Both the position numbers and the translations under genes were made by a program. From Pseudomonas sp. R84 (GTDB taxonomy: Bacteria; Pseudomonadota; Gammaproteobacteria; Pseudomonadales; Pseudomonadaceae), in contig NZ_CP019426.1 in the NCBI RefSeq assembly GCF_009834515.1, positions 4,267,501 to 4,331,500 on the forward strand: a DNA stretch of 64,000 nucleotides. The letters are read 5' to 3'. Shown here piece after piece: positions 1 through 64,000 of the stretch (its first letter is position 1; each line of letters begins with the position of its first letter). The notes under the pieces were generated by a model. That model ran no database searches. It saw only the letters and a list, made by a program, of their open reading frames with translations, and was not told the DNA's origin.

Positions 1-492
1 CAGTTGGTCTTCGTTCTGGGCAGCGCGATCGGCCACTTCAAAACGGGTGTTCTGCTTGCGCAGGATGTCGAGCATTTTATCCAGGTCAGCGTCAGCCACG
101 TCAGCGCTCAGGCGCTCAACGGTGATGCCGTCGAAACCGGCAACGGTGAACTCAGGGAACACTTCGAATACGGCAACATATTCCAGGTCTTTGCCAGCTT
201 CGAGCGACTTAGGCTCGATCGAAGGCGAACCAGCCGGGTTCAGCTTCTGCTCAACCACAGCTTCGTAGAAGGAGGACTGGATCACGTCGCCTACAGCTTC
301 CTGACGAGCATCAGCACCGAAACGGCGCTTGATTTCGCTCATTGGCACTTTGCCTGGACGGAAGCCAGCAATCTTGGCCTTTTGGGCGGTCTGCTGCAGA
401 CGCTTGTTGACCTGAGTCTCGATGCGCTCAGCCGGCACGGTGACGCTCATGCGGCGCTCGAGAGCAGTAGTATTTTCAACAGAAACTTGCAT
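1..492 (-). CDS. tig: Trigger factor, N-terminal part (cut by window edge)
   Basis: Ribosome-associated peptidyl-prolyl isomerase and chaperone that binds nascent chains at the exit tunnel. The 164 codons visible read [19 protein letters not shown] at the start and contain the ribosome-docking signature GFRPGKVP at residues 43-50. The remaining part of the N-terminal ribosome-binding domain, the PPIase and the C-terminal domain lie outside the window (the family is about 430-440 aa). The start is the ATG at 492, preceded on the minus strand by GAGG eight bases upstream. The gene follows the tRNA operon in the same direction but is separated from it by a terminator and about 360 bp. Identification is firm from the signature and the N-terminal sequence. 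Confidence 0.95.
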
Positions 493-850
493 GGATATTC
501 CTCGTTGCACAGACGTTAGCCGGCCGTTTCCGACCCCAGAATCAAGGGCATGCATTCTAGTGGGTCAAACTCAAGAAGTCACCCTACTGAAAACGGGTAA
601 AAAAACAGCAGGCATTTTATCGGGGCCGCTACACCAATGCAGCGCGCCCCACAGGCGAATACAACCAATCACGCCAGGGCTCTGCGCCAACCGCTTCTAT
701 ATATAGAAGAGACTGCCAATCACTCCCTGACGGCCGTTCTTGCAAGCAAGCCCGGCGAGCAGTGCAGCATCATCGAGCAACATAAATACGACGAAGCGCC
801 CTACTCCTGCGTCCGGAAACCGGCCATGCCGGTTTTCAAAACCGCAAAAC
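493..850. other. Intergenic region upstream of tig
   Basis: About 360 bp between tig and the terminator of the tRNA operon. No reading frame with a ribosome binding site or family resemblance is visible on either strand. It should contain the tig promoter, but I could not place convincing -35 and -10 boxes. Confidence 0.4.
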
Positions 851-882
851 AAAAAAGGCGCCAGACTGTTAAATCTGGCGCC
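851..882 (-). terminator. Rho-independent terminator of the tRNA operon
   Basis: On the minus strand a GGCGCCAGA/TCTGGCGCC stem with a short AT-rich loop is followed by six T residues. It lies 10 bp downstream of the second tRNA-His and ends the Arg-His-Leu-His transcript before tig. The same stem occurs a second time after the other tRNA-His. Confidence 0.85.
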
Positions 883-892
883 TTTCGAAATA

Positions 893-968
893 TGGGGTGG
901 ACGATGGGGATCGAACCCACGACAACGGGAGTCACAATCCCGTGCTCTACCAACTGAGCTACGCCCAC
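893..968 (-). tRNA. tRNA-His (GTG anticodon), copy 2
   Basis: Cloverleaf read on the minus strand: GTGGGCG acceptor pairing with CGTCCAC, D arm GCTC..GAGC, anticodon loop with GTG, T arm GTGGG-TTCGATC-CCCAT, encoded CCA. A G precedes the acceptor at 969, giving the extra G-1 typical of tRNA-His. It is identical in sequence to the copy at 1187-1262. Confidence 0.97.
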
Positions 969-1045
969 CATATTGCGTAACAAAAAAGCCAAACAACTTC
1001 TTTGTTGAAACCTCACCAGCCCGAAGACATGAATGAAGCTTTAAT

Positions 1046-1130
1046 TGGTGCGGATGAAGAGACTCGAACTCTTACGCCTCGCGGCGCTGGAACCTAAATC
1101 CAGTGTGTCTACCAATTCCACCACATCCGC
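1046..1130 (-). tRNA. tRNA-Leu (TAG anticodon)
   Basis: 85-nt class II tRNA with a long variable arm, acceptor GCGGATG, anticodon stem CTGGA/TCCAG enclosing TTTAGGT so the anticodon is TAG (reads CUN), and encoded CCA. It sits between the two tRNA-His copies in one minus-strand operon. Confidence 0.97.
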
Positions 1131-1150
1131 AGGTGAAGCTTTAAAGCAAA

Positions 1151-1176
1151 GGCGCCAGACTGTTACATCTGGCGCC
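1151..1176 (-). repeat. Second copy of the tRNA-His 3' hairpin
   Basis: The stem GGCGCCAGA/TCTGGCGCC found after the last tRNA-His recurs here, directly after the first tRNA-His. Only three T residues follow it (TTTGCTTTAA), so it probably terminates poorly and lets transcription continue into tRNA-Leu. With the tRNA it forms a duplicated block of roughly 115 bp. Confidence 0.8.
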
Positions 1177-1186
1177 TTTCGAAATA

Positions 1187-1262
1187 TGGGGTGGACGATG
1201 GGGATCGAACCCACGACAACGGGAGTCACAATCCCGTGCTCTACCAACTGAGCTACGCCCAC
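1187..1262 (-). tRNA. tRNA-His (GTG anticodon), copy 1
   Basis: Same 76-nt sequence as the tRNA at 893-968, including the G-1 position upstream of the acceptor and the encoded CCA. Second gene of the operon after tRNA-Arg. Confidence 0.97.
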
Positions 1263-1294
1263 CATATCGCGTTACTTGTGCCAAAGCTGCCTAA

Positions 1295-1371
1295 TGGCGC
1301 ACCCGGCAGGACTCGAACCTGCGACCATCCGCTTAGAAGGCGGATGCTCTATCCAGCTGAGCTACGGGCGC
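1295..1371 (-). tRNA. tRNA-Arg (TCT anticodon)
   Basis: 77-nt cloverleaf: acceptor GCGCCCG with CGGGTGC, anticodon loop CTTCTAA giving TCT (reads AGA/AGG), T arm GCAGG-TTCGAGT-CCTGC, encoded CCA. First tRNA of the minus-strand operon. Confidence 0.97.
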
Positions 1372-1486
1372 CTTATTAATCTGTACTCTTAAAGGACTAC
1401 AAACTAAGTGCTTTCCAGTGTTGCAGAACCTTGATTCCGCTTCACCTTCTTAACCAGTGCTAGGCTGTGCCCGACAAGTGCGACGA

Positions 1487-1515
1487 ATAGTATAGAGCGC
1501 TCCAAAGGTCGTCAA
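1487..1515 (-). promoter_or_regulatory. Sigma-70-type promoter of the tRNA operon
   Basis: On the minus strand TTGACG (1515-1510) and TACTAT (1492-1487) are separated by 17 bp. A G/C-rich stretch follows, resembling the discriminator of stable-RNA promoters under stringent control. It is about 115 bp upstream of tRNA-Arg with no gene between. A TATACT two bases earlier would give a 15-bp spacer and is the alternative -10. Confidence 0.6.
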
Positions 1516-1646
1516 ATCCTTTTTGAAAAAAATTCATTTAATTAAAGGAGTTAGAGGAATTTGCTGACCAAGCGCCTTTGCCCTCACCGCTCGACATGCG
1601 AGAATGCGTTCTCATTTTTTCCCCTCTCGATGGTTAATCACGCGCA

Positions 1647-2501
1647 ATGACTGCACAACTAATCGACGGCAAATCGATCGCCGCCAGCCTGCGCCAGCAG
1701 ATCGCCCAACGAGTTGCCGAGCGTCGCCAGCAAGGCCTGCGCACTCCCGGCCTCGCGGTGATCCTGGTCGGCAGCGATCCTGCCTCTCAGGTTTATGTCT
1801 CGCACAAGCGTAAAGACTGTGAAGAGGTTGGCTTCCTCTCTCAAGCCTACGACCTGCCCTCCGACACCACGCAAGACGCGCTGACCGATCTGATCGATCG
1901 CCTCAACGACGACCCTGCAATCGACGGCATCCTGCTTCAACTGCCGTTGCCCGAGCATCTGGACGCCTCCAAACTGCTGGAGCGTATCCGCCCGGACAAA
2001 GATGTCGACGGTTTCCACCCTTATAACGTCGGCCGCCTGGCCCAGCGCATTCCGCTACTGCGTCCATGCACCCCCAAAGGCATCATGACGCTGCTGGAAA
2101 GCACTGGCGCTGATCTTTACGGTATGGACGCAGTGGTTGTCGGCGCCTCCAACATCGTCGGTCGCCCGATGGCGATGGAGTTGTTGTTGGCCGGTTGCAC
2201 CGTGACCGTGACTCACCGTTTCACCAAAGATCTGGCCGGACATGTCGGTCGTGCCGATCTGGTGGTGGTGGCCGCCGGCAAGCCGGGTCTGGTCAAAGGC
2301 GAGTGGATCAAAGAAGGCGCGATCGTGATCGACGTCGGTATCAACCGTCAGGACGACGGCAAACTGGTCGGTGACGTTGTTTACGAAACCGCCCTGCCCC
2401 GCGCTGGCTGGATCACTCCAGTGCCGGGTGGCGTCGGTCCGATGACCCGCGCTTGCCTGCTGGAAAACACCCTGTATGCGGCGGAAACCCTGCACGCCTG
2501 A
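1647..2501 (+). CDS. folD: Bifunctional methylene-THF dehydrogenase / methenyl-THF cyclohydrolase
   Basis: Cytosolic enzyme that interconverts 5,10-methylene-THF and 10-formyl-THF with NADP, supplying one-carbon units for purines and formyl-Met. At 284 aa it is full length. The catalytic region shows Y50 and K54 ([14 protein letters not shown]) and D121 in KDVDGFHP. The Rossmann part carries GASNIVGRP, and the C-terminal signature is [11 protein letters not shown]. The start ATG is the first in frame; the ribosome binding site is weak. It is monocistronic, with a terminator immediately downstream, and is divergent from the tRNA operon. Confidence 0.97.
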
Positions 2502-2521
2502 TCGGTACTTTCAGCAATAAG

Positions 2522-2547
2522 AAAAACCCGCCTTGCGCGGGTTTTTT
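2522..2547 (+). terminator. Terminator of folD
   Basis: AACCCGC-CTT-GCGCGGGTT stem-loop followed by six T, 20 bp after the folD stop codon. Confidence 0.9.
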
Positions 2548-2731
2548 CATGCCTGAGAAAAAACTGTAACCGTTCGCCGGAAACCCCTCTTTTTACAGGC
2601 CTTTTCACGAGATTTTCAGGTCACTCAAACAACCATCGACAGATCTTCAGCCATACTTCTAGAATGCGACGCTTTGAAGAAATAACCCGTTACAAACTAA
2701 CGGAATATCCAACTTTTATGAGTTCGCCCGC

Positions 2732-3670
2732 GTGAAAATTCGTCTTTCGATTCTGAGCCTGTTTTTTGCAGTTTCAGGCACTTTCATCACGCCAACGATC
2801 AACGCTGCGGAAACCACCGCTGCCCCACGTGACGCTTCGAGCCTGAAGATCGCCTCCGGCAGCGCCCTGCTCATGGATATGCAGACCAACAAAGTCATCT
2901 ACTCCAGCAACCCTGACGTGATCGTGCCGATCGCTTCTGTCAGCAAGTTGATGACCGGACTGGTAGTGGTTGAAGCCCGGCAGAACATGGACGAATGGAT
3001 CAATGTCGATATCAGTAACACACCGGAAATGCGCGGTGTGTTCTCCCGAGTCAAACTGAAAAGTGAGCTGCCGCGCCGCGAGATGCTGCTGATCGCCCTG
3101 ATGTCCTCGGAAAACCGCGCCGCCGCCAGCCTCGCGCATCACTACCCGGGGGGCTACGCCGCGTTTATCGCAGCGATGAACGCCAAGGCCAAGGCATTGG
3201 GCATGACCAGTACGCACTTCGTTGAGCCGACAGGCCTGTCGGAGCGTAACGTTTCCACCGCCCGCGACCTGAGCAAGCTGCTGGTGGCCGCGCATAAGTA
3301 TCCGCTTCTCAGCGAACTCACCACCACCAAGGAAAAGACCGTGTCGTTCCGCAAACCCAACTACACCCTGGGTTTCCGTAATACCGATCACTTGGTCAAT
3401 AAAGCCGACTGGGACATCAAGATCACCAAAACCGGCTTCACCAACCCCGCCGGGCATTGCCTGGTGCTGGTGACGAAAATGGGCAATCGCCCGGTTGCTT
3501 TGGTGATTCTCGACGCGTTCGGCAAGTACACCCACTTTGCCGATGCCAGCCGTATTCGCAGCTGGGTGGAAACTGGCAGGAGTGCCAACGTTCCTGCAGT
3601 GGCTCAGCAATACAAGGCCGAGAAAAACCTCAAGTCGCGCCAGAGCGGCGTGGTTGAAGCCTCCAAGTAA
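2732..3670 (+). CDS. pbpG: Periplasmic D-alanyl-D-alanine endopeptidase (PBP7 family)
   Basis: Low-molecular-mass penicillin-binding protein that cleaves DD-crosslinks in peptidoglycan. The 312-aa product begins with a Sec signal peptide ending near INAAE (residue 26). It then shows the three S11/PBP motifs in order: SVSK at 69-72 (nucleophile S69), SEN at 126-128 and KTG at 233-235. Length and motif spacing fit PbpG (about 310 aa) and not the larger DacA-type enzymes, which carry an extra C-terminal anchor domain. The start is GTG at 2732. It is transcribed alone, with a terminator 13 bp downstream. Confidence 0.93.
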
Positions 3671-3683
3671 CCCGTCGCACAAG

Positions 3684-3713
3684 AAAAAGCCCCGAATCCT
3701 CGGGGCTTTTTTT
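3684..3713 (+). terminator. Terminator of pbpG (possibly bidirectional)
   Basis: AAAGCCCCGA-ATCC-TCGGGGCTTT stem with T-tracts on both sides, lying between pbpG and the convergent small gene at 3724. It could serve both. Confidence 0.9.
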
Positions 3714-3723
3714 CATCTGCGGA

Positions 3724-3930
3724 TCAGTCATTGGGCAGCGGCATCTTGTCGTCATCGGGAATGCCATCGCCTGCACTCGGATCCCGTGCAGGCTCGGGTG
3801 TCAGCACATTAGGCCGAGCCATCGGGTCACGCAGCGGGCTGTCCGGGTCCAGCACCGGATCAACCTCTGGCTCCGCCGTCGTAGGTACGCTGTCCGGTTT
3901 TTGGTCATCGAAGCTTGAATCGGTACTCAT
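3724..3930 (-). CDS. Small acidic disordered protein, 68 aa
   Basis: Function unknown. The product is almost entirely polar, rich in D, P, S and E, with no hydrophobic segment and no predicted fold. It includes DPVLDPDSPLRDP. I chose the ATG at 3930 because GAGG lies six bases upstream; a GTG two codons earlier overlaps that site. It is the second gene of a minus-strand pair with 3943-4149, 12 bp apart. The two products are similar in size and share a DPDSP motif, so they may be distant duplicates. Such short Pro/Asp-rich proteins are common conserved hypotheticals in Pseudomonas. Confidence 0.7.
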   Translation of the reverse strand: MSTDSSFDDQKPDSVPTTAEPEVDPVLDPDSPLRDPMARPNVLTPEPARDPSAGDGIPDDDKMPLPND

Positions 3931-3942
3931 ACGCACCTCACA

Positions 3943-4149
3943 TCAAGGTTTCAGATTGGCTAACGGGTCATACGGCTTGGCCGGTTGCTTGTCGTCTTCG
4001 CCGGGCTTCACGTCTTTGGGGGCTTTCGCAGGGCCGACGGGATCGACTTGCGGATCATCAAGATCCGGCGAATCCGGATCAAAGCCCAGATCATGACCCG
4101 AAGAGTGCTCGGAAGAATGTGGGCCTTTCGGGGATTGGGGATCTGTCAT
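3943..4149 (-). CDS. Small acidic disordered protein, 68 aa
   Basis: Function unknown. It starts MTDPQSPKGPHSSEHSSG and contains GFDPDSPDLDDPQVDP, followed by a Lys/Pro/Asp-rich tail. No hydrophobic core and no cysteine. The start at 4149 is set by GGAGG six bases upstream; a longer frame to 4224 has no ribosome binding site. It is first in a two-gene unit with 3724-3930. Both proteins are probably soluble and intrinsically disordered. Confidence 0.75.
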   Translation of the reverse strand: MTDPQSPKGPHSSEHSSGHDLGFDPDSPDLDDPQVDPVGPAKAPKDVKPGEDDKQPAKPYDPLANLKP

Positions 4150-4239
4150 GTTCGCCTCCTGATTCACCCGCAAACGACGGGCTATAAAGGTAAGAGGCGT
4201 GCCGGGCGAAGTCGTGCCCGGCAAATGACGAACGGAGAC

Positions 4240-4911
4240 TCAGTGGGCGGCCAGCGCTTTCTTCGCCTGCGCCGCTTCGTTTTCCTGACCGGCCTGGGCC
4301 AGTTCATCGGCCGCTTTGAGCCAGCGTTGCCGGTCGACGGCAGCAGGAATCTGCGACGGTTTCTGAATCAGCACGGCCCAGCCACCAGACTTTTCCAGCG
4401 CCGACTCAAAGGAACTGAAACTCATCAATTCGCGGCGGTTCATGCCGGCGCGCAGCAGAACCTTCTGTTTGTTGCGGTCATAACCGGACAGGATCGCGTA
4501 ACGCGGCTCGGCCCAGAATGCCGAGCCCTCGCTGAACCGGACCATCACCGGATAACCCGCCGCCACTTGGGTCAACAGCGCTGGCAGGTTGCTGTCCAGC
4601 GGATAAACCACCATGCCGTACTCACGGGCAAGGTTCTGCAGGTTCTGCTGCAATTTGTCTTCGGCACCCGGCAGATGCAGTGGTTTTTCCAGCAAGCCCG
4701 GGGTGATCACGATGCCCTGCTGCGAAAGCAGGCTGGCCAGTACTTGCGGTCCGCTCTGGTTGGCTTCTCCGCGATAGAACGTGCCGCTGAGTTCGACCCG
4801 CTCCGGCAGACGCTTGACCTCAGGCGCGACACTGCCTGCACACCCGGCCAACATGGCCGCGCACCCGGCCAGCAGCAGCGCCACACGAATTCGAGAAAAT
4901 ACCTGCACCAT
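4240..4911 (-). CDS. C39-peptidase-like lipoprotein lacking the catalytic Cys and His
   Basis: The 223-aa precursor has a lipobox-type signal (two LAGC motifs, Cys17 and Cys24), so it is likely membrane-tethered in the periplasm. Residues about 45-185 resemble the double-glycine/C39-like cysteine peptidase fold of the Pseudomonas PA2778-type proteins. The usual QCGP nucleophile motif reads QSGP (Ser53), and the usual HYA..GYD motif reads RYAILSGYD (Arg137). Both catalytic positions therefore appear replaced. A short helical tail of about 35 residues follows. It is likely a non-peptidolytic binding or scaffold relative. Assignment to the family rests on motif resemblance only. Confidence 0.6.
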   Translation of the reverse strand: MVQVFSRIRVALLLAGCAAMLAGCAGSVAPEVKRLPERVELSGTFYRGEANQSGPQVLASLLSQQGIVITPGLLEKPLHLPGAEDKLQQNLQNLAREYGMVVYPLDSNLPALLTQVAAGYPVMVRFSEGSAFWAEPRYAILSGYDRNKQKVLLRAGMNRRELMSFSSFESALEKSGGWAVLIQKPSQIPAAVDRQRWLKAADELAQAGQENEAAQAKKALAAH

Positions 4912-5145
4912 CGTTACTCTCTGTTCAGACGCCGGTCATCGTGTTCCGGCAACGCCTGCGATCATAGGGCCGCGCCAGGCTGCGGTATAGCCTTAAGCGG
5001 CAGACCCATCAATTGCATAGAGCAAACTGATTGGTCACCAGCGACCTTTGGTCAATAGCCTGAAACACCCCATTGTCTAGACTGTCACTGAAACAGAGCG
5101 AATTGAAAAAGTGGGCGCCCGATGCAGGGCGAAGAGGAGGCACTG

Positions 5146-5322
5146 ATGAGCCTGACCATGACTATTGTGATGTTGATTGCCGGCTGGCTGGCCGTGGCTG
5201 CCGCCATGTTGTGGGGGGTGCTGCGGATTTCGCGGCGCCACCATCACCATTCGGTGCAGCCTGCTGCGGTTGAGAAAGCCGAGGAGCACCGGGTACGCCA
5301 CGCGACTGCGCATTCGCATTGA
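5146..5322 (+). CDS. Small inner-membrane protein with His-rich tail, 58 aa
   Basis: Unknown function. One strongly hydrophobic segment (residues about 4-25, MTIVMLIAGWLAVAAAMLWG) is followed by a basic RISRRHHHH stretch and a soluble tail with several more histidines, ending HSH. The start at 5146 has GGAGG seven bases upstream; an earlier ATG at 5122 has no site. The His clusters could bind metal, but nothing else supports that. It stands alone between the divergent lipoprotein gene and a repeat element. Confidence 0.65.
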   Translation: MSLTMTIVMLIAGWLAVAAAMLWGVLRISRRHHHHSVQPAAVEKAEEHRVRHATAHSH

Positions 5323-5340
5323 GGATTAACGTCAAAAGCG

Positions 5341-5499
5341 AAAAGCCCCTCACCCTAGCCCTCTCCCAGAGGGAGAGGGGACTGATCAGGTTGTCTTTTC
5401 GAGTTACGCCGACCTGAAATATCGAGCCGAACTCAGGTTCGAAAACTACACAGATCGGCTCCCTCTCCCTCGGGAGAGGGCTGGGGTGAGGGGCTGGTT
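5341..5499. repeat. Long imperfect palindrome (CCCTCACCC...GGGTGAGGG element)
   Basis: The left arm CCCCTCACCCTAGCCCTCTC, with its own GGGAGAGGGG hairpin, is mirrored by a right arm CTCCCTC..GAGAGGGCTGGGGTGAGGGG about 120 bp away. The interior contains ACCTGAA and CTCAGGTTC half-palindromes. Copies of the same design lie at 10429-10595, 17448-17720 and 57883-58078, each just downstream of a gene. It is a dispersed non-coding repeat, not a transposase-bearing element. Confidence 0.8.
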
Positions 5500-5525
5500 T
5501 TACCGGATATAGAAAACCCGAAATG

Positions 5526-5558
5526 AAAAAAGGCCGCTTGAACTGAGTTCAAGCGGCC
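5526..5558 (-). terminator. Terminator of the TerC-family gene
   Basis: On the minus strand GGCCGCTTGAAC/GTTCAAGCGGCC forms a 12-bp stem followed by a run of T, 19 bp past the stop codon of the TerC gene. Confidence 0.9.
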
Positions 5559-5576
5559 GTTTTGGCTTACTGGCGG

Positions 5577-6326
5577 TTACACCTGCTCAGCCAGCTTCTT
5601 CTGCTTCGCCCGACGCGACATCATGTTCAGGACTTCAATCGAAGCCGAGAACGCCATCGCCGCATACACATAACCTTTCGGTACGTGGGCGCCAAAGCCT
5701 TCAGCGATCAAGGTCATACCAATCATGATCAGGAAGCCCAGGGCCAGCATCACCACAGTCGGGTTGTCGTTGATGAACTTGGCGAGCGGCTCAGCAGCGA
5801 ACAGCATCACCAGTACCGACACCACCACCGCGATGATCATGATCGGCAAGTGTTCAGTCATGCCGACCGCGGTAATGATGCTGTCGATCGAGAACACCAT
5901 GTCGAGCATCAGGATCTGGCCAATGGCAGCGGCAAAACCGAGGGTAACCGTCGAGGTCGCCGACTTTGGATCTTCCGGTGCCGGATCCATGCTGTGATGG
6001 ATCTCGGTCGTGGCTTTCCAGACCAGGAACAGACCACCGGCAATCAGGATCATGTCCTTCCAGGAGAACGCCTGACCCAGGATTTCGATCACCGGCGCAG
6101 TCAGTTGCACGATGAAGGCGATGGTGCTCAACAGCGCTAGACGCAGGATCAACGCCATGCCGATACCGATGCGGCGCGCCTTCTGCTGATATTGCTTAGG
6201 CAGCTTGTTGGTCAGGATCGAGATAAAGATCAGGTTATCGATGCCGAGCACGATTTCCATCACCACCAATGTGGCCAAAGCAACCCAAGCGGTGGGGCTG
6301 GCGGCGAGCTGTAACAGATATTCCAT
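5577..6326 (-). CDS. TerC family integral membrane protein
   Basis: 249-aa polytopic inner-membrane protein with about seven hydrophobic segments. The signature acidic motifs of the TerC/YgdQ family are present: [13 protein letters not shown] near residue 25 and [17 protein letters not shown] near 140. These are thought to bind divalent metal; relatives act in manganese export or tellurite resistance. No CBS or CorC domain follows, so this is the short form. AGGACTG precedes the ATG. It is followed by a strong terminator. Its substrate cannot be read from the sequence. Confidence 0.88.
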
Positions 6327-6355
6327 GGGTCAGTCCTGACTCTGTGTAAGACGAA

Positions 6356-6598
6356 TTAGATGGTCTTGGAGGAAGATTCGGATTGTTCCGAGTCTTTTTC
6401 CGGTGTTTCTTTTTTCTCGATCAGTCCGCCAGTGGCATCACTCAGGGCTTGTTCGGCGGCCTTGTGCGTGTCGTCGATAGCTTGCTTGGCGCTTTCGGCC
6501 GCTTTGCCCATCAATTGCTGGGCGCTTTTCTCGGCCTGATCGCAACCGGCCAAAAGCAGTAAAGACGTAAACATCAATGCTGGGATTGTGTATTTCAT
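6356..6598 (-). CDS. Small lipoprotein with amphipathic helix, 80 aa
   Basis: Starts MKYTIPALMFTSLLLLAGC, a signal peptide with lipobox LAGC (Cys19). An Ala/Lys/Glu/Gln-rich helical stretch follows (AEKSAQQLMGKAAESAKQ) and the Ser/Glu-rich tail is disordered. The start at 6598 has AAGGAAACC directly upstream; a longer frame lacks a signal. It is probably anchored in the envelope. It lies 29 bp upstream of the TerC gene on the same strand and may be co-transcribed. Function unknown. Confidence 0.75.
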   Translation of the reverse strand: MKYTIPALMFTSLLLLAGCDQAEKSAQQLMGKAAESAKQAIDDTHKAAEQALSDATGGLIEKKETPEKDSEQSESSSKTI

Positions 6599-6731
6599 AA
6601 GGTTTCCTTCGAATGAACAGACAGGCTCACAGACCGGCCGTCGATGGCTGGGCATTCTAGGGAGATCAACACTTCAGGAAAATTCGTATTTTTAGCGGCT
6701 ATACTTCGGTTTTCACGAACTGTAGACCGTC

Positions 6732-7631
6732 ATGCTCAATTACCGACAACTGCATTACTTCTGGGTCGTAGCCAAGACCGGCAGCATCGTGCGCGCCTGC
6801 GAGCAACTGAATCTGACCCCACAAACCATCAGCGGGCAGATTTCTCTGCTCGAACAGACGTATGGCATCGAGTTATTCAGACGAGTCGGCCGGCAACTGG
6901 AATTGACCGAGGCTGGCCGACAAGCCCTACCCTACGCCGAGCAGATGTTCCAGCTCGGCGGCGAACTGGAACTGATGCTGCGCGCACAACCCAATGAACA
7001 GCAGATCCTGTTCCGCGTCGGCGTCGCCGACGTAGTGCCGAAATCCATCGTCTATCGCCTGATCGCGCCGACCATGGAGCTGAATGAACCGCTGCGCATC
7101 ACCTGCCGCGAAGACAAACTGGAACGGTTGCTCGCCGATCTGGCCATCCAGCGTCTGGACCTGGTGATCTCCGACAGCCCGATGCCCTCGCACCTCGACA
7201 TCAAAGGCTACAGCCAGAAGCTCGGCGAATGCGGGATCAGTTTCTTCGCCACCCCGGAACTGGCAGCCAGATACGGTCAGGATTTCCCGCGCAGCCTGCA
7301 CGGCGCGCCACTATTGATTCCCGGCGCGGAAACCGTGGTACGCAGTCGCTTGCAGCGCTGGTTTGCCGAACAGCAGATTCAGCCGCAAATCGTCGGCGAG
7401 TTTGATGACAGTGCGTTGATGCAGGCCTTCGGCCAATCCGGCAGCGGGATTTTTATTGGCCCGAGCGTGATTGCCGATGAGGTGAGGCGCCAGTACGGCG
7501 TCGAGCTGATTGGTCAGACCGATGCGGTGACCGAGTCGTTCTATGCCATTTCGGTGGAGCGCAAGGTCAAGCACCCCGGCATCGTTGCGATTACCGAAGG
7601 TGCCCGACGCGAGCTGTTTACCGCGTTATGA
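6732..7631 (+). CDS. nhaR: LysR-family transcriptional activator NhaR
   Basis: 299 aa, full length. The N-terminal winged HTH opens MLNYRQLHYFWVVAKTGSI, which is characteristic of NhaR and unlike most LysR proteins. An LTPQTISGQISLLEQ recognition helix follows. The C-terminal two-lobe effector domain spans about 90-295. NhaR in enterics senses sodium and activates nhaA and other stress genes; no antiporter gene is next to it here, so its targets are probably elsewhere. It is divergent from the small lipoprotein gene and overlaps the convergent MFS gene by 6 bp at the 3' end. Confidence 0.88.
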   Translation: MLNYRQLHYFWVVAKTGSIVRACEQLNLTPQTISGQISLLEQTYGIELFRRVGRQLELTEAGRQALPYAEQMFQLGGELELMLRAQPNEQQILFRVGVADVVPKSIVYRLIAPTMELNEPLRITCREDKLERLLADLAIQRLDLVISDSPMPSHLDIKGYSQKLGECGISFFATPELAARYGQDFPRSLHGAPLLIPGAETVVRSRLQRWFAEQQIQPQIVGEFDDSALMQAFGQSGSGIFIGPSVIADEVRRQYGVELIGQTDAVTESFYAISVERKVKHPGIVAITEGARRELFTAL

Positions 7632-8789
7632 GGCCTCGGCGCACATTTCGCGCGGCTTGAGCGTCATCAGCACCATGGCGAGGAACACCGAGAGCAAGAT
7701 GAATCCGGCGGCGGCAAAGCCGAGGAAGCCCAGACCCGCGCTGTCGATGACCCGGCCTCCGACGATAGCGCCCAGACCGATGCCCAGATTGGCCCCAGCG
7801 ATGTTCAACGAGGCGGCAAACGCCGGCGCTTCTGGCGCGGCTTTCATCAGCCGCACGTGGCTGACCAGGAACAACGCAGCCTGGGTAATGCCCCAGATCC
7901 CCATCGCCACTGCCAGCCCCAGCGGTGAGTGAATATTCGGTACCAGCGAGACCATGCCGGCAATCATGAACGCACAGAACAACACCGACGCCCCCAGCGG
8001 ATGGCGGTCCACCGCACGACCGCCCAGCGAGTTGCCGATCAGCCCGACCGCACCGAAGGCCATCAGGCACCAACCCACCACAGTGCCGTTGAAACCGGCG
8101 AGGCGCTCAAGAATGTCGGCCAGATAGGTGTAAGCGGTGAACATACCGCTGAACACCAGAATCGACAGCAGGATATGGCCAATCATCAACGGGCTGCGCA
8201 GGATCTTGAATTGCGAACGGAAGCTGACCTGATGCTGGTGCAGACTGGTTTTCGGCAGGTAAACAAATAGCAGCAAGGCTTTGGCAAAAGCGATGACCGC
8301 AAGAATGCCAAAGGCACTGCGCCAGCCGAACGCGTCAGAAATCAGCGTGCCGACCGGGATGCCAAACACCGTCGCACAGACGATGCCGAAACCGATTTTG
8401 GCGATCGCGCGGCCGGCGAAATCCGGACCGACGATGTCCACTGCCGTTTCACTGGCCAAAGCCCAGAACACCGGCAGACCGAGCGCCGGGATCAACCGGG
8501 CAATCGCCATCACCCAGATGTTTGGCGCCAGCGCCGCCACGGTATTGGCCAGACCAAACATGATCAGGATGCTGATAAACAGCTTGCGCCGCTCGAAGCG
8601 GGCGAAATATGCGGTCAGGAAAGGCCCGAACATGGCCACGGTAAAAGCGAACAGCGTCACCAGCAACCCGGCCTGTGGGATGGTGACTTCAAGGTCTCGG
8701 GCAATCGCCGGCAACAGGCCGACGATGACGAATTCCGTGGTCAGCACCGTGAACCCGGCGGCGGACAACAGAAGAATGGGCAACAGCAT
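7626..8789 (-). CDS. MFS transporter, AraJ/YdhP-like efflux type
   Basis: 387 aa from the ATG at 8789, which has GGAG eight bases upstream; an N-terminal extension in the same frame has no ribosome binding site. About 12 hydrophobic segments. The N-terminus MLLPILLLSAAGFTVLTTEFVIVGLLPAI carries the TTEFVIVGLLP motif of the DHA1 drug/arabinose-efflux subgroup. Substrate unknown. Its 3' end overlaps nhaR by 6 bp. Confidence 0.85.
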   Translation of the reverse strand: MLLPILLLSAAGFTVLTTEFVIVGLLPAIARDLEVTIPQAGLLVTLFAFTVAMFGPFLTAYFARFERRKLFISILIMFGLANTVAALAPNIWVMAIARLIPALGLPVFWALASETAVDIVGPDFAGRAIAKIGFGIVCATVFGIPVGTLISDAFGWRSAFGILAVIAFAKALLLFVYLPKTSLHQHQVSFRSQFKILRSPLMIGHILLSILVFSGMFTAYTYLADILERLAGFNGTVVGWCLMAFGAVGLIGNSLGGRAVDRHPLGASVLFCAFMIAGMVSLVPNIHSPLGLAVAMGIWGITQAALFLVSHVRLMKAAPEAPAFAASLNIAGANLGIGLGAIVGGRVIDSAGLGFLGFAAAGFILLSVFLAMVLMTLKPREMCAEAS

Positions 8790-9127
8790 GCGCAACTCCA
8801 GCAAAACGACGACACCAGCGTTGACCCGGAGGCCCGCTGGCGAAATTTGAAAATAAGGATGCGCAATCTTAACAGAGTGTGTCCGGGCTGACTTGCCCAA
8901 ACCTGTCTATCTTGCCGACAACTCCGGTGGCAGATCGTCACAGGCCTGAAGGATAAGGCCTACGCTGTGATAAAGTCCGCGCCCTGAAAAACGTACAACC
9001 TGTTCAGCGGCCGGTTTAATGGCGTTGATGTCGCCTCAACACTTTCGGTGCGTGGCGGTGGTCTGCCCCCGTTTTGCCATCGCTATCACGCAACCCCTGC
9101 ACCCTATAAAAAATCAGAGATGCCGCT
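8790..9127. other. Divergent intergenic region between the MFS gene and sstT
   Basis: 338 bp holding the promoters of both divergent genes. No small gene with a ribosome binding site and no clear terminator or repeat is visible. GAGATGCCGCT immediately before the sstT ATG is its ribosome binding site. Confidence 0.4.
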
Positions 9128-10360
9128 ATGACTGCTTCATCCCCTTCTCTACTGCACCGCCTCAAGAACCTGAGCCTGGTCACACAGATCCTCATCGGCC
9201 TGATCGCCGGTATTGCCTTGGCGATGTTTGCCCCGCAACTGGCAAAAGACACCGCGTTCATCGGCAAAGTGTTCGTGTCGGCGTTGAAAGCTGTCGCACC
9301 GATCCTGGTGTTCGTGCTGGTGATGGCTTCCATTGCCAACCACAAACACGGCCAGGAAACCCACATCCGCCCGATTCTGTTCCTCTATCTGCTGGGCACC
9401 TTCGCCGCAGCAGTGGTGGCCGTGGTCGCGAGCATGGCGTTCCCGTCGCATCTGGTGCTGTCCACCGATAACGTCGCGGTGACCGCGCCAGGTGGCATTG
9501 CCGAAGTGTTGCAGAGCCTGTTGCTGAGCGTCGTGGATAACCCGGTGAATGCACTCATCAACGCCAACTTCATTGGCATTCTGGCGTGGGCAATCGGCAT
9601 GGGCGTCGCGATTCGCCATGCTGGCGACACCACCCGCGAAGTGCTCGGTGATCTGTCCAACGGCGTGACCTTGATCGTGCGTGTGGTGATTCGCTTTGCA
9701 CCGCTGGGTATTTTCGGTCTGGTCGCTTCGACGCTGGCGACTTCGGGCTTCGGCGCGCTGATCGGTTATGCGCACCTGCTGGCCGTGCTGCTCGGTTGCA
9801 TGCTGTTCGTGGCGCTGGTGATGAACCCGCTGATCGTGTTCTGGAAGCTGCGTCGCAACCCGTACCCGCTGACCCTCAAGTGCCTGCGTGAAAGCGGCAT
9901 CACCGCGTTCTTCACCCGCAGTTCGGCAGCGAATATTCCGGTGAATCTGGAATTGAGCAAACGCCTAGGTCTGCATGAAGACACCTATTCGGTGTCGATC
10001 CCGCTGGGCGCGACCATCAACATGGCCGGTGCGGCGATCACCATTACCGTATTGACGCTGGCTGCCGTGCACACATTGGGTATTGCCGTGGACATTCCTA
10101 CCGCGATTCTGCTCAGCGTTGTCGCCGCGATTTGTGCCTGTGGCGCTTCGGGTGTGGCCGGTGGTTCGTTGCTGTTGATTCCGTTGGCGTGCAGCCTGTT
10201 TGGCATTCCGAGCGAGATTGCCATGCAGGTGGTGGCGGTCGGTTTCATTATTGGGGTGCTGCAGGATTCGGCAGAGACGGCGCTGAACTCGTCGACTGAT
10301 GTGTTGTTTACCGCAGCGGCGTGCCTGGGGGAAGAAGCAAAAGCCCAGCGCACTGCGTAA
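9128..10360 (+). CDS. sstT: Serine/threonine:sodium symporter SstT
   Basis: 410-aa DAACS-family inner-membrane carrier importing Ser and Thr with Na+. The family signatures [20 protein letters not shown] and [14 protein letters not shown] are present near residues 265-310, as is the conserved [18 protein letters not shown] segment near 345. Eight transmembrane segments and re-entrant loops are expected. Length matches SstT (about 410). A strong terminator follows, so it is monocistronic. Confidence 0.95.
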
Positions 10361-10373
10361 CAATTGCCGCAAT

Positions 10374-10412
10374 GAAAAGCCCGCCGAGGTGTGAACCCGG
10401 GCGGGCTTTTTT
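10374..10412 (+). terminator. Terminator of sstT
   Basis: AAAAGCCCGCC and GGGCGGGCTTTTTT form a GC-rich stem with a loop of about 13 nt and a T run. Confidence 0.88.
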
Positions 10413-10428
10413 GTGGCTGAGATCTTTC

Positions 10429-10595
10429 CCCCCTCACCCCAACCCTCTCCCCCCAAGGGGGGCGAGGGGGAAAGGGAGCCGATCTTCGTCGCCTTCAAGT
10501 CTTGAGTTCGACTCGATAGATCAGGTCAGCGTATCCCGAACCAACAACGCGGTCAGTCCCCTCTCCCTCTGGGAGAGGGCTAGGGTGAGGGCTTT
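10429..10595. repeat. Long imperfect palindrome (CCCTCACCC...GGGTGAGGG element)
   Basis: Same architecture as the element at 5341: CCCCTCACCCCAACCCTCTC at the left, CCCCTCTCCCT..GAGAGGGCTAGGGTGAGG at the right, with AGTCTTGAGTTCGACTCG and AGGTCAGCGTAT inside. It fills the gap between sstT and the DUF1993 gene. Confidence 0.8.
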
Positions 10596-10601
10596 GACTT
10601 T

Positions 10602-11111
10602 TTAGAACGCGCCCATGTAATCACGCTTGCCCACTTCAACACCGTTATGACGCAGCAACGCATAAGTGGTGGTGACGTGGAAGAAGAACTGCGGCAGACC
10701 GTAAGTCAGCAGGTAAGCCTGACCGCTGAAGCGTTTTTCCTTTGGGGTGCCCGGACGAGTAACGATTTCGATGCCTTCCTTGCCATCGATCTGCTCTGGC
10801 TTGATCTCGCCAATGTAGGCCAGCACCTTGGCAATCAGGGCTTGCAGCTCGGCGAAGGTGGTTTCGGTATCGTCGTACTTCGGCACTTCGACTTCAGCCA
10901 GACGCGAGGAAACGCCTTTAGCGAAGTCCACGGCGATCTGTACCTGACGGGTCAGCGGGAACATGTCCGGGTACAGACGAGCCTGCAGGAACGCGTTCGG
11001 GTCGATGTTTTTCTCGGTGGCGTGGGCTTCAGCCTTTTTCAGTACATCGCTCAAAGCGTTGAGCATTTGTTGAAAAACCGGGACGGATGCGGCGTACAGG
11101 GAAATGGTCAT
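10602..11111 (-). CDS. DUF1993 family protein
   Basis: 169-aa soluble, mostly helical protein beginning MTISLYAASVPVFQQMLNAL. The conserved C-terminal FFFHVTTTYALLRHNGVEVGKRDYMG matches the DUF1993 family, a DinB-like four-helix fold; the biochemical role is unknown. It stops directly beside the repeat element. It is divergent from the YceH gene. Confidence 0.88.
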   Translation of the reverse strand: MTISLYAASVPVFQQMLNALSDVLKKAEAHATEKNIDPNAFLQARLYPDMFPLTRQVQIAVDFAKGVSSRLAEVEVPKYDDTETTFAELQALIAKVLAYIGEIKPEQIDGKEGIEIVTRPGTPKEKRFSGQAYLLTYGLPQFFFHVTTTYALLRHNGVEVGKRDYMGAF

Positions 11112-11236
11112 GGCAGTCTCGTGTGGTGGCTGGGTGGAACAAGGAGGCGATTATAGCCATGCTTGATGACCACACGGCTTGCCTTTTGTTTGGCAAGGAT
11201 TAGGCTAGGCGCCTTCGACTGCAGAGGGAACGCGCG

Positions 11237-11884
11237 ATGACCACAGAACCAGAATCCACCTTCGACGAGCCACGGCTCAACGCCGCGGAAATCCGCATCC
11301 TCGGCTCGTTGATCGAGAAACAGGCGACCAGCCCGGAAACCTATCCGCTGACCCTAAATGCACTGGTCACGGCGTGCAATCAGAAAACCAGCCGCGAACC
11401 GGTGATGAACCTGACTCAGGGTCAGGTCGGCCAGAGTTTGCGCGCGCTCGAAGGTCGCGGTTTCGCCAAGCTGGTGATGGGCAGTCGCGCCGACCGCTGG
11501 GAGCACAAGGTCGACAAGGCGCTGGAGCTGGTGCCGGCGCAGGTGATTCTCAGCGGATTGATGTTTCTGCGCGGCCCGCAGACCATCAATGAACTGCTGA
11601 CCCGCAGTGGGCGCATGCATGAATTTGAAGACACCGAGCAGGTGGTGCATCAGCTTGAGCGTTTGATTGCGCGGGGGTTGGCCGTGTTGATTCCGCGCCA
11701 GGCCGGGCAACGTGAAGATCGTTACACCCATGCGCTGGGTGATCCAGCGGATATCGAGGTGATCATGGCGGCGCGGCAGAATCCTTCGGATCGCGGTGCA
11801 AGCAGTGGCGTTTCGGTTGAACGCATCGAAGAGCTGGAGGCGCGGATCGCGGCACTGGAAGAACGCCTGGCCCGTCTGGAATAG
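11237..11884 (+). CDS. YceH/DUF480 family protein
   Basis: 215 aa with two winged-helix domains (about 12-90 and 100-180) and a C-terminal coiled coil rich in E, L and R ([19 protein letters not shown]). The N-terminal signature [25 protein letters not shown] is diagnostic of the DUF480 family. AGAGGGAA precedes the ATG. The fold suggests nucleic acid binding, but the cellular role is not established. Confidence 0.9.
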
Positions 11885-11900
11885 CCACCACCGTTTTATT

Positions 11901-11988
11901 GTGGGAGCGAGCTTGCTCGCGAATGCGGTGTGTCATCCAACGATGATGTAACTGACACGGCCTATTCGCGAGCAAGCTCGCCCCCACA
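11901..11988. repeat. REPIN, GTGGGAGCGAGC type
   Basis: GTGGGAGCGAGCTTGCTCGC and its inverted copy GCGAGCAAGCTCGCCCCCAC flank about 45 bp containing TGTCA..TGACA. It sits in the convergent gap between the YceH and cupin genes. Other copies are at 12634 and 19624. Confidence 0.9.
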
Positions 11989-12019
11989 GGGGTTATTCAT
12001 CAGGTTTCAGATCCTGGGG

Positions 12020-12538
12020 TTATTCACCATCCCAGTAATCAACGCCATCCTTCTGCCGCGCCACAGCGACAAAGCCTGAAGTATTACCTTCGGCATCCAC
12101 CTGAAAGTTATCCATCACCGCGTACTTGTTCGAATCCGGGTATTCGCAAATTTCCGGCTGCTGCTGTGTACTCACGGCCAGATATCGCAATTCGCCCGAG
12201 CTGGTATTGATGATCTGATGCGCCTGCTCCGGCCCACCCGGCGGACAGGCGATCACATCACCTTGGCGAATCGGAAAACGCTCGGCGCCAAGACGCACCT
12301 CGCCCTCCCCGGCCACCACGTAGAACATCTCCTCATTGACCCGATGGCTGTGAAACGGGCTGCCACGCATGCCCGGTGGTAGCGCATATAGGCGATAACC
12401 GAGTTTTTGCGATCCCAATTGCTGGCCGATACGGGCCATGCGCTGCTGATAGCGCCCGGCGGTTTCGCCTTCCGGGGCCAGGGCTTCGGGCAGGGGTTCG
12501 AGTTCGACCTGATGCAGGTTGAGAATAGGTGGGTGCAT
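12020..12538 (-). CDS. Cupin domain protein
   Basis: 172 aa. The central beta-barrel carries the cupin metal motif 1 as PFHSHRVNEEMFYVVAGEGE (His, His, Glu) and a second motif region GGPEQAHQIINTS with one His. GAGGC precedes the ATG. The metal-binding set (HxH..E..H) is intact, so a metal-dependent enzyme or sugar/ligand-binding role is possible; the substrate is unknown. Confidence 0.85.
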   Translation of the reverse strand: MHPPILNLHQVELEPLPEALAPEGETAGRYQQRMARIGQQLGSQKLGYRLYALPPGMRGSPFHSHRVNEEMFYVVAGEGEVRLGAERFPIRQGDVIACPPGGPEQAHQIINTSSGELRYLAVSTQQQPEICEYPDSNKYAVMDNFQVDAEGNTSGFVAVARQKDGVDYWDGE

Positions 12539-12633
12539 GGGGAGCCTCGGTCACGGTTTTTGTGGTGGGCAAGTCTGTGCTTGCTGGGGAGGCAGTATAG
12601 GCATTGATGGCCGGCGTGAAACCGCGTCGCATC

Positions 12634-12728
12634 CTTCGCGAGCAGGCTCGCTCCCACAGGGAATCTACAGCGAACACACAATCTGTGTATGACAAAAATT
12701 CAACTGTGGGAGCGAGCTTGCTCGCGAA
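12634..12728. repeat. REP pair, GTGGGAGCGAGC type, outward orientation
   Basis: An inverted REP (TTCGCGAGCAGGCTCGCTCC) followed about 45 bp later by a forward REP (GTGGGAGCGAGCTTGCTCGC). The order of the two arms is opposite to the copy at 11901. Confidence 0.88.
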
Positions 12729-12760
12729 GAGGCCCGCCAGATCAACGCAAAAACAAAGAA

Positions 12761-13579
12761 TCAGCTCCGGGCAAACGCTACCGCCGCCGCAAACTGCTCT
12801 TCATTCGGCCGAACGCCTGTGTACAGCACAAACTGCTCCAGCGCCTGGATCGCGATGACTTCCAGCCCGGTAATCACCTTTTTACCTTCGGCCCGAGCGC
12901 GCACGATCAGCGGAGTTTCCGACGGAATCGCCACCACATCAAAAACCGTCTCGGCCGCTGCAATAACTTCAGGCGCAAACGCCAACTGCCCCGCCTCCGG
13001 CCCCCCGTCCATACCCACCGGCGTCACATTGATCAGCATCTGCGGGCGCTCCTCGCCCAGTTCCGCCTGCCAGCGATAACCCAGCGAATCCGCCAATGCA
13101 CGCCCGGCGCGCTCGTTACGGGCGACGATCGAACCGTTTTTATAACCGCCATCGCGCAAGGCGCTGGCCACCGCTTTGGCCATGCCGCCGCTGCCACGCA
13201 GGGCGAAGGTCGACTCCTTGGGCACCGCGTGGGTTTTCAGCAACTGCTCGATAGCAATGTAATCGGTGTTGTAAGCCTTGAGATGGCCGTTGGTGTTGAC
13301 GATGGTGTTGATCGACTGGATCGCCGCCGCCGACGCACCCAGTTCATCGACCAGCGCAATGCACGCTTCCTTGAACGGCATCGACACGCCGCAACCGCGA
13401 ATGCCCAAGGCGCGAATGCCGCCGACTGCGCCGGTCAGGTCCTGGCTGCTGAACGCCTTGTAGTAGAAATTCAGGCCCAACTGCTCATACAAATGGTTAT
13501 GAAAACGCAGACCGAAATTGCCTGGCCGCCCTGACAGGGACATGCACAGCTGGGTGTCTTTGTTCGGGTTCATCTGCAT
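12761..13579 (-). CDS. Shikimate 5-dehydrogenase-like protein
   Basis: 272 aa, NAD(P)-dependent. The N-terminal substrate domain shows CMSLSGRPGNFG and GCGVSMPFKEACI, where the Lys is the catalytic one. NTDYIAIEQLL follows, then a nucleotide-binding domain with LRGSGGMAKAVASALRD and a C-terminal helix. The first motif is SGRPGN rather than the AroE-typical PxSxSPxxHN. It therefore belongs to an accessory AroE/YdiB-like branch and may act on another substrate such as quinate. AAGGAGAAG precedes the ATG. Confidence 0.82.
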   Translation of the reverse strand: MQMNPNKDTQLCMSLSGRPGNFGLRFHNHLYEQLGLNFYYKAFSSQDLTGAVGGIRALGIRGCGVSMPFKEACIALVDELGASAAAIQSINTIVNTNGHLKAYNTDYIAIEQLLKTHAVPKESTFALRGSGGMAKAVASALRDGGYKNGSIVARNERAGRALADSLGYRWQAELGEERPQMLINVTPVGMDGGPEAGQLAFAPEVIAAAETVFDVVAIPSETPLIVRARAEGKKVITGLEVIAIQALEQFVLYTGVRPNEEQFAAAVAFARS

Positions 13580-13835
13580 GAAACTTCTCCTTCAAACGCA
13601 CTTTCGGATAGACGGGATTAGCCAGCCCATCGGGTTCTGAACGATCATAGAGGCCTGTTTTAAACGTGTTCTGTGGCCCTTGCACGGCCCGGTAAAGAAG
13701 CCGGTACAGACCTTACACAAAATTTACCCAGCGGCTGTGCTGATTTTCAGAATTTCGCTGTCTTAGAAGTATCCCCGCGACAACTGTGGGCCTGGTGCAG
13801 GCCCTGCCGCCGGGTCGAAGAACCGAGGACTTATC

Positions 13836-14195
13836 ATGATTCGTAAACTCCCCATTCTGGCCTTGTTGATTGGCGCACTCGCTGTCACAGGTCAGGCAGA
13901 AGCCGGTGGTGGCCACGGCTGGCAAGGCCCTGCGGTGTTTGGCGCGATCGTCGGCTCGGCCATCATCGGCTCGGCACTGATCAATCAGGATCGGCCGGTG
14001 TATGTGCAACAACAGCCGGTTTATGTTCAGCCGCAACCGGTCTACGTGCAGCAGCCGCCACCACCGGTCTACTATCAGCCGGCACCGGTGTATGTGCAGC
14101 AACCGGTTTACATTCAACAGGCCCCCGTCTACTACGGCCCGCCTCGCGGTTATTACGGCCGGCCACATGGCTACTACGGTGGCCCACGCTGGTAA
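13836..14195 (+). CDS. Exported PxPV-repeat protein
   Basis: 119-aa precursor with a signal peptide (cleavage near GQAEA, residue 23) and a short glycine/alanine hydrophobic segment (GAIVGSAIIGSALI). A low-complexity tail of repeated PVYVQQ/QPVYVQP units follows, then GYYGRPHGYYGGPRW. This composition matches the Pseudomonas PxPV family of small cell-envelope proteins of unknown function. It has its own terminator and is isolated. Confidence 0.85.
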   Translation: MIRKLPILALLIGALAVTGQAEAGGGHGWQGPAVFGAIVGSAIIGSALINQDRPVYVQQQPVYVQPQPVYVQQPPPPVYYQPAPVYVQQPVYIQQAPVYYGPPRGYYGRPHGYYGGPRW

Positions 14196-14206
14196 CCGAA
14201 ACACAG

Positions 14207-14234
14207 AGCCCCGCTTTTATAGCGGGGCTTTTTT
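14207..14234 (+). terminator. Terminator of the PxPV protein gene
   Basis: AGCCCCGCT-TTTAT-AGCGGGGCT stem followed by a T run, 12 bp after the stop codon. Confidence 0.9.
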
Positions 14235-14425
14235 ATGACCGTTGGTCGGCCAACGTCTGAAAAAATCTCGCCAAGGTCGCTGTGAGGACAGTTTCACCGG
14301 CTAAAGTCGGCATGATTGATTGACCGTAATGTACTTTTCCATAAAACGGTCATTTATTTGTCATGACGGAACCGCAATCTGAATCCGTCCGTAAACAACA
14401 GGTTGATAACAACAAGGACGACTGT

Positions 14426-14620
14426 ATGCCAACACAAAACCCGCACCGCATTGTCGGTCTGTGCACCTCCAGCAAGGTGTACAGCGCGCTGACCGAACTC
14501 AAGCACCTGGAAGGCCATCGCTGCGCCAAGTTTCTTTCGCTGCTGGCGGAGAATCTGGTGCACAAAGGTTTGCTCAACGAACGCGAAGTCATGCACATGC
14601 TCGATCAAGTGGTCGACTGA
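14426..14620 (+). CDS. Small conserved protein, 64 aa
   Basis: Starts MPTQNPHRIVGLCTSSKVYS with AAGGACGA upstream. An earlier in-frame ATG at 14363 has no ribosome binding site. It is mostly helical, with KHLEGHRCAKFLSLLAENLVHKG and a final acidic helix. No signal peptide. It looks like a small Pseudomonas cytosolic protein of unknown function. Confidence 0.65.
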   Translation: MPTQNPHRIVGLCTSSKVYSALTELKHLEGHRCAKFLSLLAENLVHKGLLNEREVMHMLDQVVD

Positions 14621-14718
14621 AGCCTCAATGGCATCAATGACCACTATCGAAAGCGTTGATTGTCCGTAGAAGCGACGAATCTCTAAGGTAGCTCCATTGT
14701 TAGATGGAGGTACTCGTC

Positions 14719-14901
14719 ATGGCTCAGGTTCAAATCATGTCCGTTATCGGTAGCGCTGTTCCCGCCTCGCTCAGGGCATCGGGCTTGCTCGCCTGCTGGT
14801 ATCTGATGCGCGACGGCGAAGCCATCAGCGGCCCGCTGACCTCATTGCCCGCCGCGCAGGCACTGTCGCAAAAACTCGTCAGCGAGCCTTTTCACGCTTA
14901 A
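14719..14901 (+). CDS. Small conserved protein, 60 aa
   Basis: Starts MAQVQIMSVIGSAVPASLRA. The ATG at 14719 has GGAGG nine bases upstream, whereas the frame's first ATG at 14704 lies inside that site. The central ACWYLMRDGEAISGPLTSL segment resembles a short GYF-like or DUF-type beta motif. The stop overlaps the convergent permease gene by 4 bp. Function unknown. Confidence 0.6.
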   Translation: MAQVQIMSVIGSAVPASLRASGLLACWYLMRDGEAISGPLTSLPAAQALSQKLVSEPFHA

Positions 14902-15959
14902 GGCAGTTGCACCTTGGGCTTGGTCTCGGCGAACAGCGCCCAACTCGACATGAACAGCGCGGCGATCAGCGGCCCGATCACAAAGCCATTCAGGCCGAAT
15001 ACCGCCAGACCACCCAGGGTCGAGATCAGAATCAGGTAATCGGGCATTTTGGTGTCCTTGCCCACCAGAATCGGCCGTAGCACGTTGTCCACCAGCCCAA
15101 TCACAAATACCCCGAACAGGCCCAGCACCACGCCTTGCCAGATCATCCCGCTGAGCAGGAAATACACCGCCACCGGCGCCCAGACGATCCCCGCGCCGAC
15201 CGCTGGCAGCAACGACAGAAACCCCATCAAGACCGCCCACAGCAATGCGCTGGGGATGTCGAGAAACCAGAAAATCGCTCCGCCCAGCGCGCCTTGAGTC
15301 ACCGCGACTACGAGATTGCCCTTCACCGTCGCCCGTACCACGCGGTTGAACTTCAACTGCAAGCGCCGCTTGTGACCTTCCTCCAGTGGCACGGCAGTGC
15401 GCACCTTGCGCGCCAGTTCGGCGCCGTCACGCAGAAAGAAAAACAGCAAATACAGCATGATGAAAAAACTCACCACGAATTCGAATGTGCCCTGACCAAA
15501 ACTGAATGCCTGGCTGGCCAGCACCTGGCTGCCCTGCATTGCCGATTTGACGATTTTCTCGCGCAGGCCATTGAGTTCGCCCATGCCGAAGCGGTCAAGC
15601 AAGTGCTGAAAGTACGGCGGCAAGCTGTGCTTGAATTGCGCCAGGTACGCGGCAATGTCCAGCTCACCACTTTCGATATTCTTGTAAACCGTCGCCCCTT
15701 CCTGCACCAGCAACACGCTGACGATGATCACCGGCAGAATCGCGATGACCAGACAGATGCTCAACGTGCACAGCGAGGTCAGGTTGCGTTGCCAGCCGAA
15801 TTTCGCCTGCAACTTGCGTTGCATCGGCGCAAACAGGATGCCGAGGATCACCGCCCAGAACACCGCACCGTAGAACGGCAACAGGATCCAGATGAAGGCC
15901 ACCGTGACCAGCACCAGCAGCACGGTCAGGGATTTGAATTGAAGACTCTTTTCGTTCAT
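14898..15959 (-). CDS. AI-2E/PerM family transporter
   Basis: 353-aa inner-membrane protein with about eight hydrophobic segments and a soluble region after the third. Conserved features include FYGAVFWAVILGILFAPM near the N-terminus and LPAVGAGIVWAPVAVY and LVDNVLRPILVGK near residues 255-310. Relatives (TqsA, PerM, YdiK) export autoinducer-2 or have unknown roles. The ligand here is unknown. Confidence 0.88.
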   Translation of the reverse strand: MNEKSLQFKSLTVLLVLVTVAFIWILLPFYGAVFWAVILGILFAPMQRKLQAKFGWQRNLTSLCTLSICLVIAILPVIIVSVLLVQEGATVYKNIESGELDIAAYLAQFKHSLPPYFQHLLDRFGMGELNGLREKIVKSAMQGSQVLASQAFSFGQGTFEFVVSFFIMLYLLFFFLRDGAELARKVRTAVPLEEGHKRRLQLKFNRVVRATVKGNLVVAVTQGALGGAIFWFLDIPSALLWAVLMGFLSLLPAVGAGIVWAPVAVYFLLSGMIWQGVVLGLFGVFVIGLVDNVLRPILVGKDTKMPDYLILISTLGGLAVFGLNGFVIGPLIAALFMSSWALFAETKPKVQLP

Positions 15960-16114
15960 GTCCGGTCCATGTCAGTCAGGCGTCATGCACGCCCCGCTCC
16001 TTAGTCAGCCGCGGCGTGCACGAGTGCCATCTTTATTCATGGAGCATAGATCCAGATCAACAAACCCTCGCCGCATCTGACTTACCTTGCCGCGCTTTTG
16101 CGACCGACACCGCC

Positions 16115-17446
16115 ATGACCTCGATCCTCGCCGCACCCGAACTGCTCGCCCCCGCCGGTACCCTGAAAAACATGCGCTACGCCTTCGCCTATGGCGCCGA
16201 TGCGGTCTACGCGGGCCAGCCGCGTTATAGCCTGCGGGTGCGCAACAACGAGTTCGATCACGCCAACCTCGCGCTGGGCATTGGTGAGGCCCAGGCAAAG
16301 GGCAAGCGCTTCTACGTGGTGGTCAACATCGCGCCGCACAACGCCAAGCTGAAGACTTTCCTCAAGGATCTGGCGCCGGTCATCGGGATGGCGCCGGATG
16401 CGCTGATCATGTCCGACCCGGGGCTGATCATGCTGGTGCGTCGGCACTTTCCGCAGATGCCGATTCACCTCTCGGTGCAGGCCAATACGGTGAACTGGGC
16501 GAGTGTCGAGTTCTGGCAGCAGCAGGGTGTGAGCCGGATCATCCTGTCGCGGGAATTGTCGCTGGAAGAAATCGGCGAGATCCGCGAACAGGTGCCGGAC
16601 ATGGAGCTGGAAGTGTTCGTTCACGGCGCGCTGTGCATGGCCTATTCCGGGCGCTGTCTGCTCTCGGGCTATATGAACAAGCGCGATGCCAATCAGGGCA
16701 CCTGCACCAACGCCTGTCGCTGGAAATACTCGGCGCAAGAGGCCACGGAAAATCAGCTAGGCGAAATCGTTCAGACCTTTCAGCCCGAGCCGACCCTGGG
16801 CCTCGGCGCGCCGACCGATCAGGTGTTCCTGTTACAGGAAGCCAACCGCCCCGATGAATTGATGCCCGCTTTCGAAGACGAGCACGGCACCTACATCATG
16901 AACGCCAAGGACCTGCGCGCGGTGCAACACGTCGAGCGCCTGACGCGCATGGGCGTGCATTCATTGAAGATCGAGGGCCGAACCAAATCGCACTTCTATT
17001 GCGCACGCACCACGCAGGTGTATCGAAGGGCGATAGATGATGCTGTGGCCGGGCGTGAGTTTGATCGCAGCCTGATGACGGACTTGGAGTCACTTGCGCA
17101 GCGTGGCTACACCGAGGGTTTTCTGCGTCGGCATGTGCATGACGAGTATCAGAATTATCAGAATGGCAGCTCGGTTTCGGAGCGTCAGCAGTTCGTGGGT
17201 GAGCTGACGGGGGAGCGACGGGATCGGCTGGCTGAGGTCAAGGTGAAGAATCGCTTTGCACTGGGTGATCATCTGGAATTGATGACGCCCGCAGGCAATT
17301 TTCATTTTGATTTGCATGAGTTGCAGAGCCTCAAGGGTGAGGCGATCGAGGTGGCGCCGGGGGATGGGCATACGGTTTATGTGCCGATTCCGGAGGGGGT
17401 GGATTTGCGGTTTGGGTTGTTGATGCGGGATCTGCGGGGTGCCTGA
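16115..17446 (+). CDS. trhP: U32-family tRNA hydroxylation protein TrhP (YegQ)
   Basis: 443 aa from the ATG at 16115, the start that matches the family N-terminus TSILAAPELLAPAGTLKNM; a longer frame from 16016 has no support. The U32 signature EVFVHGALCMAYSGRCLLSGY is followed by NQGTCTNACRWKY, whose four cysteines likely hold an Fe-S cluster. TrhP is needed for prephenate-dependent formation of 5-hydroxyuridine at tRNA position 34. The ribosome binding site is weak. It is monocistronic, with a repeat element straight after the stop. Confidence 0.9.
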   Translation: MTSILAAPELLAPAGTLKNMRYAFAYGADAVYAGQPRYSLRVRNNEFDHANLALGIGEAQAKGKRFYVVVNIAPHNAKLKTFLKDLAPVIGMAPDALIMSDPGLIMLVRRHFPQMPIHLSVQANTVNWASVEFWQQQGVSRIILSRELSLEEIGEIREQVPDMELEVFVHGALCMAYSGRCLLSGYMNKRDANQGTCTNACRWKYSAQEATENQLGEIVQTFQPEPTLGLGAPTDQVFLLQEANRPDELMPAFEDEHGTYIMNAKDLRAVQHVERLTRMGVHSLKIEGRTKSHFYCARTTQVYRRAIDDAVAGREFDRSLMTDLESLAQRGYTEGFLRRHVHDEYQNYQNGSSVSERQQFVGELTGERRDRLAEVKVKNRFALGDHLELMTPAGNFHFDLHELQSLKGEAIEVAPGDGHTVYVPIPEGVDLRFGLLMRDLRGA

Positions 17447-17447
17447 G

Positions 17448-17720
17448 AAGCCCCTCACCCTAGCCCTCTCCCAGAGGGAGAGGGGACTGATTGGGGGATA
17501 TTGGAGAGATCCACCGACCTGAACGTACTGCGCCGAATCCATAATGAACTCTTCCGATCAAGCACACTGGACTTGGCTGAATCCATAATCGACTCGGTCG
17601 TACAGCTTGGCTGAATCCATAATCGACTCGATTGTTCAGGTCGGCGTATAACCCGAGACACCTCGGTCGGCCCCCTCTCCCTTTGGGAGAGGGCTGGGCG
17701 GGCGGCGTTCCGATGAGGGT
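17448..17720. repeat. Long imperfect palindrome, enlarged copy with internal direct repeats
   Basis: The outer arms CCCCTCACCCTAGCCCTCTC and CCCTCTCCCTTTGGGAGAGGGC match the elements at 5341, 10429 and 57883. This copy is longer because its interior carries repeated CTGAATCCATAATCGACTCG units between ACCGACCTGAAC and TTCAGGTCGGCG. It fills the convergent gap between trhP and the LysR gene. Confidence 0.78.
17572..17630. repeat. Tandem 34-bp direct repeats inside the palindrome
   Basis: CTTGGCTGAATCCATAATCG plus ACTCG occurs at 17572-17596 and again at 17606-17630. A degenerate third unit (GCCGAATCCATAATGAACTC) begins near 17532. The period between the two good copies is 34 bp. Confidence 0.85.
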
Positions 17721-17728
17721 AGCCTTTG

Positions 17729-18595
17729 TCAAGCAACAAACTCCTCCCGCAACATCGCCACAAACGCCTCCCGCGCCGGATGCACCCCGGCGTTTTCATG
17801 CCAGTAAAACAAGTTGTCGACGGCCGTCAGCTCCGGGAATTCATACCCCACACACCCGGCCCCTTTCGCGTACTGCTCAAACACGCCCTTGGGCACCAGT
17901 GCCACCCCCGCCCCGGCACTCACACACCCGACAATCGCGCCATAACTGGCCAGACTGACAATCGGCAACGCCTGGCCCTGACGCAACAACCAATGCTCCA
18001 GCGCCGCGCGATACGGACAACCCTGCGGCCACATGAACACGGTTTTGTCCTGCAGATCATCGATGCCGCGTACCGGCCCAAACGAGGTCGACGCGATCAA
18101 CAACAGCTCTTCGCGATACATCGGCGTGCGCTTGAGCTGCGAACGCTCGACATCCACCGCGACAATCGCCCCGTCGAGACGATGGCTGACGGTGTCGTCG
18201 AGCAATTGCCCCCAAGTGCCCGTGGTGAGTTCCAGCGCCACCTGCGGATAGCGCTGGTGAAATTTCGCCAGCAAGCGCGGCAAGCGCCCGGTCGCCGAGG
18301 ATTCGATCGCGCCGATACGCAACGGCCCGGACGGCTCGGCCGAAGGATCGACTGCGCGTTTGGCCTCGACGGTCAGCGCCAGAATCTTTTCCGCATAGAC
18401 CAGAAACGTCTGCCCCGCCGGGCTGATGCGCAACCCGCGACCCTCACGCAGAAACAGTGCAACGCCCAACTCGGCCTCAAGTGCCTTGATCCGCGCGGTG
18501 ATGTTCGACGGCACGCAGAACAGCTTTTCCGCCGCCCGGGCGATGCTGCCGACCTCGGCCACAGTCTTGAACATACGGATTTGTGCCAGTTCCAT
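17729..18595 (-). CDS. LysR-family transcriptional regulator
   Basis: 288 aa from the ATG at 18595 (MELAQIRMFKTVAEVGSIARA). N-terminal winged HTH about 1-60 with VPSNITARIKALEAELG; effector domain about 85-285. It is divergent from the EamA transporter gene at 18697, the usual LysR-target arrangement, so it probably controls that exporter. A GTG three codons upstream is an alternative start; neither has a strong ribosome binding site. Confidence 0.85.
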   Translation of the reverse strand: MELAQIRMFKTVAEVGSIARAAEKLFCVPSNITARIKALEAELGVALFLREGRGLRISPAGQTFLVYAEKILALTVEAKRAVDPSAEPSGPLRIGAIESSATGRLPRLLAKFHQRYPQVALELTTGTWGQLLDDTVSHRLDGAIVAVDVERSQLKRTPMYREELLLIASTSFGPVRGIDDLQDKTVFMWPQGCPYRAALEHWLLRQGQALPIVSLASYGAIVGCVSAGAGVALVPKGVFEQYAKGAGCVGYEFPELTAVDNLFYWHENAGVHPAREAFVAMLREEFVA

Positions 18596-18696
18596 ACCAA
18601 TCACTCTGAGTGAGCATTCAGCGCAGTATAAGTCAGTTGTGGCGAATGATCGGGCACCCGGATACTCGGCGTATCAACACCACCGAGCGCCCGATC

Positions 18697-19593
18697 ATGC
18701 CGCACCCTTCCCCGTTGAAAATCCTCCTGGCGATGGCATTTGTCGTCGGTTGCTGGGCCTATTCACCGACCGGCATTCACATTGGTCTGCAAGCCTACGT
18801 TCCCGGACATCTGGCGTTGCTGCGGTTTCTGTTGGCCTCGCTGTTCATGGCGCTGATTGCTGCCTTCAAAGGCGTTCGCCTGCCACACCTGCGTGATGTG
18901 CCGCTGTTGTTCGCTTTGGGTTTCTTCGCCGTGAGCCTGCATCATGTCGCGCTGAACATCGGCCAGCAAAGCGTCAGTGCCGGGGCTTCCAGTGTGTTGG
19001 CGCAATCGAGTCCGCTGTTCAGCACGCTGCTGGCGCGGTTCGTGTTCAAGGATCAGGTCAGCGCCTGGCGTTGGGGTTGTGTGTTGCTCGGTTTTGTTGG
19101 CGTGGTGATCGTAGTCAGCGGCGACAAGGGCTTGGGCGACATTGATGCGCATGCCCTGCTGATCCTGTTGGCGGCGGTGTCATGGAGCGTTTACTTCGCC
19201 CTGCAAAAACATCATGCGCGGCGATACGACGGCTTCAGCCTGGCCTGTTATGCGGTGTGGTCGGGGACGTTGATGCTGCTGATCTATCTGCCTGGGCTGG
19301 GTCAAGCTGTGCTGAATGCGCCGCTGCGGGCGCAAGGGGCGGTGTTGGCATTGGGCGTATTTCCCAGTGCGCTGGCCTATCTGGCCTGGGGCTTTGTGCT
19401 CAAGCATGTGGATCTGAGTCGGGCGACAATGACGTTGTATCTGATACCGCCGACGGCGATGGCGATTGCGTCGGTTGGTTTGGCTGAGCGGCCGACGTTA
19501 CTGGTGCTGGCGGGATCGGTGGTGGTGTTGATCAGTGTGTTGGCGTTGAATCTGGAGCGGCGGGTTGGGGTGGTTAGGGCTGCCGGGGTCTGA
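18697..19593 (+). CDS. EamA/DMT family transporter
   Basis: 298 aa from the ATG at 18697, the first Met close to the first hydrophobic segment (LKILLAMAFVVGCWAYSP). Ten hydrophobic segments form two EamA repeats (about 10-135 and 150-285). The family exports amino acids or other small metabolites. The upstream divergent LysR gene suggests inducer-dependent control. Substrate not predictable. Confidence 0.85.
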   Translation: MPHPSPLKILLAMAFVVGCWAYSPTGIHIGLQAYVPGHLALLRFLLASLFMALIAAFKGVRLPHLRDVPLLFALGFFAVSLHHVALNIGQQSVSAGASSVLAQSSPLFSTLLARFVFKDQVSAWRWGCVLLGFVGVVIVVSGDKGLGDIDAHALLILLAAVSWSVYFALQKHHARRYDGFSLACYAVWSGTLMLLIYLPGLGQAVLNAPLRAQGAVLALGVFPSALAYLAWGFVLKHVDLSRATMTLYLIPPTAMAIASVGLAERPTLLVLAGSVVVLISVLALNLERRVGVVRAAGV

Positions 19594-19623
19594 TCTGAAA
19601 TCTGTTCTGAAGCGTATGCCGTC

Positions 19624-19688
19624 TTCGCGAGCAGGCTCGCTCCCACAGGGAAATGCGTTCCAATGTGGGAGCGAGCCTGCTCGCGAAA
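19624..19688. repeat. REP pair, GTGGGAGCGAGC type, outward orientation
   Basis: TTCGCGAGCAGGCTCGCTCC and GTGGGAGCGAGCCTGCTCGC with a spacer of only about 20 bp, just after the EamA gene. Confidence 0.9.
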
Positions 19689-19718
19689 GGGCCGGTAAAT
19701 CCAGCGCAAAACCAAGGT

Positions 19719-19949
19719 TCAGCGCCGATCATCGGACAACGGCGTCGGCTCATCCGCCGGCGGTACATCGTCATCAGCCGCCGGATCCTGCCAGTCTTCG
19801 GGACGATCAGCATCGCTCAGCGGATCACGCCCGGGGGGCATTCCCATCGGTGCATCGTGATCGGCCAAGGTCGGTTCATCGGTACCAGGCAGCGGCCGGG
19901 TCGGATCGGTCGGCAGCACACCGCCCTGAAACAGCAAATCATTAGCCAT
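19719..19949 (-). CDS. Small acidic disordered protein, 76 aa
   Basis: Starts MANDLLFQGGVLPTDPTRPL with GAGGTG six bases upstream of the ATG. The rest is rich in Asp, Pro and Glu (DPLSDADRPEDWQDPAADDD). No hydrophobic segment. It resembles in composition the two 68-aa proteins at 3724 and 3943. Conserved hypothetical of unknown role. Confidence 0.7.
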   Translation of the reverse strand: MANDLLFQGGVLPTDPTRPLPGTDEPTLADHDAPMGMPPGRDPLSDADRPEDWQDPAADDDVPPADEPTPLSDDRR

Positions 19950-20041
19950 GACACACCTCACCAAGGAGGTCCGGAAAACCCGGGCCGTACAACTTGGAAT
20001 CAGGCCGGTTGGCGGCGTGCTATCGAACAGACGAGCGGCGC

Positions 20042-20755
20042 TCAACCCCGCGCGGAAAAGCGGTCGCGGCTGTTGGTCAGGTGCAGCCACATTGCAGCGC
20101 GCGCGGCATCCGCATCCTGACGCTTGATCGCGTTCAGAATCGCCTCGTGCTCCAGATGGGCCAGTTGCCCGAGCTTGCTCAAATCCGCCGCGCCACGTTC
20201 AGCAGCATTGATCCGGTTACGCGGGATCATCGCACTGCCCAGGTGCTGCATGATCTCGCTGAAACAGACGTTACCCGTGGCTTCTGCAATCAGCAGATGA
20301 AAGCGTCGATCCGCCTCGACACAACTGTCGTTGTTATCCAGCAGACTTTGATAGTCGTCGAGCGCCTGACGCATTTGCAGCAATTGCGGCTCCGTGCGAC
20401 GTTGCGCTGCCAACGCCGCCGCTTGGGTTTCCAGGCCCAGACGCAATTCCAGAATGCTGCGCACGCCGAGCGCGGTATCGACATTCAGGCGCAAGCCCTG
20501 CTCCGGCGCGCGCTCGATGACGAACGTGCCGATGCCGTGGCGCGTCTCCACCAGTCCCGAAGCCTGCAATTTGGAAATCGCCTCACGCACCACCGTGCGG
20601 CTGACGCCGTGTTCCTGAACGATGGAGTTTTCCGAGGGCAGTTTATCGCCGGGCGTCAGCTGACCGAGCAGGATGCTCTGGGTGAGCTTCTCCACCAAGT
20701 CATGGGCGAGGTTGTGCGCACGTTTGCGAGCAGGAGCGTCGATATCTTCTTGCAT
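20042..20755 (-). CDS. FadR-subfamily GntR regulator of the glucarate/galactarate genes
   Basis: 237 aa. N-terminal GntR winged HTH (about 12-80) with LPSENSIVQEHGVSRTVVREAI. The C-terminal all-helical FCD domain (about 95-225) has the metal/ligand residues in RRFHLLIAEATGN and LEHEAILNAI. It is divergent from the MFS permease and glucarate dehydratase genes, so it most likely represses them until the sugar acid binds. TTGT-N3-ACAA palindromes lie in the shared intergenic region. The specific ligand is inferred from context. Confidence 0.88.
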   Translation of the reverse strand: MQEDIDAPARKRAHNLAHDLVEKLTQSILLGQLTPGDKLPSENSIVQEHGVSRTVVREAISKLQASGLVETRHGIGTFVIERAPEQGLRLNVDTALGVRSILELRLGLETQAAALAAQRRTEPQLLQMRQALDDYQSLLDNNDSCVEADRRFHLLIAEATGNVCFSEIMQHLGSAMIPRNRINAAERGAADLSKLGQLAHLEHEAILNAIKRQDADAARAAMWLHLTNSRDRFSARG

Positions 20756-20832
20756 GGTCGGTTCCGGTGATCGGGGCTTGCCGATCGTAGCATTGCGAGG
20801 CTGGCTGACGGGATTGATTCTAGCGCCTCAAC

Positions 20833-20843
20833 TTGTATGACAA
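20833..20843. promoter_or_regulatory. FadR-type operator TTGTATGACAA
   Basis: Perfect TTGT-N3-ACAA palindrome, 78 bp upstream of the GntR gene start. It fits the T.GT...AC.A consensus of FadR-subfamily regulators and probably gives autoregulation. Confidence 0.6.
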
Positions 20844-21008
20844 CATTCAAATAAATCGGAGAAGATCAGGATTCCTTGAAAATTACTCGTGCGCAGCAGG
20901 GGAAATTTATCGCGCTCCCCAAAGTATAAAACCCAATAAGCGCAAGGCTAGAATACCAAAAAGCATAAGAAACCGACCTTCCAGATAAAATTAATCGGCC
21001 CTCCCCAC

Positions 21009-21040
21009 TTGTAGGACAAAAAATCTCAGTTGTATGATGT
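21009..21040. promoter_or_regulatory. Paired FadR-type operators upstream of the permease
   Basis: TTGTAGGACAA at 21009-21019 is a perfect TTGT-N3-ACAA palindrome. TTGTATGATGT at 21030-21040 keeps one half-site and lies 21 bp (two helical turns) further on, the same face of the DNA. The permease start is about 60 bp downstream. Confidence 0.55.
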
Positions 21041-21100
21041 CTATCAACAACGCAGCACCCGCCCTACCCCGCATAAAAATAATCAGTGGGAGAAAACCAA

Positions 21101-22447
21101 GTGAAAACCTCCGTCTCCGGGATGAACGAGGGCGTCGATTCGACACTCGCGTCGGCCATCTCGAAAGTGAAACGCCACGTCCTGCCGCTCTTTGTGATCA
21201 TGTTCATCGTCAATTACATTGACCGGGTGAACATCGGTTTCGTCCGCACCCACATGGAACACGACCTCGGCATCGGTGCCGCCGCATACGGCTTCGGCGC
21301 CGGTCTGTTCTTCATCGGTTACGCACTGTTCGAAGTACCCTCCAACATGCTGCTGCAGAAAGTCGGCGCACGCATCTGGCTGACCCGCATCATGTTCACC
21401 TGGGGCCTGGTCGCCGCCGGCATGGCGTTCATCCAGAACGAAACCCACTTCTACGTATTGCGCTTTTTGCTCGGCGTGGCCGAGGCCGGGTTCTTTCCTG
21501 GGGTGATCTACTACTTCACCCGTTGGCTGCCCGGCGCCGAACGCGGCAAAGCGATTGCGATCTTCCTCAGCGGCTCCGCCGTGGCTTCGTTGATCTCCGG
21601 CCCGTTGTCCGGCCTGCTCCTGCAGATCAACGGGCTGGGCATGCACGGCTGGCAATGGATGTACTTCATTGAAGGGATGTTCTCGGTGGGCCTGTGCGTG
21701 TTCGTCTGGTTCTGGCTCGACGCCAAACCCCACGACGCGAAATGGCTGAGCCGCGCCGAGCAGGACGCACTGGTCAATGCCATCGACGCGGAACAGAAAG
21801 CCCGCGAAGCCGCGACACCGATCCGGCCATCGATGGGCAAACTGCTCAAAGATCGCCAGATCATCCTGTTCTGCCTGATCTACTTCTTCATTCAACTGAC
21901 CATCTACGCCGCTACATTCTGGCTGCCGAGCATCATCAAAAAAATGGGTGAGATGAGCGACTTCCAGGTCGGTTTGTTCAACTCGATTCCGTGGTTGCTG
22001 TCGATCATCGGCATGTACGCCTTCGCCTCGTTCTCGGCCAAGTGGAAACACCAGCAGGCGTGGGTCGCCACCGCCCTGTTGATCGCCGCTGCGGGGATGT
22101 TCATGTCGACCACCGGCGGGCCGATCTTCGCTTTCGTCGCGATCTGTTTTGCCGCGCTGGGCTTCAAATCCGCTTCGTCACTGTTCTGGCCGATTCCGCA
22201 GGCCTATCTGGATGCGCGCATCGCTGCGGCGGTGATCGCGCTGATCAACTCGGTGGGCAACCTAGGCGGCTTCGTCGCGCCGACCACGTTTGGTCTGCTC
22301 GAAGAACACACCGGCTCGATTCAGGGCGGCCTCTATGGCCTGGCCGCGACCTCAATCATCGCCGCGATCATCGTCTTCTTCGCACGCACCACACCGAAAC
22401 CTGCTGCTGATATCGCCGTGGCCGATGCCGCGCCAAAGCACGCCTGA
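21101..22447 (+). CDS. MFS permease for glucarate/galactarate (ACS family)
   Basis: 448 aa, starting at the GTG at 21101 with GGGAG eight bases upstream; the frame opens five codons earlier at a GTG inside that site. Twelve hydrophobic segments. The anion:cation symporter signature NYIDRVNIGFVRTHMEHDLG lies near residue 40, with RFLLGVAEAGFFPGVIYYFTRW at about 130. Its position directly upstream of glucarate dehydratase (39-bp gap) and downstream of FadR-type operators points to D-glucarate/galactarate uptake, as for GudP. Confidence 0.88.
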   Translation: MKTSVSGMNEGVDSTLASAISKVKRHVLPLFVIMFIVNYIDRVNIGFVRTHMEHDLGIGAAAYGFGAGLFFIGYALFEVPSNMLLQKVGARIWLTRIMFTWGLVAAGMAFIQNETHFYVLRFLLGVAEAGFFPGVIYYFTRWLPGAERGKAIAIFLSGSAVASLISGPLSGLLLQINGLGMHGWQWMYFIEGMFSVGLCVFVWFWLDAKPHDAKWLSRAEQDALVNAIDAEQKAREAATPIRPSMGKLLKDRQIILFCLIYFFIQLTIYAATFWLPSIIKKMGEMSDFQVGLFNSIPWLLSIIGMYAFASFSAKWKHQQAWVATALLIAAAGMFMSTTGGPIFAFVAICFAALGFKSASSLFWPIPQAYLDARIAAAVIALINSVGNLGGFVAPTTFGLLEEHTGSIQGGLYGLAATSIIAAIIVFFARTTPKPAADIAVADAAPKHA

Positions 22448-22486
22448 CGTCCATTTTAAAGATTGCGAATAAGAAGGATAAAAACC

Positions 22487-23830
22487 ATGACTGCACACGA
22501 CATCGCCAAAGCCCCGATCATCACCGATATGCAAGTCATCCCGGTGGCCGGTCACGACGGCATGCTGCTCAACCTGAGCGGCGCCCACGGGCCGTTTTTC
22601 ACCCGCAACATCGTTATCCTCAAGGACAACGCCGGCCACACCGGCGTCGGCGAGGTGCCCGGTGGCGAGCGCATTCGCCAGACCCTCGAAGATGCACGCA
22701 GTCTGGTAGTCGGCAGCCCGATCGGCACCTGGCAGAAAATCCTCAACCAAGTGCGCCAGACCTTCGCCGACCGCGATGCCGGCGGTCGTGGTCTGCAAAC
22801 CTTCGATTTGCGCATCACCATTCACGCCGTTACCGGTCTCGAAGCCGCCCTGCTCGATCTGCTCGGTCAGCATCTCGATGTACCGGTGGCGGCATTGCTT
22901 GGCGAAGGTCTGCAACGCGATGAAGTGAAGATGCTCGGTTATCTGTTTTACGTCGGTGATCAGCGCGAAACCGACCTCGCCTACCGCAGCGAACCAGACG
23001 CCGACAACGACTGGTTCCGCGTACGTCACGAGAAGGCCATGACCGCCGAAGCCGTGGTGCGCCTCGCCGAAGCGGCCCACGCGAAATACGGTTTCAAGGA
23101 CTTCAAACTCAAGGGCGGCGTGCTCAGCGGCGATGCCGAAATCGAAGCCGTCACAGCGCTGGCCGAACGCTTTCCCGAGGCGCGCATCACCCTTGATCCG
23201 AACGGTGCGTGGTCACTCAAAGAAGCTATTCGTTTGTGCCGCGATCAGCATCAGGTGCTCGCCTACGCCGAAGACCCGTGTGGTGCGGAAAACGGTTATT
23301 CCGGTCGCGAAGTGATGGCTGAGTTCCGCCGCGCCACCGGGCTGAAAACCGCCACCAACATGATCGCCACGGACTGGCGCGAAATGGGTCATGCGATCCA
23401 GTTGCAGTCGGTGGACATTCCACTGGCCGACCCGCACTTCTGGACCATGCAGGGTTCGGTGCGCGTGGCGCAGATGTGCCATGAATGGGGCCTGACCTGG
23501 GGTTCGCATTCCAACAATCACTTCGATATTTCCTTGGCGATGTTCACCCATGTCGCCGCTGCTGCGCCGGGGGAGATCACCGCGATCGACACTCATTGGA
23601 TCTGGCAGGACGGACAGCGCCTGACCAAAGCACCGCTGCAAATTGTCGACGGTCTGGTCCAAGTGCCGAAAAAACCGGGGCTGGGTGTCGAGCTGGATAT
23701 GGATCAGGTGGCCAAGGCTCACGAGCTATATAAAGGCATGGGCCTCGGCGCACGCGATGACAGCGTGGCGATGCAGTTTCTGATTCCTGGGTGGAAGTTC
23801 GATAACAAGCGGCCGTGTCTGGTGCGCTGA
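22487..23830 (+). CDS. gudD: D-glucarate dehydratase
   Basis: 447-aa enolase-superfamily enzyme converting D-glucarate to 5-keto-4-deoxyglucarate. The general base lysine sits in FKLKGG (about 207-209). Metal ligands are D237 (DPNGAW), E263 and N291, and the His/Asp dyad is H341 with D315. The start ATG at 22487 has AAGGA upstream. It is the second gene of the permease-dehydratase operon. The next step (kdgD/ketodeoxyglucarate dehydratase) is not in the window. Confidence 0.95.
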
Positions 23831-23857
23831 ACCTGATCTCCAATCCACCACGGTCCC

Positions 23858-23947
23858 TGTAGGAGTGAGCCTGCTCGCGATAGCGGTGTGTCAGTTGATG
23901 TAAATGTTGACTGACGCATCGCTATCGTGAGCAGGCTCACTCCTACA
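23858..23947. repeat. REPIN, GTAGGAGTGAGCC type
   Basis: TGTAGGAGTGAGCCTGCTCG and its inverse GTGAGCAGGCTCACTCCTAC flank about 45 bp with TGTCAGTT..TTGACTGAC. It lies between convergent gudD and ampR. Confidence 0.92.
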
Positions 23948-23958
23948 AGGGTTTTGCA

Positions 23959-24831
23959 TTAACCAGAGATTTGCAGCAGCCAGGTTTTGAACGCTGTCAT
24001 CGCCGTCGTTTCAGGGCGCGACTGCAACCGCGTCAACCAGTAACTCCCCGTCGTAATCTCAATCGCAAACGGCTGACATATCGCCTCTGCCGCCAGTTGC
24101 CGGGCGAACATCAGCGGCGGCGCCAATGCCACCCCGCTACCCTGCAAAGCGACCTCCATCATCGCCAGCGACGAATCAAAAACGATGCTCTGCGGCGGTG
24201 CAGCCTGAGTCGCCAACCCGGCAGCCTGAAACCACTCCGGCCATTCATCGGTGCGATAGGAACGCAACAACGTCTGCTGCAACAAATCCCCCGGCGAATG
24301 CAATTGCCGAGCGATCTCCGGCACACACAACACCGACAGCGGCGCATCAAGCAAACGCGTCGCCTCAATGCCATGCCACGCCCCGGCGCCAAAGCGGATC
24401 GCGTAATCCAGCCCTTCTGCCGCGACATCCACGCGATTGTTGTTGGTCGACAGGCGCAAATCTATGAGCGGATGTTTCGAACGGAAGTCCGCCAGCCTCG
24501 GCAACAGCCAGCCCACGGCGAACGTACCCACCGCGCCAACGGTCAGCATTTCGCGATACTGTCCGCCAGCGAGGCGTTCGAGGATCTGCGCGATGTGATC
24601 GAACGACGTGCTCAGTACCGGCAACAAAGTTTCGCCCTCGCTGGTCAGCATCAGCCCACGGGGCAGGCGTTTGAACAGGGTGACGTTGAGTTGCGCTTCC
24701 AGGCTTTTGACCTGATGGCTGACGGCAGCCTGGGTGACGCACAGCTCCACGGCCGCGCGAGTGAAGCTCAAATGGCGCGCGGAGGCTTCAAAGGCGCGCA
24801 GTGCGTTGAGCGGCAATTGCGGTCGAATCAT
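23959..24831 (-). CDS. ampR: LysR-family beta-lactamase regulator AmpR
   Basis: 290 aa. The HTH region MIRPQLPLNALRAFEASARH and FTRAAVELCVTQAAVSHQVK is characteristic of AmpR. The effector domain contains VGTFAVGWLLPRLADF and LDYAIRFGAGAWHG, the segments that bind muropeptides and UDP-MurNAc-pentapeptide. It is divergent from ampC, 160 bp apart. AmpR keeps ampC low in normal growth and activates it when cell-wall fragments accumulate. Confidence 0.93.
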   Translation of the reverse strand: MIRPQLPLNALRAFEASARHLSFTRAAVELCVTQAAVSHQVKSLEAQLNVTLFKRLPRGLMLTSEGETLLPVLSTSFDHIAQILERLAGGQYREMLTVGAVGTFAVGWLLPRLADFRSKHPLIDLRLSTNNNRVDVAAEGLDYAIRFGAGAWHGIEATRLLDAPLSVLCVPEIARQLHSPGDLLQQTLLRSYRTDEWPEWFQAAGLATQAAPPQSIVFDSSLAMMEVALQGSGVALAPPLMFARQLAAEAICQPFAIEITTGSYWLTRLQSRPETTAMTAFKTWLLQISG

Positions 24832-24991
24832 GCCCAGTCCAAAATTTTTCTAATGGCTCGTGCGAGTTTTCGTCGTTTGTCGATTGGCATCGAGCTGACT
24901 AAATTGGCGGCGCTGATCAGTCGCCCAACACAGAAATCGCCCGTAGTGTAGCGGGATAACGCTATCAACACTCATGGAGAGTGGTTCATTC
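24832..24991. promoter_or_regulatory. ampR-ampC divergent control region
   Basis: 160-bp region from which both genes are expressed. AmpR is expected to bind here. I could see TTTCGTCGTTTGTCGATTGG near 24860-24880, partly reminiscent of the enterobacterial AmpR site, but no exact match. GGAGAG before 24992 is the ampC ribosome binding site. Confidence 0.45.
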
Positions 24992-26158
24992 ATGCCATCC
25001 ATTCAATCGAGCAAAGTCATTTCCTGCGCCGCTTTCGGCCTGTTTTTCGGTGCCACATCCTGCCTAGCCGCTGCGCCCGACGCTGTGCAGCTGCAAGCAT
25101 TGGTCAACAACGCGGTAACGCCCGTGATGCAGCAGCAGAACATTCCCGGCCTGAGCGTTGCGCTGACCATCAACGGCAAGGCGCATTACTTTAACTACGG
25201 CGTCGCCAGCCAAGACACCGGGCAAAAAGTCAGCGAAAACACACTGTTCGAAATCGGCTCGGTGAGCAAAACCTTCACCGCTACCCTCGCCGGGTACGCC
25301 CAGGCGACTGGCAAACTCGATCTGTCGGCCAAGGCCAGCCAACTCTGGCCTGATCTGAAAGGCAGCGCCTTCGACAACATCAGCGTGCTGCAATTGGGCA
25401 CCTACAGTGCCGGCGGTTTGCCGCTGCAATTCCCGGACGACTCGGATTCGTCTGACAAGATGCTCGGCTATTTCCAACAGTGGAAACTGGTATATCCCGC
25501 CGGCAGCCATCGCCAGTACTCCAACCCGAGTCTGGGCCTGTTCGGTTATCTGGCCGCGAAAAGCCTCGGCCAACCGTTTGATCAGGCGATGACACAAACT
25601 CTGCTGCCTAAACTCGGTTTGCAGCACACCTACCTCAGCGTGCCTGCCGCGCAAATGGAGCTGTATGCGCAGGGCTATGACAAAAACGGCAAACCGGTGC
25701 GCGTCACGCCCGGCGCGCTGGATGCACAAGCCTATGGCGTGAAAACCAGCGCGGTGGACATGCTGCGTTACGTACAGGCCAACCTGAAACCTGAAACGCT
25801 TGAAGCGTCCCTGCAAAAAACCATCGCCAACACCCACACCGGTTACTACACCGTCGGCGACATGACCCAAGGCCTGGGTTGGGAAATGTACCGCTACCCG
25901 ATCAGCCTCGATCGTTTGCTGGCGGGCAACTCGACGGAAATGGCCATGCAGGCACACAAGGTGCAGTGGCTGAATCCGCCGCAACCGCAACCGCATGACG
26001 TGTTGATCAACAAGACTGGCTCTACCGGTGGTTTCGGGACTTACGTGGCGTTTGTGCCGAGCCAAGACATTGGCATCGTGATCATGGCCAACAAGAACTT
26101 CCCGATTCCTGAGCGGGTGAAGATCGCCCACAACATTCTTAGCGCTGTTGCTGACTGA
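24992..26158 (+). CDS. ampC: Class C beta-lactamase (AmpC cephalosporinase)
   Basis: 388-aa precursor. The signal peptide ends near SCLAAAPD (residue 28). Serine hydrolase motifs are in the class C positions: SVSK at 90-93 (nucleophile S90), YSN at 177-179 and KTG at 342-344. TYSAGGLPLQFPD is also typical. The ATG at 24992 is preferred because the upstream ATG at 24974 lies within the ribosome binding site region. Expression is expected to be inducible through the adjacent ampR. Confidence 0.95.
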   Translation: MPSIQSSKVISCAAFGLFFGATSCLAAAPDAVQLQALVNNAVTPVMQQQNIPGLSVALTINGKAHYFNYGVASQDTGQKVSENTLFEIGSVSKTFTATLAGYAQATGKLDLSAKASQLWPDLKGSAFDNISVLQLGTYSAGGLPLQFPDDSDSSDKMLGYFQQWKLVYPAGSHRQYSNPSLGLFGYLAAKSLGQPFDQAMTQTLLPKLGLQHTYLSVPAAQMELYAQGYDKNGKPVRVTPGALDAQAYGVKTSAVDMLRYVQANLKPETLEASLQKTIANTHTGYYTVGDMTQGLGWEMYRYPISLDRLLAGNSTEMAMQAHKVQWLNPPQPQPHDVLINKTGSTGGFGTYVAFVPSQDIGIVIMANKNFPIPERVKIAHNILSAVAD

Positions 26159-26160
26159 AA

Positions 26161-26247
26161 ATCAAAAGATCGCAGCCTGCGGCAGCTCCTACATTGACCG
26201 AGTGAAAATCCGATCCTGTAGGAGCTGCCGCAGGCTGCGATCTTTTG
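26161..26247. repeat. REPIN, GGAGCTGCCGCAGGCTGCGATC type
   Basis: TCAAAAGATCGCAGCCTGCG and its inverse surround about 28 bp. It sits right after ampC and ends 4 bp before the convergent gene at 26251. Confidence 0.9.
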
Positions 26248-26250
26248 TCT

Positions 26251-26517
26251 TTAAAGCTGTGCCTGCAACTTCCAGCCGATGACATCCATCAAGTCGCAAC
26301 TGTCACGCAACGGGATCGCCATCACCCGGGCGAAATCCTGTAGCAGCAAGGCATCATGTCCCTTGCCGTCACCCAACGTCAGTGTCTCCATCAACTGCGT
26401 CACACAGCGCAAACGGTAAGCCGCCGTGCCATGCAGCACATCCACCGGTGCTTCGCGGTCGATCAGCAGGCAGGGAATGGTGCAGTCGATGCCGGTTATG
26501 GGTATGTATCGAGCCAT
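26251..26517 (-). CDS. Conserved hypothetical protein, 88 aa
   Basis: Starts MARYIPITGIDCTIPCLLID with GGGAGG upstream of the ATG at 26517. Three cysteines lie in the N-terminal half, then a helical region (LRCVTQLMETLTLGDGKG) and MAIPLRDSCDLMDVIGWKL. No signal peptide or membrane segment. It is the second gene after the DUF6124-type gene (16-bp gap) and is probably co-expressed with it behind the structured leader. Function unknown. Confidence 0.65.
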   Translation of the reverse strand: MARYIPITGIDCTIPCLLIDREAPVDVLHGTAAYRLRCVTQLMETLTLGDGKGHDALLLQDFARVMAIPLRDSCDLMDVIGWKLQAQL

Positions 26518-26533
26518 GTTTGAACCTCCCTGT

Positions 26534-26860
26534 TTAATGTTGCGTCGCCGCTGGTGGGTCGAGATTGTCCAGCGCGCGGTTGACCAGCAACTCGCCGAGG
26601 ATTGCCAACTGCTGAATCGACAAGGCGAGACTGCGCGGCGAGCCTTGGAGCTCATCGGCCAGGTCAGTGGTCAGAACGTTCAGTGAAGCGAGGGTTTCAC
26701 AAGCGTGGCAGAGCAGCGTGGGCGTATCGATATCGGGGAGGATGGTGAAGAGATGGCTGATGGGATCGGGGTGATGCGGATTGCGTAAGCGGGGGTTGTT
26801 GGCGTCGAAGGATCCTGAATCCATAGGGGATTCGGGAGGGTTTGGCGTTGGTTTTTTCAT
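26534..26860 (-). CDS. DUF6124 (DUF3077-like) family protein, 108 aa
   Basis: The ATG at 26860 has AGAGG ten bases upstream. After a Pro-rich disordered N-terminus, residues about 40-105 form a helical region (LLCHACETLASLNVLTTDLA and LAILGELLVNRALDNL) typical of a Pseudomonas-restricted small-protein family. Function unknown. The gene has an unusually elaborate 5' leader (see 26920-27080) and a co-directional 88-aa gene after it. Family naming is from recall of the conserved helix. Confidence 0.75.
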   Translation of the reverse strand: MKKPTPNPPESPMDSGSFDANNPRLRNPHHPDPISHLFTILPDIDTPTLLCHACETLASLNVLTTDLADELQGSPRSLALSIQQLAILGELLVNRALDNLDPPAATQH

Positions 26861-26919
26861 AAGTAAATGACCTCTAAACATGGGAGAAAAAACTGCCAAA
26901 CTCACTTCCACGAGAGGGT

Positions 26920-27080
26920 GGCAGCTTTGCGCAGGGGTGGAAGTCCGGGGAGGTCGAGAGACCCGGTGCACTCGAGAGTGCTCCTGCGCATAGCTGCCAT
27001 AAGCAAACAATGTTGGCATAAAAACCGCCAACATGTGTTCACAGGCGCACATGCGCTCACGACCAACACCGGACTTCCAC
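26920..27080 (-). ncRNA. Structured leader RNA upstream of the DUF6124 gene, with possible pseudoknot
   Basis: Complementary segments nest as follows (plus coordinates): GGCAGCT 26920-26926 with AGCTGCC 26992-26998; GCGCAGG 26929-26935 with CCTGCGC 26983-26989. Inside these are hairpins GGTC-gaga-GACC (26952-26963) and GCACT-cgag-AGTGC (26968-26981). Outside lie ATGTTGGC/GCCAACAT (27010-27034) and GCGC/GCGC (27045-27056). An 11-bp complement, GTGGAAGTCCG 26937-26947 with CGGACTTCCAC 27070-27080, joins the loop of the outer stems to the distal part. That gives a pseudoknot or an alternative fold. It lies 60-220 nt upstream of the ATG and could control translation or be an independent RNA. Confidence 0.55.
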
Positions 27081-27330
27081 ACCCGACCACTGTGTTTTGC
27101 AGCGGCCAAAGAAGACTATCCCTCCTCCCCCAAACCCACCAGTTCACCACCGCCGCCGCGACTTGCAGGAAAAATCTGCGGGGTCTGAAGGAGCTTTGTG
27201 TAAGACATTTCGGCCGGCATATGCTGCAACGACTTTGTGCTAGCGAATGAATTTGTTGTATCTACACTGCATCGAGTCAATCTTTGGACGAGGATGGCGT
27301 CGGGCAAAAAACAGCCATTCGAAGGGCGCA

Positions 27331-28467
27331 ATGATGGAAATCAAAAGTTTGAAGCTTGCGGATGTCGGACACTTTGGCGACATGGATATTCAGTTTGCCC
27401 CTACCCTGACACACCGCTCGAACATCACGGTGCTGGTGGGAAACAACGGCAGCGGAAAAACCACCATTCTGAAATCCCTGAATATTTGTCTGAGCTGGCT
27501 GATCGCAAAAATTCGCTCCAATAAAGGCAATGGCAAATACCTTGTCGATGAAGATATTCGCAACGGCGCCTCAGGAGCCGTCCTTTCGATTGGCATCAAC
27601 GACGTTTCGCACCCGCGCGCTGTTGACAGTGATGCGGGTTCCGAAAACGAATTGTTCGTATGGGGCGCTGCCCGAAGTCGCCAGGAAGGTGCTGTCTCGG
27701 GCCGTGAATATTTAAACGACGTCAGACTGCTTGCAGACCACTACCGCACTCAACTCACCGCCGACGATAGCGCCTCACTCCCGCTGATCGCTTATTACCC
27801 GGCCGAACGTTGCGTTGTAGAAGTCCCGCTGAAAATCAGCAGCAAACAAGCCGTCGATCAACTCGACGGCTACGACACCAATTTTCACGGGGGTGCCGAT
27901 TTTCGCAGTTTTTTCGAATGGTTCCGTGAACGCGAGGACAGCGAAAACGAAGGCGGGATTTCCGATACCGCACTGGCCGAAATGGCGGAAAAATTCGGTA
28001 CTGACAGCGACGTATGGAAAACCCTGGCCAATGTGAAAGCCTCCACTCGCGATCGCCAATTGACTGCCGTTCGTTCGGCTCTGACTGCGTTCATGCCGGA
28101 TTTCACTAACCTGCGCGTGCAACGCAAGCCGCATCTGCATATGGCAATCGAAAAGCATGGCGCGACATTCAATGTCACTCAGCTCTCGCTTGGCGAAAAG
28201 TCGATGATTGCGTTGGTGGGTGACATGGCCAGGCGTCTGGCGATGATGAATCCATCGATGGACAACCCGCTGCATGGTGACGGCATTGTTCTGATCGACG
28301 AGGTGGAATTGCGCATGGATCCGCAATGGCAGCTCGGTCTGATTGCGCAATTAAGCACGACCTTTCCCAATTGCCAGTTCGTGTTGACCACGCATTCTCC
28401 ACTGGTCGTAGGTGATACCAAAGGTGTGCTGGTTTACCTGCTTGATGAGGGCGATAGCCGTGGGTAG
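27331..28467 (+). CDS. Orphan SMC/RecF-like AAA ATPase
   Basis: 378 aa from ATG at 27331 (a second ATG follows at once; AAGGG upstream). Walker A is VGNNGSGKTTILK near residues 36-48, and the ABC-type signature is LSLGEKSMIALVGDMARRL. Walker B is GIVLIDEVELRMDPQWQ, and the H-loop THSPLVVGD is near the C-terminus. Between them is a non-conserved helical insert instead of long coiled coils, as in AAA_15/AAA_21 proteins of the OLD/PtuA/RloC type. No HNH, Toprim or RT partner gene is adjacent, so it stands alone; a defence role is possible but unproven. Confidence 0.82.
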   Translation: MMEIKSLKLADVGHFGDMDIQFAPTLTHRSNITVLVGNNGSGKTTILKSLNICLSWLIAKIRSNKGNGKYLVDEDIRNGASGAVLSIGINDVSHPRAVDSDAGSENELFVWGAARSRQEGAVSGREYLNDVRLLADHYRTQLTADDSASLPLIAYYPAERCVVEVPLKISSKQAVDQLDGYDTNFHGGADFRSFFEWFREREDSENEGGISDTALAEMAEKFGTDSDVWKTLANVKASTRDRQLTAVRSALTAFMPDFTNLRVQRKPHLHMAIEKHGATFNVTQLSLGEKSMIALVGDMARRLAMMNPSMDNPLHGDGIVLIDEVELRMDPQWQLGLIAQLSTTFPNCQFVLTTHSPLVVGDTKGVLVYLLDEGDSRG

Positions 28468-28523
28468 ACAAGTTGCGGTGAGGGCGTCGGTGTCCGCAAA
28501 TCTGCTGGCAACGCAATAAACAT

Positions 28524-28613
28524 TGTAGGAGTGAGCCTGCTCGCGATAGCGGTGTATCAGTCAACGCTGATGGTGACTGATACACCGCTATCGCGAGCAG
28601 GCTCACTCCTACA
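28524..28613. repeat. REPIN, GTAGGAGTGAGCC type
   Basis: Complete inverted pair around about 30 bp with GTATCAGTCA..TGACTGATAC, placed between the ATPase gene and the convergent DUF4174 gene. Confidence 0.92.
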
Positions 28614-28643
28614 GGGGACGCGTTTTATTCAGTGAGTGTGCGA

Positions 28644-29207
28644 TCAGTCATCCGGCATTTCTGGCGGCTTGGCTGGTTTTGCAGGCTTGGTGGGTTTGGC
28701 GTTCTTCGCGCCTTTTGCTGGTTCCGGCGTAGCAGCAACTGGCGCTTGAGCCGCAGCGGCCGCTTCCTTCTCAGCCATCGGCATGGCATCGATGGTGTCG
28801 AAGATCTTCTTCAAATCCACCGCTTTCGCTTCATCCCCCGACGCCGAGAGTTTGGTCTCGCCGTCCTTGCCCACTAGGAACACCTTCGGGTATGCCCCGG
28901 CACCGAGCTTCAGCGAGCGCAGCAGCGCCATGGTGTCTTGCTGACCCATGTCCTTGCCGTCGAGCTGGCCGGACATGTTGAGGATGGTGTAGACCTTGAT
29001 GTTGCGGTCGGTGACGCCCTTTTTGTTGGCGGGATCCTCCAGCGACTTTTTCAGGGCTACCCACACGGGGTCGACGGTGCTTTGTGCGATCACGATCAGC
29101 GGTCGGGCGCGGCCCATGTCCCCGGCGATGGGCGAATCGTTGTCAGCGGCGAACAAGGGGCCGGCAATCGCCAGCAAGAGTGTCAGGGTCAATGACCTGA
29201 TGAGCAT
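28644..29207 (-). CDS. Exported DUF4174 protein
   Basis: 187-aa precursor from the ATG at 29207, six bases after AGGAG. Signal peptide MLIRSLTLTLLLAIAGPLFAA. The mature part (about 25-130) matches the thioredoxin-like DUF4174 domain (RPLIVIAQSTVDPVW, KVFLVGKDGETKL). A low-complexity Ala/Pro/Lys tail with KPTKPAKPAKPP follows. No CxxC is present, so it is not a thiol oxidoreductase. Role unknown. Confidence 0.82.
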   Translation of the reverse strand: MLIRSLTLTLLLAIAGPLFAADNDSPIAGDMGRARPLIVIAQSTVDPVWVALKKSLEDPANKKGVTDRNIKVYTILNMSGQLDGKDMGQQDTMALLRSLKLGAGAYPKVFLVGKDGETKLSASGDEAKAVDLKKIFDTIDAMPMAEKEAAAAAQAPVAATPEPAKGAKNAKPTKPAKPAKPPEMPDD

Positions 29208-29415
29208 GCGCATCTCCTTTTGATATCCACGCTCTAATGATTGCGCATCGTGGCGATTGTTCCGGGACAACCCGGCAAATATCTTCCGCCTAGTCAGAAG
29301 CTTAGGACAGGCGCGACATTGCGCAACATATCCGAGGTGATCGCAACGCGGATTTGATTACCTTTTATGACCGCATTAGGGTGGCGGTTCTGCCCATGAA
29401 ATGGAGTTCACCCGC

Positions 29416-29880
29416 ATGCACATCGATTACCTGTGCGATCACCCCGAATTGATCGAAGAACTGGCCACGCTCAACTTTCAGGAATGGGGCGAGTTTCGTC
29501 CCGGGCAAACCGTCGAGGACCGTATCGAACACATGCGCGAGTCTTGCGGCAAAGGTGCAGTGCCGAGTGTTGTGGTAGCGCTAGAGGGTTCGCGACTGCT
29601 GGGCGGCGCGCTGTTGATCGAAAGTGATCTGAAGCTGCGCCCAAATCTGACGCCATGGCTGGCGGGGGTTTACGTCAAGGCTGAGGAACGCGGTCGCGGG
29701 ATTGCTTCGCAACTGGTTAATCGAGTGGTTGCAGAAGCGGCGGCGTTGGGTGTGCGGGAGTTGCATCTGTACACCGACACATCGCAGTCGCTGTATGCAC
29801 GACTGGGTTGGGAGGTGGTTGAAGAGCTGGTCTACGACGATTTGCCGGTGACGGTGATGAAATACACCTTCCAACGCTGA
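29416..29880 (+). CDS. GNAT family N-acetyltransferase
   Basis: About 154 aa. The acetyl-CoA binding motif A is clear: WLAGVYVKAEERGRGIASQL (RxxGxG/A) near residue 90, followed by LHLYTDTSQSLYARLGW. I prefer the ATG at 29416 because GGAG lies nine bases upstream; an ATG at 29401 would add five residues and overlaps that site. Substrate unknown. Confidence 0.83.
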   Translation: MHIDYLCDHPELIEELATLNFQEWGEFRPGQTVEDRIEHMRESCGKGAVPSVVVALEGSRLLGGALLIESDLKLRPNLTPWLAGVYVKAEERGRGIASQLVNRVVAEAAALGVRELHLYTDTSQSLYARLGWEVVEELVYDDLPVTVMKYTFQR

Positions 29881-29947
29881 CCCGTATGGCGAGGGCGCTT
29901 ACTCCCTCGCCACAGCTTGATGTTCCGTTGCAGAAATTGAAGTCGGA

Positions 29948-30733
29948 TCAGAACGCCAGTTTGTAACCGATCAGCACCAGCATCGTCGCCAGGCACGGGC
30001 GCAGCACTTCATCGGAGATACGACCGGTAAGGTGGCTGCCGAGCCAGATGCCTGGCAGCGAGCCGACCAGCAAGAAGCCCAGCACACCCCAATCCATATT
30101 GCCCATGCTCGCGTGACCGAGACCTGCGACCAGGGTCAGCGGCACGGCGTGAGCGATTTCGGTGCCGACCAGACGGCGGGTTGGCAGCAACGGATAGAGG
30201 ATAAACAGCGCAACAGTACCGAGGGCGCCCGCACCGATCGAGGTCAGGGCGACCATGGTGCCGAGGATCAGACCGGTGATGACGGTCATCATGTTCAACC
30301 GTGAACCACTCGGGTTGTAATTGCCGCCGGCGCGTTTGTGGGCGAATTCGAGCAAGCGCTTCTTGAAGAAGATCGCCAGCGCCGTGGCGAACAGGACGAA
30401 GCCCAGCGCCTGTTTGATGATGGCGTTCATCGCGTCCGGCGCGGTGTGCAGGGTGCTGAGGAACCACAAGGTCATGGCCACCGCCGGCACGCTGCCGAGG
30501 GTCAGCCAACCGGTGATGGCCCAGTCGATGTTTTTGTTCTTGCGGTGAACGAGGACGCCGCTGGATTTGGTAATGGCGGCGTACAACAGGTCAGTGCCCA
30601 CCGCCGTTGCCGGGTTGATGCCGAACCACAGCAGGATCGGCGTCATCAACGAACCACCGCCGACACCGGTCATGCCGACAATAAAACCCACCACCAGCCC
30701 GGCAATCACCAGGCCGAAATTTGCCAATTCCAT
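29948..30733 (-). CDS. TauE/SafE (TSUP) family sulfite/anion exporter
   Basis: 261 aa with about eight hydrophobic segments in two repeats. The family motif GMTGVGGGSLMTPILL is near residue 20 and SIGAGALGTVALFILYP near 165. Homologues export sulfite or organosulfonates. No sulfur gene is adjacent, so the substrate is open. GGACGG precedes the ATG. Confidence 0.9.
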   Translation of the reverse strand: MELANFGLVIAGLVVGFIVGMTGVGGGSLMTPILLWFGINPATAVGTDLLYAAITKSSGVLVHRKNKNIDWAITGWLTLGSVPAVAMTLWFLSTLHTAPDAMNAIIKQALGFVLFATALAIFFKKRLLEFAHKRAGGNYNPSGSRLNMMTVITGLILGTMVALTSIGAGALGTVALFILYPLLPTRRLVGTEIAHAVPLTLVAGLGHASMGNMDWGVLGFLLVGSLPGIWLGSHLTGRISDEVLRPCLATMLVLIGYKLAF

Positions 30734-30850
30734 TAAACCGTCCAGAAAAACGACAGGAAAAATCTGGCCCGCAGCATAGCGATTTTTCTTATAACCACAT
30801 ATATCGATGCGGTCTATCGTTATGCCATATCGAACTCACCACCGCTTTAC

Positions 30851-30939
30851 TGTAGGAGTGAGCCTGCTCGCGATAGCGGTGTTTCAGTCACTGAGTTCGT
30901 CACTGATAGACCGCTATCGCGAGCAGGCTCACTCCTACA
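30851..30939. repeat. REPIN, GTAGGAGTGAGCC type
   Basis: Full inverted pair between the TauE gene start and the MFS gene end, with TCAGTCACTGAG..CACTGATAGA in the spacer. Confidence 0.92.
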
Positions 30940-30962
30940 GGGGATTTTTGGTGAGCCTTAGA

Positions 30963-32177
30963 TCAATGCACTCGCCGGCCTGGCTTGAAGCTGTGGTTTT
31001 TGTTGATCCACACCGTGGCCAGGGCAATCAGCGACAGAATCAGCAGCGCCCACGGGAACGACATCGCCCCGGCCCGATCGAGCAACAAGCCACCAAACAA
31101 CCCACCCCCGGCGATCGCCACGTTCCACGAAGTGGTGAGCATCGCCTGCACCACGTCAACGTGATCGCCAGCAGAGTCGGCCGCAGAGGTGAGCAATAAG
31201 GTTGCCGAGCCGCCAAACGACAAGCCCCACACCGCCATGCAGGCGTAAATGACCAGCGGCGACGGCGCTGCCAACGCCAACACCAGTGCGGTCAACGCAA
31301 ACACCGCAAGGCTGATCAACGTCAGCCAGCGCAACCAGCGATCCACCAGCATGCCAATAATCCAGATTCCCACCAGCGAACACAGGCCAAACACCAGCAG
31401 CACCAGATCGACCCGGTCAGCCAGCCCGGCCTGCATCAGAAACGGTGCGATGTAGGTGTAGAGAATGTTGTGTCCGAGCATCCACGTCAGCACAACAAAT
31501 AACACCGGCCGCACCCCCGGCAGGCGCAGCGATTCAAGCAGCGGCAGACGCTCCTCGCTGGTTTGCCCCGGACGATCCGGCACCGCAATGAAAATCCACG
31601 CCGCCAGCACCAGAGCCAGCGCCGACATGATCCCGAACGACGCACGCCAGCCGATCAGATTGCCCAGCCACGTCCCTGCCGGCGTGCCCAGTGACAGCGC
31701 CACCGGCGTACCGAGCATGGCAATCGCCAGCGCCCGCCCCTGTTGATGCACCGGCACGATGCCGCGCGCATAACCGGCCATGATCCCCCACGACAACCCC
31801 GCCGCCATCCCGGCGAGGAAGCGCGAGACCAGGGTCAGGCCGTAATGGCTGGAGAACGTGGTGACGGTGTTGAACAGCAGAAACCCGCCGACCGTCATCA
31901 ATAAAACCCGGCGCCGAGGCCAGCCACGCGTGGCGACGGTCAGCGGAATCGCCGCGACAATCGAACCCAATGCATACAGCGTCACCAATTGCCCGGCGAG
32001 CACTTCGCTGACATTGAGGCCGGCACCTATTTGCGGCAGCAGCCCGGCGGGCAGGGTTTCGGTGAGGATGGCGATGAACCCGGTCATGGCAAACGCCAGC
32101 AACGCGGCATAGGGCAGTTTGTCCGCGCGGACGGTGCGGTCGACGCGGCTGAAATCGGCGCTGGCGGGGTCGGTCAT
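30963..32177 (-). CDS. MFS transporter, sugar/drug efflux (AraJ-like)
   Basis: 404 aa from the ATG at 32177; the frame's upstream extension runs through a REP and is not coding. Twelve hydrophobic segments. TGFIAILTETLPAGLLPQI and GWPRRRVLLMTVGGFLLFN are hallmarks of DHA1 efflux proteins (AraJ/NepI group). AAAGGAG lies upstream. Substrate unknown. Confidence 0.87.
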   Translation of the reverse strand: MTDPASADFSRVDRTVRADKLPYAALLAFAMTGFIAILTETLPAGLLPQIGAGLNVSEVLAGQLVTLYALGSIVAAIPLTVATRGWPRRRVLLMTVGGFLLFNTVTTFSSHYGLTLVSRFLAGMAAGLSWGIMAGYARGIVPVHQQGRALAIAMLGTPVALSLGTPAGTWLGNLIGWRASFGIMSALALVLAAWIFIAVPDRPGQTSEERLPLLESLRLPGVRPVLFVVLTWMLGHNILYTYIAPFLMQAGLADRVDLVLLVFGLCSLVGIWIIGMLVDRWLRWLTLISLAVFALTALVLALAAPSPLVIYACMAVWGLSFGGSATLLLTSAADSAGDHVDVVQAMLTTSWNVAIAGGGLFGGLLLDRAGAMSFPWALLILSLIALATVWINKNHSFKPGRRVH

Positions 32178-32280
32178 GACGGGGGCTGCTCCTTTTGACT
32201 CAACTATGGCGGATGATTGTATACAACTTATCCCCGTGCCACGCCACCCACACCGTAAGGACTGACACAACACCAAATCC

Positions 32281-32361
32281 CTGTGGAGCTGCCGAAGGCT
32301 GCGATCTTTTGACCTTATAAACAGCGAGATCAAAAGATCGCAGCCTTCGACAGCTCCTACA
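32281..32361. repeat. REPIN, GGAGCTGCCGAAGGCTGCGATC type
   Basis: CTGTGGAGCTGCCGAAGGCT and its inverse AGCCTTCGACAGCTCCTACA surround GATCTTTTGA..TCAAAAGATC. Lies between the MFS start and the end of the next lipoprotein gene. Confidence 0.9.
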
Positions 32362-32392
32362 GGGGAAAGGTGTTTGCAGACCATCGCGGTGG

Positions 32393-33142
32393 TTATTGCA
32401 CCGGCAAGAAATTCAGGAACAGCAAACTCTGCGCGTAGTTAAGGCCGATCCGCCGGTAACGCTCATCAAGCATCTGCGTGATCAGGTCCAGTCGCGCAAC
32501 GATTTTGCCGAACTCGGTGGCGAAGCTCAGGTTGCTGCCCTCCTCCGAGATCTCATTGGAAAACAGCAGCGGCTGACCTTCCTTGTTCTGTCGCTGGGAC
32601 AAGATCCACGTGGCTTTTTCGATATTGCGTGCGGCGTTGTGAACGAACGTCGGGTTGATCGCGTCCGTCATATAGAACTCGGTGCGATTGCCATGGGCGG
32701 TGACCAGCATGCTGCCGATGGCATAGATGAACGCGCCGACGCGGTCACCGAGAAACTCCGGGCTCATCGCATAGCTGAGCGCGGCCAGATCCTTGCGCCC
32801 GCCAAGCACCGGCAGCGGTTGTTGCTGCTCAATGGCCTGGCGTACCTGTTTCACGGCCGCATGGATGTTGAGAAAGCCTGACTTGCGCAGCTCGTCCGGG
32901 TTGCGCAGGTACAGCTTGGCTTGCAAGCGATAGAGGCTGCTGAGGTTGTCGCGCATCGCCAGCGTGGCCATGCGGTCGACGCTGGTCTGCAGGAACTCCT
33001 GCGGCTTCCCTTCACGCATCTGATTGAAGAAGCCGTTGCCGTCCTGGTGGCTGCAACCGCTGAACAGCAGCGACGACAAACACGCCAGCAACAGGCACGG
33101 GCGGCGGAAAAAAGCAGTGATCAGGGCAAAAACTCTCGGCAT
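32393..33142 (-). CDS. Conserved lipoprotein of unknown function
   Basis: 249-aa precursor from the ATG at 33142. Signal peptide LLLACLSSLLFSGC with the lipid-modified Cys near residue 30. The mature part is helical, with DNLSSLYRLQAKLYLRNPDEL, FIYAIGSMLVTAHGNRTEFY and IVARLDLITQMLDERYRRIG. It resembles a Pseudomonas-type conserved lipoprotein; no enzyme motif is seen. Confidence 0.78.
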   Translation of the reverse strand: MPRVFALITAFFRRPCLLLACLSSLLFSGCSHQDGNGFFNQMREGKPQEFLQTSVDRMATLAMRDNLSSLYRLQAKLYLRNPDELRKSGFLNIHAAVKQVRQAIEQQQPLPVLGGRKDLAALSYAMSPEFLGDRVGAFIYAIGSMLVTAHGNRTEFYMTDAINPTFVHNAARNIEKATWILSQRQNKEGQPLLFSNEISEEGSNLSFATEFGKIVARLDLITQMLDERYRRIGLNYAQSLLFLNFLPVQ

Positions 33143-33498
33143 AAATCTCGAACAGGCACATTCCTGTGCGGCGGGAGTCACCGCATCCTGGCCATGGATA
33201 GAGCCGCTGATTGCGAAAAAGTGCAGTGGTGCGCACGACCAGCCGACCTTCGGCAATGCCTGCCCAACCAATTAGTCTGTCTTTATTGTTGAAATAAACG
33301 ATTAATCGACTATAAATCTTCACTGCGCATACAAATAGCATGACTAGTTATTCTGTAGGAGCTGCCGCAGGCTGCGATCTTTTGACTTTGTTTTTAGAGC
33401 CAAGATCAACAGATCGTCCGAACGCGGCCCGAGCCTTCGGCAGCTCCTACACAGCATCAGCAGCAATTTGAAAACAACAACAAAAAGGAAGGTCAACC
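33143..33498. other. Intergenic region upstream of the lipoprotein and galM genes
   Basis: 356 bp shared by two divergent genes. The first 210 bp contain an A/T-rich stretch (AATAAACGATTAATCGACTATAAA near 33290-33315) that is the likely promoter zone. The rest is a REPIN. No gene is visible. Confidence 0.4.
33354..33453. repeat. REPIN, GGAGCTGCCGCAGGCTGCGATC type, diverged
   Basis: Left arm TGTAGGAGCTGCCGCAGGCT is intact. The right half has an insertion (GATCGTCCGAACGCGGCCCGAGCC) before TTCGGCAGCTCCTACA, so this copy is partly degraded. Confidence 0.82.
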
Positions 33499-34647
33499 AT
33501 GCTTCAATCCCGTCACCTGCTCTCCGGCCTCGGACTGTCCCTGATGATCGCCACCCTCTCCGCGAACGCGGCCGGCCTCAGCGCCGAACACAAAGCCTTC
33601 GGCAAAACCAATGACGGCACGCCCGTCGAGCAATACATCCTGCGCAACAGCCACGGCATGCAAGCCACCGTCATCACCTACGGCGCGACCCTGCAATCGT
33701 TGAAAGTCGCGGACAAGCACGGCAAGTTCGACGACGTCGTGCTCGGCTTCGATGATGTGCAGGGCTACCAGAAAGGCACCGCCTATTTCGGCGCGACCAT
33801 CGGCCGCTTCGGCAATCGCCTCGCCGAAGGCGCGTTCGAACTCGACGGCAAGCGCTATCAAGTGCCGCAGAACGACAAGACCAACGCGCTGCACGGCGGC
33901 ACGCTGGGCTTCGACAAGAAAGTCTGGAAAGCCCAGGAAACCAAGGACAAGGATTCAGTCGGGGTGACCCTGACCTATCTCTCGGCCGACGGTGAAATGG
34001 GCTTCCCCGGCAACCTCACCACTGAGGTGACCTATCGCCTCACCGACAACAACGAACTGCGCATCGACTACAAGGCCAGCACCGACAAACCGACCGTGCT
34101 CAACCTGACCAACCACAGCTACTTCAACCTCGCCGGCGCCGGCAATGGCGACATCCTCAAACAGGTCGCCACCCTGCACGCCAGCCATTACACCCCGGTC
34201 ACCGCCAAACTGATCCCGACCGGCGAACTGGCGCCCGTGGCCGGCACGCCGATGGACTTCAGTAAACCGACCGCGATCGGTACGCACATCAAGGCTGATC
34301 ATCCGCAATTGAAATTCGCCGAGCCGAAACAGGGTGGGTTTGATTTCAACTGGGCGCTGGATACCAAGGGCGATATCGGCAAAGTAGCGACTGAGGTGAG
34401 TGACCCGCAGTCCGGTCGTGTGCTGCAGTTGTTCACCACGGAGCCGGGTGTGCAGTTCTATACCAGCAACTTCCTCGACGGCACGGTCAAGGGCAAGGGT
34501 GGCAAGGTGTATCCGCATTGGGGCGCGTTTACCCTGGAGACTCAGCACTATCCGGATTCGCCGAATCAGCCGGACTTCCCGAGTACTCGGCTTGATCCGG
34601 GGCAGACTTACAGCCACGCCGTGGTGTTGAAGTTCTCCGCCAAGTAA
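33499..34647 (+). CDS. galM: Exported aldose 1-epimerase (mutarotase)
   Basis: 382-aa precursor with an N-terminal signal peptide ending near SANAAG (residue 25), so the enzyme acts in the periplasm. Active-site residues of the GalM family are present: H132 (NALHGG), H206 (LTNHSYFNLAG) and the general base E347 (FTLETQHYPDSPN). It interconverts the alpha and beta anomers of free sugars before transport. AAGGAAGG precedes the ATG. No sugar-uptake genes adjoin it. Confidence 0.92.
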   Translation: MLQSRHLLSGLGLSLMIATLSANAAGLSAEHKAFGKTNDGTPVEQYILRNSHGMQATVITYGATLQSLKVADKHGKFDDVVLGFDDVQGYQKGTAYFGATIGRFGNRLAEGAFELDGKRYQVPQNDKTNALHGGTLGFDKKVWKAQETKDKDSVGVTLTYLSADGEMGFPGNLTTEVTYRLTDNNELRIDYKASTDKPTVLNLTNHSYFNLAGAGNGDILKQVATLHASHYTPVTAKLIPTGELAPVAGTPMDFSKPTAIGTHIKADHPQLKFAEPKQGGFDFNWALDTKGDIGKVATEVSDPQSGRVLQLFTTEPGVQFYTSNFLDGTVKGKGGKVYPHWGAFTLETQHYPDSPNQPDFPSTRLDPGQTYSHAVVLKFSAK

Positions 34648-34654
34648 AAACGAA

Positions 34655-34730
34655 GATCAAAAGATCGCAGCGTGCCGCAGCTCCTACAGTTGATCGTTCC
34701 CCTGTAGCTGCGGCACGCGGCGATCTCTTT
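34655..34730. repeat. Short REPIN, GGAGCTGCGGCACG variant
   Basis: GATCAAAAGATCGCAGCGTG and GCTGCGGCACGCGGCGATCT form an imperfect inverted pair, 8 bp after galM. The central REP sequence differs from the other copies (CGTGCCGCAG). Confidence 0.8.
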
Positions 34731-34799
34731 GCTTTTTGAACCCCTGAGCTATCCTGCTGCCCACTAAAAGGTATAGACACATTCAGCAAGGAGGTTTGC

Positions 34800-35621
34800 A
34801 TGCGTACCCTCGAACTGGCCGGCGTCCAGGTTCCGATCATTGGCCAAGGCACTTGGCGCATGGGTGAAGATCGCTCGGCGCACAAGCGTGAAGTGGCGGC
34901 GCTGCGCACGGGGATAGAGCTGGGCATGACCCTGATCGACAGCGCCGAAATGTACGCCGAGGGCGGTGCCGAAACCGTGGTCGGCGAAGCCATTGCCGGC
35001 CTGCGCGATCAGGTATTTCTGGTGAGCAAGGTCTACCCGCACAACGCCAGCCGCAAAGGCATCCCGCAGGCCTGCGAGCGCAGTCTGCGGCGGCTCGACA
35101 CCGATTACATCGACCTCTATCTGTTGCATTGGCGCGGCCAGTATCCGCTGGAAGAAACCGTCGAGGCCTTCGAACGCCTGCGCGAGGACGGCAAGATCGG
35201 CCGTTGGGGTGTGTCGAATTTCGATGTCGACGATCTCGAAGAGCTCTCCAGTTCAGCCTGCGCGACCAATCAGGTGCTCTACAACCTCGAAGAGCGCGGC
35301 ATCGAATTCGATCTGCTGCCGTGGTGCCAACACCAACGCATGCCGCTGATGGCCTACTGTCCAATCGGCCAAGGCGGTGCCATGCTCGCCGAGCCTGTAT
35401 TGAAAGACATTGCCGCTCGTCACGGTGTAACCCCCGCGCAGGTTTCGCTGGCGTGGATTCTGCGTCAGGATGGTGTGATTGCGATTCCCAAGGCTGTGCG
35501 ACCGGAGCACGTGCAACTCAATGCACAAGCCCCGCAACTGCAACTGGAGGCCGGGGATCTGGCGGCGCTGGACCAGGCGTTTCAAGCGCCACAACGCAAG
35601 CAGCGGCTGGCCATGGTTTGA
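34800..35621 (+). CDS. Aldo/keto reductase
   Basis: 273-aa NADPH-dependent oxidoreductase of the AKR superfamily (TIM barrel). The catalytic tetrad is complete: D47, Y52, K77 and H110 (LIDSAEMY, LVSKVYP, DLYLLHW). C-terminal cofactor residues lie in AIPKAVRPEHVQLN. AAGGAGGTTTGC gives a strong ribosome binding site. The next gene begins 25 bp later and may be co-transcribed. Confidence 0.9.
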   Translation: MRTLELAGVQVPIIGQGTWRMGEDRSAHKREVAALRTGIELGMTLIDSAEMYAEGGAETVVGEAIAGLRDQVFLVSKVYPHNASRKGIPQACERSLRRLDTDYIDLYLLHWRGQYPLEETVEAFERLREDGKIGRWGVSNFDVDDLEELSSSACATNQVLYNLEERGIEFDLLPWCQHQRMPLMAYCPIGQGGAMLAEPVLKDIAARHGVTPAQVSLAWILRQDGVIAIPKAVRPEHVQLNAQAPQLQLEAGDLAALDQAFQAPQRKQRLAMV

Positions 35622-35646
35622 GCCAGCGGCTGGCGAGGGCTTCGCG

Positions 35647-36117
35647 ATGAGAAGCACTGATCAGTACGACCCGTTCAACCTGCAACGTTTTGTCCAGGCC
35701 CAGGACCCGGTGTTCGAACGCGTGCAACGCGAACTCGATGAGGGCCGCAAACGCAGCCACTGGATGTGGTTTGTCTTCCCGCAATTAGCCGGTCTGGGCG
35801 GCAGCGAAATGTCCCGGCGCTTCGCCATCGGTTCAGCCGAGGAAGCCCGGGCCTATCTGGCCCACGAGCTGCTCGGCGCGCGCCTGCGTACCTGCACGCA
35901 GTTAGTGCTGAAGGTGCAACAGCGCTCGATCGCGGAGATTTTCGGCCATCCCGATGACCTGAAATTTCATTCCTCGATGACGCTGTTCGCTCAGTTTTGC
36001 GCGGAAGACAGCGTGTTCAATCAGGCGTTGGAACGCTACTTCCACGGTATTCTCGATGAATGGACACTGCAGTTGCTCGACTCAAAACAGGCCCAGTTGC
36101 CCACCGATCAGGGTTGA
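35647..36117 (+). CDS. DUF1810 family protein
   Basis: 156 aa starting at the ATG at 35647 (GAGGG upstream). Contains the family signature [18 protein letters not shown] and [18 protein letters not shown]. The fold is helical; relatives include calpastatin-like annotated proteins, but function is unknown and it may act on ADP-ribose-type nucleotides. Its last 36 bp overlap the end of the convergent polB gene. Confidence 0.88.
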
Positions 36118-38442
36118 GAAATCGTCGTCGACAAACGGCAGAATCGCATCCGCGACGGGTTGCAGTTGCCGGGTGATGTAGTGGTCGTAGTCGATGGCCG
36201 CACGGCGCACTTCCAGCGGTTCCGGGCCGGCCAGGGTGATGACATAGCTGATCCAGCCACCGTTCTGGTATTGCCGTGGCCGCCCGTGTTGCGCGTTGTA
36301 GTCGTCGGCCAACCGCGCCGCGCGCACGTGCGGCGGGACATTGCGTTCGTAGTCGTCAAGGGTGCGGCGCAGGCGTTTGCGGTAGACCAGGCGATCATCG
36401 AATTCACCGGCGAGGGTTTTGCGCACGTAGTCGCGCACATAATCCTGATAAGGCTTGCGCTGGAAAATCCGTTCGTAGAGTTCCTGCTGGAATTGCCGGG
36501 CCAACAGCGACCAATCGGTGCGTACGGTTTCCAGGCCTTTGTAGACCATTTCATCGCTGCCATCGGCACGGGTGACGAGCCCGGCATAACGTTTCTTGCT
36601 GCCCTCCTCCGCGCCGCGAATGGTCGGCATCAGAAAGCGTTTGTAGTGAATTTCGAACTGCAGTTCGAGGGCGCTCTCCAGGCCATATTCATCACGCACA
36701 TGCGCGCGCCACCAATCGTTGACGTGTTGGACCAACGCATGACCAATGGCCGCCGCTTCTTCCTGCCCGTGCGGACGACGCAGCCACACGAAGGTCGAGT
36801 CGGTGTCGCCGTAGATCACCGCGTGGCCCTGCTCTTCGATCAGCTTGCGCGTGCGCAGCATGATCTCGTGACCGCGCAGGGTGATCGATGACGCCAGCCG
36901 CGTATCGAAAAAGCGGCAACCACTGGAACCGAGCACGCCGTAGAAGGCGTTCATGATGATTTTCAGCGCTTGCGACAAAGGTGCGTTGTGTTCGCGCTTG
37001 GCGGTCTCACGACCCTCGGCAACGCGCGAGACAATCGACGGCAAACAATGGCGAGTGCGCGAGAACCGCGCGCCACGGAAGCCCGGCACCGAGTCAGCGT
37101 CATCAGGGTGCTGCAAACCTTCGATCAGGCCGACCGGGTCGATCAGAAAGGTGCGGATGATCGACGGATACAGACTCTTGTAATCGAGCACCAGCACCGA
37201 CTCATACAGGCCCGGCTGCGAGTCCATGACGAAACCGCCGGGACTGGCCTGTGGCGGATTGGTGCCGAGGTTCGGCGCAACAAAACCCTGGCGATGCATC
37301 AACGGCATGTACAAATGTGTGAACGCGGCGACCGAGCCGCCGCTTCTGTCCGCCGGCAATCCGGTGACGCTGGCGCGCTCCAGCAGGAAGGTCAGCAATT
37401 GGGTCTTGGCGAAGATCCGCGTGACCAGTTCGCAGTCCTTGAGGTTGTACTTGGCCAGCGCCGGTTTGTCCTCGGCGAACATGCGGTTGATTTCGTCCAT
37501 GCGCTGGTACGGGTTGTCGATGGCTTTGCCTTCGCCGAGCAGGGTCTGGGCGACGTTTTCCAGACTGAACGAGGGGAAACTCCAGGTCGCCGAACGCAGG
37601 GATTCGATGCCATCGATGATCAGCCGCCCCGCCGCCGAGGCGAAGTAGTGATTGCGGCTGCCGTGTTCGCGCCATTGCATCTCCTCGCCGCCACGGCCGA
37701 TCTTCAGCGGCACGCCGAGGCGCCGCGCGTGTTCGTGGAGGATGCGCAGATCGAACTGCACGACGTTCCAGCCGATGATCGCGTCGGGGTCGTGCCGGGC
37801 AAACCAGTCGTTGAGCTTCTTCAGAATGACCGTGCGTGAGTCGCAGTATTCGAGGTCGAAGTCGACGATGCTGGCGTCGCCGTTCGGCGCACCGAGCATG
37901 TACACCTGACGCTCGCCGCAGCCTTCGAGGGCGATGGAGTACAGCTCGCCGGTTTCGGTGGTTTCGATGTCCAGCGAAACCAGCCGTAGTTTCGGTCGAT
38001 AATCGGGGTCAGGTTTGAGCTGGGCGTTGAGCAATACGCCGTCGGCATCGGGCGTGCCACTGAACCGCACCGGCGCGGTGATAAAGCGCTCCATCAGGTA
38101 GCGCTCCGGCGGGCGCACGTCGGCTTCGAAGACGTCGACACTGTTGCGGTTGAGCGCGGTTTCCAGGCGCATCAATTGGCCGTGTTGCTGACAATACAGA
38201 CCGAGCACCGGGCGATGCTCGAAATCCTGCAGGGCCAGCGGGCGCAGTTCGACGTTCTTTTCGTCGTGCAGCAGGCATTCGGCCGCTGCGCGCTGCTCGG
38301 CGGGGATAAACGCCACCGACGGCTGATGCGGCAGGCGCACACGGCGCGGCCCGGCGTCGGTCGCCAGCCAGAACTCGACTTCGGTGCCGGCCGGGGTATC
38401 GCGCCAATGTCGGGTCAGGACGAAGCCCTGCGGTAAATCCAC
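36082..38442 (-). CDS. polB: DNA polymerase II (family B)
   Basis: 786 aa, close to the 783 of E. coli PolB. The 3'-5' exonuclease motifs are intact: D158/E160 (SLDIETT), N226-D231 (WNVVQFD) and Y332-D336 (YNLKD). Polymerase motif A is DYKSLYPS (D420), motif [15 protein letters not shown], motif C YGDTDST (D546, D548). It restarts stalled forks and is SOS-linked in E. coli. The start is taken at the GTG at 38442 with GAGG eight bases upstream; a GTG one codon earlier is possible. Its 3' end overlaps the DUF1810 gene by 36 bp. Confidence 0.95.
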
Positions 38443-38640
38443 CACTGCAACCTCAGGAATTGAATCAGAGAGGCATTCTACGCGGCATTGCCCGGGATGA
38501 CCCTGACGATAAATCGGCGCCAACCACGGAAAAAACCGGCGAATGACGTTTTTTGCGTGTTATCTGCCGCTTTGCCACCTTGCCCTGCGCGCTTGCGTCT
38601 ACGATGCTTGGAGAACAACGACAACACCTGAGTAACCGCC

Positions 38641-39081
38641 ATGAAGACCGTCGCCCAACTGCTCAAGCTCAAAGATCAGAAAAATCAGGAAGTGCACCAG
38701 ATCAAACCTGATCACATGGTGCTCGAAGCGCTGATGAAGATGGCCGAGAAAAACGTCGGCGCCTTGCTGGTGGTCGAAGACGATAAAGTGGTCGGCATCA
38801 TCAGCGAACGCGACTACGCGCGCAAACTAGTGCTGCATGGCCGCTCATCCGTGGGCACACCGGTGCGCGACATCATGGTGGCGAACGTGATCACCGTGGA
38901 CACTCATCAAACCGTCGACACCTGCCTGGGCATCATGTCCGACAAACGCCTGCGGCACTTGCCGGTGGTGGAGAACGGCAAGCTGATCGGCTTGCTGTCG
39001 ATCGGTGACCTGGTCAAGGAAGCGATTGCCGAACAGGCGGAGCTGATCAAACAGCTGGAGCAGTACATTCGCGGGGAATAA
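38641..39081 (+). CDS. CBS-domain protein
   Basis: 146 aa made of two CBS motifs (about 8-65 and 75-132), with VGIISERDYARKLV and RHLPVVENGKLIGLLSIGDL. A C-terminal helix (EAIAEQAELIKQLEQYI) follows. Such stand-alone Bateman modules bind adenine nucleotides and act as energy sensors of partner proteins. It is divergent from polB, 198 bp away. No partner is obvious. Confidence 0.88.
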   Translation: MKTVAQLLKLKDQKNQEVHQIKPDHMVLEALMKMAEKNVGALLVVEDDKVVGIISERDYARKLVLHGRSSVGTPVRDIMVANVITVDTHQTVDTCLGIMSDKRLRHLPVVENGKLIGLLSIGDLVKEAIAEQAELIKQLEQYIRGE

Positions 39082-39105
39082 ATCCCAAAGACACCACCGC
39101 CCCCC

Positions 39106-39194
39106 TGTAGGAGTGAGCCTGCTCGCGATGGCGTTCTGTCAGCTAAAAACAAGGTGGCTGACAAACCGCTATCGCGAGCAGGCTCACTCCTACA
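39106..39194. repeat. REPIN, GTAGGAGTGAGCC type
   Basis: TGTAGGAGTGAGCCTGCTCG and CGAGCAGGCTCACTCCTACA enclose about 45 bp, in the convergent gap between the CBS gene and the GST gene. Confidence 0.92.
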
Positions 39195-39212
39195 TTTGAA
39201 TCTGTGGTGTGT

Positions 39213-39836
39213 TCAGGACGGCCAGTGCCGGGCAAACACCGGTGCCAGCACCGGATGCCGGTCAATCCGTTGCAACCACGCATAAAACCCCGGCCGCGTC
39301 TGGCGCAAATGCTCGCGGCTGCCCGCCCAGCGCGTCACCACCGCCGCCAGCACATCCAGCGCCCCCGGCGTTTCGTCATCCAGATACAACTCGGCGGAAA
39401 ACTGGTCGGCAAACACCTCCCAATTCCAGTGCAAACGCTCACGCGCGCCGGCGACCAGATTCTGCCGCGAGGCGTCATCGGGCATCAGCAGCCAGCGCTC
39501 CGGATAATCGATGACGCCGATCGCCGCGTAACAGTTGCTGACGATGTAGACCAGACCGCGAATCGCCTGATCACGATCATTCGCCTTGGCTGGCAGCAGG
39601 CCGGACTTGGGAAACGTCAGGCCCAGATGAATCAGGATTGCCGCGCTTTCGGTGATGGCGCTGCCGTCGGGCAGTTGCAAGGTCGGTATCTGCTTGAGTG
39701 GATTGAGCTGGGCCAGCGCCTCGGCGGCTTCGCTGCTGGCTTCGATATCGATGAAACGGTAAGCGATCTGGCACAGCTCCAGCGCCGCTTCGATGGCGGC
39801 TGCGCCTGAATTCCTGTGCCCGTAGAGCTGGTACAT
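39213..39836 (-). CDS. Glutathione S-transferase family protein
   Basis: 207 aa from the ATG at 39836, eight bases after a GGGGG stretch. The N-terminal thioredoxin-like domain (about 1-78) shows MYQLYGHRNSGAAAIEAALE and the glutathione-binding LKQIPTLQLPDGSAITESAAI. The helical C-terminal domain starts near residue 85. The catalytic position near residue 9 is Ser/Asn in NSGA, as in many bacterial GSTs. Substrate unknown. Confidence 0.85.
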   Translation of the reverse strand: MYQLYGHRNSGAAAIEAALELCQIAYRFIDIEASSEAAEALAQLNPLKQIPTLQLPDGSAITESAAILIHLGLTFPKSGLLPAKANDRDQAIRGLVYIVSNCYAAIGVIDYPERWLLMPDDASRQNLVAGARERLHWNWEVFADQFSAELYLDDETPGALDVLAAVVTRWAGSREHLRQTRPGFYAWLQRIDRHPVLAPVFARHWPS

Positions 39837-40947
39837 ATCCAATCCCCCCGAAAAGACCATTGCCACAGGGTAGATGGCTGTAGCGTGGGTGTAGAAAAAA
39901 TCTGCCTGTGTATCGGTTTTGGCACGGTTTTCCCATGCACTCGCGACTTGCGAATTCAAACCTCGCAAAACAGCGCTTGCGGTGCCCATCCCGCACCAAG
40001 AGCAATCATCGAACGTTATCCGCGTTCTTGTAAGGTGCGATACCGAACCAAAAGTTCGCGTATCCGAGCTGGCAACAGGAGTTCACCGCGTGAATCTTCA
40101 AACGCTCTGCCGCATCACAGCCTCTTTGCATTTATCCGTTCGCCGCCGAGTTCATCCGAACAGTCCCGGCTGCCTTCACACTTACTTTATTACCTGACAC
40201 CTAGACAGCGCACTGCGTTCGGCAATGAGTTATTGGCCGACGGCATCGTGCTATTTATTTTTTAAATAAGACTCGGACATTTACTACGCAAACGCAGTAC
40301 GCATTGAGCGATAGCAGGATTGTCGAACAATAACTTTCAACGCCATTGCAAGTGCACCAAAACTGCTCCACGGGTTTGAACTATTCAGTACTTCAAACAC
40401 TGATTTAATTTAACCAACAACAAGGAACATGCCCCGTGAGCCGCTAAAACATTGACCCGCACCAATTCAGTCCGCCGCGCACCAGCAAGTGCCCTGGCCG
40501 CAAGCCAAGCCGCCGCTCTATCCCGCCGATCAGCGTGATGTGGCGCACAGCCTGACTCGCCTGTGAAAAAGCTCCCTCGACTGGAGTAACGGCAATCTGC
40601 GCGCCATGGAAAAACCACGACAAGGGTAAAACTTATATAAATGCGACATGGGTAACACTCATGAAATACGCACTCTACATTTCAGCAACATATGGCACAG
40701 CGGTTGCTATGTGTAACAAGCATGAGACACCGAACGTTGTCTTAAGCAATAGAAGAACAACCAGGGAATGGCTAATGAACACTCGAAGTCGATGGCGCTA
40801 AGCCAGTAAGTTTGCAAAAGCCTTGTTACCGGATAGTTCAACTATCGGCTTCTGCTCACCTTGAAGAAAGTTGCACCCACCCACTCGAACATCTCCTGGA
40901 TGTTCGGACGGCACCTTATTGCCCTTCATCAACCCGAGGGAGCTTTA
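39837..40947. other. 1.1-kb gene-poor region upstream of tonB
   Basis: No intact gene with a ribosome binding site is visible. A frame at about 39990-40150 (+) reads VRVSELATGVHRVNLQTLCR, reminiscent of an HTH regulator but without a usable start or full length. A second short coding-like island lies at 40456-40629. The 40180-40400 and 40630-40860 parts are A/T-rich and may hold the tonB promoter. A short AUG frame at 40775 (MNTRSRWR) has AGGGA upstream and could be a leader peptide. The region looks decayed. Confidence 0.4.
40456..40629 (+). pseudogene. Possible gene remnant with internal stop
   Basis: One frame reads QQVPWPQAKPPLYPADQRD and AHSLTRL, then TGA at 40564, then KSSLDWSNGNLRAMEKPRQG and TAA at 40627. 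The composition is GC-rich and codon-like in contrast to its A/T-rich flanks, and TGA could replace a Trp codon. I do not recognise the parent family. Confidence 0.22.
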
Positions 40948-41772
40948 ATGAACGATGCGGTAAAGCACAGAACCCTGCCGGGGCCGTTGCGGGAAGCGCC
41001 AATTCCGCCGCCACCGGGCAGGCCGGCGTTTAAAGCCAATACGTCGCAACCTGGCGGGCTGAACAAACAGCAGATGGTGTTGCTGGTGGCTGTGTCGGCG
41101 CTGATACATGGCGGCGCTTGGTGGTTTCTCCAGCAATCCAAAACAGAGCCATTGCCAACGCCACCGCAGATTCCGGAAATGACCGTCGAGCTGACCAGCC
41201 CGACGCCACCGGCACCACCCACCCCAGAACCGCCGCCTCCGCCTCCTCCGCCACCACCGCCGGAGCCTGAACAACCGGTGGAAGACGAGGACGCGGTCAA
41301 GCCACCGCCAAAACCGGTGGAGAAACCCAAGCCGATCGAAAAACCGAAACCGGTCGAGAAGCCGAAACCGGTGAAAAAGGTCGAGCAGCCGAAAGCTCCA
41401 CCCGCTCCGGCACAACCCGCCGCGCCTGCTGCCCCGGCCACCCCGAGCGCGCCACCGGCTCCTGCCGCCGCGCCGGGTCCGGTCAAGGAGTCGGCAGCGA
41501 TTTCCGGTCTCGCCAGCCTTGGCAATCCGCCGCCGGAATACCCGTCGCTGGCGCTGCGGCGCAACTGGGAAGGCAGCGTGGTGCTGCGCATTCAGGTGCT
41601 GGCCAACGGTCGCGCCGGCTCGGTGACGGTGACCAAGTCCAGCGGCAAGCCGCAACTGGATGACGCCGCCGTCGCTGCGGTGAAGAACTGGAAATTCATT
41701 CCGGCCAAACGCGGTGACACGCCGATCGACGGCTTCGCCACGCAGACCATCGATTTCAAATTGCCGCAATAA
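40948..41772 (+). CDS. tonB: TonB energy transducer
   Basis: 274 aa, start at 40948 with GAGGGAGC upstream. One membrane anchor (about 43-61, MVLLVAVSALIHGGAWWFL) preceded by a 40-residue cytosolic Pro-rich tail, as in Pseudomonas TonB1. A long Pro/Lys-rich periplasmic spacer (about 70-190) with PKPVEKPKP repeats follows. The C-terminal TonB domain (about 195-274) carries EYPSLALRRNWEGSV. It couples the proton-motive force to outer-membrane receptors. First gene of a tonB-exbB-exbD unit placed just before a receptor gene. Confidence 0.93.
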   Translation: MNDAVKHRTLPGPLREAPIPPPPGRPAFKANTSQPGGLNKQQMVLLVAVSALIHGGAWWFLQQSKTEPLPTPPQIPEMTVELTSPTPPAPPTPEPPPPPPPPPPPEPEQPVEDEDAVKPPPKPVEKPKPIEKPKPVEKPKPVKKVEQPKAPPAPAQPAAPAAPATPSAPPAPAAAPGPVKESAAISGLASLGNPPPEYPSLALRRNWEGSVVLRIQVLANGRAGSVTVTKSSGKPQLDDAAVAAVKNWKFIPAKRGDTPIDGFATQTIDFKLPQ

Positions 41773-41821
41773 CCGAACGCTCAATCAACGCACAACCGAA
41801 TAACGCAAGCGAGGTGTCACC

Positions 41822-42526
41822 ATGAACGATTTGTCTTCGATGATTGTCCCCGGCGTGCTCTGGGGTCTGGTGCTGTTTTCCGTGGTCAGCTGGGCGATCC
41901 TGCTGGTCAAGTCGGCGCAGTACCTGCGGCAGAAAGCGCAGAACAAACAATTCACAAAAGCCTTCTGGGGCGCGCCGGATCTGCTCACCGCCGCCGAGCA
42001 CGCCAGTCAATATCCGGGTTCGCTGGCGCGCATCGCCAGCAGCGGTTTCGAGGCGCTGCTGGTGGAAGATTCGCCGCGCACCACGCAGCAATTGGCGCAC
42101 ACCATCAACCGTTCGGATCGCCTCGAGCGCAACCTGCGCCAACAGATCCAGAAGGAACGCCGCTCGCTGGAAAACGGCCAGGCAATCCTCGCCAGTATCG
42201 GCAGCACCGCGCCGTTCATTGGCCTGTTCGGCACCGTGTGGGGAATCATGGAAGCGCTGAAAAGCATCGGCGAAACCGGTTCGGCCAGCCTTGAAGCGGT
42301 CGCCGGGCCGATCGGCCACGCGCTGATCGCCACCGGTGTCGGCATCGCCGTCGCGGTGCCGGCGGTGCTGATTTACAACTTCTTCCTGCGCCGCCTGAAA
42401 CTCGCTTCGGCAGACATGGATGACTTCGCCCACGACTTCGACGCCCTCGCCTCGCGCAGTGCGTTTTCCATCAGCCGTCAGGCGATCGCCAGCAAAACCA
42501 CAGCCGCCGTGCGGGAGGCCAGCTGA
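41822..42526 (+). CDS. exbB: ExbB proton-channel subunit
   Basis: 234-aa MotA/TolQ/ExbB family protein with three transmembrane segments: about 8-28, 125-150 and 165-190. The conserved stretch SIGSTAPFIGLFGTVWGIMEAL lies at the second. It forms the pentameric inner-membrane motor with ExbD. GAGGTGTC lies upstream, and the stop codon overlaps the exbD ATG (TGATG). Confidence 0.94.
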   Translation: MNDLSSMIVPGVLWGLVLFSVVSWAILLVKSAQYLRQKAQNKQFTKAFWGAPDLLTAAEHASQYPGSLARIASSGFEALLVEDSPRTTQQLAHTINRSDRLERNLRQQIQKERRSLENGQAILASIGSTAPFIGLFGTVWGIMEALKSIGETGSASLEAVAGPIGHALIATGVGIAVAVPAVLIYNFFLRRLKLASADMDDFAHDFDALASRSAFSISRQAIASKTTAAVREAS

Positions 42527-42927
42527 TGTCTTTTTCTACTCAGGACAGCGATGAAGTGCTCAGCGAAATGAACGTCACGCCGCTGGTCGACGTGATGCTC
42601 GTGCTGCTGGTGGTGTTCATCGTCACCGCACCGCTGATGACCAACGCGATCAAGGTCAACCTGCCGAAAACCGACGCCGTCGCTCCCGCCGAAAAGAAGG
42701 ATCCGGTGGTGGTCAGCGTCGATCAGGACGGCAAGTTCTATCTGGCGAAAACCGAGCTGGCCCCGGAGTCCCTCGAAGCCAGCCTCAAGGAGGTCAAGGC
42801 CAAGGACGCCGAAGTCCGCGTGCAGTTGCAGGCCGACTCCGCCGTCAATTATGGCCAGGTGGCCAAGGCCATGGCGTCGATCGAACGCTCGGGCATCACC
42901 AAAATATCGGTGATGACCACCCACTGA
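42526..42927 (+). CDS. exbD: ExbD motor subunit
   Basis: 133 aa. Single membrane helix near residues 17-37 containing the proton-carrying Asp in NVTPLVDVMLVLLVVFIVTA (D19). The periplasmic ExbD/TolR domain follows. Translationally coupled to exbB by a one-base overlap. The genes tonB-exbB-exbD form one operon. Confidence 0.94.
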   Translation: MSFSTQDSDEVLSEMNVTPLVDVMLVLLVVFIVTAPLMTNAIKVNLPKTDAVAPAEKKDPVVVSVDQDGKFYLAKTELAPESLEASLKEVKAKDAEVRVQLQADSAVNYGQVAKAMASIERSGITKISVMTTH

Positions 42928-42929
42928 GT

Positions 42930-42969
42930 GCGGTGCCGGGCGCGCCTTGAGAGACGCACCCGGCACCGC
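42930..42969 (+). promoter_or_regulatory. GC-rich hairpin between exbD and the receptor gene
   Basis: GCGGTGCCGGG and CCCGGCACCGC form an 11-bp stem immediately after exbD, with no T tract. It may lower read-through or protect the upstream mRNA, separating the motor genes from the receptor gene 165 bp further on. Confidence 0.5.
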
Positions 42970-43134
42970 TCGCTGACTCCCGTCGCAATCAGCCGACCGA
43001 AAAAACGCCATGCGTCTTCGGAGGGGATCGGCTTGCTTGAAGAAAGTGGTTTTCCGCACGCGGTATCACCGATAGCGGAGCAATGAGGGGCTCACAAGGC
43101 CAATTCGATAACGTCTAAAAAGTCGGAAATAACC

Positions 43135-45846
43135 ATGCTGATGAACACTCCACGCTTCACGCTCAAACCTTTGGTGGCAACGATTTCTCGTCACCGTTTT
43201 GTTCCGTTGTATCTGGTGGCCATGGGGATGGGCGCCGGGAATGTGCAGGCGGCCGAGGACGACAACACCGGCGTCCCGGCGGCTGCGGCGGTGGTTGCGC
43301 CGACCACGCAACTGCAACGGGTGGAAGTGACGGGTTCGGCGATTCGCCGGGTCGATGCGGAAACGGCGGTGCCGATCACCATTCTCAAGGCCGATGAGCT
43401 GCGCAAACAAGGCGTGACCACCACCGCCGAACTGGTGCAGCGCATCACTGGCAGCCAGTCGATCAACAACAGCGCAGGCTCGGTCGGCGCGGCGACTGGC
43501 GGCGCCTCGTTCGCTGACATGCGCGGCATCGGCGCGAACAAGACGCTGGTGCTGCTCAACGGTCGACGTCTGGCCAACAACGCCTTGTCGGGGACCAACT
43601 CCGCCGGCGGCGCGGTGGATCTGAACATGATCCCGTTTGCCGCCATCGAGCGCGTCGAAGTGCTGCGCGACGGCGCCTCGGCCCTGTACGGCACCGACGC
43701 CATCGGCGGCGTGATCAACTTCATCACCAAGAAATCCCTGACCGACGGCCAGTTGACCCTCGGCGGCGAAACCCCGACCCACAGCGGTGGCGGTGCAACC
43801 AAAGACATGAGTGCCAGTTGGGGCTACGGCGATCTGGAGGAGGACCGCTTCAACGTGCTCGGCGTGTTCAACTACAACAAGCAGCAGAACCTCGACGCCA
43901 ACGACCGCTCGTTCGCCACCGACTACGCCCCCGGTCGCGGCCTCGATCAGACCTCCGGCACCGCGTTCCCCGGTAACTACAGCCAGAACGGCAACGCCAC
44001 CAACCCGTTGGCCAACAGCAATTGCAACGGCCCCAACCTGATCGCCCGCGATGGCTTGTGCCGTTTCAGCACCCGCGAATACATCGACCTGGTGCCGCAA
44101 ACCGAGAAGACTTCGTTCTTTGGCAAAACCACCGGCAAGCTCGGCGACGATCACAACGTCAACCTCGAATACTTCTGGTCGCGCAACAACAACGCCGTCG
44201 CCGTCGGCCCTGCGCCGCTGACCGGGCTGAGTCTCGATTCCTCGTCACCCTACTACCCCGGCAACGGCATCACCCCGGCGCCGACCGATTTCGCCCTCGA
44301 CCCGACGCAACCGGTCGATGTGAACTGGCGCGAAACCGCTGCCGGCCCGCGTGAATCGAAAGACCAGAATACCAGCCAGCGCTTCCTGCTCAGTTTCGAT
44401 GGTCTGGTCGGCGGTTGGGATTACAACGTCGGCGCCTCGTACAACCAGAACAAAATCGTCTCCAGCGTCACCAGTGGCTATGTCAGCGATCAGGCAATGA
44501 TCGACGGTCTGGCCAGCGGTTTGCTCAACCCGTTCGGCCCGCAGTCGGCCGCTGGTCAGCAGTACATCGACAACGCGGCATATCACGGCGCCTATTCGAC
44601 TGCTGTGGGCCGTGTAGCCGGTTTCGATGGTCGTATCAGTCGTGAAATCGGCGACTGGTTCGGTGCCGGCCCGTCCGGTCTGGCGCTGGGTGGCGAGTAC
44701 CGCAAGGAGAAATTCCATCAGGACTTCGAGTCGTTCGCCGGCGACATCCAGAGCCTCGGCATCGACCCGGCCGGCAGCGTCGAAGGCGACCGCAGCGTGA
44801 AAGCCGCCTACGCAGAAATCAACGTGCCGGTGCTCGACAGCCTCGAACTGTCCGCCGCCGTGCGTCACGACAAATACAGCGACTTCGGCAGCACCACCAA
44901 CCCGAAATATTCGTTCCGTTATCAGCCATTGAAAGAGCTGGTGGTACGTGGCGCCTATAGCGAAGGTTTCCGTGCGCCGTCGCTGTACGAGCTGTATTCG
45001 CCGCGCAGCATCACCTTCACTCAGGGCTACTACAACGACCCGGTGCTATGTACCGGCGGTGTGGTGCAACCGGGCGGCAACGGCGGCCGCGATTGCGGTC
45101 AGCAGTTCCTCAACCAGATTGGCGGCAACGAAGACCTGGCCCCGGAGAAGGCACGCAACGTGACCCTCGGCTTCGTCTATCAGCCGATCAACAACCTGTC
45201 AGTAGGTCTGGATTTCTGGTGGATTCACATCTCCAACCAGATCCAGCCGTTCCCGGAGTCCACCGTGTTTGATCAGGCCGGTTCCTACCCGGACCGCTTC
45301 GTGCGCAATGCCGATGGCACGCTCAACTACATCGTCACCGGCAACGCCAACCTCGGCATCGTCGAAACCAACGGTGTCGACGTGTCGCTCGACTATCGCT
45401 TCCCGAACACGCCTTACGGTCAGTTCGGTCTGGGCCTGCAAGGCACTTACGTTGACGAGTACGACTTCCAGAGCACCATCAAAGGCCCATTCACCGACAA
45501 GGTCGGCGACTTTCAGGGTGACGGCGTGATCGCGCGCTGGAAGCACAACCTCACCGGCAGCTGGACCTTCGGCGCGGCGCGGGCGGCGCTGACCAACCGC
45601 TTCACCACCGGTTACAACGACTACGACCGCGACACCCACGCACGCGTGGCGTCGTATTCGGTGTGGGACCTGTCGGCCGGCTATACCTTCAACAAGGTGC
45701 TGGACGTCGATGCCGGGATGAAGAACGTGTTCGACCGCAACCCGCCGTTTTCCAACCAGGCTTATAACTTCCAGAGCGGCTATGACCCGCGCTATACCGA
45801 TCCGCTGGGGCGTACCTTGTTTGCGCGCATGACTTACCACTTCTAA
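43135..45846 (+). CDS. TonB-dependent outer-membrane receptor (large plug/barrel type)
   Basis: 903-aa precursor. The N-terminal leader ends near NVQAAED (residue 40). The plug domain spans about 60-200, with RRVDAETAVPITILKADEL, MRGIGANKTLVLLNGRRL and ERVEVLRDGASALYGTDAIG. The 22-strand barrel follows and ends in the expected aromatic TLFARMTYHF. It matches the receptor class typical of Caulobacter/Xanthomonas-type nutrient receptors more than ferric-siderophore ones, and no secretin/N-terminal signalling domain is present. It lies between tonB-exbBD and yejABEF, suggesting a peptide or oligomeric ligand. Confidence 0.9.
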   Translation: MLMNTPRFTLKPLVATISRHRFVPLYLVAMGMGAGNVQAAEDDNTGVPAAAAVVAPTTQLQRVEVTGSAIRRVDAETAVPITILKADELRKQGVTTTAELVQRITGSQSINNSAGSVGAATGGASFADMRGIGANKTLVLLNGRRLANNALSGTNSAGGAVDLNMIPFAAIERVEVLRDGASALYGTDAIGGVINFITKKSLTDGQLTLGGETPTHSGGGATKDMSASWGYGDLEEDRFNVLGVFNYNKQQNLDANDRSFATDYAPGRGLDQTSGTAFPGNYSQNGNATNPLANSNCNGPNLIARDGLCRFSTREYIDLVPQTEKTSFFGKTTGKLGDDHNVNLEYFWSRNNNAVAVGPAPLTGLSLDSSSPYYPGNGITPAPTDFALDPTQPVDVNWRETAAGPRESKDQNTSQRFLLSFDGLVGGWDYNVGASYNQNKIVSSVTSGYVSDQAMIDGLASGLLNPFGPQSAAGQQYIDNAAYHGAYSTAVGRVAGFDGRISREIGDWFGAGPSGLALGGEYRKEKFHQDFESFAGDIQSLGIDPAGSVEGDRSVKAAYAEINVPVLDSLELSAAVRHDKYSDFGSTTNPKYSFRYQPLKELVVRGAYSEGFRAPSLYELYSPRSITFTQGYYNDPVLCTGGVVQPGGNGGRDCGQQFLNQIGGNEDLAPEKARNVTLGFVYQPINNLSVGLDFWWIHISNQIQPFPESTVFDQAGSYPDRFVRNADGTLNYIVTGNANLGIVETNGVDVSLDYRFPNTPYGQFGLGLQGTYVDEYDFQSTIKGPFTDKVGDFQGDGVIARWKHNLTGSWTFGAARAALTNRFTTGYNDYDRDTHARVASYSVWDLSAGYTFNKVLDVDAGMKNVFDRNPPFSNQAYNFQSGYDPRYTDPLGRTLFARMTYHF

Positions 45847-45865
45847 CCAAGAGCACCGCAACTCC

Positions 45866-45954
45866 TGTAGGAGTGAGCCTGCTCGCGATAGCGTTTTTTC
45901 AGTCAACCTTGCAGGGTCTGACTTGGCCTCATCGCGAGCAGGCTCACTCCTACA
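45866..45954. repeat. REPIN, GTAGGAGTGAGCC type
   Basis: Complete inverted pair in the gap between the receptor gene and yejA; the spacer has an altered centre (GTTTTTTCAGTCAACCTTGC). Confidence 0.92.
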
Positions 45955-45994
45955 GTTTTGATCTGTGTGCATTCAGGAATTGAGGAGTGATTGC

Positions 45995-47860
45995 ATGAGT
46001 TTTTTGCGCAACATGGCGGGCCTGCTTCTGGGCAGTGCGCTGCTGTGCACCGGCACCTCGGCGCTGGCCGCTGGCAGTTATGCGCTGACGGTGTACGGCG
46101 AGGCACCGAAGTATCCGGCTAACTTCGAGCATTTCGATTTCGTCGATCCCAAGGCGCCCAAGGGCGGTTCGCTCAGTCGCGCGTCGATGGAGATCGGTCA
46201 GTACAACTACATCAGTCCGTATGCCGATCAGGGTATTTCCGTGGTGCAGGTCAACGACTGGGTGTATTCGCCGCTGGCGTTCCGCTCGCTCGACGAGCCG
46301 TACACCGTTTACGCGTTGGTCGCGCAACAGATCGAGCGCGATCCCGATGGACTCTGGGTGCGTTTCACCCTCAATCCAAAAGCACGTTTCGCTGACGGCA
46401 CGCCGATCACCGCCGAAGACGTGCGCTACACCTTCAACCTGCTGATGAGCAAGGGCAGCCTGAGTTATCGCCAGCAATACGCCGACGTGCAGGACGTGCA
46501 AATCGAAGGCCCACGGCAGGTGCGCTTCACCTTCAAGAACAACCTCAACCGCACCCTCGCGCTGGACTTGGCGACGATGCGCATCGTCCCCGAGCACTGG
46601 TGGAAAACCCGCGACTTCGCCAATGGCGGCGGTTTCGAGCCGCCGCTGGGCAGCGGCCCGTACCGGGTGAGCAAAGTCGACGCCGGGCGCAGCATCAGTT
46701 TCCAGCGCGATCCGGACTGGTGGGGCAAGGACCTGCCGGTCAGTCGCGGGATGTACAACTTCGACACGCTCACGGTGAATTTCTACGGTGACACCGACGT
46801 CGCCCGGCAACTGCTGCAGGCCGGTGCGTTCGACTACAACCGCGAATTTTCCTCGTCCGGTTACGTGGTCGGTTACGACAGCCCAGCGTTGCGCGACGGT
46901 CGCTTGCAACAGTCGATCCTCGCCCCGGACAAACCCACCGCCGCTCAGGGCTTCGTGTTCAACCTGCAGAACCCGATCTTCCAGGATCGCCGCGTGCGTC
47001 AGGCGATCAGCCTGCTGTGGGATTTCGAGTGGACCAACAAACAGATGATGCGCGGCTTCTACGTGCGTCAGAACAGCTTCTGGCCAAAGAGCGAAATGGC
47101 CGCCACCGCGCTGCCCGACGCCGAGGAATTGAAGATCCTCGAACCTTTGCGTGGGCAGATTCCCAACGAGGTCTTCACCGAGGTTTATCAGGCACCGAAA
47201 ACCGATGGCAGCGGCTACATCCGCGACAAGCAACTACAAGCACTGAAGCTGCTCGCCGAAGCCGGCTGGACGCCGCAACACAATCGTCTGGTCAACGCTG
47301 CCGGTGAGCCGCTGGATTTCACTTTTCTCGACGGCCAAGGCGGTTTCGACCGCATGCTGTTGCCGTTCAAACGCACCCTCGCGCAGATCGGCATCACCCT
47401 CAATCTGCGGCGGATCGATTCGGCGCAATACGTCAACCGTCTCAACGCCCGCGACTACGACATGATCGTCACCAGTTTCCCGCGCAGCGGCGATCCGATC
47501 GTCTCCCCTGGCCGCGAGTTGTACAGCCTGTACGCCTCGCAAAGTGCCACGCAAGTCGGCAGCTCCAACTCGATGGTGCTGGCCAATCCGGCGGTGGATC
47601 AACTGATCGACGGGCTGGTCCAGGCCAACAGCCGCGAAGCCATGGTGCATTACGCCCGAGCCCTCGACCGGGTGCTGCAATGGGGTTACTACATGATTCC
47701 CAACTATTACTCCAAAGGCACGCCGACGGTGTATCAGAACCGCTTCGGCATGCCGCCGGTGCAACCGGCCTACGACGAAGGCCTCAACACCTGGTGGGAG
47801 GTATCGGCCAAGGCGTTGACCACCCAGCAGATGCACACTCAGCTCGCGGGGGGCCAGTGA
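45995..47860 (+). CDS. yejA: Periplasmic peptide-binding protein, YejA type
   Basis: 621-aa precursor from the ATG at 45995 (GAGGAG seven bases upstream). Signal peptide ends near TSALAAGS (residue 26). The SBP_bac_5 family features are [20 protein letters not shown] and [18 protein letters not shown], the usual opening of YejA-like proteins, and SPYADQGI. Homologues deliver oligopeptides and microcin C to YejBEF. First gene of a four-gene ABC operon. Confidence 0.92.
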
Positions 47861-47861
47861 C

Positions 47862-48926
47862 ATGCTGCGTTATCTGAGTCGACGTTTGCTGCTGATCATC
47901 CCGACGCTGCTGTGCATTCTGGTGGTCAATTTCCTCATCGTGCAGGCCGCGCCGGGTGGGCCGGTGGAGCAAGCCATCGCGCGCCTGCAAGGCTTCGGCG
48001 GGCCCAGCATGGGTGGCGGTGGCGAGGTGGCCGCGATTGGTGGCGCAGGCCGTAGCAGCCGTGGCCTCGACCCAGCGCTGATCGAGGAAATCAAACACCA
48101 TTACGGCTTCGACAAACCGCTGCACGAACGCCTGTGGCTGATGCTGAAAAACTACGCGCAGCTGGATCTGGGCAGCAGTTTCTTTCGCGGCGCCAAGGTC
48201 ACCGATCTGATTGTGCAGAAGTTGCCGGTGTCGCTGTCGCTGGGTTTGTGGGCGACGTTGATCACCTACCTGATTTCGATCCCGCTGGGCATTCGCAAAG
48301 CGATCAAGAACGGCAGTGCGTTTGATGTCTGGAGCAGCACGGCGATCATCATCGGCTACGCGATGCCAGCGTTCCTCTTCGCGATTCTGTTGATCGTGGT
48401 GTTTGCCGGTGGCAGCTACGTTAACTGGTTTCCGGTGCAGGGGCTGGTGTCGGATAACTTCGACAGCCTGAGCACGCTGGGCAAGGTCGGCGACTACCTC
48501 TGGCACCTGGTGTTGCCGGTGACGGCGCTGGTGATCGGCGGCTTTGCCACGCTAACGATCCTGACCAAAAACAGCTTCCTCAACGAGATCAGCCGCCAGT
48601 ACGTGATCACCGCCCGGGCCAAGGGTCTGACCGAGAGGCGCGTGCTCTACGGCCACGTGTTTCGCAACGCCATGTTGTTGGTGGTGGCCGGTGTGCCGTC
48701 GGCGCTGATCGAGGTGTTTTTTGCCGGTTCCCTGCTGATCGAAACCATCTTCAACCTCGATGGTTTGGGGCGCATGAGCTACGAAGCGGCGGTGTCGCGC
48801 GACTATCCGGTGGTATTCGGCGCGCTGTTTCTGTTCACCCTCTTCGGCCTGTTGATCAAGCTGATCGGCGACCTCTGCTACACCCTGCTCGACCCGCGCA
48901 TCGACTTCTCGGCGAGGACTGCCTGA
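47862..48926 (+). CDS. yejB: ABC transporter permease, YejB type
   Basis: 354 aa with about six transmembrane segments and the binding-protein-dependent permease signature [20 protein letters not shown] near residue 245. The start lies one base after the yejA stop. It forms the membrane channel with the next gene product. The large periplasmic loop between segments 1 and 2 (about 35-110) is typical of YejB. Confidence 0.93.
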
Positions 48927-49948
48927 TGTTCAATCTTTCTCCTCTCGGTCAGCGCCGTGTGGCGCAGTTCAAGGCCAATCGGCGTGGGCGCTGGTCGTTG
49001 TGGCTGTTTATCGGTCTGTGCCTGATTTGCCTTGGCGGTGAGTTGATCGCCAACGACAAGCCGCTGGTGATCCGTTATCACGACGCTTTCTACTTCCCGA
49101 TCCTCAGCGATTACCTGGAAACCGATTTCGGCGGCGAGCTGCCGTTTCAGCCGGATTACGCCAGCAATTACGTACACAAATTGATCGAGGATCAGGGCGG
49201 CTGGATGCTGTTTCCGCCGATCCCGTTCAGCTACGACACAGTCAATTACGACCTCAGCGAACCGGCGCCGAGTCCGCCGTCATCGAGCAATTGGCTGGGC
49301 ACCGATGATCAGGCGCGCGATGTGCTGGCGCGGGTGATTTTCGGCACGCGAATTTCGATTCTGTTCGCGCTGATCCTCACCGGCATCAGTGCGTTTATCG
49401 GCATCGTTGCCGGGGCGTTGCAGGGTTATTACGGCGGTTGGGTCGACCTGCTCGGGCAACGGGTGCTGGAGATCTGGTCGGGGCTGCCGGTGCTGTACCT
49501 GCTGATCATTCTGTCCGGGTTTGTCTCGCCGAGTTTCTGGTGGTTGTTGGGGATCATGGCGCTGTTTTCCTGGCTGGCGCTGGTCGATGTGGTGCGCGCC
49601 GAGTTTCTCCGTGGGCGCAATCTGGAATACGTCAAAGCCGCGCGGGCGCTGGGCCTGACCGACAACGAGCTGATGTGTCGGCACATCCTGCCCAACGCGA
49701 TGACCTCCACCCTCACCTACCTGCCGTTCATTCTCACCGGCGCCATCGCCACCCTGACTGCGCTGGATTTTCTTGGTTTCGGCATGCCCGCAGGCACCGC
49801 ATCGCTGGGCGAACTGATCGGTCAGGCCAAGCGCAATCTGCAAGCGCCGTGGCTGGGGCTGACGGCGTTTTTCGCCTTGGCGCTGATTTTGTCTTTGTTG
49901 GTTTTCATCGGTGAGGCTTGCCGTGATGCGTTTGATCCAAGGAGCTGA
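48926..49948 (+). CDS. yejE: ABC transporter permease, YejE type
   Basis: 340 aa. N-terminal hydrophobic segment, a periplasmic domain (about 50-120), then five membrane segments with the EAA-loop EFLRGRNLEYVKAARALGLT. The start codon overlaps the yejB stop (TGATG). Partner of YejB in peptide import. Confidence 0.93.
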   Translation: MFNLSPLGQRRVAQFKANRRGRWSLWLFIGLCLICLGGELIANDKPLVIRYHDAFYFPILSDYLETDFGGELPFQPDYASNYVHKLIEDQGGWMLFPPIPFSYDTVNYDLSEPAPSPPSSSNWLGTDDQARDVLARVIFGTRISILFALILTGISAFIGIVAGALQGYYGGWVDLLGQRVLEIWSGLPVLYLLIILSGFVSPSFWWLLGIMALFSWLALVDVVRAEFLRGRNLEYVKAARALGLTDNELMCRHILPNAMTSTLTYLPFILTGAIATLTALDFLGFGMPAGTASLGELIGQAKRNLQAPWLGLTAFFALALILSLLVFIGEACRDAFDPRS

Positions 49949-49949
49949 G

Positions 49950-51584
49950 ATGAACGACAACCTGATTGAAATTCGCGATCTGCGCGTGGCCTTCGCCGGG
50001 CAGGAAGTGGTGCACGGTTTGAACCTCGATATTCGCCGTGGCGAATGTCTGGCACTGGTCGGTGAATCCGGCTCGGGCAAGTCGGTGACGGCGCATTCGA
50101 TTCTGCGTTTGTTGCCGGGCAAGAACGTCAGCAGCAGCGGCACGATCCGCTACAACGGCGTCGACTTGCTGCACGCCAGCGAACAGCAAATGCGCGGCTT
50201 GCGTGGCAACCGCATTGCGATGATTTTTCAGGAGCCGATGACCTCGCTCAATCCGTTGCACACGGTGGAAAAGCAGGTCAGCGAAGTGCTGGAGATTCAC
50301 AAAGGTCTGAAGGGCCGCGCCGCACGCGAACGGACATTGGAGCTGCTGGAACTGGTCGGCATTCGCCAACCTTTGCAGCGTTTGAAAGCCTATCCGCATC
50401 AGCTCTCCGGCGGTCAGCGGCAACGGGTGATGATCGCCATGGCGCTGGCCAACGAGCCGGAACTGTTGATCGCCGATGAGCCGACCACGGCGCTGGATGT
50501 GACGGTTCAGCAGAAGATTCTTGAGCTGCTGATCGAGTTGCAGCAACGCCTTGGCATGTCGCTGTTGCTGATCAGCCATGACCTCAATCTGGTGCGACGT
50601 ATCGCGCAACGGGTGTGCGTGATGCGTCAGGGCGAGATCGTCGAGGAGGCCGATTGCGAAGCGTTGTTTCGGACGCCGCAGCATCCTTACAGTCGTTTGT
50701 TGATCGAAGCGGAACCCAGCGGCGCGCCGGTGCCCAGTGAGTACGATCACAACCTGCTTGAAGTCGATGATTTAAAGGTGTGGTTCCCGTTGCCCAACGC
50801 GTTGTTCAGTCGCCAGCAGGATTACATCAAAGCGGTGGACGGCGTGAGTTTCACCCTGCAACGGGGCAAGACTTTGGGGATTGTTGGCGAGTCGGGTTCG
50901 GGTAAATCGACGCTGGGTCAGGCGATCCTGCGGTTGGTCGAGTCTGAGGGCAATATCCGTTTTGGCAACAAGCAACTGAGCCTGCTCAATCAGCGCTTGA
51001 TGCGCCCGTTGCGGCGGCAGATTCAAGTGGTGTTCCAGGATCCGTTCGGCAGCCTCAGCCCTCGGATGTCAGTGCAACAGATCATTGCCGAAGGTTTACT
51101 GACTCACGGTATCGGCACCGAGGCTGAGCGTGAGGTGGCGGTGATCCGGGTGCTGGAGGAAGTCGGCCTCGACCCGCAGAGCCGGCATCGTTATCCCCAC
51201 GAGTTTTCCGGTGGCCAGCGCCAACGCATTTCCATCGCCCGCGCACTGGTGCTGGAACCGGCGCTGATTCTGCTCGATGAGCCGACTTCGGCGCTGGATC
51301 GCACAGTGCAGAAGCAGGTGGTGGAGTTGTTGCGGCAACTACAAATCAAACATGGGCTGACCTATTTGTTTATCAGCCATGATCTGGCGGTGGTGCATGC
51401 GTTGGCGCATGACTTGATGGTGATCAAGGATGGCAAGGTGGTTGAACAGGGTTCGTCGCGGGAAATCTTTGCCGCGCCCAAACACCCATACACCCAGGAA
51501 CTCCTGAACGCCTCCCGCCTCAAGCCCGACACAAAACCCTGTAGGAGTGAGCCTGCTCGCGATAGCGGTATTCCAGTGACATAA
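49950..51584 (+). CDS. yejF: ABC transporter with two ATPase domains, YejF type; C-terminus runs into a REPIN
   Basis: 544 aa with two complete nucleotide-binding domains: Walker A VGESGSGKS at about 37-45 and 313-321, LSGGQRQR and FSGGQRQR signature motifs, Walker B LLIADEPTTALD and LILLDEPTSALD. The start at 49950 has AAGGAG upstream and lies one base after yejE. The reading frame continues past the last family-like residues (PYTQELLNASRL) into the REP sequence. Its last 15 or so residues (CRSEPARDSGIPVT) are therefore REP-encoded. Confidence 0.93.
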   Translation: MNDNLIEIRDLRVAFAGQEVVHGLNLDIRRGECLALVGESGSGKSVTAHSILRLLPGKNVSSSGTIRYNGVDLLHASEQQMRGLRGNRIAMIFQEPMTSLNPLHTVEKQVSEVLEIHKGLKGRAARERTLELLELVGIRQPLQRLKAYPHQLSGGQRQRVMIAMALANEPELLIADEPTTALDVTVQQKILELLIELQQRLGMSLLLISHDLNLVRRIAQRVCVMRQGEIVEEADCEALFRTPQHPYSRLLIEAEPSGAPVPSEYDHNLLEVDDLKVWFPLPNALFSRQQDYIKAVDGVSFTLQRGKTLGIVGESGSGKSTLGQAILRLVESEGNIRFGNKQLSLLNQRLMRPLRRQIQVVFQDPFGSLSPRMSVQQIIAEGLLTHGIGTEAEREVAVIRVLEEVGLDPQSRHRYPHEFSGGQRQRISIARALVLEPALILLDEPTSALDRTVQKQVVELLRQLQIKHGLTYLFISHDLAVVHALAHDLMVIKDGKVVEQGSSREIFAAPKHPYTQELLNASRLKPDTKPCRSEPARDSGIPVT

Positions 51585-51628
51585 GTTTTGACTGACCCAC
51601 CGCCATCGCGAGCAGGCTCACTCCTACA
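51540..51628. repeat. REPIN, GTAGGAGTGAGCC type, overlapping the 3' end of yejF
   Basis: TGTAGGAGTGAGCCTGCTCG starts inside the yejF coding sequence and supplies its last codons and stop. The right arm CGAGCAGGCTCACTCCTACA ends at 51628. Confidence 0.92.
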
Positions 51629-51754
51629 AGGGATTGGGGTGGGTCATTGAAATATTTTTCATAGGCACTGCATCCAAACGCCTCCGCCACGGGTAGTCCC
51701 TGTAACAGCCCTCTTCGGCTGCCAGCGATCTACCCTTTTCGGAGAAACATACTG

Positions 51755-52276
51755 ATGAACATCACCCAGTTGATCTGCCTCACCGGTTTGCTCACCGCCA
51801 GCGCCTCAACCTTCGCCCAAAGCAGCTATCCCGACGCGATCAAAGTCCCGGACGGCCACAAGATCGCTATGGAGACCACCGGGGTCGGCGAGATCACCTA
51901 CGAATGCCGTGACAAAGCCAATACTCCAGGACAGACCGAGTGGACCTTCGTCGGCCCGAAAGCGGTGCTCAATGATCGCAGCGGCAAACAGGTCGGCACT
52001 TACTTCGGCCCGCCGGCCACCTGGCAGGCCAAGGACGGTTCGAAGGTCACCGGCACACAATTGGCCGTCGCGCCGTCGACTCCGGGCAACCTGCCCTATC
52101 AACTGGTCAAGGCCAATCCGGCCGAGGGTAAAGGCGCTATGAGCGGCGTGAGCTACATCCAGCGCGTCGCACTCAAGGGCGGCGTGGCGCCGGGCAGCGA
52201 ATGCACAGCGGCGAACAAGGGCAAGCAGGAAGTGGTGAAGTATCAGGCTGATTACATTTTCTGGGCGGCGAACTGA
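51755..52276 (+). CDS. Exported DUF3455 protein
   Basis: 173-aa precursor with a signal peptide ending at STFAQ (residue 22). The mature part matches DUF3455: IKVPDGHKIAMETTGVGEIT, YECR and GTYFGPPATWQAKDGSKVTG, with SGVSYIQRVALKGGVAP near the end. Two cysteines (about 51 and 159) could form a disulfide. GGAGA is upstream. It precedes a sigma/anti-sigma pair of the RskA type, a frequent neighbourhood for exported proteins of this kind. Function unknown. Confidence 0.82.
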   Translation: MNITQLICLTGLLTASASTFAQSSYPDAIKVPDGHKIAMETTGVGEITYECRDKANTPGQTEWTFVGPKAVLNDRSGKQVGTYFGPPATWQAKDGSKVTGTQLAVAPSTPGNLPYQLVKANPAEGKGAMSGVSYIQRVALKGGVAPGSECTAANKGKQEVVKYQADYIFWAAN

Positions 52277-52299
52277 TCTCCGGAACACCACAAATCCCC

Positions 52300-52387
52300 T
52301 GTAGGAGTGAGCCTGCTCGCGATAGCGGTGTATCAGTGAAGAATATGCTGCTGACACACCGCTATCGCGAGCAGGCTCACTCCTACA
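52300..52387. repeat. REPIN, GTAGGAGTGAGCC type
   Basis: Complete inverted pair with GTATCAGTGA..CTGACACACC in the spacer, between the DUF3455 gene and the sigma factor gene. Confidence 0.92.
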
Positions 52388-52439
52388 AGGGGAATTATGT
52401 GTTCTGGATGTTTGCGGAATGTAAGCTAGATTGCACGAC

Positions 52440-52973
52440 ATGCCTTTAGCCGAATCCACATTCGATTACGAAGCCCGCCTCGCTGCCTGTGCCCGTGGCG
52501 AGCGGTCGGCCCTGCGCGATTTGTATGTGCAGGAAGGCCCGCGTCTGCTCGGTGTGGCCAAGCGCCTGGTGCGCGACACGGCGCTGGCGGAGGACGTTGT
52601 CCATGAAGCATTTATCAAGATCTGGAACGGTGCGGCAGGGTTTGACCCTGCGCGCGGTTCGGCGCGTGGCTGGATATTCAGCGTGACCCGGCATCTGGCG
52701 CTGAATCTGCTGCGTGATCACCGTCGTGAAACGTCGCTCGGCGTTGAACACGAAACAGTCGGGGATGCTGACGAATTCGATGCCCATGCGCATTCGGCAC
52801 GCATTCATCGTTGCCTCGAACAACTCGAGCCACAACGCCGCCACTGCATCCTGCATGCCTATGTCGACGGCTACAGCCACGCGCAAATTGCCGCGCGCCT
52901 CGACACGCCGCTGGGCACGGTCAAGGCGTGGATCAAGCGCAGCCTCAATGCGTTGCGGGAGTGCATGGGATGA
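52440..52973 (+). CDS. ECF sigma factor (SigK/RpoE-like)
   Basis: 177 aa from the ATG at 52440; the frame opens three codons earlier at a TTG. Region 2 is about 25-90 (RLVRDTALAEDVVHEAFIKI and FDPARGSARGWIFSVTRHLA). Region 4 is about 120-175 with YVDGYSHAQIAARLDTPLGT, VKAWIKRSL. The stop overlaps the anti-sigma ATG (ATGA), so the pair is translationally coupled. Its target promoters are not known; the exported proteins on both sides are candidates. Confidence 0.9.
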   Translation: MPLAESTFDYEARLAACARGERSALRDLYVQEGPRLLGVAKRLVRDTALAEDVVHEAFIKIWNGAAGFDPARGSARGWIFSVTRHLALNLLRDHRRETSLGVEHETVGDADEFDAHAHSARIHRCLEQLEPQRRHCILHAYVDGYSHAQIAARLDTPLGTVKAWIKRSLNALRECMG

Positions 52974-53662
52974 CCAGCGAATCGGCGCAGGAACGTGATG
53001 AACTGGCTGGCGAATATGTGCTCGGCACATTGACTGCCGAGCAGCGCATCGAGGTGCAACGGCGCTTGCCGAATGAGCCCGAATTGCGTGCAGCGGTGGA
53101 TGCCTGGGAACGGCGTCTGCTGGAGTTGACCGATCTGGCGCCCGCGCAACAACCCTCGGCGCTGTTGTGGCCACGGATCGAACGCAGCCTCGAACGGCTC
53201 ACGCTAAAAGCGCCGTCGACCTCATGGTGGAATCTGCTGCCGCTCTGGCGCGGGCTGAGTGCGGCTGGACTGGCCGCCACATTGATTTTGGGCTCGATCC
53301 TGCTGACCCAGACCACGCCGAAACCAAGCTTTCTGGTGGTGCTGGTCGCGCCGCAGGACAAGGCCCCGGGCTGGGTGATTCAGGCGAGCAATTCGCGGGA
53401 GATTCAGTTGATTCCGCTCGGTGTGGTCGAAGTACCGGCGGACAAGGCGCTGGAATTCTGGACCAAGGCTGACGGCTGGCAGGGGCCGGTGTCGCTGGGG
53501 CTGGTCAAGCCAGGCGAGGCTTTATCGGTGCCGCTGGACAAGTTGCCGCCGCTGCAACCCAATCAGCTGTTCGAGCTGACACTTGAGGGCGCCAATGGCT
53601 CGCCGATTGGCAAACCGACCGGGCCGATTCAGGCGATCGGGCGCGCTGTGAAGGTGCTGTAA
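52970..53662 (+). CDS. RskA-type anti-sigma factor
   Basis: 230 aa. The cytosolic N-terminal part (about 1-75: ELAGEYVLGTLTAEQRIEVQ) is the zinc-free anti-sigma domain. One membrane segment lies at about 90-110 (LSAAGLAATLILGSILL), and the periplasmic C-terminal RskA domain contains SLGLVKPGEALSVPLDKLPP. It holds the upstream sigma factor at the membrane until an envelope signal leads to its release. Confidence 0.9.
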   Translation: MTSESAQERDELAGEYVLGTLTAEQRIEVQRRLPNEPELRAAVDAWERRLLELTDLAPAQQPSALLWPRIERSLERLTLKAPSTSWWNLLPLWRGLSAAGLAATLILGSILLTQTTPKPSFLVVLVAPQDKAPGWVIQASNSREIQLIPLGVVEVPADKALEFWTKADGWQGPVSLGLVKPGEALSVPLDKLPPLQPNQLFELTLEGANGSPIGKPTGPIQAIGRAVKVL

Positions 53663-53794
53663 GGCTCTGCTCTGCGGCTCCTGGCTACCATCATCGGCAT
53701 CGATGTTCACCATCACGGCAATGAAGTTCTCATAAAAAATCCCGGGCGTAACATCTGCTCCATACCAACCAACAACACCCCGGAGCACACCATC

Positions 53795-54235
53795 ATGAAA
53801 CGCCAGACTCTTCTCGGTATCGCTTTCTCGGTCTTCGCTATCAACGCTTTCGCCGCTACCCCGGCCCACACCATGATCGCCGAAGGCGGCTCGGACAAAC
53901 TGATCGAAAGCCGTGTGGCTGAAGGTGGCTCGGATCGTCTGCTCGAACGTCGCGTTGCTGAAGGTGGTTCGGATCGTCTGATCGAACGTCGCGTTGCTGA
54001 AGGTGGTTCGGATCGTCTGATCGAACGTCGCGTTGCTGAAGGTGGTTCGGATCGTCTGATCGAACGTCGCGTGGCTGAAGGTGGTTCGGATCGTCTGCTG
54101 GAACGTCGCGTTGCTGAAGGTGGTTCGGATCGTCTGATCGAACGTCGCGTTGCCGAAGGTGGTTCGGATCGTCTGATCGAACGTCGCGTTGCCGAAGGTG
54201 GCTCGGATCGTCTGATCGAACGTCGCGTTGCCTGA
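53795..54235 (+). CDS. Secreted protein of nine 13-residue repeats
   Basis: 146-aa precursor: signal peptide about 1-21 (LLGIAFSVFAINAFAA), a short TPAHTM linker, then nine tandem units with consensus VAEGGSDRLIERR and a final VA. Units 3-5 and 7-9 are identical in protein, units 2 and 6 have Leu for Ile, and unit 1 is the most diverged (IAEGGSDKLIESR). The mature protein has no other domain and no cysteine. GGAG is ten bases before the ATG and a terminator follows. It lies just after the ECF sigma/anti-sigma pair. Regular 13-residue spacing could give a fibrous or beta-solenoid structure. Function unknown. Confidence 0.8.
   Translation: MKRQTLLGIAFSVFAINAFAATPAHTMIAEGGSDKLIESRVAEGGSDRLLERRVAEGGSDRLIERRVAEGGSDRLIERRVAEGGSDRLIERRVAEGGSDRLLERRVAEGGSDRLIERRVAEGGSDRLIERRVAEGGSDRLIERRVA
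53876..54226 (+). repeat. 39-bp minisatellite, nine units
   Basis: Nine in-frame 39-bp units, several identical in DNA as well as protein (GTTGCTGAAGGTGGTTCGGA then TCGTCTGATCGAACGTCGC). The near-identity points to recent expansion or gene conversion, and copy number is likely variable between strains. Confidence 0.92.
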
Positions 54236-54264
54236 TGATTGGCTGTAAGCGCAACACCCCAGAG

Positions 54265-54292
54265 AAACCCGGCTCCCTCAGCCGGGTTTTTT
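54265..54292 (+). terminator. Terminator of the repeat-protein gene
   Basis: AAACCCGGC-TCCCTCA-GCCGGGTTT stem with a T run; the 13 bp after it lead to the convergent DUF1615 stop codon. Confidence 0.9.
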
Positions 54293-54305
54293 ATGTCTGT
54301 GTGTT

Positions 54306-55397
54306 TTATCCCGCCTTGGCCATGCAGCGTTTGTAGCGCTCGTCCACACGCTTGGCGAACCACGCTGTGGTGAGTTTGCGAGTGATCTTCGGACTCTGCA
54401 GCACGATCCCCGGCAACACCGCACGCGGCAGCTTCTTCCCCTCCGCTTGCTCTGCCAGTTCGAACACCCGCTGATAGAGCTTGGTCTCTTCGAACTCCAG
54501 GGTTTTGCCCTTCTCCAGTTGATCGCGAATGGTCGGGTTGCGCATGCCCAATGACTTGCCGAGGGTGCGCACCGCCAGTTCCGTGCCGCCGGGCATGATC
54601 GAGTCGTAGCGGATCAGATCGCCATCCAGCGCCAGCGGAATGCCCGAGGCGCGACTCACGGCATTCTGAAACGCAGCATTGCGGCTCGCGTACCAACCGG
54701 CATTGAAATCAGCAAACCGATACAGCGGCTCGCGATAACTCACCGGATAACCGAGCAGATGCGCGATACCGAAATACATGCCACCACGGCGACTGAACAC
54801 CTCACGGCGGATCGTGCCGTCCACCGGGTACGGATAATCTTTCGCGTGCTGTTCGGCAAATTCGATGCTGACCTGCATCGGCCCGCCGGTGTGCACCGGG
54901 TTGAAGCCGCCGAACAGCGTGCGGCCCATCGGCACCCGGCCGATGAAGTCGTCGAAAATACCACTGAGTTCTTTTTCACTGCGCGCCGCATTCAGGCGTT
55001 CGCTGTAGGTCTTGCCGTTGGTTGAACGCACTTGCAATGCGCCGCTGACCAACAGGCTGGGGATATGCACTTTCGCGGCGCGACGGTCGATTTCGTCGCG
55101 GGCGATCTTGCCCAGGCCGGGCACGGTGGGGTCGGCCTGGAAGGTGGATTCCTGTTCGGCAACGGCCAGCACCGAGCACAGGTTTTGCGTGGTCGGGCTG
55201 ATGCTCTGCGCGGCAAACGCGGCGTAGATATCGGTGGCCCAGCCTTGCCGGTCAGCAGTCTTGGCCGGCATCAGCCGCACGATCTCGGCCTTCACTTCAG
55301 CAGGCGCACGAGGTACCGGCTCGGTACTGCGTTGCCCTGCGCAACCGGCGAGCACCAGCAATGCGGCGAGCGTGATCGGTAATCGAGGGTTGTGCAT
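54306..55397 (-). CDS. DUF1615 lipoprotein
   Basis: 363-aa precursor from the ATG at 55397 (GGAG upstream). Lipobox LVLAGC with Cys near residue 19. The body matches DUF1615: CSVLAVAEQESTFQADPTVP and GFNPVHTGGPMQVSIEFAEQ, YPYPVDGTIRREVFSRRGGM, and a lysozyme-like helical fold with a Glu in AVAEQEST that could be catalytic. The family is usually called a putative murein-associated lipoprotein; activity unproven. Confidence 0.85.
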   Translation of the reverse strand: MHNPRLPITLAALLVLAGCAGQRSTEPVPRAPAEVKAEIVRLMPAKTADRQGWATDIYAAFAAQSISPTTQNLCSVLAVAEQESTFQADPTVPGLGKIARDEIDRRAAKVHIPSLLVSGALQVRSTNGKTYSERLNAARSEKELSGIFDDFIGRVPMGRTLFGGFNPVHTGGPMQVSIEFAEQHAKDYPYPVDGTIRREVFSRRGGMYFGIAHLLGYPVSYREPLYRFADFNAGWYASRNAAFQNAVSRASGIPLALDGDLIRYDSIMPGGTELAVRTLGKSLGMRNPTIRDQLEKGKTLEFEETKLYQRVFELAEQAEGKKLPRAVLPGIVLQSPKITRKLTTAWFAKRVDERYKRCMAKAG

Positions 55398-55443
55398 GTT
55401 GCTCCATCCAGTCCAATAAGCCAGAACCACCATACACAATCCG

Positions 55444-55522
55444 TGTAGGAGCTGCCGCAGGCTGCGATCTTTTGACTTTAAAAAACAAGATCAAAAGATC
55501 GCAGCCTCCGGCAGCTCCTACA
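55444..55522. repeat. REPIN, GGAGCTGCCGCAGGCTGCGATC type
   Basis: TGTAGGAGCTGCCGCAGGCT and its inverse GCAGCCTCCGGCAGCTCCTA enclose GATCTTTTGA..TCAAAAGATC, in the divergent gap before the second receptor gene. Confidence 0.9.
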
Positions 55523-55671
55523 GAGGAATATGGGTTTTGAAGAGGTGATGACAAACCGATTGCAAACCGTTACTGAGAAAACCTATCATTTGCACCTGGA
55601 GTCGCATTTGCGCAAGGAGTTCCCGCGCCGCCCTTATTTTTCTCACCGGCCGTGCGCCTCCAGGTACATAC

Positions 55672-57876
55672 ATGCCCGCTCCAGCTCGACTCGCCGTCCC
55701 GTTTCGCCCGACGTTTCTCGCCCTGCTGTGCTCCCTGACTGTCACCGCTCACGCCGCTGAAGGCGATGCCAAAGCGCTGGTGCTGGACGACGTCAACGTC
55801 AATGCTCAAGCCCCGACGCCCAACGCCTTGCCCCCGGTTTACGCGGGTGGTCAGGTTGCCCGGGGTGGCCAGCTCGGCGTGCTCGGCAATCAGGACATGA
55901 TGGACGTACCATTCAGCGCCGCCTCTTATACCGAACAACTGATCCAGGATCAGCAGGCCGAAAACGTCGCCGACGTGCTGCTCAACGATTCGTCGGTGCG
56001 TCAGGCCTCCGGTTTCTCCAACCAGGCGCAGGTCTTCATGATTCGCGGACTGCCGCTCAACGGCGACGATATTTCCTATAACGGTCTCTACGGTGTGCTG
56101 CCACGGCAGATCATTTCCACCGACGCCTTGGAGCGCGTGGAAGTGTTCAAAGGCCCGAACGCCTTTATCAATGGCGTGACCCCGACCGGTTCCGGCATCG
56201 GCGGTGGCGTCAACCTGCAACCGAAGCGCGCCGGCGACGTGCCGCTGCGGCGTTACACCACCGACATCAACAGCGAAGGCCGTATCGGTCATCACTTCGA
56301 CATCGGCCAGCGCTTCGGTGAAGACAACCGCTTTGGCGCCCGGATCAACCTGGCCCAGCGTGAAGGTGACACCGGTATCGATCACGAGAATCAACGCTCG
56401 AAACTGTTCGCCATCGGCCTCGACTATCGCGGCGACGCCCTGCGCGTCTCCGGCGACTTCGCCTACCAGAAAGAGCGCGTCAACGGTGGCCGCAGCTCGG
56501 TCAACCTCGGCACCGCCACACACATTCCGGATGCGCCATCGGCCGACACCAACTACGCGCCGAAGTGGGGCTACACCGACATCGAAGACACCTTCGGCAT
56601 GCTTCGCGCCGAGTACGACCTGAACGACAACTGGACCGCCTACGCGGCCGGCGGCGCCAAGCACACCCGCGAAGTCGGGCGTTACAACTCGACCACTTTG
56701 GTTGGCAACAGCGGCGCGTCGTTTACCACGGGTTCGTTCGTCCCCCACGATGAAGACAACACCAGCGTCATGGCCGGCCTCAACGGCAAATTCAATACCG
56801 GCGCGATCAGCCACAAGCTCAACTTCGGCCTGACCGGAATCTGGGCCGAGCAGCGCAGCGCCTATGATTTCGACCTGACCCAATACGCCAACAACATCTA
56901 CCACCCGGTGCAGACGCCGTCGCCTGTGGGCAACTTTGCCGGTGGCGACTTGAATGATCCGGGCATCACCGGAAAGACCTTCAACCGCAGCATCGCGCTT
57001 TCCGACACCCTCGGTTTCTTCGATGATCGCCTGCTGGTCACCGCCGGCCTGCGTCGCCAGCAACTGGTGGTGCAAGGCTACAACTACGCCAGCTGGGGCA
57101 GCGGCGATCGCAAGTCGAGCTACGACGAGTCGATCACCACGCCGGTGTATGGCGTGGTGTTCAAGCCATGGGAACATGTGTCGTTCTACGCCAACCACAT
57201 CGAAGGCCTGGCTCAGGGCCCGACCTCGCCGACCAGCACCGGCGGCTTCCGCGTGACCAACGGCAACGAAGTCTATGCGCCGAAACGCTCCAAGCAGACC
57301 GAAGTCGGGGTGAAAGTCGACATGGGCACTTACGGCGCGAGCCTGGGTGTCTATCGCATCGAGCAACCAAGCGATGGTTACTGCGAAATCAACAGCCCCA
57401 CCACCTGCACCTACGTGCGTGAAGGCGAGCAGGTCAACAAAGGCGTGGAAATGAACGTGTTCGGCGAGCCGATCCAGGGCCTGCGCCTGATCAGCGGCCT
57501 GACCCTGATGGACACCGAACTGAAGAACACCCTCAACGGCGCCAACGACGGCAACCGTGCGATCGGGGTGCCGACCTTCCAGTTCAACGCTGGTGCGGAT
57601 TGGGACGTGCCGGGCCTGCAAGGCGTAGCGCTGAATGCGCGGATGCTGCGCACCGGCGGTCAATACGCCGATGCGGCGAACAATCTGAGCCTGCCGACCT
57701 GGAACCGCTTCGATGCGGGTGCGCGTTATGCGTTCAAGGTGTCGGAGAAGAACGTGACCGTGCGGCTGGGTGTAGAGAATCTGGCGAACAAGAAGTATTG
57801 GGAATCGGCTCAGGGTGGGTATCTGACTCAGGGTGAGCCACGAGTGGCGAAGTTGTCCGGCACTATTGATTTCTAA
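55672..57876 (+). CDS. TonB-dependent siderophore receptor
   Basis: 734-aa precursor, signal peptide ending at AHAA (residue 28). The plug contains FSAASYTEQLIQDQQAENVA, a typical TonB-dependent siderophore-receptor opening, and FMIRGLPLNGDDISYNGLYG and ERVEVFKGPNAFINGVTPTG. Barrel with C-terminal VAKLSGTIDF. It has no N-terminal signalling (STN) domain, so it is not coupled to a FecI-type sigma. Plug and length fit ferrichrome- or hydroxamate-type receptors such as FiuA/FhuA-like, but the ligand is not certain. The ribosome binding site is weak. Confidence 0.88.
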   Translation: MPAPARLAVPFRPTFLALLCSLTVTAHAAEGDAKALVLDDVNVNAQAPTPNALPPVYAGGQVARGGQLGVLGNQDMMDVPFSAASYTEQLIQDQQAENVADVLLNDSSVRQASGFSNQAQVFMIRGLPLNGDDISYNGLYGVLPRQIISTDALERVEVFKGPNAFINGVTPTGSGIGGGVNLQPKRAGDVPLRRYTTDINSEGRIGHHFDIGQRFGEDNRFGARINLAQREGDTGIDHENQRSKLFAIGLDYRGDALRVSGDFAYQKERVNGGRSSVNLGTATHIPDAPSADTNYAPKWGYTDIEDTFGMLRAEYDLNDNWTAYAAGGAKHTREVGRYNSTTLVGNSGASFTTGSFVPHDEDNTSVMAGLNGKFNTGAISHKLNFGLTGIWAEQRSAYDFDLTQYANNIYHPVQTPSPVGNFAGGDLNDPGITGKTFNRSIALSDTLGFFDDRLLVTAGLRRQQLVVQGYNYASWGSGDRKSSYDESITTPVYGVVFKPWEHVSFYANHIEGLAQGPTSPTSTGGFRVTNGNEVYAPKRSKQTEVGVKVDMGTYGASLGVYRIEQPSDGYCEINSPTTCTYVREGEQVNKGVEMNVFGEPIQGLRLISGLTLMDTELKNTLNGANDGNRAIGVPTFQFNAGADWDVPGLQGVALNARMLRTGGQYADAANNLSLPTWNRFDAGARYAFKVSEKNVTVRLGVENLANKKYWESAQGGYLTQGEPRVAKLSGTIDF

Positions 57877-57882
57877 GGCTGA

Positions 57883-58078
57883 AAAGCCCCTCATCGGAAC
57901 GCCGCCCGCCTAACCCTCTCCCGGAGGGAGAGGGGACTGATTGCGGTGTTCTTTCGAAGTACACCGACGTGTGCCATCGAGTCGAACTCAGGTTCTGAAA
58001 AGCCCCCAAATCGGCTACCTTTCCCCCTCGCCCCCTTGGGGGCGGTCCGACGTTTCGGGAGGGCTGGGGTGAGGGGGT
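57883..58078. repeat. Long imperfect palindrome (CCCTCACCC...GGGTGAGGG element)
   Basis: Same design as at 5341: AAAGCCCCTCATCGGAACGC and TAACCCTCTCCCGGAGGGAG at the left, CCCTCGCCCCC..GGGAGGGCTGGGGTGAGG at the right. The left arm is altered by an inserted ATCGGAACGCCGCCCGCC. It fills most of the gap between the receptor and monooxygenase genes. Confidence 0.75.
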
Positions 58079-58221
58079 AAATTTCACTACCGCCAAAACC
58101 TTCCCGCCGAACACCTGAAAACAGGCCTCACTACTACGGGGCCTTTTTCCGTCTGGCCGATCCACTGGCCACCCTCGCCTGCTGATCCATACTTGCTGCA
58201 CAGCAAACGGAGGACAGGCCC

Positions 58222-59751
58222 ATGAACCGCAGCGACGTCCTGATCATCGGCGCCGGCCCGACCGGGCTGGTACTGGCCCTGTGGCTGAGCAAACTCGGCG
58301 TGCGCGTGCGCATCATCGATAAAACCTCCGCACCCGGCACCACATCGCGGGCCCTGGCGGTGCAGGCGCGCACCCTCGAGTTGTACCGGCAACTGGACCT
58401 CGCCGACACAGTGGTGCGCAACGGCCATCGGGTCGCGGCGGCGACTTTCTGGGTCAACGGCAAACCGGTCGCGCAGTTGCCACTGAACCGCATCGGCGCA
58501 GGCCTGACGCCCTACGCGTTCGTCGAAATCTTCCCGCAGGATCAACACGAACGGCTGCTGATCGAGCGTCTCGAGGACTACGGCGTCACGGTCGAGCGCG
58601 ACACCACACTGGAAAGCTTCGAAGAAACCGGCGACGGCCTCACCGCGCATTTGCGCCTGCCCGATGGCGAGCAGGAAATCTGCCAGGCCTGTTATCTGGC
58701 CGGCTGTGACGGCGCCCGCTCAGTCGTGCGCAAAACCCTCGACACCGGTTTCCCCGGCGGCACTTATCAGCAGATTTTCTACGTGGCCGACGTCAAGGCC
58801 AGCGGCCCGGCAATGAACGGCGAATTGCACCTGGATCTGGATGAAGCGGACTTTCTCGCCGTGTTTCCTCTCGCCGGCGAAGGCCGCGCAAGGCTAATCG
58901 GCACCGTGCGTGATGAACGTGCGGATCGCGCCGAAACCCTGGAATTTTCCGATGTCAGCAGCCGTGCCATCGATCACTTGAAAGTGCATATCGAAGATGT
59001 GCACTGGTTCTCGACCTACCGCGTGCATCACCGCGTGGCCGAGCATTTTCGCAGTGGTCGCGCGTTTCTGCTCGGCGATGCCGCGCATGTGCACAGCCCG
59101 GCGGGTGGTCAGGGCATGAACACCGGCATCGGCGACGCGATCAATCTGGCGTGGAAACTTGCCGCTGTGCTCAGCGGCGCCGCCGAGCCGAGCCTGCTCG
59201 ACAGCTACGAAACCGAACGCATTGCCTTCGCCCGCCGATTAGTGTCGACCACCGATAAAGTCTTCAGCTTCGTCACCGCCGAGGGGCGCATGGCTGACTT
59301 GCTGCGCATGCGCGTGGCACCGTTTCTGATCCCGAAAATGGCCTCGTTCGAGGCCAGTCGCGAGTTCCTTTTTCGCACTGTGTCGCAAGTCACCCTCAAC
59401 TATCGCGGTATGCCGCTGAGCCAGGGCGCAGCCGGCCACGTGCACGGCGGTGACCGTTTGCCGTGGGCGCATGATGGTGAGGGGGATAATTACGAATCGC
59501 TCAGACAGCCGTGCTGGCAGGTGCATGTCTACGGCGACACCAGCGACGAAATGATTGCCTGGTGCCACGAACATCACTTGCCGCTGCATGTGTTCGACTG
59601 GCGGCCGGCGTTTGACACGGCGGGGTTGGGGCGAAACGGTTTTTACCTGCTGCGCCCGGATACCTATGTGGCGATTGCCGATAACAGTGCGGATCCGAAG
59701 GTGATCGAACGCTACTTTCGGGAGCATGGTGTCCGACCTTACTTTCCTTGA
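58222..59751 (+). CDS. FAD-dependent monooxygenase (PheA/TfdB family)
   Basis: 509 aa. The FAD-binding GxGxxG is VLIIGAGPTGLVLAL at about 7-20. The DG motif is YLAGCDGARSVVRK (near 160-170) and the GD motif is FLLGDAAHVHSPAGGQGMNTG near 285-300. A C-terminal thioredoxin-like region follows (about 400-509). Such enzymes hydroxylate phenols or aromatic polyketides with NAD(P)H and O2. GGAGGACAGG is a strong ribosome binding site. No degradation cluster adjoins it, so the substrate is open. Confidence 0.88.
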   Translation: MNRSDVLIIGAGPTGLVLALWLSKLGVRVRIIDKTSAPGTTSRALAVQARTLELYRQLDLADTVVRNGHRVAAATFWVNGKPVAQLPLNRIGAGLTPYAFVEIFPQDQHERLLIERLEDYGVTVERDTTLESFEETGDGLTAHLRLPDGEQEICQACYLAGCDGARSVVRKTLDTGFPGGTYQQIFYVADVKASGPAMNGELHLDLDEADFLAVFPLAGEGRARLIGTVRDERADRAETLEFSDVSSRAIDHLKVHIEDVHWFSTYRVHHRVAEHFRSGRAFLLGDAAHVHSPAGGQGMNTGIGDAINLAWKLAAVLSGAAEPSLLDSYETERIAFARRLVSTTDKVFSFVTAEGRMADLLRMRVAPFLIPKMASFEASREFLFRTVSQVTLNYRGMPLSQGAAGHVHGGDRLPWAHDGEGDNYESLRQPCWQVHVYGDTSDEMIAWCHEHHLPLHVFDWRPAFDTAGLGRNGFYLLRPDTYVAIADNSADPKVIERYFREHGVRPYFP

Positions 59752-59883
59752 ACTCGATGGCGTATTCAGCATGACACTTCAGCATGCCAGCATTATGCTA
59801 CCGTCTACCGCCGTTCACTCCCGCGATGTTGCCTGATTGAAAAATCGTAGAACCGCAAAATACATCCTTATAAGGACTGATAC

Positions 59884-61614
59884 ATGCTAGGGATTTTGGT
59901 ATATCTCGTCGCTGCAGTATTGATTTTATTTTTCTACGTTCTGGTATTTCCAACACAGGACTTCTTCTATCAACTGATTGGCGCGTTGATTGTTAGTCTT
60001 CTGGTCTGGGACATGACCACCAAGCGATACCTGCTAAAAATCAGCAGAATCTTCGCCATCCAATGGGAACGGCAAACCGAGCAGTTTTTCTGCGCCCCCA
60101 GCGAAACGAAACTGACAAAGCTGAAGCTTTTTCGACGTAAAAGAAACGACGAAATCACACCTGTCTATATCGAGAAGCTCTCCGTTAAATCTTCTGCAGC
60201 CATGATAGTCACGCTGCAGGGTGAAAAGAACGTCAAGCAGGCCGCGACTCTTGGCTTTCAACATTTCAAAGTCCTCGCGCAAAAAGCCGCCAAATGGCAG
60301 GCTTATCGCAAGTATCTTCTCAGGGAGGCCACCGTGGACTTCCCACTAATACACAAAATTGCCGACACACTTGCTCCTCCCTCAGAATACGTGACCGGCG
60401 ACGACCTTAAACTCACCTCCGACAACGATTTCCTCAAGAGACTGGCAACAACCAGTAAAGAGGTCGTGCACATATTCACCACAACGTCGCAGCTCTCCTC
60501 GGACTTCATCACCACCGTTGCCAATCACAAGAAAGATATAAAAACCCTGCACTTTTATATTTGCAGTCCTTATATCCAGAGTCATAAGTCTCTGCTCGAC
60601 CTGACGCAAGAATATGAAAATCCTGCCTTCACCCGGCAGAAGGGACAATTCGTATGCAACGACGATGACAGCGTTCATGTCGAAGCCGATATGGTTCGCC
60701 GCATGATCAAGATTCTCGGCGCGATTCGCGAACTTGCCAGGCTGACGAACCAAGTCAACATCGAACTACACTTCTTCACTCAGCGTTATCCGGGCGTCAA
60801 GATCAAGGCACTGGAGCAAAAAGGCTACGCGCAGATACAACCAGGTCCTCTTTCCTACGCCAACAACCTTTATCGGTTTGCCGTTGATGTGAAGGAGTCT
60901 GAACATAACCAGTTACTGCAAAAAGACCTGGCAGCCTTCCGCCAGAGTGGCAAGATCGAGACCATTGAGTTGAAGGCTTCGTCAGGCAAACCCGTTGGCG
61001 AGCAAGCCGTCAAAGAAATGTGCCAATGGCTTTGCAGCCGGGGCATGACGGAGAAGAAACTGCAAGCAATGCATTCGCGAATCAAGGACATTGCCAAAGA
61101 CGCTGACTCGGACAAGATCATCAACGACATCTTTCTCAGGCTTGAAAAGGTAACCGACGTTCTTGCGCAAGGTGATCAGGTCTGTGAAGTGCTTGCGCCC
61201 GATGGTTCGGTGACTCATTTCTCCACAGGATTGATCATTGAAAAAGACGACAAGTTGCTGCTGATAAAAAAGGCTGACCCCTTCTACAAAGAAAAATACA
61301 GCATTGTCGCCGGACACGTGAACCGCCATGAGACGCCTGTAGAAGCGATCAAACGGGAAGTTTATGAAGAGCTGGGATTAACCCTGAGTAACCCGCGACT
61401 GATCACGCCAGCCTTCGAACTCAACGATGCCTGCCGTCATAACGCGGACCGACACCTCTGGTTTGTCTTCAAGGCCGATTTACCGGATGGTGACTATCAA
61501 CTCGACAGCAGCGAAATCAGCAAGACCAAACTTGTCCCTATAGCCGACCTCAAGGCAGACCTTCTGACCCCAGGTGCACTTGGCGTAATGAAGAAATTGA
61601 GTTATATGCCATGA
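59884..61614 (+). CDS. Membrane-anchored protein with C-terminal Nudix hydrolase domain
   Basis: 576 aa. Two hydrophobic segments at the N-terminus (about 3-22 and 28-42) anchor it in the inner membrane. A cytosolic middle region (about 50-430) has no motif I recognise; it includes VHIFTTTSQLSSDF, TLHFYICSPYIQSHK and NIELHFFTQRYPGVKIKAL, alternating beta/helix as in a ligand-sensing alpha/beta domain. The C-terminal Nudix domain (about 440-570) has a perfect box from G477 through E483, R491-E492 and E495-E496 to G498. AAGGACTG precedes the ATG. The stop overlaps the next start (ATGA). The DNA is more A/T-rich than the flanking genes. Confidence 0.8.
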   Translation: MLGILVYLVAAVLILFFYVLVFPTQDFFYQLIGALIVSLLVWDMTTKRYLLKISRIFAIQWERQTEQFFCAPSETKLTKLKLFRRKRNDEITPVYIEKLSVKSSAAMIVTLQGEKNVKQAATLGFQHFKVLAQKAAKWQAYRKYLLREATVDFPLIHKIADTLAPPSEYVTGDDLKLTSDNDFLKRLATTSKEVVHIFTTTSQLSSDFITTVANHKKDIKTLHFYICSPYIQSHKSLLDLTQEYENPAFTRQKGQFVCNDDDSVHVEADMVRRMIKILGAIRELARLTNQVNIELHFFTQRYPGVKIKALEQKGYAQIQPGPLSYANNLYRFAVDVKESEHNQLLQKDLAAFRQSGKIETIELKASSGKPVGEQAVKEMCQWLCSRGMTEKKLQAMHSRIKDIAKDADSDKIINDIFLRLEKVTDVLAQGDQVCEVLAPDGSVTHFSTGLIIEKDDKLLLIKKADPFYKEKYSIVAGHVNRHETPVEAIKREVYEELGLTLSNPRLITPAFELNDACRHNADRHLWFVFKADLPDGDYQLDSSEISKTKLVPIADLKADLLTPGALGVMKKLSYMP

Positions 61615-62330
61615 CGATCGTCATCAAATTGCCCGGTGCAGGCATGATCAAGAAGGGGCCGTCGACCTCGAGTATCGACTGGCTAAGCTACCGCGATTAT
61701 CGGATCGACGCCGACTTTTACCGTGATCTTCTCAAACTGATTTCATCTCAGGATAACACTCAACAATGGGTGATCGTTTCCGGCGGAGTGGGCTCGCACC
61801 TGCAGACCAACTTCGCCAGAGAAATGCATGCCAGCGCTGACGAGCTGAAAGCGATTGGTACCGATCACGTGCGAACGCTGCAGAAAGTCTTCCTCTCGTA
61901 CTGCAGCAGATCTGGCGCCAGCGTGCATGAAGTACTGGTGCCCGTCACCGAGCTGAATGCTGTTATGGCGGACAGCCGCGCAACGATCTTCTTTGTCGAT
62001 CCAGACATTCGTTATGCCTCCACCGATACTTTGGCAGCCGCAGCAGCTCAAGCCATCGCGGCAGACAAGTTGATCGTCTTCAAAGCCAAGGTTCCGGTTT
62101 TCTCAGCCGGGTTCCCCACTCCGACTCGCATCGAAAAATGGCCGATAGCCGATCTCGGAGCGCGCGCAGAATCATTCGAAGCACAGAACCCTGGGCATTA
62201 CATCATGGACAGCGCATCGGTGCAGATCATCCGCAGCGCTGGAATTTCGACCTGGCTGCTTGCCCCGGATAACTATATAGCCCTGTTTGATCCCGAGCAG
62301 TGCGAGAGTGCCACGGAGATAGTGCTATGA
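61611..62330 (+). CDS. Amino-acid-kinase superfamily protein, UMP-kinase-like
   Basis: 239 aa, close to PyrH (about 240). The N-terminal phosphate-binding strand is VIKLPGAGMIKKG, followed by WVIVSGGVGSH (55-63) in place of PyrH's GGGN motif. The acceptor/ATP region TDTLAAAAAQAIAADKLIVF (138-157) corresponds to the DTTAA...GAD segment, and the last third has HYIMDSASVQIIRSAGIST like PyrH's MDxxA. This supports a nucleoside-monophosphate kinase fold. Its sequence is clearly not the housekeeping PyrH. It is coupled by ATGA overlaps to genes on both sides. Confidence 0.7.
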   Translation: MTIVIKLPGAGMIKKGPSTSSIDWLSYRDYRIDADFYRDLLKLISSQDNTQQWVIVSGGVGSHLQTNFAREMHASADELKAIGTDHVRTLQKVFLSYCSRSGASVHEVLVPVTELNAVMADSRATIFFVDPDIRYASTDTLAAAAAQAIAADKLIVFKAKVPVFSAGFPTPTRIEKWPIADLGARAESFEAQNPGHYIMDSASVQIIRSAGISTWLLAPDNYIALFDPEQCESATEIVL

Positions 62331-62890
62331 GTGTCTGGAGCGATACCGACATCCTCAACGGGCATAATGGTGAAGATTTGCAGATAGTTGACTTCAATCC
62401 TGATTGTCTGCGCTCTTCCAGCTATCTGTTGCGCTTGCACGACCGAATGCTGGTTCGACAATCGACCGCTGTCACCATCGATAGCCGTTCGACTGACACC
62501 GCCGCGTTATTCACCGAAGTCCAAATACCGCCAGAAGGGTATGTACTCGAGCCGGGGGTGCTTTACCTCGCCTCGTCCGTGGAAAGACTGCGGCTGGGGA
62601 ACAACGTATGTGCCGAGATGGGTCTGTTGTCCTGCTATGCACGCATTGGCATGAATCTGAACTTTGGCTCCAACTTTATCGCCGCGACCTTCGGCGAGCG
62701 CGAGCCCTCGAGATTGACACTCGAGATCATTAATCTGTCGCGAGATAACATTCGCCTGTATCCCGGTGTCAAGCTCTGTCACCTGCGTGTGCATCAGCAA
62801 CGCTCCCCCAGCCGCACTACCTACTCAGGGATTTATGCAGCCGGGGAGCAGACACTACCGACAAACTTCAACCTCAAGCCAGCCCGCTAG
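62327..62890 (+). CDS. dCTP deaminase-family protein
   Basis: 187 aa, start at 62327 in an ATGA overlap with the kinase gene. Matches the dUTPase/dCTP-deaminase fold: LRSSSYLLRLHDR (substrate loop), LEPGVLYLASSVERLRL, then SCYARIGMNLNFGSN and RLTLEIINLSRDNIRLYPG. Catalytic positions of E. coli Dcd (S111, R115, E138) correspond to S102, R106 and E133, all conserved. It should convert dCTP to dUTP (or a related nucleotide). It differs from the housekeeping enzyme outside these motifs and ends 18 bp before convergent hemB. Confidence 0.83.
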   Translation: MSVWSDTDILNGHNGEDLQIVDFNPDCLRSSSYLLRLHDRMLVRQSTAVTIDSRSTDTAALFTEVQIPPEGYVLEPGVLYLASSVERLRLGNNVCAEMGLLSCYARIGMNLNFGSNFIAATFGEREPSRLTLEIINLSRDNIRLYPGVKLCHLRVHQQRSPSRTTYSGIYAAGEQTLPTNFNLKPAR

Positions 62891-62908
62891 GTGCTGGCGG
62901 CGGGCTAT

Positions 62909-63883
62909 CTAGATCCCGGCCAGCGCCAGATCCATCGCAAAGTAAGTGAAGATCAGATCCGCACCCGCGCGCTTGATCGCGCCGAGGCTTTCACGGACCA
63001 CGCGATCCTCATCGATCGCCCCGGCCTGTGCGCCGAACTTGATCATCGCGTACTCACCACTGACCTGATACGCCGCCAGCGGCAGGTTCGAGGCTTCGCG
63101 GATGTCGCGGATGATGTCGAGGTACGCGCCAGCCGGTTTGACCATCAGCGCGTCGGCACCTTCTTGCTCGTCGAGCAGTGATTCGCGCAAGGCTTCGCGG
63201 CGGTTCATCGGGTTCATCTGATAGCTTTTGCGGTCGCCTTTCAGCGCGCTGCCACCGGCTTCGCGGAACGGGCCGTACAGTGCCGAAGCAAATTTGGTCG
63301 AGTAGGCCATGATCGGAATCTGGGTGAAGCCGGCCGCGTCCAGTGCCTGGCGAATCGCCCGCACCTGACCGTCCATCGCCGCCGACGGCGCGATCACATC
63401 AGCACCGGCACGCGCCGCTGCCACGGCTTGTTTGCCGAGGTTGATCAGGGTCTGGTCATTGTCGACTTCATGGTTGTGCATCACGCCGCAGTGGCCGTGA
63501 TCGGTGTATTCGCAGAAGCAGGTGTCGGACATCACGATCATCTCCGGCACGGCATCCTTGGCAATGCGCGACATGCGCGAGACCAGACCGTCGTCGCGCC
63601 AGGTGTCGCTGCCGTTGCTGTCCAGATGGTGGGACACGCCGAAGGTCATCACCGACTTGACGCCGGCACGGGCATAACGCTCGATTTCGCTGGCCAGTTT
63701 GCGCTCGGGAATGCGCATCACCCCGGGCATGCTCTTGATCGGCACGAAGTCATCGATTTCTTCCTCGACGAAAATCGGCAGGACCAGATCGTTCAGGCTG
63801 AATTCGGTTTCCTGGAACAGGCTGCGCAGGCTCGCATTGCGGCGCAGACGGCGGGGACGTGCTTCGGGGAACTGACTGGACAT
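62909..63883 (-). CDS. hemB: Delta-aminolevulinic acid dehydratase (porphobilinogen synthase)
   Basis: 324 aa from the ATG at 63883 (GGAAAGG upstream); an in-frame extension upstream is not supported. The active-site lysines are in [17 protein letters not shown] (Schiff base helper) and [15 protein letters not shown] (Schiff base). [14 protein letters not shown] holds the metal-binding cysteines/aspartates. It condenses two 5-aminolevulinate to porphobilinogen in heme synthesis. Its neighbours on the other side are outside the window. Confidence 0.96.
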
Positions 63884-64000
63884 GGGGGCCTTTCCTGAAA
63901 ACGGCAGATGAGACGAAAGTCGTAGGGGGCGAAGCTTATGCCTTGCGGGGGTTGGGGTACAAACCTGGATCAATCAAGAGTGCATTACTGGGGGTGTAAT

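What the first reader, a model, noticed from the sequence alone, without database searches (positions are those of the whole stretch)
59884..62890. Three-gene nucleotide-metabolism cassette: membrane Nudix protein, UMP-kinase-like protein, dCTP deaminase
Seen: three genes on one strand, each pair joined by an ATGA overlap, A/T-richer than the flanking genes, inserted between a monooxygenase gene and hemB. Known: dCTP deaminases that deplete dCTP during phage infection are an established bacterial defence, and Nudix and kinase folds occur in nucleotide-signal systems. Inference: the cassette could hold a pyrimidine-nucleotide circuit (phosphorylation, deamination, hydrolysis) tied to the membrane, for phage defence, stress signalling or synthesis of a modified nucleotide. 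I know of no described system with this exact trio.
Basis: partly seen in the sequence, partly recalled or inferred. Interest (0 to 1): 0.86.

Follow-up and report, generated by a model that had tools for sequence, protein, structure and literature searches.

The report
Rare inserted three-gene nucleotide-enzyme cassette
One bacterium carries an inserted block of three overlapping genes for unusual relatives of nucleotide-handling enzymes, one of them set in the membrane; our searches met no second such block, so it may be a rare defence or small-molecule system, but its job is untested.

Summary
Three intact genes at 59884-62890 (+) overlap by ATGA at both joints; GC is 0.49-0.55 against 0.62 in the flanking genes. 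They lie between an FAD monooxygenase gene and a second copy of hemB. In 8 same-genus relatives that keep this gene pair, the gap is near-empty (6), holds one 147-aa ORF (1) or holds three other genes (1), so the trio looks like an insertion at a variable spot. Gene 1: two N-terminal hydrophobic helices, about 400 residues matching no family, and a perfect Nudix box. Gene 2: amino-acid-kinase fold; of ten UMP-kinase positions checked it keeps five and loses three, ATP side included, so it is no canonical UMP kinase. Gene 3: divergent zinc-free dCTP-deaminase fold with catalytic Ser/Arg/Glu but not the phosphate-binding tail. No convincing relative of gene 2 appeared in 298, 398 and 369 genomes (overlapping sets), nor of gene 1's N-terminus in 398. 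Defence and small-molecule synthesis both remain possible; conserved association cannot be tested from one occurrence.

The parts
59884..61614 (+). Gene 1: membrane-anchored Nudix protein, 576 aa; two N-terminal hydrophobic stretches (about 4-22 and 26-46), residues about 47-440 unassigned, Nudix domain 447-568 with perfect box GHVNRHETPVEAIKREVYEELG at 477-498
61611..62330 (+). Gene 2: amino-acid-kinase-fold protein, closest model archaeal UMP kinase, 239 aa; keeps K6, D85, T138, D139; the positions of E. coli UMP kinase S17, T138 and D174 are replaced
62327..62890 (+). Gene 3: divergent dCTP-deaminase-fold (DCD) protein, 187 aa; keeps S102, R106, E133, Y166, Y170; C-terminal KYQGQ motif replaced by IYAAG
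59752..59883 (+). Intergenic leader of the cassette, GC 0.47, with an AAGGA ribosome-binding-like sequence before the ATG; the one promoter-like match on this strand (59771) is within what shuffles give
59745..62908 (.). Approximate extent of the insertion, from where DNA similarity to the relatives stops and resumes
58222..59751 (+). Left flank: FAD-dependent monooxygenase gene, beside the same hemB copy in 8 of 17 relatives examined
62909..63973 (-). Right flank: one of two hemB (ALAD) copies, convergent with the cassette

Best explanation
A horizontally acquired accessory operon that handles a pyrimidine nucleotide, most likely a conflict (anti-phage or anti-element) module. Shown: three overlapping genes at a variable site; an intact Nudix catalytic box on a protein with membrane helices; a DCD-fold protein with its deamination residues; a kinase-fold protein in which several nucleotide-acceptor residues survive while ATP-side residues do not. 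Inferred: gene 3 deaminates a cytosine nucleotide whose phosphate state may differ from dCTP; gene 2 binds a uridine-type nucleotide as a regulator rather than phosphorylating it; gene 1, held in the membrane, is the effector that hydrolyses a nucleotide diphosphate bond when the nucleotide state changes, as in infection.
For: Site with alternative cargo in relatives, among them an exporter/ThiF/GNAT set; low GC and GC3; ATGA coupling; rarity, as with fast-turnover accessory genes; Nudix box intact; S102/R106/E133 kept; gene 2 keeps the K15, D77, T145 and D146 positions and loses S17, T138 and D174 (all but D146 named in PMC12404492, passages seen). The genome already has its own dcd, a dut-like gene and six other AA_kinase genes, one of them PyrH-like, so the trio is not needed for housekeeping. 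The DefensePredictor paper lists a dUTPase and other nucleotide-modifying domains among predicted but unvalidated defence domains (PMC13092281, passages seen).
Against: No PADLOC match for genes 2 and 3 and only a Nudix-domain match for gene 1 (PDC-S07, 1.6e-7). No recognisable defence gene among the 10 neighbouring genes scanned. No second occurrence, so joint function rests on the overlaps alone. Both structure models were too poor to use (pLDDT 44 and 38). The reading of gene 2 as a regulator rests on pairwise alignments at about 25% identity. Relatives show cargo at this site that looks like toxin or product genes, not defence.
Confidence: 0.33

Rival explanations
1. A small biosynthetic operon that makes or modifies a nucleotide-linked metabolite: gene 2 phosphorylates or binds, gene 3 deaminates, gene 1 trims or protects the producer at the membrane.
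For: In a related genome the same site holds a C39-peptidase ABC exporter with a ThiF-type and a GNAT-type gene, which looks like a bacteriocin or peptide-product set. In 4 of the 13 plasmid or phage regions fetched, a small P-loop kinase-like gene lies beside two DCD paralogs, in 3 of the 4 with a methyltransferase near by; one of these also has glycosyltransferase and Gfo/Idh genes.
Against: Only three genes were recognised in the inserted 3.2 kb, none of them a ligase, transferase or exporter. The actinobacterial kinase-like genes are of a different fold.
Confidence: 0.25
2. An accessory pool-cleaning or salvage unit: gene 3 makes a deoxyuridine nucleotide, gene 1 hydrolyses unwanted triphosphates, gene 2 is a working kinase with altered specificity.
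For: All three folds occur in ordinary pyrimidine metabolism; catalytic residues of genes 1 and 3 are kept.
Against: The genome has its own dcd, dut-like and PyrH-like genes. ATP-side residues of gene 2 are replaced. A membrane anchor and about 400 unassigned residues are unexpected for sanitation. No spread seen among relatives.
Confidence: 0.15
3. Three foreign genes that arrived together but do not form one system, or are drifting.
For: Single occurrence; no relatives to show that selection keeps them together.
Against: All three frames are intact with ATGA overlaps and kept catalytic motifs.
Confidence: 0.15

Closest known systems
dCTP deaminase, zinc-free DCD fold (Pfam PF22769, NCBIfam TIGR02274)
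   Same: Domain over the Pfam cut-off (78.9 against 27 bits); catalytic Ser, Arg, Glu kept
   Different: Below the NCBIfam equivalog cut-off (70.6 against 92.8); 20-37% identity to the relatives compared; tail motif KYQGQ replaced; four residues inserted before the catalytic Glu
Defence deoxycytidylate/dCTP deaminases such as AvcD (PMC9455884, passages seen)
   Same: Would also lower cytosine deoxynucleotide pools, if active (inference)
   Different: No PADLOC match for gene 3. PMC12088426 (passages seen) states that DCDs are zinc-independent and unrelated to zinc-dependent dCMP deaminases; that AvcD belongs to the zinc family is recalled
UMP kinase PyrH (nearest model archaeal, TIGR02076)
   Same: Amino-acid-kinase fold; K15, D77, T145, D146 positions kept, G58 on a glycine in 5 of 6 settings
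   Different: 29.4 bits against a cut-off of 158; S17, T138 and D174 positions replaced, R62 uncertain
Nudix hydrolases (PF00293)
   Same: Perfect Nudix box and domain
   Different: C-terminal to two hydrophobic helices and about 400 residues without a family; 15 NCBIfam matches, none over cut-off
Actinobacterial P-loop kinase-like/DCD/DCD operons (L089, L091, L095, L097)
   Same: A kinase-like gene next to DCD-fold genes
   Different: P-loop rather than amino-acid-kinase fold (Pfam matches below cut-off), two DCD copies, no match to gene 1 or 2 in these loci

Membership tests
Nudix hydrolase | Nudix box GX5EX7REUXEEXGU and domain over cut-off | tested here: met
   Box at residues 477-498; PF00293 56.6 against 21.1 bits
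dCTP deaminase (DCD fold) | Domain over the Pfam cut-off | tested here: met
   78.9 against 27 bits
dCTP deaminase (DCD fold) | Catalytic Ser, Arg and Glu (roles recalled) | tested here: met
   S102, R106, E133 in the alignments
dCTP deaminase (DCD fold) | Over the NCBIfam equivalog cut-off | tested here: not met
   70.6 against 92.8 bits
dCTP deaminase (DCD fold) | C-terminal KYQGQ-type tail that contacts the phosphates (role recalled) | tested here: not met
   IYAAG in place of it; some other DCDs in that alignment also depart from the motif
dCTP deaminase (DCD fold) | Turns dCTP into dUTP | not testable with these tools
   needs purified protein
Defence dCTP deaminase system | Match to a PADLOC model | tested here: not met
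   0 families at E up to 1 for gene 3
UMP kinase | Amino-acid-kinase fold | tested here: met
   PF00696 38.7 against 24.9 bits
UMP kinase | Over an equivalog cut-off | tested here: not met
   TIGR02076 29.4 against 158.05 bits
UMP kinase | Conserved active-site residues K15, S17, G58, R62, D77, T138, T145, D174 (E. coli numbering, PMC12404492) | tested here: not met
   Six alignment settings: K15 and T145 kept in 6, D77 in 5, G58 on a glycine in 5, R62 on an arginine in 4; S17, T138 and D174 replaced in 6
Conserved three-gene system | Recurrence of the trio in other genomes | tested here: inconclusive
   Own genome only; the two genome-contig scans (gene 1 N-terminus, gene 3) need exact 8-residue patterns and miss diverged relatives

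The most novel reading that the evidence does not exclude
A previously undescribed nucleotide-sensing immune or signalling system in which a former UMP kinase that has lost its ATP site reads a uridine nucleotide made by a zinc-free deaminase and controls a membrane-bound Nudix effector.
Probability: 0.22. Interest if true: 0.78.

Novelty: new variant of a known kind. Interest (0 to 1): 0.48.

Why it matters
If the trio acts on phage or on nucleotide signals, it would bring the zinc-free dCTP-deaminase fold and a degenerate UMP-kinase fold into bacterial conflict systems, at a place without recognised defence genes beside it. It also shows a variable insertion spot next to a second hemB gene that carries unrelated cargo in different species.

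Tried and rejected
Housekeeping role: set low because the genome holds a dcd, a dut-like and six other AA_kinase genes, one PyrH-like. Known defence system: PADLOC gives only a Nudix-domain match for gene 1 and, among 10 neighbours, matches only for an ABC ATPase.

Search for relatives. Gene 2 was searched in 298 genus, 398 phylum and 369 class genomes (the sets overlap). Besides the own genome, the genus search gave one hit at E 1.0e-3 (G023, 33% over 100 residues, with a stop inside), which I take as chance after reading the frame. The phylum search at E up to 0.01 gave four partial hits: one lies in a glutamate-5-kinase-like frame (name recalled), one in a 478-residue frame opposite an oxidoreductase-like frame, and two in near-identical 274-residue frames that do not look like kinases. 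All five were set aside. Gene 1 N-terminus in 398 phylum genomes: own only. Gene 3 in 398 phylum genomes: 16 with a match, own included; the other 15 are 23-37% identical. Wider context was fetched for 7 of these 15; tblastn at E up to 0.1 found neither gene 1 nor gene 2 in these 7 or in the shorter loci of all 15. The two genome-contig scans were run with gene 1 N-terminus (0 relatives) and gene 3 (1, a distant archaeal DCD). Gene 2 was not scanned there. Viral contig scans with gene 2, gene 3 and gene 1 N-terminus gave none. Plasmids: none for gene 1 N-terminus and gene 2, 27 records for gene 3. Phages: none for genes 1 and 2, 32 records for gene 3. E. coli genomes: none by DNA. Annotated regions were fetched for 12 of the 27 plasmid and 1 of the 32 phage records.

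Structure prediction from single sequences was too poor, so no fold search was run. Pfam on pieces of the N-terminal region of gene 1 gave only matches below cut-off. DUF5919, chosen from recall as a possible match for that region, rang in 0 of 40 genomes and 0 of 14 controls, so that search says nothing. The repeat search showed no direct repeat pairing the two ends of the insertion.

Literature: search listings with abstract starts only, often capped: 25 of 42 shown; 17 of 17; 20 of 29; 0 found; 7 of 7; 12 of 580; 15 of 36. No listed title or abstract start describes this trio; papers not listed were not seen. Passages only were seen of PMC13092281, PMC12088426, PMC9455884, PMC12847342 and PMC12404492. 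A 2015 survey of nucleotide-centric conflict systems (PMC4678834, title seen in a reference list) is not held and was not read.

Mended on re-reading: an earlier reading of two of the partial gene-2 hits used the wrong strand and was redone; the small ORF in L038 was checked; the neighbours were put to PADLOC.

Full report
What is there. The window holds three intact genes on the + strand at 59884-61614, 61611-62330 and 62327-62890, joined by ATGA overlaps. They are poorer in G+C (0.490, 0.550, 0.548) than the monooxygenase (0.625) and hemB (0.617) genes around them, and their third codon positions are poorer than those of the monooxygenase gene (0.59-0.65 against 0.75).

It looks like an insertion. 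Of 57 genomes searched with the hemB protein (own included), 18 same-genus relatives had a copy 85% or more identical. The region was fetched for 17 of these 18; in the remaining one, G004, the gene lies at a contig end. In 8 of the 17 the monooxygenase gene lies near this hemB copy. From the coordinates, the gap is 19 to 143 bases in 6 of the 8, 671 bases with a 147-aa ORF in one (L038), and 4.2 kb in one (L040). In the window it is about 3.16 kb. DNA similarity to the relatives stops at 59744 or before and resumes at about 62908. Gain in this lineage is the simplest reading; repeated loss in the others is not excluded. L040 holds a C39-peptidase ABC exporter, a ThiF-type gene and a GNAT-type gene. 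In L047, where no monooxygenase match was found, an RHS-repeat gene with a small neighbour lies beside hemB. So this spot takes up varied cargo. No integrase-type gene was recognised among the three genes, and no direct repeat pairs the two ends. This hemB is one of two copies in the genome.

Gene 1. Two hydrophobic stretches open the protein. Residues 447-568 are a Nudix domain (3.6e-15) with a perfect box at 477-498. The roughly 400 residues between match no Pfam family above cut-off, whole or in pieces, and no solved structure better than E 0.5. The single-sequence model is unusable (pLDDT 38).

Gene 2. It belongs to the amino-acid-kinase fold (1.2e-9); the nearest equivalog is archaeal UMP kinase, far under its cut-off (29.4 against 158 bits). 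Active-site residues of UMP kinases were taken from PMC12404492 (passages); D146 was added from the motif beside T145. Against the genome's own PyrH-like protein in six alignment settings, K15, T145 and D146 are kept in 6 of 6 and D77 in 5 of 6; G58 falls on a glycine in 5 of 6, R62 on an arginine in 4 of 6 and Y171 on phenylalanine in 4 of 6. S17, T138 and D174 are replaced in 6 of 6. The paper cites work in which changes at R62, an acceptor-site Asp and D174 of the E. coli enzyme cut activity. I infer a nucleotide-binding protein with a changed or lost donor site. At about 25% identity this is a lead, not proof.

Gene 3. It is a DCD-fold protein (5.6e-22), nearest in solved structures to the dCTP deaminases 2qxx and 4a6a. 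S102, R106 and E133 are kept; the C-terminal KYQGQ motif is not, and four residues are inserted before the glutamate. With gene 3 as query, the genome's own Dcd is not found at E 0.001, although that gene is present. Gene 3 probably still deaminates, perhaps on another phosphate state; that is inference. PMC12088426 (passages) states that DCDs are zinc-independent and unrelated to zinc-dependent dCMP deaminases. PMC9455884 (passages) describes AvcD as a deaminase acting on dCMP and dCTP with a role against phage; its zinc fold is recalled.

Surroundings. Ten neighbouring genes were scanned: TonB-dependent receptors, an oligopeptide-type ABC transporter set, an anti-sigma factor, a DUF1615 gene, the monooxygenase and hemB. 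In PADLOC 9 of the 10 have no match; the ABC ATPase matches 12 models (best mad3, 7.9e-62), which I take as shared ATPase domains. The rest of the window was not scanned.

How rare. Gene 2: in 298 genus genomes the own genome plus one marginal hit with a stop inside; at E 0.001 own only in 398 phylum and 369 class genomes, sets that overlap. Gene 1 N-terminus: own only in 398. Gene 3: 15 of 397 other phylum genomes have distant DCDs; none of these loci shows gene 1 or 2 near by, with wider context for 7 of the 15. Scans of the 84,980-species collection with gene 1 N-terminus and gene 3 gave 0 and 1 (a 20% identical archaeal DCD); these scans need exact 8-residue matches and miss diverged relatives.

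A pattern in passing. In 4 of 13 regions fetched around distant gene-3 matches (12 plasmid, 1 phage), a small P-loop kinase-like gene lies beside two DCD paralogs (L089, L091, L095, L097). Kinase-plus-DCD sets thus occur elsewhere, though with another kinase fold and no match to gene 1 or 2; whether they make a metabolite or defend the cell is not known to me.

Verdict. The cassette is real, foreign in composition, intact and rare. The best reading is an accessory nucleotide-handling module, more likely for conflict than for housekeeping, with a small-molecule pathway as the main rival. The mechanism with a regulatory ex-kinase and a membrane Nudix effector is inference. The literature listings seen (several of them capped) show no paper on this trio.

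Noticed in passing
L089:4438-7472, L095:2865-5918, L091:713-3309, L097:3974-6251: Actinobacterial plasmid modules with a small P-loop kinase-like gene next to two DCD paralogs; L089 and L095 also have a cytidine-deaminase-like gene (Pfam match below cut-off) and a methyltransferase, L091 a methyltransferase.
   Followed up: partly
window:62909-63973: The hemB gene here is one of two copies in the genome; 18 other same-genus genomes of the 57 searched have a copy 85% or more identical to it.
   Followed up: no
L040:6052-10193: The same site in a relative holds a C39-peptidase ABC exporter, a ThiF-type gene and a GNAT-type gene, perhaps a peptide-product cluster.
   Followed up: partly
L047:5088-10274: Beside the same hemB copy in another relative lies a 1609-aa RHS-repeat gene with a small neighbouring ORF, like a polymorphic-toxin pair.
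   Followed up: no
L038:5911-6354: The same site in a further relative holds a single 147-aa ORF of unknown kind.
   Followed up: no
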